Shown: positions 1-64,000 of the stretch, one piece after another
How the letters are laid out: every line of letters starts with the position of its first letter
How positions within the stretch are numbered: the first letter of the stretch is position 1
Assembly: GCF_965363235.1 (NCBI RefSeq)
Contig: NC_134847.1
Span: forward strand, 50,778,805 to 50,842,804
DNA: 64,000 nucleotides
From: Mytilus galloprovincialis
Taxonomy: Eukaryota; Mollusca; Bivalvia; Mytilida; Mytilidae
Reading direction: 5' to 3'
Made by a program: the position numbers and the translations under genes
The notes under the pieces: model-generated
The model's input: the letters and a program-made list of their open reading frames with translations, nothing else
Database searches by the model: none
Told to the model about the DNA's origin: nothing

Positions 1-26
1 CAGAGTCACATTTCTTCCCCATGAGT

Positions 27-213
27 AGATTACCCTAGCTGTATTTGACAAAACCTTTCGGAATTTTGTGTCCTTCATCTTCGTACTTTTTTTCCCTCTT
101 TTCTTTTTTTGATTCTATATATAGCGTTATTGATGATCCTTGTTTTAGATGGAACGCATGTCTGGTGTACAAATTTTTAATCCTGGTATCTATGATGAGT
201 TTATTCGACAGTT
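27..213 (+). mobile_element. Decayed retrozyme-like (hammerhead repeat) copy
   Basis: This stretch aligns by eye, in order, with the ~370-bp hammerhead-bearing unit seen best at 46633-47000: the 'ttaccctagctgtatttg' block, a pyrimidine-rich stretch, a worn core near 129-166 and the block 'cctggtatctatgatgagtt' (183-202). The ribozyme core is too eroded to fold. It is an old monomer-sized remnant. Confidence 0.55.
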
Positions 214-359
214 AATATATTATGATTATTGATCGATACCTAAATATTTGAAAATAAAAAGCTTAATACAAACGTTAAACAGCAAAACCACCAAAACGAT
301 CCAATAGTACAGCCAAACCAGAATAAGAAATCATAGCTATGCATTATGCAGATACTTAA

Positions 360-715
360 CAATTGTACAATAAGTCATTGTCATCCTTATAATGTAATTG
401 ACTATGCGGTATTGGTTTTTAATTATTGTGGAAGGCCTTATAACGACCTATAGTTGTTGTTTACTTCCATGTCATTTGGTCTCTGGTGGAGAGTTGTCTT
501 TGGCAATCATGCCACATCTTCTTATTTTTATATATCATAATTTGCTTGATCGCTGTGCAATATTTTTCTATGCGGTATTGTTTTTTTCTCATTGTGGAAG
601 GCATTATAGTGACCTATAATTGTTTTCTTCCATGTCATTTGGTCTCTGGCGGAGAATTATCTCATTGGCAATCATACCACATCTGATCGTCTTGTTTTTA
701 TACATCATGATTTGC
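360..715 (+). repeat. Tandem pair of SINE-like mussel repeats
   Basis: Two ~165-bp units follow each other (about 398-540 and 567-715). Both contain a 'tatgcggtattg' start, 'catttggtctctgg' and an end related to 'gagttgtctcattggcaatc' with 'ccacatct'. The same block occurs at 47801-47860 (+) and inverted at 14215-14290, 45071-45130, 49266-49345 and 49885-49945. The short open frames here are repeat-derived and not genes. Confidence 0.6.
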
Positions 716-910
716 TTGATCGCTGCACAATATTTTTATCGATTACCAAGTAGATTATGTTTATTACATGAGTTCTTGTGTTTCTTTTGTTTCAGTGATC
801 AATGTTGTATTTGCGCTATTTTAAATGTTTTTTTTTCTTCTATTGGTAATTATGTTCAGTATCCTTTGCCAACAAAAGACTCATCAATTCAACCTTTCGT
901 ACACTGTTAA

Positions 911-1998
911 TATATCATGAATAAGGGAATTTACATTAACCGATAATTTAATAAATTAGAATAAATTAAGGCATCAGTGGTTTACCAATTGTCAAATCTC
1001 ATAAATCGATTGAGAAGATATAGACCAAAGTGAAAAATTAAATATAAATGGAACTCCAAAAGAAAAAAGACAGGTTGCGTCGACTGGGTAAATGTCTCCT
1101 GGTATGCTTGCACCATCTGCTTGCACCATACGCCGTGAAACTATAACAATCGGATAAAAATTACAGACCAGGCACATTTTTCTGATATCGTAGAATCATA
1201 GAAGAGAAAAACAATGTCGCTGGTAACTTATACACAGACACATTGTTTCGGTCAACCAATTCGTAATGTTGACCTGTAATTTATGTAGTGTCGATTTCAG
1301 TCGATCTTACTAACAAATCTATTGGGTCGGTTTCTGTGTACGGAACAAAACCCGGTTAATTAAGTCCGTATAGTATGAACGTGCACTAGTGTACCGTAAT
1401 AATTGAGATAAGTAAACGTCGTTCGATGGCCAGAGGGTATGTATCCTGGTTCCCGGTACTACGTTCCAGGTATTAGCTAATAGCCATACTCTCTTGGTAT
1501 ATGTTTAACATACTTAATATTGCGATCGGGAACCAGTCTAGAGGGTATGTAACTGCTGCTGGGAAATGCGATATTGACAAATATTATTAATTCGTATATT
1601 TTAACAAATTTGATTCGTTTAGGGATAGTCACATGTTAAACTATATTTTTGAAGGTAGAGAGAAACCGGCGGATAGCAAAAAGCATATTGCACAGCAAAA
1701 AGCATATTGCACGGTTATTTTTAGAATATCTAAAAACCGATATACTTTGTGACGTCATGTTATGAATTTCAGGATATTGTTAAACGTTTTGCAACAAAGG
1801 ATATCTCTGATCGATTATTTGACGAAAAAAATCTTCAAATACAGTATTATGGCATAAGATGTCAATCAAACAACAGAAAAGTAAATTAAATAACAACTAA
1901 TATTTTGTTATTGTGAAGGAGACAATGTGATATCTATAAAATTCCAACAAAATCAAATGACGATTTTGATACAAATATGGTCGGAAATTAATAATATA
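911..1998. other. Gene-less spacer
   Basis: No coding exon was recognised. It contains two spaced copies of 'agagggtatgta' (about 1432 and 1540) and an inverted 'ctggttccc'/'gggaaccag' pair. The 15-base word 'acacagacacattgt' at 1232-1246 recurs inverted at 2156-2170. Confidence 0.4.
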
Positions 1999-2139
1999 AC
2001 AAATATAGCCTTTGTATGAGGTCAATACAGGATATATCGACCCAAAGAAGTATATCGACCTCGGATTTCGTCCTCAGTCAATATACTTCTTTCAGGTCAA
2101 TATGTCCTTGTATCGACCTCATACAAAGGCTATATTTGT
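1999..2139. repeat. Foldback (hairpin) element
   Basis: Two arms of about 65 bases are inverted copies of each other with few mismatches. The left arm begins 'acaaatatagcctttgtatg' and the right arm ends with its complement. The centre is near 2069. A non-autonomous foldback/MITE origin is likely. Confidence 0.75.
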
Positions 2140-2484
2140 ATATTGATTTACCGATACAATGTGTCTGTGTCTCAACTCACTGGTAATATGTTTCAGAGTT
2201 TAATGCATCCTTGGTAATATTTTCAAAAGTGTACACCAAAACGTCCTGATTGGTTAAAATGCCATAAACAATGGAAATTTAACCAATGACGTGACGTTAT
2301 TTTCATTTTGGGGTACGAACAATGAAATAACCATGATGCTTTAGACTCTGAAACGGCCAATTCCCACGCGTTTTGTTTTTACCTTGATTTATTTCTTTCA
2401 AACGGACTTGTTTTGTAATTTGGCATTGAACATAACACAAATTATCTTTATTAGAACTAAAGGATATTTATGGTATAATTTCAG

Positions 2485-5400
2485 ATACTTAGACGACAAC
2501 CTGATAAGCACTTTAACCGAGGATGTGTTCAAATGTAATTCATATCTTATTTATGTGTAAGTATAAATTAATAAAAGAATTTATACTTTATTACTGTTCC
2601 TTTCTTACTGGATTATTGTTTCCTCCTAATTACAGACAGCACTATATTTTCTTGGCAACATTACTTTTTTCAAAAGACAAATGACATTTGTTTCTATATA
2701 TATCTCCAAAATAAGCATATTCATGTACATATATACGGTGTTTTATTTAGCCATAGTATTCAATCCCCTTCTTACTTAATCATTGAAATCGAGTCAAAGG
2801 ATAACGAACGACCCAAAAGTCAAAGAGAAACAGATATCACCATGGCCAAAGCTGATTGTTCTCAATAATATGTGTCATGCAGGCAACAAAACCACATCAA
2901 CTGACGAATGTTAAGTTAAGGTAGATAGACTGTATACCGTCATCTCGGATTCAACCTTACACAATTGGTCTTTGCTTAAATCGGCAAGTTTTGAAATCGA
3001 TTGGCAATTTATGTGTTACACTGTTTATCTGAAGAAGGAAACATAAGTGATTTATTTGGAATATAAAGACTGTTTTTACAAATACCAAATATTTTTTTTG
3101 TACGATTTTCTTTTACAACTTGTTTCCTAAAAATAACAAACATTCTTTTAGCAATTATTTTTTGTAAAGGAATGTGAATGAAATTTTCATTTTTTACTTT
3201 GTATCAAGAAAACAAGTTCGGTGACAACATTTTGTCTTTTTCTTTTCTTAAAGCATATTATTAAACCTATTTTCTCATATTTTTTTTCAAAAGTTTATCT
3301 AAAAGATTTCTTTTTTATTGTTTTTCATGAATAATCTATGAAACATTTCCTTGTTCGACTTGTAGCTTTTAACAATAGCACGGTGACCCTTAATTGCTAT
3401 TATATTCTTGAAAAAGCATGGTTAAATCTACATTTTGGCAAAAAATGAGAATGTTATCTGAGGAAATATATAGTGATGATCCACCTTAGGAGAAGGTTAT
3501 CAAGGGCCTATAAACTTTTGTCGGGAAAAGAAAAACAAAAGCAAATTAGTCCAAAACCTTGACCCAGTAAAAACAAATAAAGATTAAGCAACACAAACTA
3601 TATAAATTAAGGAATTACCCTTGTTCAAGGTTTTATTAGACATTTTAATACAATGTCATAAAATATAAAATTTGCTGTTTGCTTTGTATCGGAGAAAAAT
3701 AATTTAGGAATCGTATTTTTTTGCTGAAGGTAGTAACAATTGAGTTAAGATGTTGAAAAATTCACAATTAAATAACTTCAAAGATGTCTCGATTTATAAT
3801 TATCACTGATTTTGAAGCATTTTTCCTATATGACCTCAATGGTGCAGTCAAAGATGTGTTATCATTATTATACATTGACACAATCACTTGAAACAAATGG
3901 CATTCAATTTAAAAATAAGATTTTGTATCACAGAAATAACACACAATTTTAAAATCAGCTTTTCGCCTTTATATTCTATATAGATTATTACTTACTACCC
4001 ACACAATTTTACTTTTTAACTTATGTCATGAAGCTAAATTTGTGAAAAGATTTTGACATTCAAAACGTTAATTTCTATTCGCTTTTTCATAATGTGTTTG
4101 TCAAGTACTTTAATTTGCACATTTAAAAAAATGGTATTTGTTTTGTAACATAACAGTTTGCAAGTAACACACGGACAATATTTCAAAAAAGTATTGATTT
4201 ATTTAGTGGGCGGAGTGTTAATTCTAGAATCATGGGTTTTTATCATACCAATTTATATTATATGACAGATTTAAATTCATCATCTTTCGACCAGTAAAAT
4301 ATCAGCAAATGATTTGAACATCTGCTATAAATACAGTTTTTACTGAAACAAAGGAACGACAATGGATAATCAAACGTTTTTTTTTATAAATTAACAGCAA
4401 CGCAATTTATGTATAAATCTAGAAGTTAAAAGTGACAGTTCCTTAAATTTTAGTTTGAATAAACCTGTACACCTTATACAGAACACTGCAAAGTAATAAC
4501 TAGACGTATTAATGCCAAAATTAGTGATCAAATTTTGAATTGATGGATTAATTGATAGGTTGCTTGGGTTTAAAGCCACTTTCAGAACTATTGGCTATTT
4601 AAGGGCGGTCAGTTTTTATTTGGGAAGAACCGGAGTGCCTGGAGTCAGGCAGTGGGTAATCGTAATCAGTAATCATAATCAGCTGTAATCGATTATATTT
4701 TGAAATGTAATCCCATGTAATCAGTAATTATGCATTTTTTTTTATTACAAGTTACCGTAAAGTAATCGGTTACAATGCAAAAAACAGGTGTATCAAACAA
4801 ATATATTTCATGAAGTCTGAAATTCACATTGTAATGTGAAACAATGGTTTGAACAATGAAACTGTAATACTATACTTGGCGCTTTTTGAAAAAGGGTAAT
4901 CAAATTAATGATGTTAAATCAGTTGCTTTCCATTCGTTCCGTTGGTTGACATAGTCTAACGTTTAAAGCAGTAGGTTCAGTAAGACCCCTTTTTGGCCCC
5001 AAAATATAGCAGTTTTACAAAATTGTTAAAATGTAAACCTTTAGTTATTTATTGGACAGTAGAATGCTTCTGCTACATAAATATGGGCTGTTTTTGACAA
5101 TACAATGCACATATATCCGGTACTAGCACCATTAAGTCATGCTAAATTACTGAAATCCTCATAATTCTAGCATTTTAGTAAATTTTAGACGGTTTTCGTG
5201 TAAAAGGAAAGTGGCCGCATTCGTGTTCATCCTTAATATTGAAATGTAAGTTGTATTTTATGATAATACATAACATGTATAAAGGTTGAGGATGAACACG
5301 GATGCGGCCACTTTCATTTTTACCAAAAACCATCTGAAAAGTGACATTTTTCGGCATATTAGGTAGATTTTTCATATTTGAGCTTGAATCGGATCGTTTT

Positions 5401-8400
5401 AATGACTAAATCTGTTAAAATCTTTCACATAAACTAATTAATTCAAATAAAATAGACACTTAAGTGTTTAAAAAGTGGTCAAAATCTTTCGTCAGATGAA
5501 CCTGAAATTTGAGGCCAAAATCGGTCCTTACCGGACCTACTCCTTTGTCAGTTATTTATGTACTTCTTCCGTTTTAAGTTTACCTTAGAGTTTTTTTAAT
5601 ACTTTTTGTCAAAATATCATTGAGCTTGCGCTTGCGCTTGCAAAATGATAATGCAAAATCGCTTAATTTTTGTGTAGTAACCCTGTATTATTGTATGTCA
5701 CAATTGTTCACTATCGTGCGGTTTGTGACTATTTTTAAATCATATCACAAGCTTGATGTTGAAAGTGGATGGTCTTTTAAATGTGCATAGAAACTTTGAG
5801 ACAACACAAAATATCATAGAAACAGGTAATAAGAGGCATGCATTGACACAATATTTCAAAATATGCAATTCAGCAACAGTCTTAGACTTGAAATTTAATT
5901 CATAAACAGTAGTCATAAGGAACAGAAAGGAAAAATACTAAACTCATGCAACTCGATATAAACAAAGTTCCATCCGGATGAGAGAAACATTAACTTAATA
6001 ATGTATTTATAGTGGCAAATAAAATGTATTTATATTTGTATTTCATAGATCTCTGAATAGAAATCCAATACTACATCTGGCATTTAATTTACCTCAAAAC
6101 CACCGTACTGATTTCAGTATGTAAGTAAATAGTTATTTTGTACTCTGTTACTAACAGTTTTAACGTGTCAAAACTATACAGAAACTTTTTGAACATTCTG
6201 GCTGTTATGACGAGTATCAATTTGTTTAAGTTTATCGTTAACCTGGTATTTATTTGTTCTTGTGGTGTATACCGAGATAAAATTAACTATAGATAAACTC
6301 ATAACTTGCGTACCATATATTTATAATCCCCTCTACAGAAAAACGGAAGCATTATAAATTTTGAAGTCTACAATCGGCTTTATATCTGTAATACTAAAAT
6401 TACGAGGTCCAATTTGTCAGCCGTCATCGGGTAAAAATGACAAATCAAAGAATTCGACTCTATATATAACTAATATAGGACAATGGTGTAGATTAAAAAT
6501 TACACCACTCCAGACCCTTTTGTTTTCAGCATAATTAATATTGCCAATAATTAACAAGTTCCGGGTCGAATCTGATACCGATACAAATAGTATATTCAGC
6601 TATTAACTTATCTGTACGTTCCGCATTTGACAGGCGCACCACCAAACGGTGTATTTTGGATTTTGCTATATACACGGGTCATAATCAAAGGACTGACACG
6701 ACTAAATTCAATCATTGTCAAATTGTTCCCTATTGTAGTTCGACATGACTTATCAGATGACAATACCAATTACTGAAATAAGGCTTAGGCATAGTTATAT
6801 ACTTTAATTCAGTCACGGACCCGCGATATCACGGGTGTGTACTTGTATATATAAATACCATTGATTGTTTTACGATAACTTTACATTAATCAATATACTT
6901 ATTTTGTCAATTCTTTTTATATATTATAGTTTGGCATCATTCAACACCTTTATATGTCTGATTTATCACTTTCTCCTGTATCTTTAAGCTCGTGTATGGA
7001 ATGTTTCGAATGTAGATGTATGCAGGCCTTGACATGGAAATGGATACTACAAAGAAATAACGACACCGATGTGACATTCTCATGTCTGAATGGACCATCC
7101 CTTACTTCAGAGACAACTGTGATGAAGTGTTCAGGTTTGCTAATATAAAGTTATCTTTAGCAATATACAAATAGTGTTTAGCGAAAAATTATTTATATGG
7201 TAAACATCTCCTTCTACGCATAAATTAACCGCTTTGATCCAGACTCAGTAAATGTGCCGAATGGGATACATAGTGAATATCATATGGCTTTTTCAATATC
7301 ACACCTGTATCAACCCGAGACACCAATATAATCCCGAGAGCTCTGCTCGATAGATTATATTGGTTGAGAGTTGATACGGTGTGTGATATTGAAATAGGCA
7401 TTATCATATACACTTTATTATATACATGTACCTCAAGTACAAGTAATCTCTCTAATGTATTTTGCATGAGACGTGACGTAATACATGGGTTTGATAAAGC
7501 TTTTGCAACCATGACTGATATCGATTACGTGACGTCATGCAGATTACGGGTTTGTTAAAGCCATTGCAACCATGACTGATATCGATACCATCACGGATGG
7601 CTGATACAGCACGATTGCCATTCATTGCATTATACATACAATTTACCTGTATTTACTTTGTTCTATATAATAAAAGTACAGCACAGAAAACGTTTGTTCA
7701 CACACTAACAAGTTGTATCGATAATGAGACTAGAGACAACAGTTTACAATAAATGTTCAATTCTGATAAATCCATTCATATCATACCAATCAAGAGAAAA
7801 CGAAACATAAGGGAATTGCATGAACACAAAAGAGCAGCGAAATTTAATGCATCGACAGAGTAAGCGTAATCTTATATGCATGCATAAAGCCCCATGCGAA
7901 ATTGATCAGTTGAAATGTCACAACAAAGAATCAATATGCTTACAGATCAGATGCGTTTTGTTATCATTTGAAATGAGGAAAAAATCTCCCTAAAGCAAAT
8001 CTCTGATTCCTTTTCAAAATATGGTTATATGTTATGTCCGTTTGGGGTTTATCATCAGCCATAAAATGCTTTTATTATATTTTGGATTTTCAAATATTTT
8101 GACCTTGAGTACCACAGAAGAATCAGTAATGCTCTAAATCCAGTACAATTGGTATCGTTAATGGTATTGCAGTGTCTAAAGATCTAAGGCCACGAACACA
8201 TGTCGGTAGTAAGTGTTCGTATCCGATAACCAAGTTTTGATGGTGACGGTAGAAACCTATGTAGGGTTTAACTTCCTCATAACCTTGTTTGAGCAGTTTT
8301 TGTGCCAGGAGCATACCACTACACAGGAAGTCTTATATGTGTTGATGCATGAACCTAACTTGAGATCTATTGAGATATGTTAACTCTATGCGATGGGGCA

Positions 8401-11400
8401 ATGGTAAATCTACTGCTGAGAAATGAAAAAAAATGGATATACATGTATAAGAGATGCAAACATTCATTGACATGTTGTTCGTTGAGTGACTGGACATCTT
8501 AATATACCGAAAAAAATCTTTTTATCTTATCGTTTTGAAAAATGTGTTGTTTGTGTTTTTTACAAGCGCCTCAAATTAACTGTTTCCGTACATTCGTGTC
8601 ATTTTTGTGTTAACTTACATTTGTAAGTATCAAAAATTGTAATTTTGATGATTTGGTGAATTATTCAAATGACAAAAAACATTTTAACGTGCTGAAAAAT
8701 GTTGGTATTTTGTATGCTGTTAAATAGATAAAATTGAAAATAATCGATTCCAAATCTTCGCAAATATAATATTCATACTAACACGTAGATATGAAACAAT
8801 AGGCCACTCGCGAGTAATGTCCTTCACCGAAAACGTTGTCAATTGTGTACGCCTTTATGACGTCATTTATCATATAGAAGGGGTCGCCTGTATCCCTGAA
8901 CTATTAAATTTCATCAAACGTCTTCGTGATCGTCATTATGGATAAACTAGAAATAATGTTTGTTCCGTAGGTACTTAATCCATAATTACAGAAATGCTGA
9001 TCATCAATAACAAATTTAATTTGCCGAATAACTCGTGCAATATAGCATTATATTTTTTCAACCGCTCGGTCAACATTGGAAGGAAGTGACTATTCCCCTA
9101 AACGCACGAATGATGTTCACTAAAACCAAAGTTTTTGACGGAAATGCAACGAACTGTAAAGTGGTATATTACCTCAATGTCGACAGTTTCTTTTCAAAAC
9201 ATGTTTGCTTGTTGTGTGATCTGCCAAGAGCAGGAATTCGTAATGGTAAAACTAATATGAAAATACATATTTTTAACAACTTAAAAAAATATTTCCCTCT
9301 ATTCATGAGAGTGTCGTGTGCACTGAGCTGATTATTTTCTATATATGTTTAGAGGTCACATTGATTACTTGATTTCTGATTAAATCTCATCCAGTTTGAA
9401 ATTTGAAGTTTATAAATGTATGCAATGTTTTCGCTTATGAACTACAATTCTGTATTGATAACATAATACTCATAAGAAGATAAATATGCATGAGATAAAA
9501 TAATTGAATAAGTTAAGATAAAATTAACAAAAAAAACAAAAAATTGTCAATAATTTTGATATTTTTTTCATCTACTATCAAACATTTTTAGCTTTTGATT
9601 TTGTCATTTGATAAGGGACTTTCCGTTTTGAATTTTATTTGGAATTCAGTATATTTGTTATGTTACTTTTTGCATGTGAATTAAAGATAAATCATTCATT
9701 TTATTCTGGTTAACAATGATATACATTATACATACTAGACCACACTCCAACATTACGGGTCCGACATTATGCGAAAATATTATAATCGTTATGTCTGTCA
9801 ATAATTTATAATTCCTTGTTAATTATATTGCACCTTCGCAATAACGGTATAAGTTTAGTTAATTGATTGTTGCACTATTAAGGGATTGGGAAACATGTTT
9901 TAAAGAAACATTATGTATGTTTTATGTTATCAATACTGAAACGTATGTAGTTCATAAATGCAAACATTGCATACATTTATAAACTTCAAAATTCAAACTT
10001 GTTGATGAAATATAATCAGAAATTATAATAATAGCTGTTATTATAGTATGTTATGGTTCTGTATGTGACATGCAGTTAAAATAAAAGTCAACCGATTCCT
10101 CTGAAATGGGCATTTTAAAACGAAATATATAGATAATCTAATAAACTAAATCTGATAATTTGTATACGAAATATGTATAAGTATCAAATATTTCAGATAT
10201 ATACAACAGTAGTCTACCGATGTCCAAAACGCCCTCCACTATAATACGATACAATATTAATTCAATAAGTTGATGTTGACAGGAATAAATGCCATTTGTC
10301 TTTACTATATCTTATCTAAAACCACATTAAAAAAACCAGACACAGCATATCAACATCATTGTAAACGAATGAAAAATTTGATTCTACTGAAACACGTATT
10401 TAGACAACGTTATGAATAAAATTGTAGGGGAATATCTTTACTTGAGACAATTTTATAAAGTAATTTGAATCATTGATGGTCCTAAGACAATATTAATAAA
10501 TGCACTAGTCCTAAGATACAATCGATCTGCCTAAAGGTGTTACTCGATGGTTACTATTATCTCCCTTTAAGAATGTTCGCTTCTCATGTTTTTGATTTTT
10601 TTGTCAGATATTCGAAATCCTCTGGTTTTATCCATCTAGTGCCCATTAAAAAATTTGCCCATTAAGCCAATTTTGTTTTTCATAATTTTATTACATATAA
10701 TTTTATTAAGTCATATTTGAAAATCTTATAAAATCCTTGTTATTTTTCATTGTTTTTGAAAGACAAATGATGTCAATGTTAATTGTATGAAAAATCTAGA
10801 GAGGACTATTTCCCGCCAAATTTTCAATGACATATATCTCCAAAACAAGCACACGGACCCCTATTTTTTCAGCTTTCTAGTTTGTTTATTTATATACTAT
10901 CAATATATAACCGTCTTTTAAAAAGCTTGTTATTTTTGACATTGTGTTTTCCTACCTTTTTTTTTTATTTTTGCAGAATCAGTAGTAGCTGTTGAATCGT
11001 CGATATTCTGTGAATGCTCAGACCTTTATTTAATTGGAGGATCAACATCAAATTCAACAGATATTGAAATAAATACAACACAAAACATACAAGCTTCGGA
11101 GGTTCATGTTCGGACAGTTAATCCTATAGACACTTCTTCAAATACTGAAGCAGGTAAAACATACAAAAGAGCAAAGAAACTAGAAAAACAAATGTGCAAC
11201 ACAAAACCTCTCGATTCATTAATGTTTTAAAACACATAAAACAACTAGTCTGTTTATAGGTGTAATGTGTTCCAAAATGCTTTAACGATGATACAATTAT
11301 TGCAAGTTCATACGTAAAGATGATTTTTGTCTCAGAAATGATAACACATCAATGGTGTTTTAAAAAATAAATCATATTAGCCTCGTTTTATGCGAATTAA

Positions 11401-13693
11401 ATATTTGCCTATAATCTTGGCCTATCATTTATCCATTCGTTTGATGTGTTTGAGCTTTTGATTTTGCCATTTGATTAGGGACTTTCCGTTTTGAATTTTC
11501 CTCGGAGTTCAGTACTTTTGTGATTTTACTTTTTTATTTTTTTTAGTTATGAAAAGCCATTAACGTAAACGTTCTCTGAGAGACTTTAAAAAAAATGCCT
11601 ATCAACAATATTAATTAGTTTATCTGTTAATCATTTTGTTAGGTATTTTTTTTAATGTTCTCTATTGTTTGTTTGAACAGGAACATCATTTAACACCGCA
11701 AGCATTGTTATCGTCAGCTGTGTGGGCGTGGTGACTTTATTCTTACTGTCAGCAATGGTGAAGAGACAAGTAGATTTCTTAATGACCACAAGACATGTAC
11801 GTATTTTATATATACAATTATAAATAACATTTATTAGTGTTTTATTATTTAACGTGTTTTCAATCGAATCAAATGACTCATATAGCACATAGATGTGGTC
11901 ATAAAATAAATAGGGAAGAATACATTCAATAATAAAACTATAAGGCATGCATTGCTATATTACTAAGCAAATAATAGAGGATGAACTACGATGTTAAAAA
12001 AACTCATCAAAGATACCCGGCTTATGATTTTGAACGCCAGTAGAATTCGAAAGTAAAATTCTTACAATTAAAAACCAATTGTTCAGAGAACCATTGATGG
12101 TCTTTCCACCAGTAAGGATCTTTTTTATATGAAAATATTAAAATTCGGTTTTAAACGTCAATTTTAGCGTCAAATGACAGCTTATTGGACGCTGATTCCA
12201 AAAATATATGGTTTCTATACAAAAAGATATACATAAGGGAGATCATTTTTTACTTCCGGTTTAAAAGATGTTATTTCCGGTATGTTTTGATAGTTTACTT
12301 GACACTGATTCCAAAAATAGATGGTTCTATATACTTTTACATTAAATTAGTACAAAAAATTGCTACTTCCGGTTTACAAAAGGTCACTTCCGGTTGGCTT
12401 TTTCAAGGTCACATTGCTTGCAACCTTTTGCCAAAAGTCCCATAGCTTTATCATGTATATATAAGAGGAAAAAGCAAAGGTCAAAATCTAGAACGTTAAA
12501 TTTACCTATGACCTTGAGCTCAATTTCAAGGTCATCAACCAAGGACCTCAAATCAAAAGACTCTAGGCCTCTACTTTATATTGTTAATGAGTTATATTAC
12601 CATACAACTAATATTAGATATAAAAGGGGGCAAAACTCACATTAAATGTTACGTAACCTTTTAAGTAAAATTTACATGTAACGACATCTCGCAACTAACA
12701 ATTGTGTGAAAATATTTTGTCGATATCTTGTATGATTTCTGAAAATAAGAGATAACAAGCCAAAATCAAAAATTTGACCATGACCTTGACCTTTGACCTT
12801 GACCTCATTTTCATACTTTTTGAGCAAGGGCCTCAAATCAAAAGACCCTAGGCCTCTATCACTTATGGTTTTCCAGTTACAAATTTATTTCACTTATTTC
12901 AATACAAAAGGGGAAATTACTCTCATATGGGGTCTTCGTAAAGCTTCGGTCAAAATAAAACGTAACATCCTGAGGATATAACGAGCAATTTGGAAAAATA
13001 AATTTGTCGCTTTCTTTTACGGTTGCGGAGGAGATCTGATAACAAGAAAAACAGTGTTTGGGGAGATAACTCTTACAAAGAAAAGTGTTCGGTTAAACAG
13101 GGTGAGTTTCAAAAGCGTATAGACTGTATGATCTCATATACAAAAAAACTAAGCGACATTTTTTGAAACATTTTTACACCCCAAGAATAAAATTAGGCGG
13201 AAGAAAAAAAAAATAATCAGAACAAAATCAATAGGTCTTTCCACACGAAAGGTGGAAAGACCTAAATATACAAACATTTCAGTGACAAAAAACAGATTTG
13301 CACGATATCAAGGAAATTCAATACGATTTTTTATTGACGAATAAACAGTAACATTTACATTTTCTTCAGATATTTTTTTTCTTTTAATAGGCTTAAATGT
13401 ACATATGAATAATTAATGAAACAGTAAAATTGATTTATTTTTCTGCATGAATATTTTCAAGGAACATTCATCCAAGATTTTTGTAAGACTTGTCCTAAAA
13501 CAAGAAAACGTGTTGCTAAAAATAGTTTTTTTTTAAATTATTTTAGAAGAGTGTGACAGCAAAAGAACTAAAGGACATACTTATTGACGAAGCAGAAGGT
13601 TTTTTCGTTATATCTGAGGACGATTTATTCAAAGAACAGTACAATAATGTGCCCCCTAGAAGCCATGTGTCTTGCTTTGTGGTTACCAATTGA
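2485..13693 (+). CDS. Leucine-rich-repeat single-pass membrane protein (3' part of gene)
   Basis: Six coding exons: 2485-2556, 6049-6120, 6989-7134, 10977-11153, 11681-11796 and 13547-13693 (stop TGA). The first two are exactly 72 bases with phase 2 at both ends, the usual architecture of LRR exons, and encode 'LDDNLISTL..DVF' and 'SLNRNPILHLAFNLP'. The third (acceptor after 'ctgtatctttaag') encodes an LRRCT-like cap with C-x-C, a Trp-containing stretch, C-x-x-G-P and a final Cys. The fourth is a Ser/Thr/Asn-rich stalk. The fifth is a transmembrane helix (core 'IVIVSCVGVVTLFLLSAM') followed by basic residues. The sixth is a 48-residue acidic cytoplasmic tail with no TIR or other recognised domain. 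Junction phases 2-2-1-1-0 all match. About 243 residues are visible. The signal peptide, LRRNT and more repeats should lie upstream, outside the window or unrecognised. A surface adhesion or recognition receptor is inferred; no ortholog is named. Confidence 0.72.
2557..4973. other. LRR-gene intron, no recognised exon
   Basis: AT-rich intron. About 3480-3620 resembles the 3' end of the reverse-transcriptase repeat also seen at 17765-18085. A run of 'gtaatc'/'gattac' words at about 4650-4790 is an old MITE-like patch. No further 72-base LRR exon was identified, but I could not search exhaustively. Confidence 0.35.
4974..5537. mobile_element. MITE with imperfect terminal inverted repeats (copy 1)
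   Basis: A 564-bp unit flanked by TA (4972-4973 and 5538-5539). The ends are imperfect inverted repeats of about 33 bases ('ggttcagtaagacccctttt' against the complement of the right end), and a large internal palindrome carries 'aaagtggccgcat' and its inverse. A second copy lies at 50157-50721, also flanked by TA. TA flanks in both copies suggest a Tc1/mariner-type non-autonomous element. The 66-residue minus frame inside is not a gene. Confidence 0.7.
7291..7392. repeat. Foldback element with adjacent 39-bp direct repeat
   Basis: The arms 'ttcaatatcacac' ... 'accaatataatc' are repeated inverted as 'gattatattggt' ... 'gtgtgatattgaa', around a centre near 7340. Just downstream, 'ttgcaaccatgactgatatc' occurs twice in direct orientation within 39-bp units at 7489-7527 and 7548-7586. 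Confidence 0.7.
8123..8330 (-). mobile_element. Retroelement fragment (reverse-transcriptase C-terminal region)
   Basis: The minus strand encodes a piece with 'KLLKQGYEEVK' and 'FYRHHQNLV'. This matches the pattern 'LL.QGY....L ... FYGRHH.LV..Y' seen at 21079-21189 and 38917-39240 in this window. It is a short old fragment inside the LRR-gene intron. The class of the parent element is not settled from sequence alone. Confidence 0.5.
8400..10976. other. LRR-gene intron, gene-less
   Basis: AT-rich intron without recognised exons. About 9580-9650 is a fragment of the common repeat that contains 'gggactttccgttttgaatt' (best copy 37189-37400). A 98-codon open frame at 9035-9331 matches nothing I recognise. 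Confidence 0.35.
11440..11535 (+). repeat. Fragment of common 'gactttccgttttgaat' repeat
   Basis: Contains 'cattcgtttgatgtgtttga', 'gattttgccatttgatta' and 'gggactttccgttttgaatt', the 3' half of the repeat complete at 37189-37400. Other copies: 32310-32520 (+), 22735-22835 (-), 25245-25395 (-). Confidence 0.65.
12099..13264. mobile_element. Helitron-like (HINE/pearl-type) element with terminal hairpin
   Basis: The left end 'ggtctttccacc' (12099-12110) is complementary to the right end, itself a hairpin (13233-13264, 'aggtctttcc'...'ggaaagacct'). Inside are diverged repeats: 'ctgattccaaaaata' blocks, 'acttccggtt' three times, and two copies of a 'cctcaaatcaaaagac(t/c)ctagg' unit at about 12545 and 12833. 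A subterminal inverted repeat plus a 3' palindrome is the arrangement described for Helentron-associated elements; the assignment is inference. Related terminal hairpins recur at 29713-29860. Confidence 0.55.
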
Positions 13694-14214
13694 TGTCTAT
13701 TGATTTCAGTCTAAATGAAAAACACTCTTGAACATAGATAAAAGATAGTTATCCGAACAAGTATGGGCATAATAGTGTATTCTTGTATAGTTTTGAGTTA
13801 CATGTGTGGTATATTTGGATTTGAGATGCCTATATGAACACTACATTGTTTTGTGGGGTTTTTTTTTAGACAGTTTGTTAAGCAAATTATTCGAATTACC
13901 TGCCATATTTATACAATATGTGTTTTCAAGTTATCTAAAGCTTATCTCACTGATTAAAAAGTGTTTGACGTTAAGCACGATATTGCGTCTTAAATGGTAA
14001 CGTCAATTTCTTACGTTTTACGTCGATTAATGATTATTTGGGATACGTTTTTTATTTCGCTTGTAATTTTTGTTTTGCATATCAATATGGATACTTCTTA
14101 ATGATTAGTTGTACTGAATATGCATGAAATATTTCCCACTGAAAGTAATGTAAGCAACAAACAACAAAATGTATCGTATTTGGGTAATGCATAAATCTAT
14201 ATGAAATGAGAAGA

Positions 14215-14290
14215 TATAAAACGTATGATAGTTGGCAATGAGACAACTCTCTACCAGAGACAAATCGACATAAAACGTCATAAAATGCAA
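14215..14290 (-). repeat. SINE-like mussel repeat fragment
   Basis: Contains 'ttggcaatgagacaactctc' and 'accagagac', the inverse of the unit at 360-715. The overlapping minus-strand open frames are repeat-derived. Confidence 0.6.
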
Positions 14291-14930
14291 TGTTTCCCCA
14301 TTTAGATCCGAAAAGAAGGAAGATATATATATACATCTTGCAAGACATTTGCCGGAAGCCGTTGCATTTTTATATAAAGTGTGATATGGTCTATGTATGA
14401 ACTTTTGTGAGCATAATTTTCACAAACGAAATATCATATAATCTTATATTTTAAAACCTATAAATTTTGATAACTTAACATTTTCCAAAATCTAACCATA
14501 ATAACCACTATTTTTTTTTTACCAAAAAAATAGCGTTGATCGTCACAGGAACGCATATTCAGTAATATTGTAATACTTTATATATAAAGCATATCATTCA
14601 TTCGAATTTTCGTGGATATAACACTGTTTTGAAGAACACAAACACCCCTGCTAAAGTTATTATGCGTATAGTCTTTTATGTCTGACATGCATATTTTTTA
14701 CGCTTTGTCAATATGTTGTCCTTGTTTTAGACTATAGTAAAGTATGATAAAGCATTTTGCACTTTTTTTCGAAATAGTATTTACCTGTCTAGTCTATGGA
14801 TATAAGTTTTATATATCTTAACTGTTATGATTTTATAGAAAAGCTGTTTATTAGTGTGGACTTGTTGAATACATAGTATTCACGCAATAACGTGCGTAAC
14901 GTATTTGGCTTTATAAATATTTTGATATGA

Positions 14931-14974
14931 GCGTCACTGATGAGTCTTATGTAGACGAAACGCGCGTCTGGCGT
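14931..14974 (+). ncRNA. Candidate type I hammerhead ribozyme
   Basis: Parts in order: stem I 5' strand GCGTCA (14931-14936); core CTGATGA (14937-14943); stem II GTCT/AGAC with a five-base loop (14944-14956); core GAAA (14957-14960); a minimal stem III closed by A-C/G-T around GCGC; cleavage triplet GTC (14966-14968); stem I 3' strand TGGCGT (14969-14974), pairing with GCGTCA by Watson-Crick and G-U pairs. All strictly conserved hammerhead positions appear present. A short stem III is characteristic of animal retrozyme-type ribozymes. The surrounding unit is a single, truncated one. Confidence 0.72.
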
Positions 14975-15229
14975 ACTAAATTATAATCCGAGTACCTTTG
15001 ATAACTATTTGCATTGTTCTATTTTGCAGAGATTATGTCGATTATTTTATGACAGTCTTTGTTTGATAATGCGTGGATGATATGTTTTTTAATTTATAAT
15101 AGACTATGTTAAACGTTGGAAAATAATCGTTTAACATCATCTTGATATGGATTATCCAACAGTGGATAGACAGATTAAATAGAAGAAGAACAACATTTGA
15201 CGTTTCTTAAATTTATTTTGATAGATATC

Positions 15230-15845
15230 TCTTCCGGTCAATCTAAGCTTAAACTAAAAATACATACAATTCTCATAACTTTAGAGACGTATCAGAAGGG
15301 ATCCGGAATTTGTCAAACGAAAGATTTTATAAATTTCAAAGAAGATTTAATATATTAATTGATGTATAACAAACTTTAACTCCAGACTGCATTTACTTGT
15401 TAAAAATGTAAAAAAAAAGAAGTCAAAATTTATCAGGTAAATACGACAAAAAAAAACTTAGCCTCTGTCATAATAAACTTCTGTCCAGATTTTCTAAAAT
15501 GCCAGGTAGGTTTGACAAAGTCATTGATGACAGAAAAACTTTAACCTCAGACTTAATCTGAATGTTAACTGTAAAAAAACTAAGTCCATTTATCAATAAA
15601 AAACTGAAAAATGAAAATAAATATTTTCGAAATTTTGCTCAGGATAATGTATTTAAGTCATAAACAAGCTTCTGTCCAAATTTCCTCCCCTAAAATTCCA
15701 TGAAGGTTTGACAAAGTTGTCGATGTCTTAAAAAGTTTTAACCACAGACTGAACCTAATTGTTGACGCCTCATACGCCGACGACGGAATCTAGGAGCACT
15801 ATGTCTCGCTTTCGCGATATAAATGTCACAGGCTCCACAAAAACA
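15230..15845 (+). mobile_element. Helitron-like element with ~180-bp core repeats
   Basis: Two to three diverged core units share 'aacttctgtccagattt', 'ggtttgacaaagt' and 'ctttaacc.cagactgaa' (about 15471-15570 and 15657-15755). They are followed by a GC-richer segment ('cgccgacgacgga') and a terminal hairpin around 'gctttcgcgat' ending in 'gctccacaaaaa'. This core/end layout recurs at 52525-53625 and 54300-57283. Confidence 0.6.
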
Positions 15846-16207
15846 CAAAGTATATGTTGGGAAACATGTGACGAAATTAACCAATGAGAAACAAGAAAAA
15901 TCAAACCATATATAATATATTTCTCTTATTCATACCCGATTACCCTTTTTTGACCTGTTGAATATTTTTATTAAATCAACGTGTGGTTCGTTTGATCTCA
16001 GTTTGTCATTGGTTAAAATTTGATTATGACGTCTTGTTTTCCTCTATATTTCATTTTGTGACGTCACGAAAAAAGGCGACCATGCCTAATGACGTCGCAT
16101 TGAAAGAACACATCTCTGCAGATCATCCGAAAAGATGATAAACATTGTCTGTATATCGGCTAAAAATCATTAGAGAAACAGATTCCACTACCAAATCTCG
16201 GGCAATA

Positions 16208-16312
16208 CGATATTTATCAACTCTCGACAGTTAAATTAAAAATATTTAAAACGTTCGGCGAGCCTTGCGCTTTCAATAAGAAAATTTAACTGCCTCGAGT
16301 TGATAAATATCG
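16208..16312. repeat. Foldback element
   Basis: Arms of about 30 bases ('cgatatttatcaactctcga' and its imperfect complement 'ctcgagttgataaatatcg') enclose a GC-richer loop. A short non-autonomous hairpin element. Confidence 0.7.
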
Positions 16313-17160
16313 AATCACACTTGATGCCGTGGTAGAATCTTTATATATTTAGTCAATTGTTACTTAACGTACAACTGCTTTTCTTTCTTAAAAACGTTTA
16401 TCCATGTACATGATTGAGTTTCTTAGGAAACATTAAAGTTAAAACATCGGAAAATTGGAATCCTTTCCTTATCGATTGTTCTTCCTTGATCATCTTTCAA
16501 TCAACAGATTAATTAAATTTTGCCAAACGGAAAACTTTTCTTTCTTCATTTGTCAAATATCTCGAACTGATCCACATTGTATGTTTAAAAATTAATTTAA
16601 CATATATTCGTCATCATAGTATTGTTTATATTGCAGTATGATTATGGTTGAATATCCATCATGACATTTAAAGATGTAGATGATAAAGTGAATATATTTT
16701 TGGATATTTTTCAGTATTGATCTGTAAAAGAAGAAAAAAAGTGTCTTTCCCAATAGCGAATGCCATATTGTCGATTCGCATGTCGGTGCTATATGCACGT
16801 TAACCAAATAGTTGCAAAAGGTATCGCTCCATTTGCAGTTCATGCAATTTCCTCTGGGGTTTTTGTCACGATAATATGTTCTATATTGATTTTTTAGATT
16901 TAAATGTCCATCGGTCAAGTAACGTTGCATGTAATATAACATTGAATTATATATCATGTTTGATCTTATTTTTCTACATTACTTATACAAGAATTTGATC
17001 ATTGGACCAAGGATATTTTCTATCTTGTCAATTGGTTTATTTATTAGTTGACTTTGAACTAGACTTCAATAACTGCAAGTACACCATAACCTCGGAACTT
17101 TGTAGTTTTTGTTTTTTATGGTAATTATTTGTGCTTCGTGTCCATCTGATGTTTACAGTT

Positions 17161-17610
17161 GGTCCGAGTACACAGTTATTTCGTAGTGCATTTCTTTTAG
17201 ACAATAATGAAAATTAAAAAAATCCCACCTGCGCTTTCTCAATAATATTTTTACAGTGTGTTGTACTACTTTTGGGACAAATTATATCAAAATTATAGAA
17301 AACTTCATCAGCTCTAACTCAAAATATGGACAATTTTGTGTTAAGGGGGTCTTGAAATCTTTTGACAGCTTCCGAAGTGCTAATTTTTTACCCTTTTCAG
17401 CTGGACCTAATCACTACTTTACATTAATATTTATGACCCAATTTTTTTTTACAGTGTCATTTCACCCCCAACTTGCTATATGAGGCATAAAACATGGAGA
17501 AATAAATTTGGAAGGGGTATTACAAAAATTGGCAAGTAACACACTGTCCACACTAAGGACTATATTCGTGGACAACGAAAATCAAAGGACGATAACTGTG
17601 TACTCGGACC
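17161..17610. mobile_element. MITE with 19-bp TIRs and AGTT target duplication
   Basis: Perfect terminal inverted repeats GGTCCGAGTACACAGTTAT at 17161-17179 and 17592-17610. The element is 450 bp and flanked by the same four bases AGTT (17157-17160 and 17611-17614), read as a target-site duplication. It has no transposase; the 75-codon open frame inside is incidental. A 4-bp duplication is known for Chapaev-type elements among others, so the superfamily is open. Confidence 0.82.
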
Positions 17611-17764
17611 AGTTGGGTTTTATGTTAAAGTTGTGCTATTTCATCATTTTCGCATGTTAGAGTAGAATAGAGCAAAAATGTTCAGCACTGCCACATTCTA
17701 AATATTCCTTCCCAAAGAAACTTCTGTTCAGTGGTTGTCATTAGTTGCTGACGATGTTATTTAT

Positions 17765-18085
17765 TTTTCGTCCATTGTTTTCAATAAAGAGAGGCCAAAG
17801 ATACCAAAGGGACATTCAAACATATCAGTCAAAAATAAACTGACAAAACCATGGCTAATAAAAAGGACATAAACAACAATACAAGTAAAGACTGAGCAAC
17901 ACGAACCACACCAAAAACTGGGGTGATCACAGGTGCTCCGAAAGGGTAATAAGATATCACATGTAGCACCCGTTAAATTGCTGAAAAGTCTAATTCGGTA
18001 GGTCACATTCGGGGATAGGGTACGGGATTGTAGTTACGACGATTGGAACATACCCGTTGTCATCTGTGAAACAGACATTCCATAA
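17765..18085 (-). mobile_element. Retroelement 3'-end fragment
   Basis: Inverse of the unit at 21079-21505: it contains the complements of 'tttggtatctttcgtcc', 'acccctagtttttggtg' and 'ttacgtcgtaactacaatcc'. It lies just downstream of the FAM151-like gene, in the gene's own orientation. Confidence 0.65.
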
Positions 18086-18272
18086 CGGTCAATTAATTAG
18101 TGATGGCGTGAGTTGCAACTCTCTATCCAGGCAATCATGATAGGAAAACAATTTAGCGCGTAAAGAATTACATTTTTTCTTTAGAACACACTGAATTTTC
18201 ACATTTGGTACATTCTAGGTAACTAGCGTATTTTTATATCCTGTGAAAACAAAACAACAAGATATAAAATAT

Positions 18273-18372
18273 TGATTGCCGATGAGAACACTATCCAACA
18301 GATTTTAAACTGAAGCGGATTTATGTAATATACTAGGTAACCGAACGGCCTTCAAAAATGAACAAAGCTCAT
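18273..18372 (+). repeat. SINE-like repeat remnant
   Basis: Contains 'attgccgatgagaacactat' and 'accgaacggccttcaaaaat', worn forms of the mussel SINE-like repeat, followed by unremarkable AT-rich sequence up to the FAM151-like stop codon. Confidence 0.45.
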
Positions 18373-18705
18373 AGTCATCTGGAAAAGGCCCTCACATGAC
18401 AAAATCGAAAACAATTTAGATGAAAAAAATGGCATGATTTATGAAATTCTCTGTAACTGACATTATTAAGATGCTTGCTTTCCTGATTGACTTTATACTG
18501 GAACTTCTTAGGAAGACAGAAAAGAAGTTAGCAGTATCCTTTAACTTCGGATAAAGCTATTTAATAAAAAGTAATATTATGTTTACTTCGAAATAATCTG
18601 CTGATATCATGTTACTTTAAACATTAATTTCAATTTTTCAACTATAATTGTACATTAGGAAGGCTACCACTCTTTTTGTGGGCAACACGCTTGAAAGCAG
18701 ACATA

Positions 18706-21700
18706 TCAAATAAAAGAGGGTCTTAATTCTCTTGGAAGATCAAAGTATACACGCGACGCTTCAAGTTTTCTACGTGCAAAGTCCATATCGGCTTTCGTTA
18801 CATTATCATTGTGTGCTGTCCAAACCGTTAAAGTGTAACCTCTGGACTTCTCAAGTAACCATTCAAATGAATCTAAAGAGTCAATCAGCTGCTCCGCCCT
18901 AACAGGGAAAGTGATTGGCTGTTGTAAATCTTTTACAATATTGTGCATTTCCTGTACCATTTCCATTGTATAGTTTAGGCTGTTATTATCTCCCTTACTT
19001 TTAGTTGTCCAACCTAGAGATAGAACAACATTTGGAAATTCCTCAATTGCCTCCAAAAACGCGTTTGCGGGAATTCGAGGATCTATGCCATCCGGACCTT
19101 TAAGTATATCAGCATTTGCCCATACCGGACCTTTGATTCTGGAACTCTTCCTTGACACAATCTGTAATGCTGGTTTAACTGCGTCTATACTTTTAAGATC
19201 AAGTTTCATGCCTTTATCGACCTATAAAACATCTTAAATATTCATTACACGATATTGCTAGCCTTAAGAACATATTGCATGAATAATTATATTTTTTTCT
19301 GAAAGTATTACTTTAAATATTCTTTTTATGAAATGCAAAACACGTATGAGTAATTATCGTTTTCATTTATTTCACTATTATAGGTTATTAGAGTTTTATA
19401 TTCTGCAACATAGAAGTAAATGGCATCCAACCAGACACAAACGTACTCTGTTTTATTAATTCGTGTTGCAACATTCTGTTATTTCATTTTATCCCTGGAG
19501 AGACCTATAGGGCTTGCCTTAATTTGATTTTTTCCTCATCCGGCACTTTATTTCATCTACTTTTTTATAATTTTCAGAAAACTGATTATATATTTGGTAA
19601 AGGACATCGATCTTTTCAGTTATTGCACTTTAAAATTAAACCGTATTTGACCGAACTTTTTATATCGGTAAAGTTATCTTCGAACACGGGGATTCTTGTT
19701 ATTGCTATTTTCGTAACCGTTAAGGCAATCGACAAATTAATTTTTACGAATTGCTCTCTATATCAACATGATCTTCTGTTCAATTTTAATCAAATGCACT
19801 TTTTGTATTTGACATAAGTTATACACAAATGTAACTCTACGACATGAACCGTTAGTTTAAGAAACTGCGGTATTATGATTTAATGTCCTTGGTCCATCAA
19901 AGTTTTTGAAATTCTGATGTCCGATAATTGCGTCAATATCAATTTTGCTGCATTGTGACACGAAGACACAATTTGTGGTACATAAGTTTTTCTAATTATG
20001 CGCCTTAAGGATGTTTGCTAGGTCCAGATTTTTTTTATGTTTTGTCAGGTTTTCGGAATCCAAATGTAGAATTAATAATAAATATGATAAAATCCTTCTT
20101 ATTTGTTCATAGTATTTTTGTGATTTTACTTTTTATATCTCGAAAACAAGCTCAATTATTTCTTCGATTTTACTTTCATTATCTATTATATACTATAAAT
20201 GAATGAGTCTTTGAAAAAGATTATTTGTTTAAACTTAATGGCCAGAATACCTTAATAATTTCGTCGATCCATTGTTCGAACGTAATGTTGTTGTTATCTC
20301 CGACAGTATGTGCCATTATGGGAATGTTTGTTTGGTTAGCTGTATCTTGTCCTAGTAACATGATGTCACCTTCTATCATCATCACATCACCTACAACAGT
20401 TTATACAAATTTTGAGTTATTAATAAAAAGTATAAAGATATCAAAATAGAATTTTAGCTATGACGGAAACATACTATCATTTGCGAACAAACATCCGCCA
20501 TGTGGCTTTTCTGAAAATAAACCAACAAAAAAACAACAATCAAAATAACTAGTAAGTTTAGTAAAGCGAAACAATATAAATGTACGAATTAAGTAGGTAG
20601 ACCTAGGTTAAAGGAAACAACTCTTAAAATCATCAGTATGTTTTGTGTCAACCATTTTCATAGATATGTCCTAAACTCCTAGGTTACATACCTAAATTTC
20701 AATCTGTTTCAGGTAAATGCTCAATATAAATTGATGAAACTTGACTTTTACAAACGTATATAACTGATTTAAAGAGTTATCTCCCTGAACCAAGGTTTAC
20801 TCCCTTAAAGTTGTCAATGATGGTTAATTGTAACAGGTTAAAGTTCGACACGACGGGTGCCACATGTGGAGCAGGATCTGCTTACCCTTCCGGAGCACCT
20901 GAGATCACCCCTAGTTTTTGGTGGGGTTCGTGTTGTTTATTCTTTAGTTTTCTATGTTGTGTCTTCCTCAACAGAAGTAAATCAAACGCTGTACAATTGA
21001 CTCTCAATGAATTTGAGGAGATTACGAGTTTCACACTTGGGTTGGTGTCTAAAATCCATTTTATACCCTTCCATGATGGTGAAGTTGAAATCATCCCTTC
21101 GTAAATTTTACGGACGCCATCACAAGTTGGTTGACCATTATGGAATAACCGTTTCACAAATGATATCGGATATGTTTCTTACGTCGTAACTACAATCCCC
21201 TTCCCTTTCATGAATGTGACCTACCGAATAAGACTATTTACCGGATTTGTAATCACATAAGCAACACGACGGGTGCCACATGTGGAGCAGGATCTGCTTA
21301 CCCTTCCGGAGCACCTGAGATCACCCCTAGTTTTTGGTGGGATTCGTGTTGTTTATTCTTTAGGTTTCTATGTTGTGTCATGTGTACTATTGTTTTTCTG
21401 TTTGTCTTTTTCATTTTTAGCCATGTCGTTGTCAGTTTGTTTTAGATTTATGAGTTTGACTGTCCCTTTGGTATCTTTCGTCCCTCTTTTAAATAATTTT
21501 ACAGGCTCATAATTCCGGCGATACACTGCTCGGTTTTCTTTTTATGACGCACCTTATTTTTGTGTATTTAAGACACCTTATTGTCGTGTAGAGTTATTAT
21601 TTCAGGTGTTATTAATAAACTCCAAGGTGTTCACGAGCGGAAATTGTTTGTTATGGACGATCGACAATTGTTACATTAGGCATATTAAGCAATTTATATG

Positions 21701-24700
21701 TAAGAATTTCATTGTAGACTGCCAAATTTATATCTAGATACACCTCTTTGACGACGAACATTCCACAAAATGACAATCTGTTTGTCCCCTTGTAGGCAAT
21801 TATTTTGTTTTCAAGGCCTTATCAATACTAATTGGAGTTGGATTTTTGTCATTCTCAAGGTCTATAATTACATGATATACAAGGTATGATCAGGTGTTCA
21901 CCGACTTCTGAAAGTTAACTTATTCAGGTCATTAGTTTTCCTATAATAAAACATGCTCATATTTAACTATTGTGTGATCTCCTGCATTTCATTTCCAATA
22001 TGCAAATAAAGATCTGTCCCCGTAGTCTTGATTCGTTGACTTTTCGATGATATTCGAATCGTTATTGCATTCATTTCAATTTAATCATAGGCGGAGAGAC
22101 TTCCCTCCCTCAACCCCTCCATGACTTCTGTTGATATTTCAAATTTACCTATAATCCACTTAATGTCCAATCAGCTTCAAATTTACCTTGTGTGGCAGTA
22201 TTTAGTAAATTCCATGTGTCTGTGTTATGGCTCCAAATAATACCACTCGCGTCACGTGGCGTAATATTAAAATATAGCAGAGGACTGCCGGCAGTGGATA
22301 AAACATCTACAAAATCTTGATACAAGGCTTCATCAATGTTATATAACAATTTGCCCTTATCTGCATCATTCCTCAACAGAAGTAAATCAAACGCTGTACA
22401 ATTGACTCTCAATGAATTTGAGGAGATTACGAGTTTCACACTTGGGTTGGTGTCTAAAATCCATTTTATACCCTTCCATGATGATTGTATAATGACAGCT
22501 TTCATTTCTATCGTAACCTTAGTTACAGGAAAATTAAGGTTTTTTATCATGTCACTTACGTATTCGGAAGTACCATATTCTATCCCATACCGTTCACAAA
22601 AAGTTTTAGAAATAGCAAGATTTACTCCAATGTAATTATCCTTTACTGACAAAGGAGACAAATCTTTCTTAAACCTGAAATGACAAGTTATTTGTCAAAT
22701 TTATTTAGTATTTATAAAAAGTAAAATCATAGAAATACTGAACTCCGAGCAAAATTCAAAACGGAATGTCCCTCTTCAAATGGCAAAATTAAAAGCTCAT
22801 ACACATCAAACGAATGGATAACAACTGACATATTCCTGACTTGCATTTTTGTGTAGAAAATGGTGGATTGAACATGCTTTTATAGATAGCTATACTTTTC
22901 ACTTGTAAAACAATCGCATTTGAAATCCAAAATATTTCTCGACACAAAATTTTGAATTAAATAATTAAATTTGGTTGCAGTCTATCAAACTAGTGGATGA
23001 TATTCGATATTATTTTGTTTATAAATCAAGCCATTGGAGTTCTAGTTTAAATTGTTTTACATCTTGGCATATCGGGGCATTTTTTACCTTACTATAATTT
23101 TTTAATATTAATAAATAAGGAATAAATTTCACAACGGCTGGCTATACTATACGGTATGGTTTTGCTCATTGTTGAAAGCCGTATGGTGAAATATGCTGGT
23201 ATCTATATCTTTTGTCGCGTTCCACCATTTATACACCAAGGAACATATGTTAGCATTAATCCATGGAAAAACATGCAAATACATGAAAAAGTAAAATACT
23301 AGTAAATCTGCACATAAATTAATTAAATATAAGCCACTTTGCAGAAAATAGATAAATATTGAACCATAATTAGGGCACGTTGAAACAGAACAAAAAAAAC
23401 CGAGTACCAGTATTTTCTGAAAACATTTAAATGCTGACGATATCTGCATTTATATATTATTAGGGTTTTTTTCTGCAAAGCCGAAAAAGCAGTACCCCTT
23501 GATATCCATTTTCCCCAACTTGATATCTCTTGTTTATATATAGGTATTATATAAAACTAAACCATATCTACTTATGTTTGTAAATGATAAAAATAATATT
23601 TAAACTTTCCAATATTCAATCACCTGTCTATGTCGAAACTGGAACCTGGAGACAAAATTGGAATGGATATCAGGACTGGTTTATCTAAGACTACATTTCT
23701 TAGAGTACTTAAAACCGTTTGAGCTTCAATATTATCCTTCACATTTATCTTAATGCCAGTATTAGCATCACTCAACGGTGTTATCGTGTTTAGGAGGTTG
23801 AGACCATCGCTCGCTCCAATAACAGGATCATTTCCGCTTGAGGTTTGTATATTTACTTCTATCATGTTGTATTTGCCTAAAATATTATACTATTCGTTTT
23901 CATGATACTGAAATGTCAAATACATCATTGAAATTTTTGCTAAAAAAAAAAAACCTGTCCACTTTGAAACATATTCAATTTGTTTTGTATATTTTAACCG
24001 CTGGATGCAAAGTAAATTTGTTTTTCTTTAATATTACTGGCTGCATGACTTGTATGTACATTTTTTGCAGTGATATTTAAAAAATGTTGTATACGTAATA
24101 TAACGTTGATCAAGCCAAAAAAATTGGATGATTATTAATCTTTAATATGTGATTTCTCGTGAAATAAGTTCTAAGTAATTGTGGAATGAAATTAACTCAT
24201 AAATAACGTAATTGTCGATTGAAATTAACTCATAAATAAATGTATAGCATACACTGTAACTACACATGTTCTTTATTTCCTGACCTATCGATAAAGCTGT
24301 ATCAATTTGAGTCCGACTGTTTACATTCGGCAGCCATCGGATGTTTATCCCATCGCCTTTCTTAAAATCGTCAAGAATATATTGTCTGTTTTGGAGAGAA
24401 ACTATTGGTAAATGTACATCGTTGTCTTTGATATCTGTTCAATAGATAAATAAGTAAAAATCAAGTTTTAATATATATAAGGTTCTTTTGGCAAAGGAGA
24501 AGGTCTACTCAGTCTTAGGGTTATAATTAGCTCCAAAAGTTTGTTGTATGACGTGAGCACTTCCATACATTACGTGGAAACATTGTTTTGGCAATTACTG
24601 ATAGAAAATAAATTAACTCTACAAACTGCAATATACTACCTCTGAATTATACATAGTTTTTGTTGTAACATCAATGTTTGCCCAATATGGTTTGATTAGG

Positions 24701-25648
24701 GATTCTGTATAAATATGGGCACCTTTTAGTAACAGAATTTTTTGGATCAAAGATGGCGCACACAATTGTTTTAAGTTCTTATAAGCTCTTAAGTGTAAAA
24801 TGTTGTCATGGTACGACAATATACAAAATTTGCTGATTTTGGAGCATTTAATTCACACTTTATCAAGAGATTTGTGTTACATAGCAGTCATAGGGCATGC
24901 ATTGAGAAACAGACACCTCATTGGTCAACCATCGTGTGACGAACACATAAACACGTGTTTTGTCGATTCAGTCATTCAACAACAGTACAAGTTTGCAGTT
25001 GTATAGGAATTACAAACAAAATATGATAGTGCACGCAAAGTGTTTGTAATTTGGTTACAAGGCAAAATGGAATGGATGGATGTAAGATTAAAAACAAAAC
25101 AAAACAAACAATGACTATCGAACTATAATACTTATTGCAAGGGACTAAATCGATGATATTATAAGTAAGTTATGCATATTTTCTGTTAAAAGAAATCTAT
25201 ACAACCAGAAAGTCAACATCGCATTAACTAGTATTAAGTAAAAAGTGAAATCACCAAAAACGTGAACTCCGAGGAGAAGTATAAAAGGAAAGTCTCTAAT
25301 CAAATGGCAAAATCAAAAGCTGAAACACATCAAACGATTGCATAACAACTGTCATTTTTACTGACTTGATACTGGAATTTTCTTCTGCAGCAAATGGTGT
25401 ATTGAACCTGGTTGTATAGCTAGCTTAAACTTGACAAGTGAATTATATTACGATATAACAACGAAAGTGATACAGTTTACACTTGACTACATACATAATT
25501 TAGTTATGTTGACACGCTTAAAAATGTAAAAATATTTACCGCATTCACGTTTCCGTATCGCTAGTACAATAACAGCAATAAATAATCCTGCAATCACCAC
25601 AATAGCTGTAACGATAACTGCTCGCTTAGTGACTCCTTTAGTGGACAT
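18706..25648 (-). CDS. FAM151A-like: FAM151A-like protein, two tandem DUF2181 domains, membrane-anchored
   Basis: Six exons on the minus strand: 25540-25648, 24285-24434, 23624-23876, 22187-22674, 20251-20390 and 18706-19221. All have GT-AG ends and matching phases (1,1,2,1,0), giving 551 residues; human FAM151A is 585. Residues 11-32 form a single hydrophobic segment ('AVIVTAIVVIAGLFIAVIVL') after a short basic N-terminus, a likely type II anchor. Domain 1 (about 60-300) starts 'GDGINIRW..NVNS' but lacks the family's conserved acidic and His residues: MIEVN, PVIGAS, GIKINV and PVLISIPIL replace MIEAD, PIMAH, GIKLDF and PVWLNADIL. Domain 2 (about 318-545) keeps all of them: MMIEGD (337-342), PIMAH (357-361), GMKLDLKS, PVWANADIL, LSLGWTT, FPVRA and WTAHND. 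The family (FAM151/menorin) has a phosphodiesterase-like TIM-barrel fold; its substrate is unknown and no reaction is claimed. The exon 4 donor at 22186 was chosen because it restores 'TQGDVMMIEG'; reading on meets a stop at 22149. Confidence 0.88.
20847..21505 (+). mobile_element. Two partial copies of a reverse-transcriptase retroelement, split by the exon copy
   Basis: Copy A (20847-20963) is a piece of the element's 3' region. Copy B (21079-21505) starts in coding sequence ('KLKSSLRKFYGRHHKLVDHY') and continues into the same 3' region, so 'ggtgccacatgtggagcagg' appears in both (about 20857 and 21273). It is a fossil fragment. Related pieces lie at 8123-8330, 17765-18085, 37905-38075 and 38186-39243. 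The class (LINE-like or other) was not resolved. Confidence 0.7.
20964..21078 (-). pseudogene. Partial copy of FAM151-like exon 4 inside intron 4
   Basis: These 115 bases appear identical to 22369-22483 within exon 4, in the same orientation, and encode the domain 1 segment from 'SSWKGIKWIL' to 'FDLLLL'. The copy has no flanking splice sites of its own and lies between two pieces of a retroelement (20847-20963 and 21079-21505). Identity over the full length by eye points to a recent duplication or gene conversion, since the flanking intron shares nothing else with exon 4. Confidence 0.85.
22735..22835 (-). repeat. Common 'gactttccgttttgaat' repeat in FAM151-like intron 3
   Basis: Inverse copy of the 3' half of the repeat at 37189-37400 ('aaaattcaaaacggaatgtc', 'cacatcaaacgaatggat'). 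A second inverse copy lies in intron 1 at about 25245-25395. Confidence 0.6.
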
Positions 25649-26119
25649 TTTAAAAGTAAACAACAAGAAAACACACTACTTGTATAAATGGTTCATCGTA
25701 TTATTACGTGAAGTCCGTCTTCGGTAATAGTTGAAATCTAAAACTAACACCGGATGATCTTTTCTTGTACACAGGTAAATTTTAAAGATACTGTCAACAA
25801 ATCAAGGGCAAACTTACAAGAATATAAACCATTTACAATGATAAAGAAAGTAGATTTCTTTCAAAATAGATAACGACAATTGATTGAATTAGGCCACAAT
25901 ACAACATGGAACACTCCTCTCCTACTGGAATTAAAAGTGAGGCGGACGATATCGTTAATAAACATCTGCGCCATGAGTGCATGTTTCGCTCGTTGCGTTT
26001 TTTTAAGAATAAAGTTCTAAAACTTCTCAGTGTCATATCAGAAAATGAAAACTAAAGGAAGGTTATCTTAATAGATATAAAACAGTCTCATGTTTGATGG
26101 AAAATGCTCAAATAATTTT

Positions 26120-26540
26120 TATGATATGTTCAAAAAATAAAAATCACCCTTTTTGTATTGATAAAATCCATAACTCGGGAACGTAAGATCTAAAATCTAT
26201 AAAAAAAAAAAAGAATAAAAAAATAAACGAAATAAAGTTAACGCCAAAGTTTCACATGTTTTAATGCAATTTTTTAAAGCGTTTTTAAGCTAAATAAATT
26301 GTTCGACAACTGTAAAATCCCCCTTTTAATTAATATAGCCCTATAATTCGGAAATGTAAACTCTAATATTTATAAAAATCGAAAGGAAGCTCATGGTAAA
26401 CGATATAATCAATTTACCAAAGTTTTTTGCAAATTGATGAAAGTGTTTTTAAAGAGTTATTGACCGAAAACTGGAAAATCCCCCTTTTTCAGTGAATAAA
26501 ACCCCATAACTCGGAAACGCAAAATCTAACTGTCTTCTAC
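26120..26540. repeat. Diverged tandem repeat, ~167-bp unit
   Basis: 'aaaatcccccttttt' followed by 'cataactcggaaacg' recurs at about 26140, 26309 and 26473 with substitutions. Two and a half units are visible. It resembles the core-repeat part of Helitron-like elements, but no ends are visible. The rest of 25649-27360 shows no gene. Confidence 0.55.
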
Positions 26541-27364
26541 CACCTTAAACTATATAACCCGATTGGAAAAAATAAAACGCATTCCCAATATATAAAAAAA
26601 AAGTTTGGATTAGCAGAAAAACGTTCTGTTTACATTGTAAAACGTTGCAACTAACAAAGACTCTGAAGCAAGAGAAGAATATATAACAGTAAGCTTTAAG
26701 AAACCAGACTAAAACAAATGTTAAATAACAGAAGAAATTATTTAAAAAAAGATTATTCGAAAACGTTACGAATAACCCAAAGCCATATGCAGTTATATCA
26801 AATCCAAATCAAAGACAAGATGAGGTATAGGTGACCTACATTAAGATCAGGTAGATGTAAAATCGAATAAAACATAATATAATGAACAAAAAGCAGTAAT
26901 GTTATAAGAATACTTGATTAGTTTTTCACAAATGAAGCACAAGGCGAGATCCCTAAACCTAAACCTGTTTTCATTTAAAGTGTAAATTGAGGAATCAAAT
27001 ATTTAGTAAGAAATTATATTGAAGTATCTTTAGACGGATAAATACACAGGCTTAAATAGCCTACACGTAAGACTGCTGTTTGGGAAAGATGAATGTATAG
27101 TTAAACCTGTCCGCTTTTATTTTCAGCCAATCATTAATAATCAAAGCAGTTGCCAATCAATGAAAAAATGCTCCAGCGAGTGCTTTTGCAAATAAAAGGA
27201 ATAAACAACGAGATAAGCACTACAGGCATATTAGTCAGGTTTTTGTTAAATTAATTAGATAATTAAAGAGAGCATATATTTAGTCACACTTTATTTCGGA
27301 GAGATACAACTTTTAGAAGTAATCTATAAATGGTATTGAGCCTTACATAATGACTACCAGGTAG

Positions 27365-27590
27365 ATTGCATCTACAGACTTCATGAAAGCCTTTGACAAA
27401 GAACCACAGAGGAGACACGAACAGATATTGAATAAATTTTGGATAACTAATCTAATATTAAGACTTTTTTATTATAGTGTTCGTACATATAGATACCAAA
27501 AAGTTTCAGTAAAAGGTGAAACCTTTGACTGGAAAGAAGAAACATCAGGAATAACACAAGGCTCAGTATAAGGCCCCAGTTACATTAATG
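27365..27590 (+). mobile_element. LINE reverse-transcriptase fragment
   Basis: The plus frame reads 'STDFMKAFDKEPQRRHEQIL', then 'YQKVSVKGETFDW' and 'ETSGITQGSV' with GP just after a stop codon. These match LINE RT motifs 'DFSKAFDKVPH..L' and 'SGVPQGSVLGP'. Only about 75 codons remain. It is a dead fragment. Confidence 0.72.
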
Positions 27591-27667
27591 CCATGATAGA
27601 CTGTGAACATTTATTTACTGATGACTGAAATTTTCAGGATCATAGAAGATGAAAATAAACTGATCAA

Positions 27668-28085
27668 AGATAGATGCCAGGATTAAAATTTTATATTTAC
27701 GCCAGGCGCGCGTTTCGTCTAAAAAAGATTCATCAGAGTCGCTCGAATCAAAAAAAGTTTAAAAGGCCAAAATAAAGTACGAAGTTGAAGAGCATTGAAC
27801 ACCAAAAGTTCCAAAACGTTTTGCCAAAAACAGCTAAAGTAATCTATTCCTGAGGTAGAAAAGCCTTAGGTTTTGAAAAATCTAAAGTTTAGATAACAGT
27901 TAGTTTATAGTTATGAACATATCAATGATAACTCAAGTCAACACAGAAGTGCTGACTACTCGGCTGGTGATACCCTCGGGGAAATAAATCTCCACCAGCA
28001 GTGGCATTGACCCAGTGGTTGCAAAGAAACTCATCATAGATAGATGCCAGGATTAAAATTTTATATTTACGCCAGGCGCGCGTTG
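27668..28085 (-). mobile_element. Retrozyme-like cluster, one unit plus a truncated second
   Basis: Two copies of the block that reads 'ccaggattaaaattttatat' on the plus strand start at about 27677 and 28047, 370 bases apart. The first carries a slightly worn hammerhead (27699-27742, minus strand). The second breaks off inside it at about 28084. Between them lies the standard unit body, including 'ctcggctggtgataccctcg' and 'ccaccagcagtggcattga'. Confidence 0.72.
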
Positions 28086-29498
28086 AAGTTACCAAGATAT
28101 TCTACGAAATGCAGTTAGAAAAATTAAGTCGTGCAATGTTCCAGGAATTCCACTCAAAAAATGTAAAAATATTAATATACGTGGTTGAAGAAATAAAAAC
28201 AAAATCATAAAATGATTAGTTTTAGTCTTATTAAACATATTAAAAAGGTATTGTTTACAAGAGCACGAATATATCACATTGTTGTTTAATACGTCTGAAA
28301 GAAAAAAATAATTTTATTTTGTTTCCGGGCGCCCAAAAATTAATTTCATAAAAAAATATTAAAAAATACCGAAGCCCAAGGTAAATTCAATAAGGGAAAG
28401 TCCATAAAACCTGACATATTCAAACGGTCATCTAATGTTTGGAGAAAAAATGTTATACGATAAATAATAGATAATTTTCACTAAAATATGATTTGATATA
28501 AAAAAAAATTAAAAAAAAGAGGAGTCAAAGTTGATCGTTATTGGGTGTTACTTCTCTTATAAGATCGTATGGTCGCATACTTTCGACAGAACATTTAGGT
28601 TGTCTTGCAAGGTTTGCTTAATAAAGGTATGGTTCTATTTAATAATTATTATTTCAAATTATTGTTTATATAATGATTTAATTTGCAATATTTAAGATTA
28701 AAATAAAAAATATGGATACTTGTTTCAATTGGTAAGAAATAAGTTCACAACATTTTGCAAAATCTCTTACATTGGATAGTGTATTTATATTCTATATCAT
28801 TCCCCTTACTTATATTTTTTTCTATAGCACACACTTTGAAATCATTTTTTAGCTACAATTGTCGTCGATAAACCAAAATATACAGTTGGTGTGTGTTATT
28901 TGCTACAAACGCAGTCCGAATTCTGCTCTGTGCATGTAAATTTGTTTTAAAAAAAACATGCACTTCCAATGACATAATGCTGGTACTTAAATGCATACAT
29001 AATTTTTAAAAATGCAATGCTTTATACATGAAAACATTATCTTGCAGATCCTTTTTGAAGAAGAGATGGTTTTTTATAATTAATTTATAACCTCTGTGTA
29101 TTTTTATTTTATATAGCATCTACCTTGCATAAAATTTATGAATTCTTACATTTTACAGCTGAGTTTTTTTTTTCTTTTCTCCAAATTTAAAGAAAATAAG
29201 ATTAAGGCAACCGAAAATTGAACTGTACCAAACCAAACCTGAAATGAAAATTATTTCAAGTCATGAATAGATAATTGTTTGACCATAACTATATTTCGAT
29301 GTCAAATTCACTAGCGACATATTTTCGTGTTTCCAGATCTAAAGATACCAGAATAGGTTCACTGGTACTTGATTCGACCAATTTTTTTTTCTATTCTCGA
29401 TTTTGACATCTGGTCTGGAAAGAATTTGAATGGCGTGTGATGCACGCATATTAGAAGATCCTAAGTTACTCTGATTTGTCTCTTCAATCAATTAACGA
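28086..29498. other. Gene-less AT-rich spacer
   Basis: No exon, repeat family or regulatory motif was recognised in this stretch. Confidence 0.3.
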
Positions 29499-30164
29499 GA
29501 TTTGAAAACTGTTTAACTACTGCTGTCTTTATTAGTTTTTTTTAAGGAGAGAACTTTAATATTTACACTACTTCTGTTACTGACAAAAGCATGCGATATT
29601 GTCCTTGTCAGTTGAAGTCCTACACATTTATTGATAAAATGTATAATTACAAATAACCATGAATCCGACGCAATACGACCAAGATAACATTAGTATGACA
29701 TTTGTGGTTATTAAGGTCTTTCCTTTTTCTATAAGGAAAGACCTTACTGTATTTCTTCTTCTTATTATTATTATTAGGTCTTTCAACCTTTTCGGTTGAA
29801 AGACCTATTGGTTTTGTTCTGATTATTATTAGGTCTTTCCACTTTTCCGTGGAAAGACCTATTGGATTTCTTTTGATTATTATTATTATTTTTTTTCTTC
29901 CGTCAACTTTTTTTTCCTTCACAGTTTTTTTGTTTCGCAAGATTTGAAAACTGTTTAACTACTGCTGTCTTTATTAGTTTTTGGTTTTTTTTTAAGGAGA
30001 GAACTTAAATATTTACACTACTTCTGGTACTGACAAAAGCATGCGATATTGTCCTTGTCAGTTGAAGTCCTACAAATTTATTGATAAAATGTATAATTAC
30101 AAATAACCATGAATCCGACGCAATACGACCAAGATAACATTAGTATGACATTTGTGGTTATTAA
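29499..30164. repeat. Direct duplication (216 and 224 bp) enclosing three terminal hairpins
   Basis: 29499-29714 and 29941-30164 are near-identical direct copies, each ending 'catttgtggttattaa'. Between them are three successive hairpins built on 'aggtctttc...gaaagacct' at 29713-29745, 29776-29806 and 29831-29860, with different inner sequence, plus 'ttattatt' runs and 'cttccgtcaac'. The hairpins match the terminal hairpin of the element at 12099-13264. Confidence 0.78.
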
Positions 30165-30540
30165 TAATTATAATTTTTCCTTCCAGTTCAGCTGAAATTT
30201 GATTCTTTAACAACATTATATATTAAAGAATGTTAAAATAAACTGAAACACCTGGCTTATAATTTCAATGGCGCCTTTAATATTTTATAATGAAGAACAA
30301 AGTACAGTTTCAAAATAAAAAGAAATCCGAAGTTTGGAAATTTATTGAGTACCTAGTTAACTGTGTTGTGAAGAAACACACATACCTTGATATTTAACAA
30401 AATGTCCTCTTTTATAATAGAGAAAATGGGATATGGTGCATTAATCGATGAAAGAAGGCCCTCTTCAATTATTCATATTTCCAATCTCAGAGCTTAAAAA
30501 TATGCCATTTATTGAAAAGCAAGTTTGACCATGAAGTATT

Positions 30541-31025
30541 ATGAATAAACTCATCATATTAACCAGAATTGAAATTTTGTATTTGCGCGACGTGCGTTTC
30601 GTTTACAAAATACTCATCAGTGACGCTCGAATAAAAAGAAATAAGTCCAAATATAGAACGAAGTTGAAGACCATTGAGGACCGAAAATTTCTAAAAGTTT
30701 TGCCAATTACAGCTAAGGTGATCTATTCCTGAGCTAGAAAAGCCTTAGTATTTCAAGAATTCAAAGTTTTGTATACAGTTAATTTATAATTATGACCATA
30801 TCAATGATAATTCATGTCAACACAGAAGTGCTCACTACTGGACTGAGAAATTAATACTACACCAGTAGTTGCATCGATAAATAAACTAACCATAGACATG
30901 ATAGATACCAGGATGGAAATTTTGTAATTGCTCCAGACGTGGGTTTCGTCTACAAAAAAGACTCATCAGTGACTTTCGAATCAAAATAATGGCAAATGAA
31001 GTACGAAGTTAAAGAGCATTGATGA
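30541..31025 (-). mobile_element. Retrozyme-like cluster, two worn units
   Basis: Two hammerhead-region copies lie at about 30582-30627 and 30930-30976 (minus strand), 350 bases apart, each followed by the unit body. Both keep CTGATGA and GAAA, but stems II and I carry changes. The 63-codon plus frame at 30541-30732 is incidental. Confidence 0.65.
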
Positions 31026-34000
31026 CGTATTGTTTCGTTATGTATAATTTTAGTCAGAATGGAAACATTTATATTGGTTGTTTTTTTCTCATATTGTTGT
31101 CAATATAATGTAACTATATGCGACTGTCATACAAGTTAGAGGTAACACTAGCTATAAAATCAGATTTTATCCACACTTTTTTTCTTAAAATGTCAGAAAT
31201 ATAGCATAAATAGTCCTTTTCTATGTATGGTGACGATGTTTTTGTTACAGTTCAGTGTTTCTGTTGTTCCGTTGTTTTCCTCTTATAGTTGGTTTGTTTC
31301 CCTCGGAAATCGATTTATGACTTGAACAGTGTTATACAACTGTTGCCTTTATTTACCAATCATGCCAATTTTTTTTTCGCTAATGTCATCATGATTATTT
31401 AGAACATATTGATTTATGTATCCTCATGCTGTAGACAATGCCCATGAGATAAAACAAAAACTTTAAACTTCACATTATGTTGACATTTAATCTTTAAATA
31501 TACATACATAAACCAATATCTTCACTCAGTCAAACTAAATAATCGCTTTAATATTTTCAAAAACGCCTGCAAAATCGTAGATACATAGCTAAGAGAGTTA
31601 AACATTACGATATCTTCTAATCAATTAAGAAATGACAAATCGGCAACTACCTGAATAAGAATCTTTTGGTAATGTATTCATTTAATTTTTATTTAATCCA
31701 ACGGTTATTATTCTAATAGTTGGAGCCAGTCTTTTCATAGTGTATATACGTTGACTGCGGTTTACGCAACATATAGTAAATATTGGAAAGAAACCGGTCG
31801 ACAAACATTTGTTTGAGTTTGGAAAAATTGATTTTAACTCAGGCAGATAGATTTTAATTTAATGACCACATTAGTAGTTTTATTAAATTTGAGGTCAGGA
31901 AAGTGGACATAGAAGAACTAGAAAATATTTTGTGGAGATAGTATGCTTTCGGGAGGATAAATTTTTATTAAACTGAATATAATGGGGTGCATTGAAAATA
32001 ACATTCTATGATTAATGACATTTTAATACTGGTAAATGTAGTTTAAAATTTGTAATAGTCTCAAAAAGAAATAATTATTTAAGATACTCTCAAGGTTTTT
32101 ATACATAATCCGACGTAAGTGTATCAATTACTCAGTTACACTTGAATATTTAACGCATTTCATTCCGTTCAAACATTTTCATTTGATTATGTGGTATTGC
32201 AACATTTAATGATACATTATAACATTTAATAGGTTGGGTTTACTTTCCATTGTAATAATAGACAGGTTTTGCTCACCCATAGTTGTCAATGTAATGAACT
32301 TTTGCGCGACTGTCATACCATATAGAGGTTTAGCTAGTCATAAAACCTGGTTTAATCCACAATTTTCTACATAAAGAAATGCTGTACTAAGTCTGGAATA
32401 TGATAGTTGTTTTCATTCGTTTGATGTGTTTGAGCGTTTGATTTGCAATTTTTTACGGAATTTTCCGTTTTGAATTTTCCATAGAGATCGGTAATTTTCT
32501 TATTTTATTTTTTCATTTTGCTTTTTTTTTTATTAATATATGATTGAAATATGACAAACAATTTTAAAAATGTAACAAAAAACAGAGGACATTATTATCT
32601 TTTGGATACTTATTGTGTAGGTCTAGTGAATCCCGAAATTTAATGTTCAACTAGGTACAAATTTTGTATATGCTTGTAAGCAGACTTTTAGAAAACAAGT
32701 CATCCACGAAATAATTTTGTGTGTCCCAGATAAACTAACGACCGTAAACAAATTCACAGTCGATTATGCATGAAAAACAAAAAAAAATCAGAAAAATGAA
32801 AATAATAATGTTTTGTTGTTTCCATTTTTTTTTAACAAAACTGCAAGGTCAGTGCAAGAATGTTCAGTACATTGATTATAAAGGGTTTAGTAAACCTTAA
32901 CTCTTGAAGAATGGTTTTTATATTTGTGTTGGTTTTTAAAACGAAACAGAAGATCAACTACAAAATTGTACGGTCCAGCCAATGAATTTGATGCAAACAA
33001 AATGTGTTGTTGAAGTTTAAGTGATCTGATTTGCAAAATCGTTCTGTTATTTTTTTTCCAGATGTTTATTTTATACAATCTACCCTTCTTTACCAAACAT
33101 AAAATGTCATCATAAATATACATATATCTCATTTGAAAATTACCCATGTGGTAATTATTAATAATCGATGCTTTTGTGAACCAGTTTTGTATCTTTCAGA
33201 TGTTCAAGAACTGCTATATTTCAACATGGATGAGAATTTATATACAATATGACATGAAGATCTTGATCTTTGTTTAAATGTACAATTCAGGTTATTTGTT
33301 CTTAACTATGTTATCTGACATATTTTAAGTAATTTCCTTAAAAATATAAATTACGAATTATAACATAATTTCAAAGATTATGACATATTCTATATCTTTG
33401 GAAACAAACAAAAATTTGATTTTGAAATGCATTTGTTCACAAAAATGTTTGTCGGAAGCTTTGTTCAACAAGAATCTACTAATCAGCTTCTGGAAATGTG
33501 AAATATTCAATTAAATCTTTCTTATTTTAATTTTATACAGGACTGGGGTCAAAATTAACATCAGTAGCAGTAATGTCTAACGTTATCTTTTTTCCGCAGT
33601 CGTATAAACAGTCCTAAAATAATGTCTGCTTTTTAAGCTTTACTTGATTTTGGATCTGGATCCGGTAAAATATAACAATCCTAGAATACTTTGCAGTTGA
33701 ATACTCAAACGTACCTGTCAAACCTTCTGGTAATCAACTTAATTTGCCTCACAGATTATGACTGCAGTTAAAAATAATTTTCTAGAAAATGTATCTTATA
33801 TTCGCACATAAAGATGTTCTTATATGTTAGTTATGTGTCAAAACTGACAGTTGTATTATTAAAAGACGTCGGAAAGTTTTAGATTTGGACCATATTGAGA
33901 AGTTTTAGATATTAAATAATATGACGATTGGATATTATTTAAGTATAATTGATGTGTTATCTTTAATGTATACATATTAGTCGTAATTGTCTTTCAAAAA

Positions 34001-34694
34001 TCTGTTCAAATTGAATTATGTATAAAATAGCTGTTCATGCTTAAACTATATGTGTGTGTGTGTGTAAACAAGGTAAGGTATTGAAGTTAATAAAATTACT
34101 ATGTTTTGATTAAATGCGTTCAAATCGTTAACCAAGTTTATTTGGGGTTTTTTAAGACACTTTCCTAAAGAGACCAGATTTTAGAAGAAAATATTGATAT
34201 TCAAAACATACAAGCTACAAACTGTGTGACGAAGTAAACTCTTGGAGGCATCGAGCTTAGAATACGGAGAGGTGCGGTTGGAGGTGTCACCCCGAACTCC
34301 AGAAGAAATAAGGCATTTTTCCCAGATCCTAAAAAAATATTATTAATTCCAAATTCCTGATAACGGTCAAACCCAAATACCCGCGGAAATAAAAGCCCAA
34401 TCACGATTTCATGCAAAAAAGGCCCAAAAAGGGACTTTCTGCTGCCCCTCTATGGAAACATGTGAATAAACATCAATTGTTTTCAATGTAAGTTGTAACT
34501 TTCTGTGTAGATATTAGTATTTTGACTTCCGACAGTTACATTTTTGATGTAACGAACGCACATCGTGCCTTTTTCTAGTGATATATTTAATCTGCTAGGG
34601 TAATTTGATACTTTTATTATTGGGACATCAAGATTTCTTTGAAATGAAAATTTTCATTATTGAATGATTGAGACTATAATTTTTCTCTTTTCAG
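31026..34694. other. Gene-less spacer upstream of the receptor gene
   Basis: Contains copies of the common repeat ('tgcgactgtcatac', 'tccacaatttt', 'tttccgttttgaattttcc') at about 31110-31220 and 32310-32520, and a short (TG)n tract at 34050-34065. A non-coding 5' exon of the receptor may lie here, but I could not identify it. Confidence 0.35.
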
Positions 34695-34762
34695 ATGTTT
34701 CAATATTCTGTATCGGACAATTTTCATCATTTGATGGGAGTCGAATATCGGTCACTTTAAGC

Positions 34763-37700
34763 ATGATTAGTAAAACAGGTTTCATGATGGGCTTCATTTT
34801 AATTTTCATTACACTGTTCACGCCAACGTTGATGTATAATTATAGCAATATCATACATAATCATTTTCTAATGTGTGGCCCAGACTATATGTGTGACCAT
34901 GTCTATATGAATTACTCATACTTACCTAACAATTCATACAAAAACATAGAACTATGTCCTGAATGTTTTTGTAATTCAACATGCATAATAAATGAAAATT
35001 GTTGCCCGGATTTTTTTTTTAAAATGCCAGAACAAACTTGCATAGATTCCATAATTCTCGATTCAACCTATTATCGAGTAACTGCCATATTTCCAATGGT
35101 GACGAGTTGTCCATATGGGTCAAATGATACTGAAATTGAATTATGCGCGAGGAACCCCACAACTGTAGAACGTATGAAAACTCCTCACGTGACGTCAACC
35201 AACATACCACTAACATACCTGAATAAACACTGCGCATCATGCCATGGACATACCACGTATCACCAATGGGATTTAAATATTTCTTGTTACCTGTTTTCTG
35301 ACTACAATTTCTTATCAACCTATCAACAGGTAATAGACGAGGCGATGGAAAAGGAGTGCTTTATTATGTATCAGATAGATACTCTTCCTGTTCGAAACTG
35401 TTCTCAAAATGAAGAAATACATTTTAACAAGTGTAACATGACAGGTATGTGGGACATATTCGATCCCGATATTCAGTACGCATGTGAATCCACATATAAA
35501 CTAGTTTACAAAGTGTACAAAAACATATTTTGTTTTATTTGTAATCCTATTCGTCGCATATACACGACAGATGTTCGAACTTGTAACTCAACTGGTTCCT
35601 GGAAACCTTTTGACCAAGGGCTCCATGATGCTTGTCAATACTATAACAACCCAGACAACAGTTCGTCATTTTTAAATGTATTTTGCTACTTGTGTAATAG
35701 AGATAACACTTTTAGTAATTCCTTTGTAGATGTAAATGCTAGTATCACTTATGGACGTAAAGGTAGCGTTACCTTTTATACTTTGCAAAATATAAGTGAC
35801 TTTAGTCTGTCGTTTTATAAGCAATATTTGAATGATCAGATGAAAATTACTCCAGTAACTGTCAATGATAAAGAAAATCAGAGTTTTACGTTAAACCTTA
35901 CAAATACTTTGCTAAAGGCATATGCATATAATCCATTTCTTCCTGGATTGTGCAATGAAGAGTTGTTGCCCCTGGATGCTCTTGATGTCATCAAACCGAT
36001 TATGACCCCATGTAGTTGTAATTTGTCAGCGATTTACGAAGGAAATTTACCACTTTGTTTAGATGTGTTATTGACCAATCCATTCATGTGTATGGGCAAT
36101 GTTATAAATTTTTTTGATGACTATAAACTCGAAGAATTTATGTATGCCGTGGTAGAAAGCTGCTCTCAAAATCTTAATTCTACATTATTAAGGGAAAAAT
36201 GTACCGGAAATGGTCAAGACATTTATTCATTACTCCCGGTCGTAGATACAGTTACGAATATTCAATACAAAAATTTTCATTGCTACATCTGTAATCAAGT
36301 TACGTTTATTGATGATGTTTTTTACAATGATCATTACCTTTTTCTGTTTTACATAAATATTATCTGCGAAAATGATGTCGACATTGTATATGATCGTTAT
36401 TTGTCTATATCTGATATTATTCTAACGGCTATGTTGAATAATTGTAGAATAAGCCTCAAAAAGCAAAACGAATTACCTGTAGAATGTCACAGGGACGGAT
36501 ATAACGACATCGTTCATCAGTGCGACGTTTCCGGAATATTGACGGAGTTTGATTTCGACATTCAGTGGGCATGTGAAAATCTAACGTATGCAGTATTACC
36601 TCAGACAAAGCATAAACAGACGATATTTAAAAACGTATTTTGCTCGATTTGTAACCCTCCAAATTTTAATGAAAATATCAAATCGAAATGTAACGAAACA
36701 GGTACGTGTCAGTATTTGGCTGATAATTTAACAACTGGATGTTTTGTGTTTCCAACGGTAATCAGGGAAATTCCATATAAAAACGAATTTTGTCACGCTT
36801 GTAACGAACAACCATGCATGATGGTATTTCAAGTCAATGAAACTGAAATTGACACATATACCATTCCATGTTTTCCCCCTTTTGAACCTTATTTGTGTAA
36901 TTTTCAAGGCCCAGGATGTGTTGTTCCATGTGATATTCCGGGAGTGAAAATTCGAAACTTGTTCCAAATTGATCAGACAAAAACAAGTGATGAACCATGG
37001 GATGTTCATTACTGTTCTGATGGACAGCTGTACGACAAAAATGAAGTAAGTACATTTTATGCTTTTTAGTAAATGTTTGTTTGTTTGAAGATTGTAACAC
37101 AGTGATGACAGCTGTAACCATATTTTGACTGTTTAACGATTATGTCTGTTTTGTTCACGAATCGTTGTAAAAATAACAGAATTTGATGCTACTGTCATAC
37201 AAGTGAGAGGTTTAGCTCTGTAAAACCAGGTTCAATCCACCATTTTCTATATTTGAAAATGTCTGTACCAAGTCCGGAATATGACAGTTGTTATTCATTC
37301 GTTTAATTTGTTTTATCATTTGTTTTTGGCATTTGATTAGAGACTTTCCGTTTTTAATTTTCATCGGAGTTCAGTATTTTTGTGACTTTATTTTTTGATA
37401 ATTATATGAAAATATAAAAACAAATGTGCCTAAATTTAATTCGGGAGACGAAGTAACAAGAAACAGTTTAACCTTGATAAAGTATGTCAGACGCAATTAC
37501 ACGTATTTTTAAACTATCATCACGTACACTCGAGATAATGGTCAAACAAACACATCCAAAGCCCAATTATGGGATAGATATTATCATGGATCTTATTTCT
37601 CCTTGTTGTTTTATGATATATTTTATGGACAAAAGAGTTGCTCGTGTCATGATTACTATGCGTTGCTTGTTTTTTCTACCTTGGTCGAAGTTAAAATTGT

Positions 37701-40700
37701 GCTGTTGTCTTTAAACTCCTGACGTAAATGGTCATCATCTTAATAATATTTTACTTTTTAAAGCGCTATAATTTAAACGCTATAACATTTTGTCTAGTTT
37801 TATTCGTTTTTAGCAAATCTTTTATTTTTGTCAATTTAAGTTTACCTTTTTATAAGCTTTATAAACTACCGATGATGACTCAAATTCACCAAAGGAGAAG
37901 GTATAAAGACAGGCGGAAGATACCAAAAGGATAGTCAAACTCGAAAAACAAACTGTCATTTCTTTAACATAAAGAAAAACAAAAAAATTGACCAAAAGAC
38001 AAAATCTACAAAACGCTACATACAAAACTTAACACTGTGCAACACAAACTTATTGCGGGATCTCAGAAGGGTATTCATAATTTAGATCATGTATTTGTCC
38101 AAACATGTTGTTTCTGTAGCAGGTCTACAATTACTTTAAAAGTCATTCAAGATTATTGATTATTGTCTACTTCGTTCAAAATAAAATTGAGAATGGAAAT
38201 GGGGAATGTGTCAAAGAGACAACAACCCGACCAAATAAAAAACAACAGCAGAGGGTCACCAACAGGTCTTCAATGTAGCGAGAAATTCCCGCACCCGGAG
38301 GCGTCCTTCAGCTGGCCCCTAAACAAATATATACTAGTCCAGTGATAATGAACACCATACTAATTTCCAAATTGTACACAAGAAACTAAAATTAAAATAA
38401 TACAAGACTAACAAAGGCCAGAGGCTCCTGACTTGGGACAGGCGCAAAAATGCGGCGGGGTTAAACATGTTTGTGAGATCTCAACCCTCCCCCTATACCT
38501 CTAACCAATGTAGTAAAGTAAACGCATAACAATACGCACATTAAAATTCAGTTCAAGAGAAATCCGAGTCTGATGTCAGAAGATGTAACCAAAGAAAATA
38601 AACAAAATGACAATAATACATAATTAACAACAGACTACTAGCAGTTAACTGACATGCCAGCTCCAGACTTCAATTAAACTGACTGAAAGATTATGATTTC
38701 ATCATATGAACATCAGGCACAATCCTTCCCGTTAGGGGTTAAGTATCATACCATCATAACATATATGAGAAGAACATAACCCGTGTCATGCCAACAACTG
38801 TTTTAAAAAAAATAATGTGTTTAGTTCCGATGCAAAGACCTTATCAGTGACTCAATATTAACGCCAAAATATGCAATCTTTAATGACTTGACAACAGTAT
38901 CGTAATTATATCCCTTCTAAATAAGCCTATTCAAAGGTTTTGTAAGTTTCTGAGGTGAATACTGACACCTTTGTGCTTTATAAAGAATATTACCATAAAA
39001 AAATGGATGTGAAATACCTGAACGTATTAGAAGTCTGCATGTTGAGCTATATTTACGAATGATGTCTTTATACCGATGATAAAATTTAGTAAATGTTTTG
39101 ACTAGTTTGTGATATCGAAAACCCTGGTGTAATAATTTTTCAGTAATACATAAATTTCTCTCGTTAAAATCTAAAACATTGTAACATACACGAGCGAATC
39201 GTACAAGTTGAGAAATATAAACACCGTAAGATGGTGACAAGGGTTATGTAGTTCTATCCGTCATACGATTGTGTGTTATGCTTTTAAAAGTGAATTACAA
39301 TTTCAATATTTGTATCCGGTCCACTTTTGTAATCTTTAAACATTGGGATATATCATCTGAACATACTAAACCACTCGTTTAATGGTTTCCATAGATATAT
39401 CGTATTCTGAATTGATTACTTTTTAATTCAACTGTTTGTTTTTTTCATTTTCTTCAGAAAAACTGTCGCAACATCACGTGCTTTCCAGGAAGGCATTTCG
39501 GGCAAATCTTTTAATGGTTTCCACTCGTTTAATGGTTTCCATAGATATATCGTATTCTGAATTGATTACTTTTTAATTCAACTGTTTGTTTTTTTCATTT
39601 TCTTCAGAAAAACTGTCGCAACATCACGTGCTTTCCAGGAAGGCATATCGGGCCAATCTTTTCTTGATTCTGAATTTTGGTATTCCAACACCAAATTGTA
39701 CCATCTGTTTTATTGGATAAGTGCTGCTAAATATTTAGTTATCTTTGCAATGTCTTGTGTAGTTCTATCCGTCATACGATTGTGTGTTATGCTTTTAAAA
39801 GTGAATTACAATTTCAATATTTGTATCCGGTCCACTTTTGTAATCTTTAAACATTGGGATATATCATCTGAACATACTAAACCACTCGTTTAATGGTTTC
39901 CATAGATATATCGTATTCTGAATTGATTACTTTTTAATTCAACTGTTTGTTTTTTTTTCATTTTCTTCAGAAAAACTGTCGCAACATCACGTGCTTTCCA
40001 GGAAGGCATTTGATTGGTGGAAGTTGCGACCCTTTGTTCACAGTCACCAGGAATATAAGATACAACTTAGAGGTCTTCGTTAGAAATGCTGATTCACCAA
40101 AACAGTTTAATGGAACAGAGAAAATCATATTACGATGGTTTGAAAATATTGTTAGAAATCATTCAATTGGTACAACTAGTCTGGTTATTCTTAAAACTGA
40201 AACATTTTCAAATTTTCCATGTTCGTTAGGTCAGTCAAATCCAAACGTATTTACGTATATTGCATTTGATGTGTTCATAGAATCAAACATTTATCGGAAT
40301 GACCTTGAACAATCACTTCTGAAAATGGTTCCTGAAAACTCGGATTTTGAGAAGGACAATGATACATTTAGCATGGAAATATCTCTAGCTTCCGCATTCT
40401 CTGATCTACTCACTTTTGTTCACATGGCTAGGGAATTTAGATACGAGTCGAAATGCTGGAAATTGGAAGAAAACACCGAACTTTTAAATAAATACGGAAA
40501 TTATAAATCAACAAAAATCAATAGACAAATTGTCTGCCCACAGTTTGTTTTTGACGCCGACCAATATACAATAGATGGTTCTTCTGTTCTACTCATAAAA
40601 TACAAAATAATAATTCATTACGACATATTCTTAATAGATTCAAATAACAAAATTAGAATTTGTGTCGATGATTTCCTTTCATTCCTATTAAATAGATATA

Positions 40701-41614
40701 TCAAATCATCCACAGAATATGCTCTGGAAATAACGACAATTGTATGTACATGCGTTTCTTTATTTTGCTTGCTAGTAACTTTTATTACCTACTGCATTTT
40801 CCCGATACTGAGAACCTTACCTGGCAAAAATAATATGTGTCTCATATTGTCCCTTTTAATTGCACAGACATGTTTGCAATTTGGAACCATTTGGACTGAT
40901 CGTATACTCATCTGTAAAGCCATTGGTATCATCCTTCATGTGTTTTGGTTGTCAACATTCGCCTGCATGAACGTGTGTTCATATCATATGTATTCTGTGT
41001 TTACCACTTTCAGACCAACCAGTAGTATGTCAGAGAATAATGGACTCTTCTTAAGATATGTTTGTTATTCATACGGAACGCCTTTCATTATAGTTATCAT
41101 TAATATAGCCACTCAAATTAAGCTGTCAGGTGGAGCAAACATTGGTTATGGTGGGTCTAATTGTTTTATATCAGCTATTCCCCAAATCGCTGCGTTTATT
41201 TGTCCAGTAGGGGTCATCTGTGTGATAAATATTTGGTTATTTGGGTTCACAGCTTACACAATATACACAAGACCAATCATTCGGAGCACCGCAAACGATA
41301 AACAAGATTTTTATGTGTACTTTAAGCTTTTCTCGCTAACCGGAATCACGTGGATTGGGCAAATAGTAGACTCATTTATTCCATTATCAGTGTTTTCGTT
41401 TGTTGTCACCATACTTACAGGTTTACAAGGGTTATTCATTTTCCTTAGTTTCGTTTGTAACAAACGAGTATACAATTTGTTTTTGGGTATGTGCAAATAT
41501 AATCATAGCGAAAGTGTTCGAGAAAGTATCAGATTGTATTCACTGTATGAAGTAAATGGCCATGAAAAGTGTATTAAACGCTACCCTATTACAAAATCAT
41601 CAAAGATCTCCTAA
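34763..41614 (+). CDS. Adhesion/Methuselah-like 7TM receptor with Cys-repeat ectodomain
   Basis: Coding exons 34763-37045 and 39971-41614 (phase 0 junction: 'KNE' then 'KNCRNITC') give about 1308 residues. The upstream AG at 34694 ('tctcttttcag') suggests a preceding non-coding exon. ATG 34763 was chosen because a signal peptide follows ('MISKTGFMMGFILIFITLFT'); the first ATG after that AG (34695) is out of frame. The ectodomain repeats a module 'C..TG.W..FD.....AC' followed by 'YKN.FC..CN', for example KNIFCFICN, LNVFCYLCN, KNFHCYICN, KNVFCSICN and KNEFCHACN. It has many N-glycosylation sequons. Exon 2 adds a second extracellular region and the seven helices (about residues 1010-1260), with class B/adhesion-type motifs 'LRTLPGKNNMCL' before TM2 and 'LFSLTGITWIGQ' in TM6. 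No GPS autocleavage motif (HL-T/S) was seen. The tail is about 50 residues. The ligand is unknown. Confidence 0.87.
37189..37400 (+). repeat. Most complete copy of the common ~210-bp mussel repeat
   Basis: Runs from 'ctactgtcatacaagtgag' through 'aaccaggttcaatccacc', 'ggaatatgacagttgttatt' and 'gactttccgtttttaatttt' to 'gttcagtatttttgtgactt'. It lies in the receptor intron. It has no coding capacity and looks like a SINE or other short non-autonomous family. Shorter copies are noted elsewhere in this list. Confidence 0.65.
37905..38075 (-). mobile_element. Retroelement 3'-end fragment
   Basis: A diverged relative of 17790-17945: 'aagataccaaaaggatagtc', 'ccaaaagacaaaatc', 'cactgtgcaacac' and 'tcagaagggtatt' occur in the same order. 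It is an old fragment in the receptor intron. Confidence 0.5.
38186..39243 (-). mobile_element. Retroelement with reverse-transcriptase C-terminal region
   Basis: About 1.06 kb on the minus strand. The part at 38917-39240 encodes 'SYGVYISQLVRFARVC', 'ITEKLLHQGFRYHKLVKTF' and 'ISHPFFYGNILYKAQR', the C-terminal portion of a reverse-transcriptase polyprotein family that I have seen widely in invertebrate genomes. The remainder is its 3' region. It is 5'-truncated and fossil. Its upstream end abuts the duplicated intron segment at 39247. Confidence 0.72.
39247..40009 (+). repeat. Triplicated intron end and exon start of the 7TM exon
   Basis: The segment holding the polypyrimidine tract, the acceptor 'ttttcttcag' and the first 39 bases of the 7TM exon (KNCRNITCFPGRH) occurs three times, with exon starts at 39458, 39608 and 39971. 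The first and third copies also share about 150 bases of upstream intron ('gtagttctatccgtcatacg' at 39247 and 39759). Only the third continues into the receptor. After the shared 13 codons, copies 1 and 2 diverge and reach stops within about 7-10 codons. Confidence 0.9.
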
Positions 41615-43718
41615 ATGTTGAACTTACTTGTTGTTTGCGCCGATTGGTAAAATACAGTTATCGTGTACATTAGAAAACATTGAATACAGAAATATTGCAT
41701 TATTACCATTGTCTTATTTAGTGTCAGTGTTTTAAAAGTGTTTTACATTGAATGTCTTGAATTTTACAGAAATGTATATTTATTATAAATTGATAGTATA
41801 TAGATAAAGGCAGACAAATATGAAGGCTTCGTGTGCTTGTTCTCGAGATGTAAGCCACTGAAAAGGTGGCAGGGAAAATTTTCTCTAGACTTTCTTCCAT
41901 TTAACATTGTCATACTTTACCTTAAAAAAAGTATGAGAAAAAAAACCATGAAAACATTGGAAAAGAAAAGTAGGGTCTAGCTGAGATTTCCAAATATTGG
42001 GCAAACATTAATGTTTATATTTATGTTGTATCGTCTTATTCCGATTCGTATATGTACTTTTGTTTTGGTTTTCATGCTCTAAAATACGATATAATTTCCC
42101 ACACAGATAAGCAGTTTTTATTATCAAATTGGACTCTGCAAGTAATATGAATAATTACCGTATATTTTGTAGGCGTTTGCTTTCATGTTAGTCAAATGAA
42201 AATATAACATGCAGCCTCTTGTTACATGACTAATCGAACAATCAGGTTGTTTTCCCATCATTCATGTAATCAGGTCTGTTAGCGTTTTTTAAACCAATGC
42301 ATGATCACTTTTTACTTGAACATGATCCAGAATAAATAGACTGCTTCCTGGTATGCCAATCAAATATCAAAGCTTCAATTTCGCAGTATCATCGAAATGT
42401 TTTAATATTGTTTGTCGGATAAATTGTAACGAGTGAATTACATGTCGAACTCTTCAGAAACAAAAAGAGTGACCTCGGTATCTTTTAACAACGTTGTGCA
42501 CTACAAAAATGTGTCATAGATCGAGAACATTGCATATGGGGTAGACTTGTATTTTTTCAACAACAAGTGGATTTCAGATCCGTTAATTTTAATTTTTAGG
42601 TTGCAACCTACAAAGGTATATCTGATTTTGAATATGAAAATATGATAAGATTCTGTATTATTTTTATATGGAGCCTTAACTCAGGTGGGCTTTTTTATTT
42701 TTTGAACTTCAAGTCGATTTAAGAACCATGCTAATTTTGATTTCTAGGTTGCAACTTTACGGGGTAAATCTGATTTTAGATATTGAAATATAATAAGATT
42801 CTGTATTATTTGTAAAAGTCTTTAAACCAGGTGTAATACAACTTTAATAAAATGCATACAAAAATCCTGTCGAATGAGATAGCCAAAATTACATAAAACT
42901 TTTGAAATGTTTTCCTTTCATTCGATCAGGTTTGTAACTTTTTGTCAAACATAATCATTTGTACGTAGCTTTTAATGAAGTGTGTCATACACGTACAATT
43001 CTGCATTATAATACTTTCTATCACACTTAGTCTTTTTTCAATGTTTTGTATGTTATAAAAGTGTATGGTATATATGCAGATATTTGATCTATGTTGAGCA
43101 CTTTGAACGATTTAACAGACGAGTTCAACTTTATTTATTGTCATTTACTTTGTCTAGATAGGTGCACACGTTGTTGTTGTCGTTTTCATTTTCAATATTA
43201 GACGTTCGTTATTCAAATGTGTTGCTAAATGTTTGATATTTTTCATGAATAAATATTGATTCTATTTAAGTGGAGTTGTGTAATACTTTATGCCACTTTA
43301 CAGTATTATAAAACTAAACATATGCTTGAAGAATTTATATCATTCACAGACCAAAACCGTTTCTTTTCAATATTTTTCGTTGCACAGAGAGGTTTCTCAT
43401 TGGTTGCCTATCAATGTGTTGCAAGAAAAAAAACACAAAAAAGTTTTCTACAAAAAATATTTTATAAATCAAAATTAAAGTGATATTATATAAAGTATGT
43501 ACAATACCTAGACCTTAAAAGTCAGTCTGTATTGTTTTGTATGTCATGATACATATCAGTTAAAATCTAATAATTTACTTTTGGATGTAACGCGTCTTCT
43601 GATGGCTGACGTTATTTTGTTATGAGCCCATAGACATGATTTAGTCATGTGACCGTAACGTCATCAACGTTTTTTCATGGTTTTCTACGGTTTAAAATGG
43701 AATTTAGAATTAAATTAT
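41615..43718. other. Receptor 3' flank, gene-less
   Basis: AT-rich. Two diverged copies of a ~170-bp block share 'ggttgcaac', 'atctgatttt.a', 'tgaaatataataagattctg' and 'tattattt' (about 42598-42680 and 42746-42830). No gene was recognised. Confidence 0.35.
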
Positions 43719-43873
43719 AAGAAATGACTGTAGTATTTTTTCTGACTATTCGAAATAACATAAAAAATGTGGTGCACACTGTTACATAACCCGCTACGCG
43801 CGTTATTCAGTGTGCACCAAACTATTTATGTTATTTCTTCATAGACAGAAAAAATATTACAGTCATTCCTTAA
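43719..43873. repeat. Foldback element, ~70-bp arms
   Basis: The left arm begins 'aagaaatgactgtagtattt' and the right arm ends with its near-complement. They meet at a short GC-rich loop 'ccgctacgcgc' near 43795. Arm identity is roughly 85-90% by eye, with 'gtgcacactg' and 'cagtgtgcac' next to the loop. Confidence 0.8.
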
Positions 43874-43954
43874 TTAAAGTTAAAAATATCATTTGTTTCA
43901 TTTATTCAGTCTGGCAAAAATTATATTTATATGTTCATATTGTTTGTATTGTTA

Positions 43955-44240
43955 AGAAATTTCCATCATGGAAAAATTGGGTAAAACATTTAGCGGAAAT
44001 TTGATGTACAGAAATTTCCATAGAGGAAAAAAATCCTCAAAAGAAATAGTAGTTGACAAGATTTCCTGACAGGAAAAAGAATTTCCTTTATGGAAAATTT
44101 GATGCAGTAAATTTCTTTAAAGGAAATAGAATTTCCTCAAAAGAAATAGAATTTCCTCAAAGGAAAAATATATGCAACAATTGTCCTACAGAAAATCTTT
44201 TTTCACTCGAGGAAGAAAAAAAAATCCTCTAAGGAAATTT
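43955..44240. repeat. Array of ~10 short TTTCC/GGAAA palindromes
   Basis: Successive small inverted repeats of the form 'aatttcc-N4-ggaaatt' (for example 'gaatttcctcaaaggaaa', 'gatttcctgacaggaaaa', 'aatttcctttatggaaaatt') occur every 20-35 bases. The middle four bases vary while the arms are conserved. No coding content. Confidence 0.8.
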
Positions 44241-45134
44241 AAAAAAAAATGCAATAACGTTTTCGACAGTGGTGCTAGAGCTAAGAATTTTTAGGAAAAA
44301 TATTAGGGAAACCAATACCAACCAAGTTACCAACTTTATTTTGACCTACCTCCAAAGATTAAGGTGACAACTTTTGCACTCAGCGGAATTGCAAACTTGT
44401 TCCGAAGTCTGTTATTCATTATAATTTTCCCCTTCCGCTAGATAACGTGATACCAAAATGCACCTATTATGAAAGTTGTTTCATTTACGTTTAGTTATGA
44501 TCCAGTTTTCATTCTGTTATTATTTTGTTTATGTGTCCTTATTGACTATACATAAAGTACTTAATATACTGATTATAAACAGACATTGTTCAATTTTATC
44601 GTATCCTAGCCTATAGTCAGTGGAAGTTTAAAGATTTAGAAAAGTGAAACTTTAATATTAAGAATTTTATTTTTCATACGCGTTTTTACAAAAAAAGACA
44701 CTTCTTATGTATTTTGATATCTATAATTGTTTTCGTATTATATTATACAGTTGTCACAGTGTTAGTGCAGTGTAAATGTGGGATCTGGCAAGATGGCCCT
44801 ATAATTCTACGTTAGACAATATGCTACAATATGCCGAATTCTTGGGAAAGCATTATTTAGGTTATGGCCTAGCGTCAGTGTGGAGACGGACTACTCGTTC
44901 CCTCTTATTCCATTAGAGGAACTTTTGTTACTTCTGTTAACAGAAGACCATCTACTTGCCAATATTACAAATGTCGGTGGTTTGTATCGTCTTGCCATAC
45001 CTCGTTTACTGTTTTTGTCCCTGCGGCCGATCTTATTACACTAAGTATTTCTTGTATTGTTTAACCTTTAATCAGAAAATAGGAGATGTGGATTGATTGC
45101 CTATGAGACAACTCAACTATACAAACAACGTGGT
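44241..45134. other. Gene-less spacer
   Basis: No exon was recognised. A SINE-like fragment ('aggagatgtggattgattgc', 'tgagacaactcaact') lies at about 45071-45130. Confidence 0.35.
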
Positions 45135-46000
45135 GTGAATAAACTCATCATAAATACCAAGATTGAAATTTAATATATGCGCCAGACGCGTGTTTCGTCT
45201 ACAAAGAACTCATCAGTGACGCTGGAATAAAAATATGTTAAAAAGGCCAAGTAAAGAAAGAAGATGATGAGCATTTGATGATAAAAAATAAATCCCTTAA
45301 AGTTTTGCCAAGTACAGCTAAGGTAATCTTTTCCTGATGTAGAAAGCCTTAGTATTTCAAAAATTCAAAGTTTTGACAACAGTTAATTTATAATCATGAA
45401 CATATCAATGATAACTCAAGACAACACAGAAGTGCTGACTACCGGGCTGGTGATACTCTCGGGGAATTAAAACTCCACCAGCAGTGGCAACGACAAAGTG
45501 GTTGTAAATAAACTCATCATAGATACCAGGATTGAAATTTAATATGTGCGCCAAACGCGCGTTTCGTCTACAAAAGAGTCATCAGTGCACTCGAATAAAA
45601 ACATGTTAAAAAGGACAAATAAAGTACGAAGATGAGGAGCATTGAAAACCACAAATTCCTAAAAGCTTTGCCAAGTACAGCTAAGGTAATCTTTTCCTGA
45701 GGTAGAAAGCCTTAGTATTTCAAAAATTAAAAGTTTTGTAAACAGTTAATTTATAATTTTGGTAATACCTTTGAGTAAAAACGATTACACCAGCAGTGGC
45801 ATCGACCCAGTGGTTGTAAATAAATTATCATAGATACCAGGATTGAAATTTTATATTTGCGCCAGACGCGCGTTTCGTCTACAAAAGACTCACGAGTTAC
45901 GGTGGAATAAAAAAAAACGTTAAAAAGACCAAATAATGTACGAAGTTCAAGAGCTTTGCGGACCAAAAATCCCTAAAAACTTTGTTAAATACAACTTAAG
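45135..46000 (-). mobile_element. Tandem retrozyme-like cluster (three units)
   Basis: Hammerhead regions lie at 45179-45222, 45548-45590 and 45861-45901 on the minus strand, with spacings of about 370 and 312 bases. Each begins with 'accaggattgaaatt' (plus-strand reading; slightly changed in the first) and is followed by the body ('gccaagtacagctaaggtaa', 'ctgaggtagaaagccttag', 'cacagaagtgctgactacc'). All three ribozyme cores carry some change relative to 46589-46632. Confidence 0.78.
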
Positions 46001-46374
46001 TAATCAACAATAGGTGACCGTACCTTACCACCATCAAAAATGAACTAAAATCCAGAACTCATGCGGCCGATTTTATTCTTGAAATATTTATATCTTTGAA
46101 TAAACGATCAAATGTTTATATCTCAACCAACCCTATTATCATAAAACGTTTCAAGAGAGAACGGAAATGAGGCATAAAAGATTTAATCCTGTCGACTCAA
46201 TGACATACGAGTTTTACTCAGTCCCTAGGAGGTCTAAAGTAGATTGTATTAACTAAATATGTGAGTTAGATTACGACGATGGATATTTTCAACGACCTTG
46301 ACTGACTATACAGCCCTTGCATGGTCGGTGTTTAGATTACAAATCCTTCTTTGCAAACTTAAATGTTAACAAGC

Positions 46375-47035
46375 ACTTTTTGGGCTGACATGAATTATCA
46401 TTGGTATTGTTAAAATTATAAATTAACTGTTTAGAAAATTCAGATTTTTTTTGAAATAATAAGGTTTTTCTACCTCAGGCATAGATTACCTTAGATGTAT
46501 TTGGCAACACTTTTAGGAATTTTGGATCTCAATGCTCTTCAACTTCGTTCTTTATTTGGGTTTTTTTAAAACTTTTTTTTGGACTCGAGCGTCACTGATG
46601 AGTCTTTTGAAGACGAAACGCGCGTCTGGCGTATATATAGAATTTAGTCCTGGTATCTATGATGAGTTTATTTACAACCACTGGGTGGATGCCACTGCTG
46701 GTGGAGATTTATATCCCCGAGGGTATCACAAGACCAGTAGTCAGCACATTTTGTGCTGACATGAATTATAATTGGTATAGTTATATTTATAAATTAACTG
46801 TTTACAAAATTTTGAATTGTTTGAAATACTAAGGCTTTTCTACCTCAGGCATAGATTACCTTAGCTGTATTTGGCAACACCTTTAGGAATTTGGGATCTC
46901 AATGCTCTTCAACTTCGTTCTTTATTTGGGTTTTTTTTTTACTTTTTTGGACTTGAGCGTCACTGATGAGTCTTTTGTAGACGAACAGTGCGTCTGGCGT
47001 ATATATAGAATTTAGTCCTTGTATCTATTTTATTA
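46375..47035 (+). mobile_element. Tandem retrozyme-like cluster (partial unit plus full unit)
   Basis: The same family as 45135-46000, in the opposite orientation. The predicted cleavage positions 46626 and 46994 are 368 bases apart, defining one full monomer. A partial unit precedes it and a tail of about 35 bases follows. The body contains 'gcatagattaccttagctgt', 'tctcaatgctcttcaacttc' and 'atctatgatgagtttattta'. Confidence 0.8.
46589..46632 (+). ncRNA. Candidate type I hammerhead ribozyme (best copy)
   Basis: GCGTCA (46589-46594) pairs with TGGCGT (46627-46632) as stem I. CTGATGA is at 46595-46601, stem II GTCT/AGAC at 46602-46614 and GAAA at 46615-46618. The cleavage triplet GTC ends at 46626. 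Stem III is only the A-U and C-G pairs around GCGC, so the single motif may be weak and the dimer may be the active form, as is known for short-stem-III hammerheads. The second unit's ribozyme (46957-47000) has a damaged GAAA box. Confidence 0.75.
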
Positions 47036-47800
47036 AGTTTTGCAAAATTTATATGAATAAAAGAAGATGCAAGGTCTATACATCAGGAACATATATATTG
47101 ACACATGTTCTAAATTGAAGGGAGTGGATTGGTTGTTCAACACCTATATTGATACATAAATTTCCGTTTTAATTATAGGGTCACCAACTTCAATTTTTGT
47201 GTATCAACTAATCTGTCACCGTGTTGAAAACTTCAAAAATCGATGATTTACAGTCTACAAGAGATTACACTTGTACACCAATTTGAATGGTGCATATAGT
47301 TAAAACGAAGTCTGTGATCCTATAAGATCTGTGACATAGCCCAGTTACCATAACTTGTAAAGAAAAGCAACTAAACTTAGCTTTAGGTTGTTTCAAGTGA
47401 ATGTTCTGATTTTGAGATAACTTCTAGTCTTCATCACTTCACTCATACTCTTTGTATTGTTTCTTAATTAAACAATGAGATTGCAACTTTTTTATTTCAC
47501 TTCCTGGTCCTTTGAGTCTGGTTTATCATACAGATATTTAGTGCAATTAATACCTTTATTTTCATTTCCAGTCGATTTCCTAATGAATGAGTTTGGTTGG
47601 CTTGCTTGCTTTGTTTGTATTAATGTTTGATCGACCATTTCCATTTTTTTTTTTATTGAATTAGTAAGTTTTCTTTCTTCACAGTTCCAGAACATGTGAT
47701 ATCAAAATGAATTCGACACAAATTTCTATTATGTTTTCATATTTTTAGATTATTATTTGAAGCGTTTAAATACAAATAACATATTTTATTAGTGTTTCTA

Positions 47801-47860
47801 TTTGCGGTCTCTTGTGGACAGTTGTCTCATTGGCATTCATACCACATCTTCTTTTTTTAT
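47801..47860 (+). repeat. SINE-like mussel repeat fragment
   Basis: 'gcggtctcttgtggacagtt', 'gtctcattggcattcatacc' and 'acatcttc' match the 3' part of the unit at 360-715. The rest of 47036-48438 shows no gene. Confidence 0.6.
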
Positions 47861-48438
47861 ATATTTAGGATGAAATTGGGCCCTGTAGTTTGGCATCAGT
47901 ACAATATTTTTTTTTTCTTTTACAGTAATTAAAATATTTGAAGTACTCAGTATCTATATGAAAGATGTACGATTATATTTACAATTCAATTCTAATATAA
48001 AACGTAGTTTTTTTACTTATTTTTTTGGTTTCATAGAGTTTCTAATATCAAAATTATTTATTACCCTTAAATTTAAAATTTTAAATAAGTATTTTCTTAT
48101 AATAAATCGCTTTTTTTCATTTAAGTTCTTGGTTAAATTTACAATATTTCAATTTTTTCATTTGCTATTTTCTTTTACGCCAAAACAAAGGACAACGGTT
48201 AGAACAATCTAACTAAGATAATCCTCAAAGGTAAAGCTCAGATAGCTTCAATGTGCATGCTGAGACATGTCGTAAGTCGGTCCTTACTTTATCATAATTT
48301 CTGTCCTAAGCATATAGTTTTACAGGACCAATCACAGGACAGTTTAATTTCGATAAACCTAGTTCTCATGTTATTATGTAACAAATATATTTTTATTTAA
48401 ATGAATAAATGTCTTTTATTTACTCGCATTTATACTTT

Positions 48439-48580
48439 AGGCATTAAGCTTAATGCCTGCTCATATTTTTCAGGATTTAAGCTTAAATCCTAGGATTTAA
48501 GACTAATGCCTAAAATCATTTAGGCAATATACTTACTGCCTATGCGTTAGCTCGTTGCCTAGGATTTAAGCTTAATGCCT
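48439..48580. repeat. Array of 20-bp palindromes centred on AAGCTT
   Basis: 'aggcattaagcttaatgcct' (48439-48458) and 'aggatttaagcttaaatcct' (48472-48491) are perfect palindromes. Related 20-base units follow at 48492-48511, about 48522-48541 and 48561-48580, some pairing an 'aggattt' half with an 'aatgcct' half. Units abut or are separated by about 10-20 bases. Confidence 0.85.
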
Positions 48581-48832
48581 AATTTCACTTATTGCCACAA
48601 GTTTAACCCTGCCTTTATATATTGTTTTCAGATGTCTTTCAGCAAACATTATTTCTTACAAAGCAAGCAAGCCAACTAAACAATTAACTTGCTAGCTTTA
48701 TGATAAGAGCTGTAAAATTAATATTATCATTGGTTTGTTTGATTGTTGATATTACAATTCACTCACACAGTTTTATTACTATTATTATTCTCTAAAATAA
48801 ACAAGCTGAAGATTAATAGCTTTAGATGTTGA

Positions 48833-49105
48833 CAATAAACTCATCATAGATACCAGGATTACAACTTTATACACAAAACACACGTTCAAAAGACTCGGTC
48901 ATCAGAAAAGTTAAAAGGTAAAATAAAGTATGAAGTTGATTATCGTTGAGGACCAAATTTCCACAAGAATTTGCCACATACAGCTAATGTAATGTTTTCA
49001 TTGGGTAAAAAATCCTTAGTTTTGTAAGCAGTTAACTAATAATTATGATCATATCAATAATAATTCATGTCAACACAGAAGTACTTACTACTGGGGTCAA
49101 AGTGT
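48833..49105 (-). mobile_element. Decayed retrozyme-like unit
   Basis: 'aactcatcatagataccagg', a worn hammerhead region, 'gccacatacagctaatgtaa' and 'tcaacacagaagtacttact' follow in family order. The ribozyme core is no longer recognisable. SINE-like fragments follow at about 49266-49345 and 49885-49945. Confidence 0.6.
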
Positions 49106-50156
49106 ATGTAGGGATTTTGTGTCCTTTATTTATACACCATTTTCCTTCCTTTCTATCAACTGACCTCTGACATGGAAGTAAATGACTTGGAGTATGGGTA
49201 AAGTTTGCAGTCTACAACAAATTCTATCTTGTTATTTCTTGTTTTGACAACAACCAGCTTATATAAAAAGAAGATGTGGTATGATTGCCACTGACACAAC
49301 TAAATGAAGTGGATGTAAGCAGTTTTAGGCAACCTTACAGCCTTCAACAATGTGAAAAATCAATACTGTGTGGTATGCTACAGAAGACCCCAAAATGAAA
49401 AATTTTAAAACAATTATATTGAGAAAACAAATGGCCTAATTTATAACTGTTTAGGAAAAATAAATGTGACAGACATGAACCAACATAACCTATTTTGCAT
49501 CTGAATCAAACAATAATTATTGAGAAATCTATGCATCATGTTTTTTATTGTTTACAAATATACATAAATTTCAAATACAACTGGTTCTAATAAATATTTC
49601 TTTTTGTATTAACAATTAACAAAGATGGTATCTGAATTCACTAACTTAATTTAATTCAAAAAAATATTTAAACTATAGCTGTATACATCTACAAAAATAT
49701 CAGTACAATATTTGCCTTTACAATTACCCTGTACAAAAACAATTGTTTCCATTTCATTTTTTTCGTACCTGCTGTGCATGAAATAGGTAACAATAACTAC
49801 AAACAGCTATGTGAAAATCTTTAAATACATTAAATAATTTCCTTACAAATATTTAATTTCAATTTGTTGTTGATAAATAGATATAAGAAGATTTGTTATG
49901 AGTGTCAATGAGACAACTCTCTGTCCAGGTCACAATTTGTAAAAGTAAACCATTATAGATCAAGGTAGATCCTTTTTATATATTACAAGGTATATACATT
50001 TGACTTTTAAGGTAACAGTATGTTAAAGTGTTCTATTAAGAATTTTGAAATGGCAGAGTACCTGACTGAAAAAGGACACACTAGCAAGTAAGCCTTTGCT
50101 GTTCGACTTCACTTTTTTTCATTTTTTAAAAGTCAAATGATATATGAAAAGAAGTA

Positions 50157-50721
50157 GGTTCAGCAAGACCCCTTTTTGGCCCCAAAATATGGCAGTTTTA
50201 CAAAATTGTGAAAATGTAATCTTTTAGCTATTTATTGGAAAGTAGAATGCTTCTGCTACATAAATATGATCTTTTTTTTACAATACAATGCACATATATC
50301 GTGTACTAGCATCATTAAGTCATGCTAAATTACTGAAATCTTCACAATTTAAGCATTTTAGTAAAATTTAGACAGTTTCTGTCTTAAATGAAAGTGGCCG
50401 CATTCGTGTTCATTCATAATATTGAAATGTAAGTTGTATTTGATGATAATGCATATCATATATAAAGGTTGAGGATGAACATGGATGCGGCTACTTTCAT
50501 TTTGGACAAAAACCATCTGAAAAGTGAAGTTTTTTGGCATATTTGATAGATTTTTAATATTTAAGCTTCAATCAGAGCGTTTTTAATGAATAATTCAGTT
50601 AAAATCTTTCACATAAACTAATTGAATCAATTGAAATAGACACTTGAGTGTTTAAAAAGTGTCCAAAATCTTTCGTTAAATGAACCTGAAATTTGAGGCC
50701 AAAATAGGCCCTTACCGGACC
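50157..50721. mobile_element. MITE with imperfect terminal inverted repeats (copy 2)
   Basis: Second copy of the element at 4974-5537, about 88-90% identical by eye along its length, flanked by TA (50155-50156 and 50722-50723). The internal palindrome and both ends are kept. The 60-codon minus frame inside is not a gene. Confidence 0.75.
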
Positions 50722-50729
50722 TAGTCCTT

Positions 50730-51904
50730 TGTTAATAGAAGATATGAAAATAAAGTTTTATACTTTTTTTTTTCATATCTATGGTTTTCTTATAGGCCAT
50801 TAATATAGAATTCGACCAAATTACAAATCTTCAAATGCTGAGAGATGACATAAAGACAAAAATACTGGCTTAAAACTTATCATCAGGTTGATAATCCCTA
50901 TTCGGTGAATTTCTAATAAATATGGGTTAACTGGGTAATTAATGACATGTATCATATTCCAGTAAAAATTGTCAAGGTGAAAATGTATTCAATGTGTAAA
51001 TGTATGAATGTACATGTTTTACTATTATTGAATAGTTTCTATTGGTATTCAATAACAAACATACAGATATACGAAATAGATGTGTAGATTGAGTTAACCA
51101 TGAAACAGAAAGGCAAAAGTGCAATTAATTAGTTTAATGTGTTCTGTTAAAAGAAAATATAATAACAAGTTAATATCGATATTGTATACAAGTTTATACA
51201 AATTTAAGGACTAGATGTATAACAGTCAAAAACTGGGGGTCTGCACACATTCCGAAATCAATGTGAATCAACTGACACAAACATGTTGATTGCATACTTG
51301 TGCAGACTTATAACAGGCAAAACATGTTAAATATCACACTAACATTCATATCCTTTGGCACATTGGTGTAGAACAGGTCATGATTATTAATTTACAATGT
51401 AAAACCTCACAAAGATTATAGTGAACATGAATACTACAAACTAACATTGAGTAAGTATTAAATAATAATTAAATGTATACTTTACTTTTTGTCTCCTAAT
51501 CTCCAAACTCTAGCAAGTATATATTGAAATGTAAAAAAACTATATATCATAAATTTAGATACTTCCAGAAGGTTTTTTAATAATACACTTATTTGAGTTT
51601 TTGAAATAATAAGAACTGGCATTTTGATATCAAATACATGTATCTATAAGAAGCTTTTCTCAATTTAAAAGAAAGAATTCAACTTGCTTTATTGTACTTT
51701 CTTCAAAAATCCCCAAAATCAATACACTCAATTATGTCTGAATTTACAGTTACAAAAAAGAAATCACTAAAATTCAACATTTTTTTTTATTCTTGATTTA
51801 CAACTTCACTTCATTTAACTAACTAAAAACGAGTTTTGCATGTGATAGGTCTTTAAGAATTATAAATAAAATTGAGTAATTTTGACATTTGTTGGATAGT
51901 GATT
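50730..51904. other. Gene-less stretch, probably POLQ 3' flank
   Basis: AT-rich sequence with no recognised exon or repeat family. Confidence 0.3.
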
Positions 51905-52235
51905 TGCCCTCAAATATACTATGACGTCATGGGAAATTGAATAACCCTTACATGTCTGATAGATATTGGTCCTCCAAAATACTATGACCTCATTACTATG
52001 ACCTCATAGGAAATTGAATAACCCTGACATGCCTTATAGTAATTGGTCCTCATAAATACTATGAACTCATGGGAAATTGATTAACCCTGACATTCCTGAT
52101 AGTAATTGGTCCTCAAAAATACTATGACCTTACGGAAAATTGAATAACCCTGACATGCCTGTTAGTGAATGGTCATCAAAAATACTATGACCTCACTGGA
52201 AGTTGAATAACCCTGACAAGTCTGATAAAGATCTT
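51905..52235. repeat. Tandem repeat of ~62 bp, five units
   Basis: The unit contains 'aaatactatgacctca', 'gggaaattgaataaccctga' and 'catgcctgatagtaattggtcctc'-like sequence. 'actatga' recurs at about 51919, 51982, 51996 (a short internal repeat), 52058, 52121 and 52184. It lies 55-385 bases beyond the POLQ stop codon and is probably within the 3' untranslated region. Confidence 0.8.
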
Positions 52236-52288
52236 TTCTTATAATTTTTGACAGAGACAATGGCAGTACTTTCTGTTCCACTACTTGT

Positions 52289-55200
52289 TTACAAATTTAT
52301 TTCCTCAAGCTTTCCCCAACTAGGTCCTGCCTTAACTTTAACTGGCAGACGGACAGACAGCTTCATGGCATTTTCCATCTCACTTTGTATAATCTGTGCC
52401 ACAGGTATCATATCATCTTGACAAACCTCGTAAATCAGTTCATCATGTAGCTGTAGGACAAGGTAGCCACCAGATAATTTCATTGTTGTGGATTTACTTC
52501 TGCTTCTAACATTGCGTCTTTCTACAACAAGAGTGCACACGCTGAAATGTCTCGCCTTCTATACTAATCATTGATATTATGTTGATAGTCCTAAGTAAAA
52601 AGCTAAGCTTTATAACAACTGTACCATAAACTTAACATTAACCAAGATAACTAAACAAAGACCAATGAACCTTGAAAATGAGGTCAAGGTCAGATGAACC
52701 ATGCCAGGCAGACATGTACAGCTAACAATGCTTCTATACAACATATATAGTTGACCTATTACTTATAGTTTAAGAAAAATAGACCAAAACACAAAAACTT
52801 AACACTGTGCAATGAACCGTGAAAATGAGGTATCGGTCAAATAAAACCTGCGCGACTGACATAAAGATCATTAAATATTTCCATACACCAAATATAGTTG
52901 ACCTATGGCATATAGTATTAGATAAAAAGACCAAAACTCAAAAACTTAACTTTGACCACTGAACCATGAAAATGAGGTCAAGGTCACATGACATCTGCCC
53001 GCTAGACATGTACACCTTACAATCATTCCATACAACAAATATAGTAGACCTATTGCATATAGTATGAGAACAACAGACCAAAACACAAAAACTTAACTAT
53101 AACCACTGAACCATGAAAATGAGGTCAAGGTCAGATGACACCTGCCAGTTGGACATGTACACCTTACAGTCCTTCCATACACCGAATATACTAGCCCTAT
53201 TGCTTATAGTATCTGAGATATGGACTTGACCACCAAAACTTAACCTTGTTCACTGATCCATGAAATAAGGTCGAGGTCAAGTGAAAACTGTCTGACAGAC
53301 ATTAGGACCTTGCAAGGTACGCACATATCAAATATAGTTATCCTATTACTTATAATAAGAGAGAATTCAACATTACAAAAAATTTGAACTTTTTTTTCAA
53401 GTGTTCACTGAACCATGAACATGAGGTCAAGGACATTGGACATGTGACTGACGGAAACTTCGTAACATGAGGCATCTATATACAAAGTATGAAGCATCCA
53501 GGTCTTCCACCTTCTAAAATATAAAGCTTTTAAGAAGTTAGCTAACGCCGCCGCCGTAGCCGCCGCCGGATCACTATCCCTATGTCGAGCTTTCTGCAAC
53601 AAAAGTTGCAGGCTCGACAAAAAATAATAATGAGTAGCTGTAAATTCAGAAATGTTTGCATGTATGTATAGTTGAAATTGTTGAAAAACCGACAAAAATG
53701 CAAGATTGATCATTATGATTTCTGTAAAGGCTACATACAAAAATGATAAGAGTTTTTTATTTTGAGATACCAATTCCATCAAAATTTTTTGCAGTAATGA
53801 AAACATTACAAAAATTTCTAACTTTACAGTACTAGGAGAAAACAATAGTTTTAATATTTTCAGTGCTAATTTTTCTACATTTCAAAGCTATATTGTCTAA
53901 AGTATGAAGATTCCCAGACTGACCACTTCAAAAGTGCATTTAACAAGAATGTGTCCGAAGTACATGGATGCCCACTCGCACTATCATTTTCTATGTTCAG
54001 TGGACAGTGAAATTGGGGTAAAAACTGTAATTTGGCATATAAATAAGAAAGATCATATCACAGGGAACATGTGTACTAAGTTTCAAGTTGATTGGACTTC
54101 AACTTCATCAAAAACTACCTTGACCAAAAACTTTAACCTGAAACAGGATGAATGAACGGACGGACGAAGGGATGGATGAACAGACGGACGAACTGATCCA
54201 CAGACCAGAAAACATAATGTCCCTCTACTATTGTAGGTGGGGCATAAAAATTTGTCTGTTTGCTAGAACATTTAAAACATAAACTGTTATCACAGAATTA
54301 TGTCTCGCCTTTTTGTAATTTTGATTATGCAAAGGTTGAAATCAAAATAGCAATACTTACACAATCTTACACAATTAAGTTATGCAAACATTCAAAGTCA
54401 ATGAACAATGACTGAGTTACATGGCTAAACAATCTCCATGTAAATGAGATGTGCCAATACTAATACAACTGCATACCAAATACCACTGACGTTATTATAA
54501 GCCGTTCCCAAACCTAAATACAAACATTAACTTGTAAACTATATAAAAGTTTCAAAGTCAATGAACCATGAAGAGGGGGTGGGGCTATATAATCTCCATG
54601 GAAACAATACTTGCAAATGACAATAAATTTGCATACCAAATAACATTGACTTAACATTAGCAGTTCATCTTAAACAGATCTAATCACAAACTAATATGTG
54701 TAAACTAAGATAAGTTTCAAAGTCATTAGACTGTGACTGAGGGGCAAGGCCAAATATTCTCCATGAAAATGAGATGTGCCGATGCTTATACAACTGAATA
54801 CCAATTGACATTGGCCTACCACTAATGGTTCCCCTTGTACTGACCTAATCAAAAACTAATACATGACAACTTAGAAAAATTTCAAAGTCAATAGACCATG
54901 ACTAAGGGGGCAGTGCCAAATTATCTCCATGGAAATGAGATATGCCAATGCTTATACAACTGCATACCAAATATCATTGACCTACCACTCGTGGTTCCCC
55001 ATAAACTGACCTAATCACAAACTAATGCATGTATATAAGCAAAAGTTTCAAAGTCAATGGACCATGACTGAGAGGGCAGGTTCAAATAATCTCCATGGAA
55101 ATGAGATGTGCCAATGCTTTTATCCTGATTTAGAGTAATTTCTCGCAATTTGATTGGCTTATATTGTCCTAATAAATTTCAGTACATTTTTTTTATTACG

Positions 55201-58200
55201 TCAATACGAATTATCTCCCTTATTTATTACGTAAATTGGAATTATCTCCTAAACCATTGACCTAATAAAAAATTAAAACAAGAATGTGTCCAAAGTACAC
55301 GGATGCCCCACTCAATCATTTTCCATGCTCCATGGACCGTTAAATAGGGTAAAAATCTAATTTGGCATTAAAATTAGAAAGATCATATCATAGGGCACAT
55401 GTATACTAAGTTTCAAGTTGATTGGACTTCAACTTCATCAAAAGGTTCCTTGACCAAAAACTTTAACCTGAAGCCAAAAACTTTAACCTGAAATTTGCAC
55501 TATCATTTTCTATGTTCAGTGAACCGTAAAATTGGGGTCAAAACTCTAATTTGGCATTTAAATTAGAAAGATCATATCATAGGGCACATGTATACTAAGT
55601 TTCAAGTTGATTGGACTTCAACTTCATCAAAAACTACCTTGACCAAAAACTTTAACCTGAAATTTGCACTATCATTTTCTATGTTCAGTGAACCGTAAAA
55701 TTGGGGTCAAAACTCTAATTTGGCATTTAAATTAGAAAGATCATATCATAGGGCACATGTATACTAAGTTTCAAGTTGATTGGACTTCAACTTCATCAAA
55801 AACTACCTTGACCAAAAACTTTAACCTGAAATTTGCACTATCATTTTCTATGTTCAGTGAACCGTAAAATTGGGGTCAAAACTCTAATTTGGCATTTAAA
55901 TTAGAAAGATCATATCATAGGGCACATGTATACTAAGTTTATAGTTGATTGGACTTCAACTTCATCAAAAACTACCTTGACCAAAAACTTTAACCTGAAG
56001 CCAAAAACTTTAACCTGAAATTTGCACTATCATTTTCTATGTTCAGTGAACCGTAAAATTGGGGTCAAAACTCTAATTTGGCATTTAAATTAGAAAGATC
56101 ATATCATAGGGCACATGTATACTAAGTTTCAAGTTGATTGGACTTCAACTTCATCAAAAACTACCTTGACCAAAAACTTTAACCTGAAGCCAAAAACTTT
56201 AACCTGAAATTTGCACTATCATTTTCTATGTTCAGTGAACCGTAAAATTGGGGTCAAAACTCTAATTTGGCATTTAAATTAGAAAGATCATATCATAGGG
56301 CACATGTATACTAAGTTTCAAGTTGATTGGACTTCAACTTCATCAAAAACTACCTCGACCAAAAACTTTAACCTGAAGCCAAAAACTTTAACCTGAAATT
56401 TGCACTATCATTTTCTATGTTCAGTGAACCGTAAAATTGGGGTCAAAACTCTAATTTGGCATTTAAATTAGAAAGATCATATCATAGGGCACATGTATAC
56501 TAAGTTTCAAGTTGATTGGACTTCAACTTCATCAAAAACTACCTTGACCAAAAACTTTAACCTGAAATTTGCACTATCATTTTCTATGTTCAGTGAACCG
56601 TAAAATTGGGGTCAAAACTCTAATTTGGCATTTAAATTAGAAAGATCATATCATAGGGCACATGTATACTAAGTTTCAAGTTGATTGGACTTCAACTTCA
56701 TCAAAAACTACCTCGACCAAAAACTTTAACCTGAAGCGGGACAGACGGACGAACGGACGAACGAACGGACGAACGAACGGACGAACGAACGGACGCACAG
56801 ACCAGAAAACATAATGCCCCTCTACTATCGTAGGTGGGGCATAAAAAAAGATCTGCTTTATAGTTCTAATATTTTAAATTTTTAACAGGTTTAGATTAAA
56901 TATCTTAAATATATTTGGTTGATTATTGTACAAATATTGAATTTGAATATAACAATATGTAATATAACAAAATCAGGATAAATTCGTTACACAGTGTTCA
57001 ATTGTCCTAATACGGAATTTATCGGGTAATAAAATTCATATCGGGTTTGGCTTCGCCTCATCCGATATGAATTTTATTGACCCGATAAATTCTTGTATTA
57101 GGACGATTGCACACTGTGTAACTAATAATACAACTGCATACCAAATATGACTGACTGGCCACTTGTGGTGTACCATAAACTAGACTAAATCACAAACTAA
57201 TACATTGTTGATGCGGTCGCCACCGACGCCGGAAACAGCATACCTATGTCTTGCTTTTTGACTCCGTCAAGGCGAGACAAAAAATCTTTCAATTTGACAT
57301 GAACTTGAAAACTCTTTTTAAGTTTAATGTAAAAAAACACAAACAAAAACAAACAAACAAAAGTTGAAAATACTGTAAAATTCCTGTCATCCTGTTACTT
57401 TATCAAAAACTATTGCATAATAATTTGTAAATCAAACCACAAGTGATATGGATTTACTTGTAATTTTCTTGGTTATCCAGTGACTTATTCATAGGGATGC
57501 TCAATAACTGCTGTAGGTCAAGTAAAATTACAACAGCAGAGAACAGTGCAATAAAGATGTTTCAAAAGAATTCTATTGATTTTTTATTTCCAATAGGTTG
57601 GAATTAATCAAAATTTGAGTTTTTGGTAAAATGCATTAAGTTGTGGTGACCAATATTTGTTGTTTTTCCATTTGTTTTTTCGTCTATCATTATAATTGAT
57701 TAAAACTTTATCAAACGGACAACATTTCAATATAAGTAAATCTCTCTGCTTCCTCCATGAATGTGAACAAAACAACAACAGTTGTTTATTTGTACCTAAA
57801 CTGGGGCTTACTAATAATACTGTTCATTATCAGTTTATAAACAATTTTTTTTTTATAAAAATATACCAAGTCAGTAACCTAATGATCAGTAGTTGTTGTA
57901 TGTTGATGTGGTAAATAAATGTTGTTTTTTTTTATATAGATTAGACTGTAAGTTTTCCTGTTTGAATGAATATGTTTTACACTAGTCATTTTTTGGGTCC
58001 TTTAAAGCTTGGTGTTCAGTGTGATCCAAGGCTCCGTGCTGAAGACCATGCTCTGACCTATAATGATTTACTTTTACAAATTGAGACTTGGATAGAGAGT
58101 TGTCTCATTCTACATCTTCTTATATCTAAGGATGTCAATTTTGCAAGAAAAAAATCTTGCATGCTCACAATAAAAGAAAACACATAAAATCAGTATGTGC

Positions 58201-59401
58201 ATAGCAAAAAAACACACCAAAAAGCAAAGGGTTAGGGCTTCATCTCAAAGTCACTATCAAACAGTGAATGACAATTTCTTACCAATAAACTTATGTGAAT
58301 GAGTATATGCTGATTGTGGGAAGACCTCCTTTAATTTCACATCTATACAATTCATGGCTGTTTTGACCAAGTCAGCTGCTGATCCTTGTACTGTAGTATT
58401 AACTGCCTGACGCTCTGCCTGAAAAATACAAGCAAATATTTGTCTATAAAAGACTTGATATTTCAAAAGTTTCCTCTGTAATCTCTATATAGCAACCAAT
58501 TTCATAACTTTAGCAGGTAAAACAAATAAGCGAATATGAATTGTGGAGAATATGTCGAACTCAGATCTTCCTTTATATATATAATACATTAGAATAATCA
58601 TAGGAAACAGTGAAAAAAAAATCGTCTGCTAGAATGGGTTACCTGAAAAAAAGTATCTGCAAAAAAGAAGTTGGTCTACATTATATTACAGGTGCATATT
58701 CATTATAACATGATTTTTTTTTAACATGGTAATTTTTTTAACAAGACCAGTTTTCCTCTGTCAAAAGATAACTTTAAAGGGAGAAAACTACTTTTAAAGT
58801 TTATCTCATAGGTGCAAAATACATGTCCATAAACAATGGTAAAAACTATATTTCAAATACATTATATGCTAATTTAACTTTAATGTTTGCTGACCTATAT
58901 TTGTCTAGGGGGTTAAAGGTTATCTTTCATCACATCCAGGGCAAGAACATTTTGATGTGATATGACTATAAAATGTAAATATCAATACTCTTCTGACATA
59001 CACTGACATATTGGGTTTAATTATTTTACTTGTTACTGCACAAGGAAACAATTAGATATACTGTGGATTCATGATTATTCATGAGACACTAATTTGCATC
59101 AATTTCGGGGTGTAAGCTAGGGAACTACTAATTTATATATTCAACAAAGTACATTTTCCATAGGTGTGTATGCAGGCTTCAGCATCTAATATCAATAAAA
59201 ATATAATTTTTACCTCAAACCACAAAAAATGGTATCCATGAAAATAAATGAATCTGTTTATATAAGAGATAATTACATGAGCTCTGGAATATGGTTGAGT
59301 AGAAGTAATGGATGGTAAATATCGTCTTCTGCCAGTCATGGTTTGTACATAGCCTTTATCTCTACAGTATTCTACTGTTGTTCTCAAATATGTCCTCATG
59401 C
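52289..59401 (-). CDS. POLQ: DNA polymerase theta, C-terminal three exons (5' part outside window)
   Basis: Exons 59277-59401, 58283-58418 and 52289-52521 (stop TAA), with phases 0 and 1 at the junctions, encode the last ~164 residues of a family A polymerase domain. Readable motifs: 'GYVQTMTGRRRYLPSI', then across a junction 'RAH'-'AERQAVNTTVQGSAADLVK', and in the last exon 'LVLQLHDELIYEV', which is motif C with the catalytic HDE. The ending 'LPVKVKAGPSWGKLEEINL' follows. The extra 'HSHKFIERRNVRSRSKSTTM' between the QGSAAD helix and motif C corresponds to POLQ insert 3; POLN is shorter there. The 3'-ward intron is about 5.8 kb and full of transposons. POLQ performs microhomology-mediated end joining in the nucleus; that role is family knowledge. 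The helicase half and motifs A and B are not in this window. Confidence 0.88.
52525..53625 (+). mobile_element. Helitron-like element with six ~147-bp core repeats
   Basis: Starts 'caacaagagtgcacacgctg' then 'aatgtctcgcc'. Core units marked by 'gaaccatgaaaatgaggtca' recur at about 52667, 52811, 52962, 53107, 53258 and 53410. A GCC-rich tract (53547-53570) and a terminal hairpin ('gagctttctgcaac'/'gttgcaggctcg') end it in 'gacaaaaaa'. The same start recurs at 63903. It sits in the POLQ intron with its start 2-4 bases from the last-exon acceptor. Confidence 0.75.
53936..54247 (+). mobile_element. Pearl-like element, single core unit
   Basis: 'taacaagaatgtgtccgaag', one ~170-bp core ending 'ccaaaaactttaacctgaaa', a degenerate (GGAC/GAAC) tetranucleotide tract, then 'acagaccagaaaacataatg' and the end 'aggtggggcataaaaa'. 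Same family as 55284-56847 with one core instead of eight. Confidence 0.72.
55284..56847 (+). mobile_element. Pearl-like element with eight core repeats and tetranucleotide tract
   Basis: After 'aagaatgtgtccaaagtaca' and one diverged unit, seven almost identical units start at 55491, 55660, 55829, 56018, 56207, 56396 and 56565, with lengths of 169 or 189 bases. The longer ones repeat 'ccaaaaactttaacctga' once more. It ends with a (GGAC GAAC)n tract (about 56737-56792), 'acagaccagaaaacataatg' and 'aggtggggcataaaaa'. Tandem ~160-bp cores followed by a tetranucleotide microsatellite are the known layout of bivalve pearl elements. Confidence 0.85.
56986..57122. repeat. Foldback element, ~60-bp arms
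   Basis: Starts 'gttacacagtgt' and ends 'acactgtgtaac'. The arms carry 'tgtcctaatac', 'gaatttatcgggt' and 'aataaaattcatatcgg' and their complements around the loop 'tttggcttcgcct'. It lies inside the 54300-57283 composite. Confidence 0.85.
57284..58282. other. POLQ intron, gene-less
   Basis: No exon was recognised. A SINE-like fragment ('gatagagagttgtctcattc', 'acatcttctta') lies at about 58088-58128. The short plus-strand open frames here look incidental. Confidence 0.35.
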
Positions 59402-59456
59402 CTGTAAAAAAGAATTATATCAGTATGTTGTCATTGAAATATTTTGAGTATTGTTT

Positions 59457-60564
59457 GATATTTGGCATTAACATAAATTCACCGAAACCTTTTAACAAAA
59501 TTCCCTTTTGTTAGAAGGAGAAAGTTCAATGTAAAGTATTTCATGAAAGATCTGAAAATTTTAAAAGTTAATTTAAATAAATCAAAAGTCATGCATTTTA
59601 GAAATCCCTCTGTGATAAGATCAGATTTTGTCCTTTAAAAATTGAAACTGGTCGTTACGAAATATAAGATATAGATAAAAGTCTATGTTTCAGTTGTGAT
59701 GATATAGAAGATGAAAAACATGTACTGTTAACATGTCCATTATATGAAGATTTAAGACAGTCTTTATTTATTGACATAATTCAACATAATAATATGTTTT
59801 TAACTTTGTCAGATGATAAAAAAAATTATATTTTTGTTCAGAAATGAAAATGTTTGTAGTTCTGTTGCCAAAACCTGCCATAATATTTTATTGTAACGAA
59901 ATAGTATCTTATCTTAAAAATCATTGTTATTTTTATTATGTACATGTATCAGGTTTTATCCTTGAATGTGCATGGTGATATTGCACTTTTATGTTTTCTG
60001 TAAATAACAAAATTATGTTTTAATTCTGTTGTCTATAATTGTATATAACAGTCTCTCATAGTTCTTTTAAGAATGGCACATGCATTCTAAATTTTTATAT
60101 TAGGTACTTGATATTATATTGCATTTATACTTGTATGTATGTGGTGAGACTTTAATAAACTTTTGAATCTTGAATCTTATTTACCTAAATGCACATCTTT
60201 TTTATTTGTATTCTAGAAAGTTTCATGATGGCTAAATGTTGAATTATTAGAAAGAAAATTTAAATAGAAACAGGAACCTTTCTTTTACTACACCTACCCA
60301 TACATCAACTGCTTATCAATTACCAAACTATCATTAGGATTTGCACTTTGTCTGCAACCACGACAAAAATTAGTACAGTGAAAACAAATATTCTTATATT
60401 ATCTACCATATATATAAGGTGTGAAATGCATCCATTTTCAACCAAAATCAACTACAAATTTTCAGATCTTTCATGAAATACTTTACATTTAACTTTCCTC
60501 TTCTAACAAAAGGGAGTATTGTTAAAAGGTTTTGGAAAGTGAATTTATGTTAATGCCAAATATC
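59457..60564. repeat. Inverted repeat (~107-bp arms) flanking a LINE piece
   Basis: The arms 59457-59562 and 60457-60564 are inverted copies ('gatatttggcattaacataa', 'aaagtatttcatgaaagatc', 'gatctgaaaattt'), roughly 88-90% identical by eye. Between them lie the LINE remnant (59563-60179) and about 275 bases of unassigned sequence. Confidence 0.8.
59563..60179 (+). mobile_element. LINE 3' remnant
   Basis: The plus frame reads 'LNKSKVMHFRNPSVIRSDF' (end of an RT domain) and then, after an internal deletion, 'LCFSCDDIEDEKHVLLTCPL' with 'YEDLRQSLF', the C-terminal Cys-His segment (C-x2-C...H...C) of LINE ORF2. A stop interrupts the frame just before the Cys-His part. The remnant ends in a 3' tail with 'ttttgaatcttgaatctt', a short terminal repeat typical of such LINEs. 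It abuts the left inverted arm. Confidence 0.7.
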
Positions 60565-60747
60565 AAAGAGATCTGGCAAAATCTATGTATATAAAACTTG
60601 AAATGAATAAAGGTTAAGGGTAATAAGGAAATATCCTTACTGAAGTCTTCTCTATGTGTGAAATTGCCTTTAGGGTGGTTTCTCCTGGTTCAAAATCACA
60701 AGCTTTTTAAAAGATTGTTATAAACTGGTAGTATATATGTTACAGTA

Positions 60748-61975
60748 AATAGGTGAAATTAGGAATTACACGTAATTACTAATCATTTCAGTAAATACCT
60801 GTAATCACTGGTCAATTTAGTAATTACATGTATTTACTAGTTGTTTCAGTGATTACTGGTATTCACTGATTTTCTTTGTCATTTTTACAGCTATTTGCTA
60901 ACTTGATATTTTTGTTTTAAAATTAAAGATATAATCCAAGATACAAAATAAGAAAGTAAAGGGTAAGTATTTTAGGGCTGACTTAATTAAGGATTAATGA
61001 ATATAAGGCACACTTTTAGTGGTTGTGAATTGGAAGACAGAGCAAACAATTCTGTCGTCATCATCATCCACAAATATTCACTATGTGGTTAAAGGTCTTT
61101 AAATTTGTTAACTTTCTTAAATTATCCAGGATTTCTGCCAAACGTGAACAGAAGCTTAACTATAATTATGAGATAATTTTCAAGAAGTAAATTTTGTGAA
61201 AATAAAATCAAGTTTTTCCGTATTTTACTTATAAATGGACTTATATGCCAGTTAACATTACATTCACATTGTGGTTAAAGTTTTTAAAATTTTGATAACT
61301 TTCTCAGAATATCCTGGATTTCTACCAAACCTGGACAAATGCTGGACATAAGCTTGTTTATGATCATAAGATAATATCCAGAAGTAAAGTTTGTAAAAAA
61401 AAACCTTTTCGTATATTCCTTATAAATGGACTTGGTTTTTTCCCCCAGTTAACATTACATACACTCTCCGGTTAAAGTTTTTTTAAAACATTTATTAGAT
61501 TTCATAAACCATCCTGGATTTTAACCAAATTTGGACAGAAGCTTCTTACAGCACTTTTTTGTTGAGCCTGTGACTAACAGCTAAAGTAGGCGAGATACTG
61601 GGTTCTGCGAAACCCTTACAATTTTAAATCTGAATACATTGGTAACCTATCTCCAGCTAGGTGTTGAATTGGAGGTCACATGAATACGTATTCAATGAGG
61701 TCTAATTATTTACTTGCAAGTGCAAAAATCATCAACCATATTGCTCTGCATATTTTAGAATATATAGCTAGAATTACCATAACTTTTGATCAGCTTACCA
61801 TATTACAACATTGTTTTAACAGTTAGTAAATAGGTGTAAAAATTCATTTTAAAATTAGTAATTACTGGTAATAACTGGGCCGTTTCAGGAATTACTTGTA
61901 TTTACTAAGTACATCGGGGATTACATGTAATTCCTAAATTTTAGTAATTACATGTAATTCCTAATTTCACCTATT
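60748..61975. mobile_element. TIR transposon inserted in the left TIR of the outer element
   Basis: The ends 'aataggtgaaattaggaatt' and its complement form terminal repeats of about 33 bases with one mismatch, flanked by TA (60746-60747 and 61976-61977). The subterminal parts are rich in 'attacatgtaatt'-type short palindromes. The middle (about 61060-61640) holds three diverged ~190-bp cores ('gtggttaaagtttttaaaa', 'atcctggatttctaccaaac') and a pearl/Helitron-like end ('gttgagcctgtgac', 'ctgggttctgcgaaaccc'). Confidence 0.78.
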
Positions 61976-62975
61976 TAGGCCAACCTTAAAAATATGTTTG
62001 TTTGCAGTTTTCCGACTGTACCTTCAGACTGAATGGTCGGTAGGTAGGAAAAATATTTTATTTTATCAGCCAAAATACAGTTTAAACAAGCAGTTACACT
62101 AAACCAAGTTTCTTGTGAAGAAAAAAAAACATTTTAAAACAACAAACACTGGACATGCTGAAAACCAACATCAAATGAACAGGCATTTTCAGATAAAAAA
62201 CTTTTTAACCAAAACTGAAACTTTAACATAGTGTCATTATCCAATTTATGACATAAAATATGGTATAATTATTAAACACTTATAAACAAGGAATGTCATT
62301 ATGACTAGAACTGTTTTAAAGAAATATATTCAGACATGTATGCTTCTTGACTAGAATGTTTTCATGAGTAGAGTATTTTCATCAGAAAAATGTATATATT
62401 AAAGACTTATAAGACAATGTATTAAAGAGTGTATTTTTAATAAAAAAAAATAACCATTGAATCTTCCTCAATTGAAAAAAAGCCAACTTGAAAAAAAAGT
62501 ATTAAGACATTCGACTGTTTTCATACTTCTAACAATATTTAATTATATGTGATAAGGTTATATTTTTGCCAGGCTTTAATAAAAACCAAAGAAATCTAGT
62601 TTGGGGTGAAATCCATAGCACCCCATTAAAAGTAAATGGCCTGTACTGAAATGTTTTTAATGCATAAAAAAAATTGGCAGCATAGCTCCTAAGGACATGT
62701 TTTAATTGAATTCACACAGGCCACACAGTTTGGGTATATTTAATATTGTAAGAAAGAATAATTGAAATGAGTGGGGCAGCCCCCCTTATCCTAAAGGAGC
62801 ATACTCATTGCAATCGAAGATAGATTTAATATAGAGAGAGTATATTTATTTTTCAAGCTAACCATTTATTTTCTCTACATCTTTGTGTAGTTACGGTTGC
62901 TTCTTATTGATTTGGCATGATCTATATCCATTAACATTTCAAATGAGCCCTTCCTCCGTACCTGCGTACAGGCGT

Positions 62976-63337
62976 GTTTACAGATATCCATGAAGATTTA
63001 AGTCACGGAGGAGTGGTTTCATCTTTGTCGTCTTCACAACGATTTGTAGAAAATATGCCATACTTCAAGCTGCTGTCGAATTTTTTAACCACTGAAATTG
63101 GTTCCATAAAGTCAGGCTCCACAGATTCTGTACCCGATTTGTTTGAGACAGAATGGTTATCGTGTCAGTTATGAATATCCGCTGCATCATCGTCAATGAT
63201 ATCATCACACATCATTACATGTGCCTGAATCTGTATAAACAGTTTACTAATAAACTTTTTTGTTTGCTATTTGTCTTAAAATTGACACGAGACGACAGCG
63301 AAAGTACTCCTCCGTGACTTCATGGATACCTGTAAAC
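62976..63337. repeat. Inverted-repeat element
   Basis: The left arm 'gtttacagatatccatgaag' ... 'tcacggaggagt' and the right arm 'actcctccgtga' ... 'cttcatggatacctgtaaac' are inverses, differing mainly by a 6-base insertion in the left arm. The 66-codon open frame inside the unit is not supported as a gene. Confidence 0.75.
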
Positions 63338-63902
63338 AATTTCCATGTGCTTTATCATTAAATGGTCACATGAACGCTTGACGGGAAGCTAAGAAAAACC
63401 GAACTTGAAATGCGTAATTGACCCAGACTTTAAATCATTTCCGGAAAGGACCCAAAGTTCCGGATCGCGTCAATAGAAGTATTAAAAAAAATTTCTTCAA
63501 ATTTAAAGCAATAAAATTTTCACAGTCGGGAGGATTTTCAAGGGTCGGTCGGTAAACTGCAAACAAACAATATTTTAATTTAAGCCTTACTGTAACATAT
63601 ATAAGATATGGAAAATTAAAAGTCAGAAAAAAATGAAAGGTCTGTGTCTATGTTTTTGAGATATAATCAGTTGAAAATATGGCATAAATCATTTGTTTCT
63701 ATTTTTTGTAATACATTTAACATTGGCAACTTTTCTTTTCAAATTTATTAAAGGTTGATGAGATTTCATAAAAATTCAAAAATGTCTTTTTAAACTATAT
63801 CTAATAAAAATTATGAAAACAAAAAATGACTTCAGCTGGCAAATTTTATTGATACTTCATGAATAAAACTAGAGGATTCTGAATATATATCAAAAAGTCA
63901 AC

Positions 63903-64000
63903 AAGAGTGCAAACTCTAAAATGTCTCGCCTTCTTTATTACTAATCATTGATATTATGTTGATAGTCCTAAATACAAAGCTTTATTACAACTGTCACATA
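63903..64000 (+). mobile_element. Start of a Helitron-like element, cut by the window edge
   Basis: 'caacaagagtgcaaactcta', 'atgtctcgcctt' and 'ttgatattatgttgatagtc' match the first ~95 bases of the element at 52525-53625. It runs off the right edge. Confidence 0.7.

Follow-up and report, generated by a model that had tools for sequence, protein, structure and literature searches.

Most sampled copies of the retrozyme of the mussel Mytilus galloprovincialis, in all three families that we distinguished, share one fixed 3′ end, which lies 33–46 nt past the cleavage site of the hammerhead ribozyme that they carry. We consider it probable that the circular form of the retrozyme is reverse-transcribed from a fixed internal start near a hairpin, most likely by a Penelope-like reverse transcriptase.

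A hammerhead repeat in the window

The repeat was met in a 64,000-nucleotide stretch of contig NC_134847.1 (positions 50,778,805 to 50,842,804), hereafter the window, whose numbering is used below unless a contig is named. At 46589–46632 on the plus strand, CTGATGA, a GTCT/AGAC stem, GAAA, GTC and a GCGTCA/TGGCGT pairing follow one another in the order of a type I hammerhead, as a preliminary description of the letters had read them. The Rfam hammerhead model RF00163 matched exactly this interval (32.5 bits, E 1.4e-5, below the gathering score of 34); the core is intact, and the cut is predicted between 46626 and 46627. Recurrence of the motif one unit later, at 368 bp, had also been proposed. 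The spacing stands (46595 to 46963), but the second core, in a hammerhead at 46957–47000 (+), is damaged by sequence, with GAAC in place of GAAA.

Both hammerheads lie in a family B retrozyme insertion that alignment places at 46372 to ~47035 on the plus strand and that comprises ~1.8 units of 368 bp. Its 5′ end is unit position 148 and its 3′ end is at or near the fixed site shared by other copies: the alignment stops at 47028 and is followed by TTTATT, which by eye fits the fixed site after a small deletion. The homologue of that site within the array, and putative start of reverse transcription, is at 46673 (+; between 46672 and 46673), 46 nt past the cut, and is internal because the array continues there. 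Directly 3′ of it, at 46680–46738 (+), lies a conserved irregular hairpin, a candidate recognition element for reverse transcriptase.

The window holds seven separate insertions, three on the plus and four on the minus strand, in agreement with the earlier claim of several copies in both orientations. On the plus strand, the other two are a 5′-truncated family A copy of 110 bp (14904–15013; intact hammerhead at 14931–14974, 33.0 bits) and an old fragment that ends near the fixed site (11–205; 72% identity, degraded hammerhead at 124–168). The minus-strand insertions comprise ~2.4 units by alignment at 45130–46005, ~1.2 units by alignment at 27650–28084, ~1.3 units at 30544–31022, and an old fragment at 48828–49094 that has 67% identity and ends near the fixed site. 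The places that had been listed as further copies of the motif are uneven. At 14931 the motif is intact, and the hammerhead at 45179–45222 scores 27.7 bits; those at 27699–27743 (GCC at the cut, stem II broken), 30583–30627 (broken stems), 45548–45592 and 45859–45903 (both degraded) are recognizable, yet carry damage to the core, the cleavage triplet or the stems. The repeat also aligns near 30930, but no hammerhead was found at that place. Most copies in the window show decay, and of the two tandem hammerheads only one retains an intact core. A twin-primed origin of the facing minus and plus arrays found no support, as 366 bp of other sequence lie between them and their divergence differs.

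A default-threshold Rfam scan of the whole window gave zero matches. At relaxed thresholds hammerheads appear; snoRNA, miRNA and riboswitch matches that came up in the same scan were far under their cutoffs and were discarded. Hammerhead scores at nine further loci ranged from 25.8 to 33.0 bits. A common mussel form scores 33.0 bits (window 14931–14974; loci L009, L010, L014 and L032), 1 bit below the gathering score, so default Rfam annotation overlooks it. When six hammerhead 44-mers from the window were folded in isolation, the active hammerhead was not the minimum-energy fold and folding energies stayed within those of shuffles (z −0.71 to +1.02); one 368-nt unit likewise folded no better than shuffles.

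The window has other features. An open frame at 39947–41614 carries a secretin-family 7-transmembrane domain (PF00002), and upstream on the same strand an 801-aa frame without a Pfam match lies at 34664–37069; the two are perhaps one receptor gene. Upstream of the receptor frame, a 150-bp unit is duplicated in tandem with 98% matches (39371–39662), and several tandem arrays, whose periods are 63, 77, 147, 166 and 189 bp, are clustered at 51917–56795.

An abundant retrozyme with a maintained ribozyme

Across the genome (1.385 Gb, 331 contigs), the pattern CTGATGAGTCTN{3,20}AGACGAAA, with the GTCT/AGAC stem II core, has 24,347 exact matches, and its reversed control has 0. The abundance of the motif is not due to chance, with the core counts representing related copies rather than independent events. 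A second version of stem II, GACA/TGTC, defines family C and has 6,834 genome matches. Mixed versions, which cannot pair, number 7 and 4 (with 1 reversed-control match for the latter). Because both pairing versions are abundant and the mixed ones are so few, the stem II helix is kept.

Alignment of individual hammerheads points the same way. Among 37 of 81 hammerheads (1 of 32 with the exact core and 36 of the 49 others), 90.0% of pair cells were standard compared with 85.6% in shuffles, a share raised by the omission from those 49 of 13 that were shifted or more damaged. Nineteen cells had changed on both sides, compared with 4.6 in shuffles. These compensatory changes come mostly from family C, and by eye locus L016 has a separate change in stem III. 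Two of the five measures taken on the 37 hammerheads, pairs with a double change (5 vs 3.5) and pair types (16 vs 15.0), did not exceed shuffles. Variation that ignores the predicted pairs had been named beforehand as evidence against a ribozyme; in both the 37 hammerheads and the stem II counts, the pairs are on the whole respected.

Tandem units are mostly spaced at 342–368 bp, within the 150–450 bp of metazoan non-LTR retrozymes, which form dimers to multimers. Arrays here hold anything from a fraction of one unit to several, and are longer in family C. Each unit has a type I hammerhead, often degraded in older units. In one unit from each of the three families, GC content was 0.36–0.38, under the 50% limit of metazoan non-LTR retrozymes, and the longest ATG frame on the circle 36–72 aa. 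No LTR arrangement was seen in 40 fetched loci. The longest regular array noted, of family C, contains at least 44 units, all of one strand and spaced at exactly 350 bp, across 15 kb (C1:433314–448387), and its 3′ end, in L010, is the same fixed site. Shorter units than usual also occur, as hammerhead-bearing retrozyme pieces spaced at 145 bp (L016, 1963–2503; C1:5616417 and 5616562). One retrozyme locus with an identical 3′ flank is present three times, ~6.2 kb apart (L035, L036 and L037; C1, ~2395, 2402 and 2408 kb), as part of a larger duplication.

The sequence evidence supports identification of the repeat as a metazoan non-LTR retrozyme, as first proposed from the window: it has a type I hammerhead with minimal stem III, tandem units of 350–370 bp, copies in the tens of thousands and ends like those left by retrotransposition. 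It is not the anonymous repeat that it had been taken for, as the mussel retrozyme has been published. Cervera and de la Peña (2020; PMC7229834) described in M. galloprovincialis ~5000 type I hammerheads, in repeats of 350–390 bp that fall into two similar families, with in vitro self-cleavage at a kobs of ~0.1 per min and abundant circular RNA on northern blots. Judged by their description of its type and size, the present repeat is very probably that element, with which it shares the type I hammerhead, tandem 350–390 bp organization, low GC, lack of coding capacity and copies in the thousands. Compared with that account, we count 24,347 plus 6,834 exact cores and at least three families, and we add the insertion ends and the start hairpin, which we did not find described there.

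The LTR retrozymes of plants are also non-autonomous and form hammerhead-processed circular RNA; they differ in having type III hammerheads, LTRs, a tRNA primer site and a polypurine tract (PMC7229834; PMC7761336). Satellite 2 of newts, with ~330 bp repeats bearing a type I hammerhead, resembles the mussel element by its description (PMC7229834). In the titles and abstracts searched, which cover the literature incompletely, we found no report of fixed retrozyme ends or of a start hairpin. The element itself is already known; as far as searched, the grammar of its insertion and its conserved start hairpin go beyond what is in print.

Most sampled copies end at one fixed site

Insertion ends were examined in 40 loci of ~5 kb each, drawn from the first 100 of the 24,347 places, all on a single contig and with the exact core required, and in 20 additional 3′ ends from the same 100-place list. 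Aligned to the unit, most arrays in the 40 loci share one end point and start anywhere. Anchored extension from the cut, in these loci, the 20 further 3′ ends and the window, covered 65 cores, of which 49 were terminal. Forty-one of the 49 terminal copies stop 39–55 nt past the cut, three of the 49 rows being the single duplicated locus L035–L037. By family, 30 of 35 terminal copies end at 39–46 nt in family A and 11 of 14 at 46–55 nt in family B; in family C, three distinct insertions end by eye at the homologous place, ~33 nt past the cut. The remaining 8 of the 49 stop before the fixed site, 3 of them, by eye, after small indels in the tail. The seven insertions in the window end at +34 (after a small deletion), +45, +46, +46, +50, +52 and +55.

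Copies found through their tail behave similarly. Fifteen of 20 end within 6 nt of the fixed site, 4 run on and 1 is unclear; these were hand-picked from 100 listed, with fetched loci and close pairs omitted, so that run-on is under-sampled among them. A 21-base tail has 10,653 copies in the genome, and the tail plus the next nine unit bases 2,641; assuming a loss of ~3% per base, as observed on stepping across the cut, roughly two thirds of tails would end at the site. The 5′ ends of sampled copies, by comparison with this fixed end, are variable, and arrays cross unit boundaries. Four of the 20 tail-found copies (L111, L115, L126 and L129) are very short insertions with 5′ ends at +11 to +15.

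Metazoan retrozymes are described as having target duplications longer than 4 bp "when present" (PMC7229834), a wording under which their lack does not disqualify a repeat. Here, target duplications were not above mispaired controls, either in 37 copies (of more than 80% identity and ending near the site) or in a separate test of 63 copies. By eye, L111 has TGTAGT on both sides, a possible single target duplication. The first flank base is T in 71% of cases (background 35%) and the next two are A or T in 90% and 86% (n = 49), a bias confounded by the unit's own continuation as TTA. Across the first 12 bases of the flank, A+T stands at 0.69 compared with 0.70 further out, and is thus no richer than background. 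That an AT-rich target is not borne out over 12 nt counts slightly against the main explanation and the hairpin reading, and slightly in favor of mobilization by a LINE.

A circle as the probable template

The cleavage site itself leaves little mark on insertion ends. A pattern stepped across the cut matched 6,317 times when 2 bases short of it, 5,966 times at it and 5,581 times when 2 bases beyond, losses per 2-nt step of 5.6% and then 6.5%. From these losses, copies that start at the cut are in excess by ~1% at most. A pile-up of 5′ ends at the cut, suggested by L034, L044, L045 and L114 (≤4 nt), was therefore dropped, as the genome-wide counts do not support it. A linear, ribozyme-cut monomer as template would yield only inserts of 33–46 nt that start at the cut. 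Units of the same array resembled one another more closely than the average for other arrays in all 13 arrays compared, and more closely than the best other array in 11 of the 13; this covered arrays longer than 416 bp and above 78% query identity, with only two comparisons per family B array. Copies that cross the cut and the likeness of units within arrays agree with rolling copying of a circle; an uncut multimer with near-identical units could also give both.

The template might instead be an uncut multimeric transcript, with hammerhead cleavage having no role in mobilization. We regard this as rather unlikely. In the Penelope-like element of Anolis, catalytic mutants leave in vitro insertion unchanged, and its authors regard RNA that has not been processed as the chief substrate (PMC11167929); that 5′ ends show no marked pile-up at the cut fits an uncut template equally. 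Weighing against it, compensatory change has preserved the hammerhead from one family to another, units of one array are closer to each other than to other copies, and published circular RNA in mussels exceeds linear RNA, the linear form being below 5%, or 10–25% in other specimens (PMC7229834).

A circular template also bears on which machinery is involved. A fixed 3′ end with 5′ truncation, as the retrozyme has, is the usual pattern of SINEs and LINEs, and a LINE of the L1, CR1 or RTE kind could mobilize the retrozyme if the fixed 3′ end were a tail that the LINE recognizes, as in SINEs. We hold this to be rather improbable. Target duplications were not above chance in the 37 copies; a circle has no 3′ end, so initiation at an end in the manner of LINEs would require a second cut; and arrays of more than one unit require a circular or multimeric template. 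Our preferred reading remains an internal start on the circle.

A conserved hairpin beside the putative start site

In a comparison of single units from families A, B and C, the best-conserved 78-column window began at +40, with 79% identity compared with a median of 55%, the width having been picked with the fixed site in mind. In each of the three units this block folded into a similar irregular hairpin, just 3′ of the fixed site. Tested on 27 copies (27 of 28 sequences aligned) with a 23-pair structure derived from the family C fold, 92.8% of cells were standard compared with 89.5% in shuffles, and 17 cells had changed on both sides compared with 4.9, mostly at two distal pairs. Three pairs had changed on both sides compared with 2.6, and neither this number nor that of pair types exceeded shuffles. 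Unforced RNAalifold recovered part of the hairpin, 15 pairs only. The position and conservation of the hairpin suggest that it is a recognition element for reverse transcriptase.

The same block contains GGGTCGATGCC, a box-B-like stretch in which 10 of 11 columns reach 90% conservation or more across 27 copies; in the window it takes the form GGGTGGATGCC and lies inside the start hairpin at 46683–46693 (+). GGGTCGATGCC has 8 of the 9 fixed letters of the polymerase III box B, and is a possible promoter part. The +40 block might then be conserved as an internal promoter for RNA polymerase III instead of as a recognition hairpin. That reading is quite doubtful, in spite of the conserved columns: T-runs, which are expected to stop polymerase III, occur later in the unit, the compensatory changes fall outside the box, and the fixed insertion end coincides with the 5′ border of the block. 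The two roles may also coexist.

Another reading, that unequal exchange has spread the repeat as a simple satellite whose decayed ribozyme has no present role, we find very hard to credit. The 44 family C units at exact 350 bp spacing (C1:433314–448387) and the decay of many copies would suit it. Against it stand the thousands of copies, many of which comprise a partial unit or just a few units, and which share a single fixed 3′ end and differ in their 5′ ends.

Penelope-like elements as candidate partners

Animal retrozyme repeats are described in a review as lacking a conserved motif that points to an autonomous partner (PMC7761336). Penelope-like elements have been proposed as strong candidates on the grounds of co-occurrence, shared hammerheads and tandem copies (PMC7229834). 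With a purified Anolis Penelope-like protein, reverse transcription starts internally, downstream of the hammerhead, at an AC-rich stem loop and on AT-rich DNA (Frangieh et al., 2024; PMC11167929). The retrozyme unit is not itself a Penelope-like element, which would encode reverse transcriptase with GIY-YIG, as it has no frame longer than 72 aa.

At least 147 GIY-YIG matches were found in the mussel genome when 150 of 1,001 candidates were scored; locus L057 has GIY-YIG together with a reverse transcriptase (RVT_1, slightly under cutoff), and L049 has GIY-YIG. L049 also contains the Penelope-type hammerhead motif CTGATGACGGTGCCC..GGCACCGAAAC, which occurs 103 times in the genome. This assignment is a reading of the motif, as Rfam, run on 15 of the 22 stretches fetched at GIY-YIG matches, listed no hammerhead in them. 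Repeats of the Penelope type are regularly arranged, with 20 of 21 same-strand neighbors 1,058–1,078 bp apart, and these units are perhaps non-autonomous derivatives of a Penelope-like element. Tandem and head-to-head units of this type also occur at C3:22205144–22207315 (L084) and C9:76617694–76622373.

Ends of the Penelope-type repeats were followed in 19 copies, which are single stretches (plus L084) from 100 listed places. By eye, 11 of the 19 run on; the other 8 stop, each 0–7 nt from a single site that lies ~57 nt beyond the cut. Among the 100 listed places, neighbors of the Penelope type were head-to-head ("−+") in 18 cases and "+−" in none. Head-to-head copies would result from extension of both target strands; retrozymes are seldom so arranged, with 1 "−+" and 2 "+−" among 100 listed of 24,347 places.

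By analogy, the retrozyme as read here agrees with Penelope-like elements in its manner of starting. With Poseidon of Anolis it shares a hammerhead upstream of a fixed internal start of reverse transcription at a stem loop, and tandem or partial-tandem copies (PMC11167929). The start lies 33–46 nt past the cut in the retrozyme, compared with 85–92 nt in Anolis as calculated from the published positions (PMC11167929). The retrozyme differs from Penelope-like elements in being non-coding, in having few head-to-head pairs and in having no sequence in common with the stretches fetched here. Compared with 12 Penelope-type loci it gave matches only at E 0.2 and above; compared with 10 further ones, it gave one retrozyme insertion (L065) and otherwise E ≥0.69 among the matches listed. 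The scarcity of head-to-head pairs, the lack of common sequence in these stretches and a target not established as AT-rich weigh against machinery shared with the Penelope-type repeats.

Discussion

The pathway that we favor runs as follows. Transcripts of genomic arrays would cut themselves at the hammerhead, as we infer here and as has been published for M. galloprovincialis (PMC7229834), and the monomers would be closed into circles. Target-primed reverse transcription would start inside the circle at one fixed point, 33–46 nt beyond the ligated cleavage site, with the conserved hairpin immediately on its 3′ side. The enzyme, most likely of the Penelope-like kind, would copy across the ligated junction, often for more than one round of the circle, and halt anywhere. 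With a fixed start and a variable stop, new insertions would have a fixed 3′ end and a variable 5′ end; with more than one round of copying, longer insertions would be tandem units from one template. A fixed internal start would explain why copies are tandem, 5′-truncated and out of phase with the ribozyme.

More tentatively, the ~60-nt hairpin could be the missing mobilization signal of animal retrozymes, which a Penelope-like reverse transcriptase would recognize on the circle, starting internally. We put this forward as a real possibility rather than as the expected outcome. The fixed start site and the hairpin that follows it offer a candidate motif by which the partner might be revealed, and they make the question of the partner testable. 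If the proposal is true, the hammerhead, by making circles, would turn an enzyme that starts internally into a rolling copier that retains the site it recognizes, and retrozymes would be trans-mobilized parasites of Penelope-like elements.
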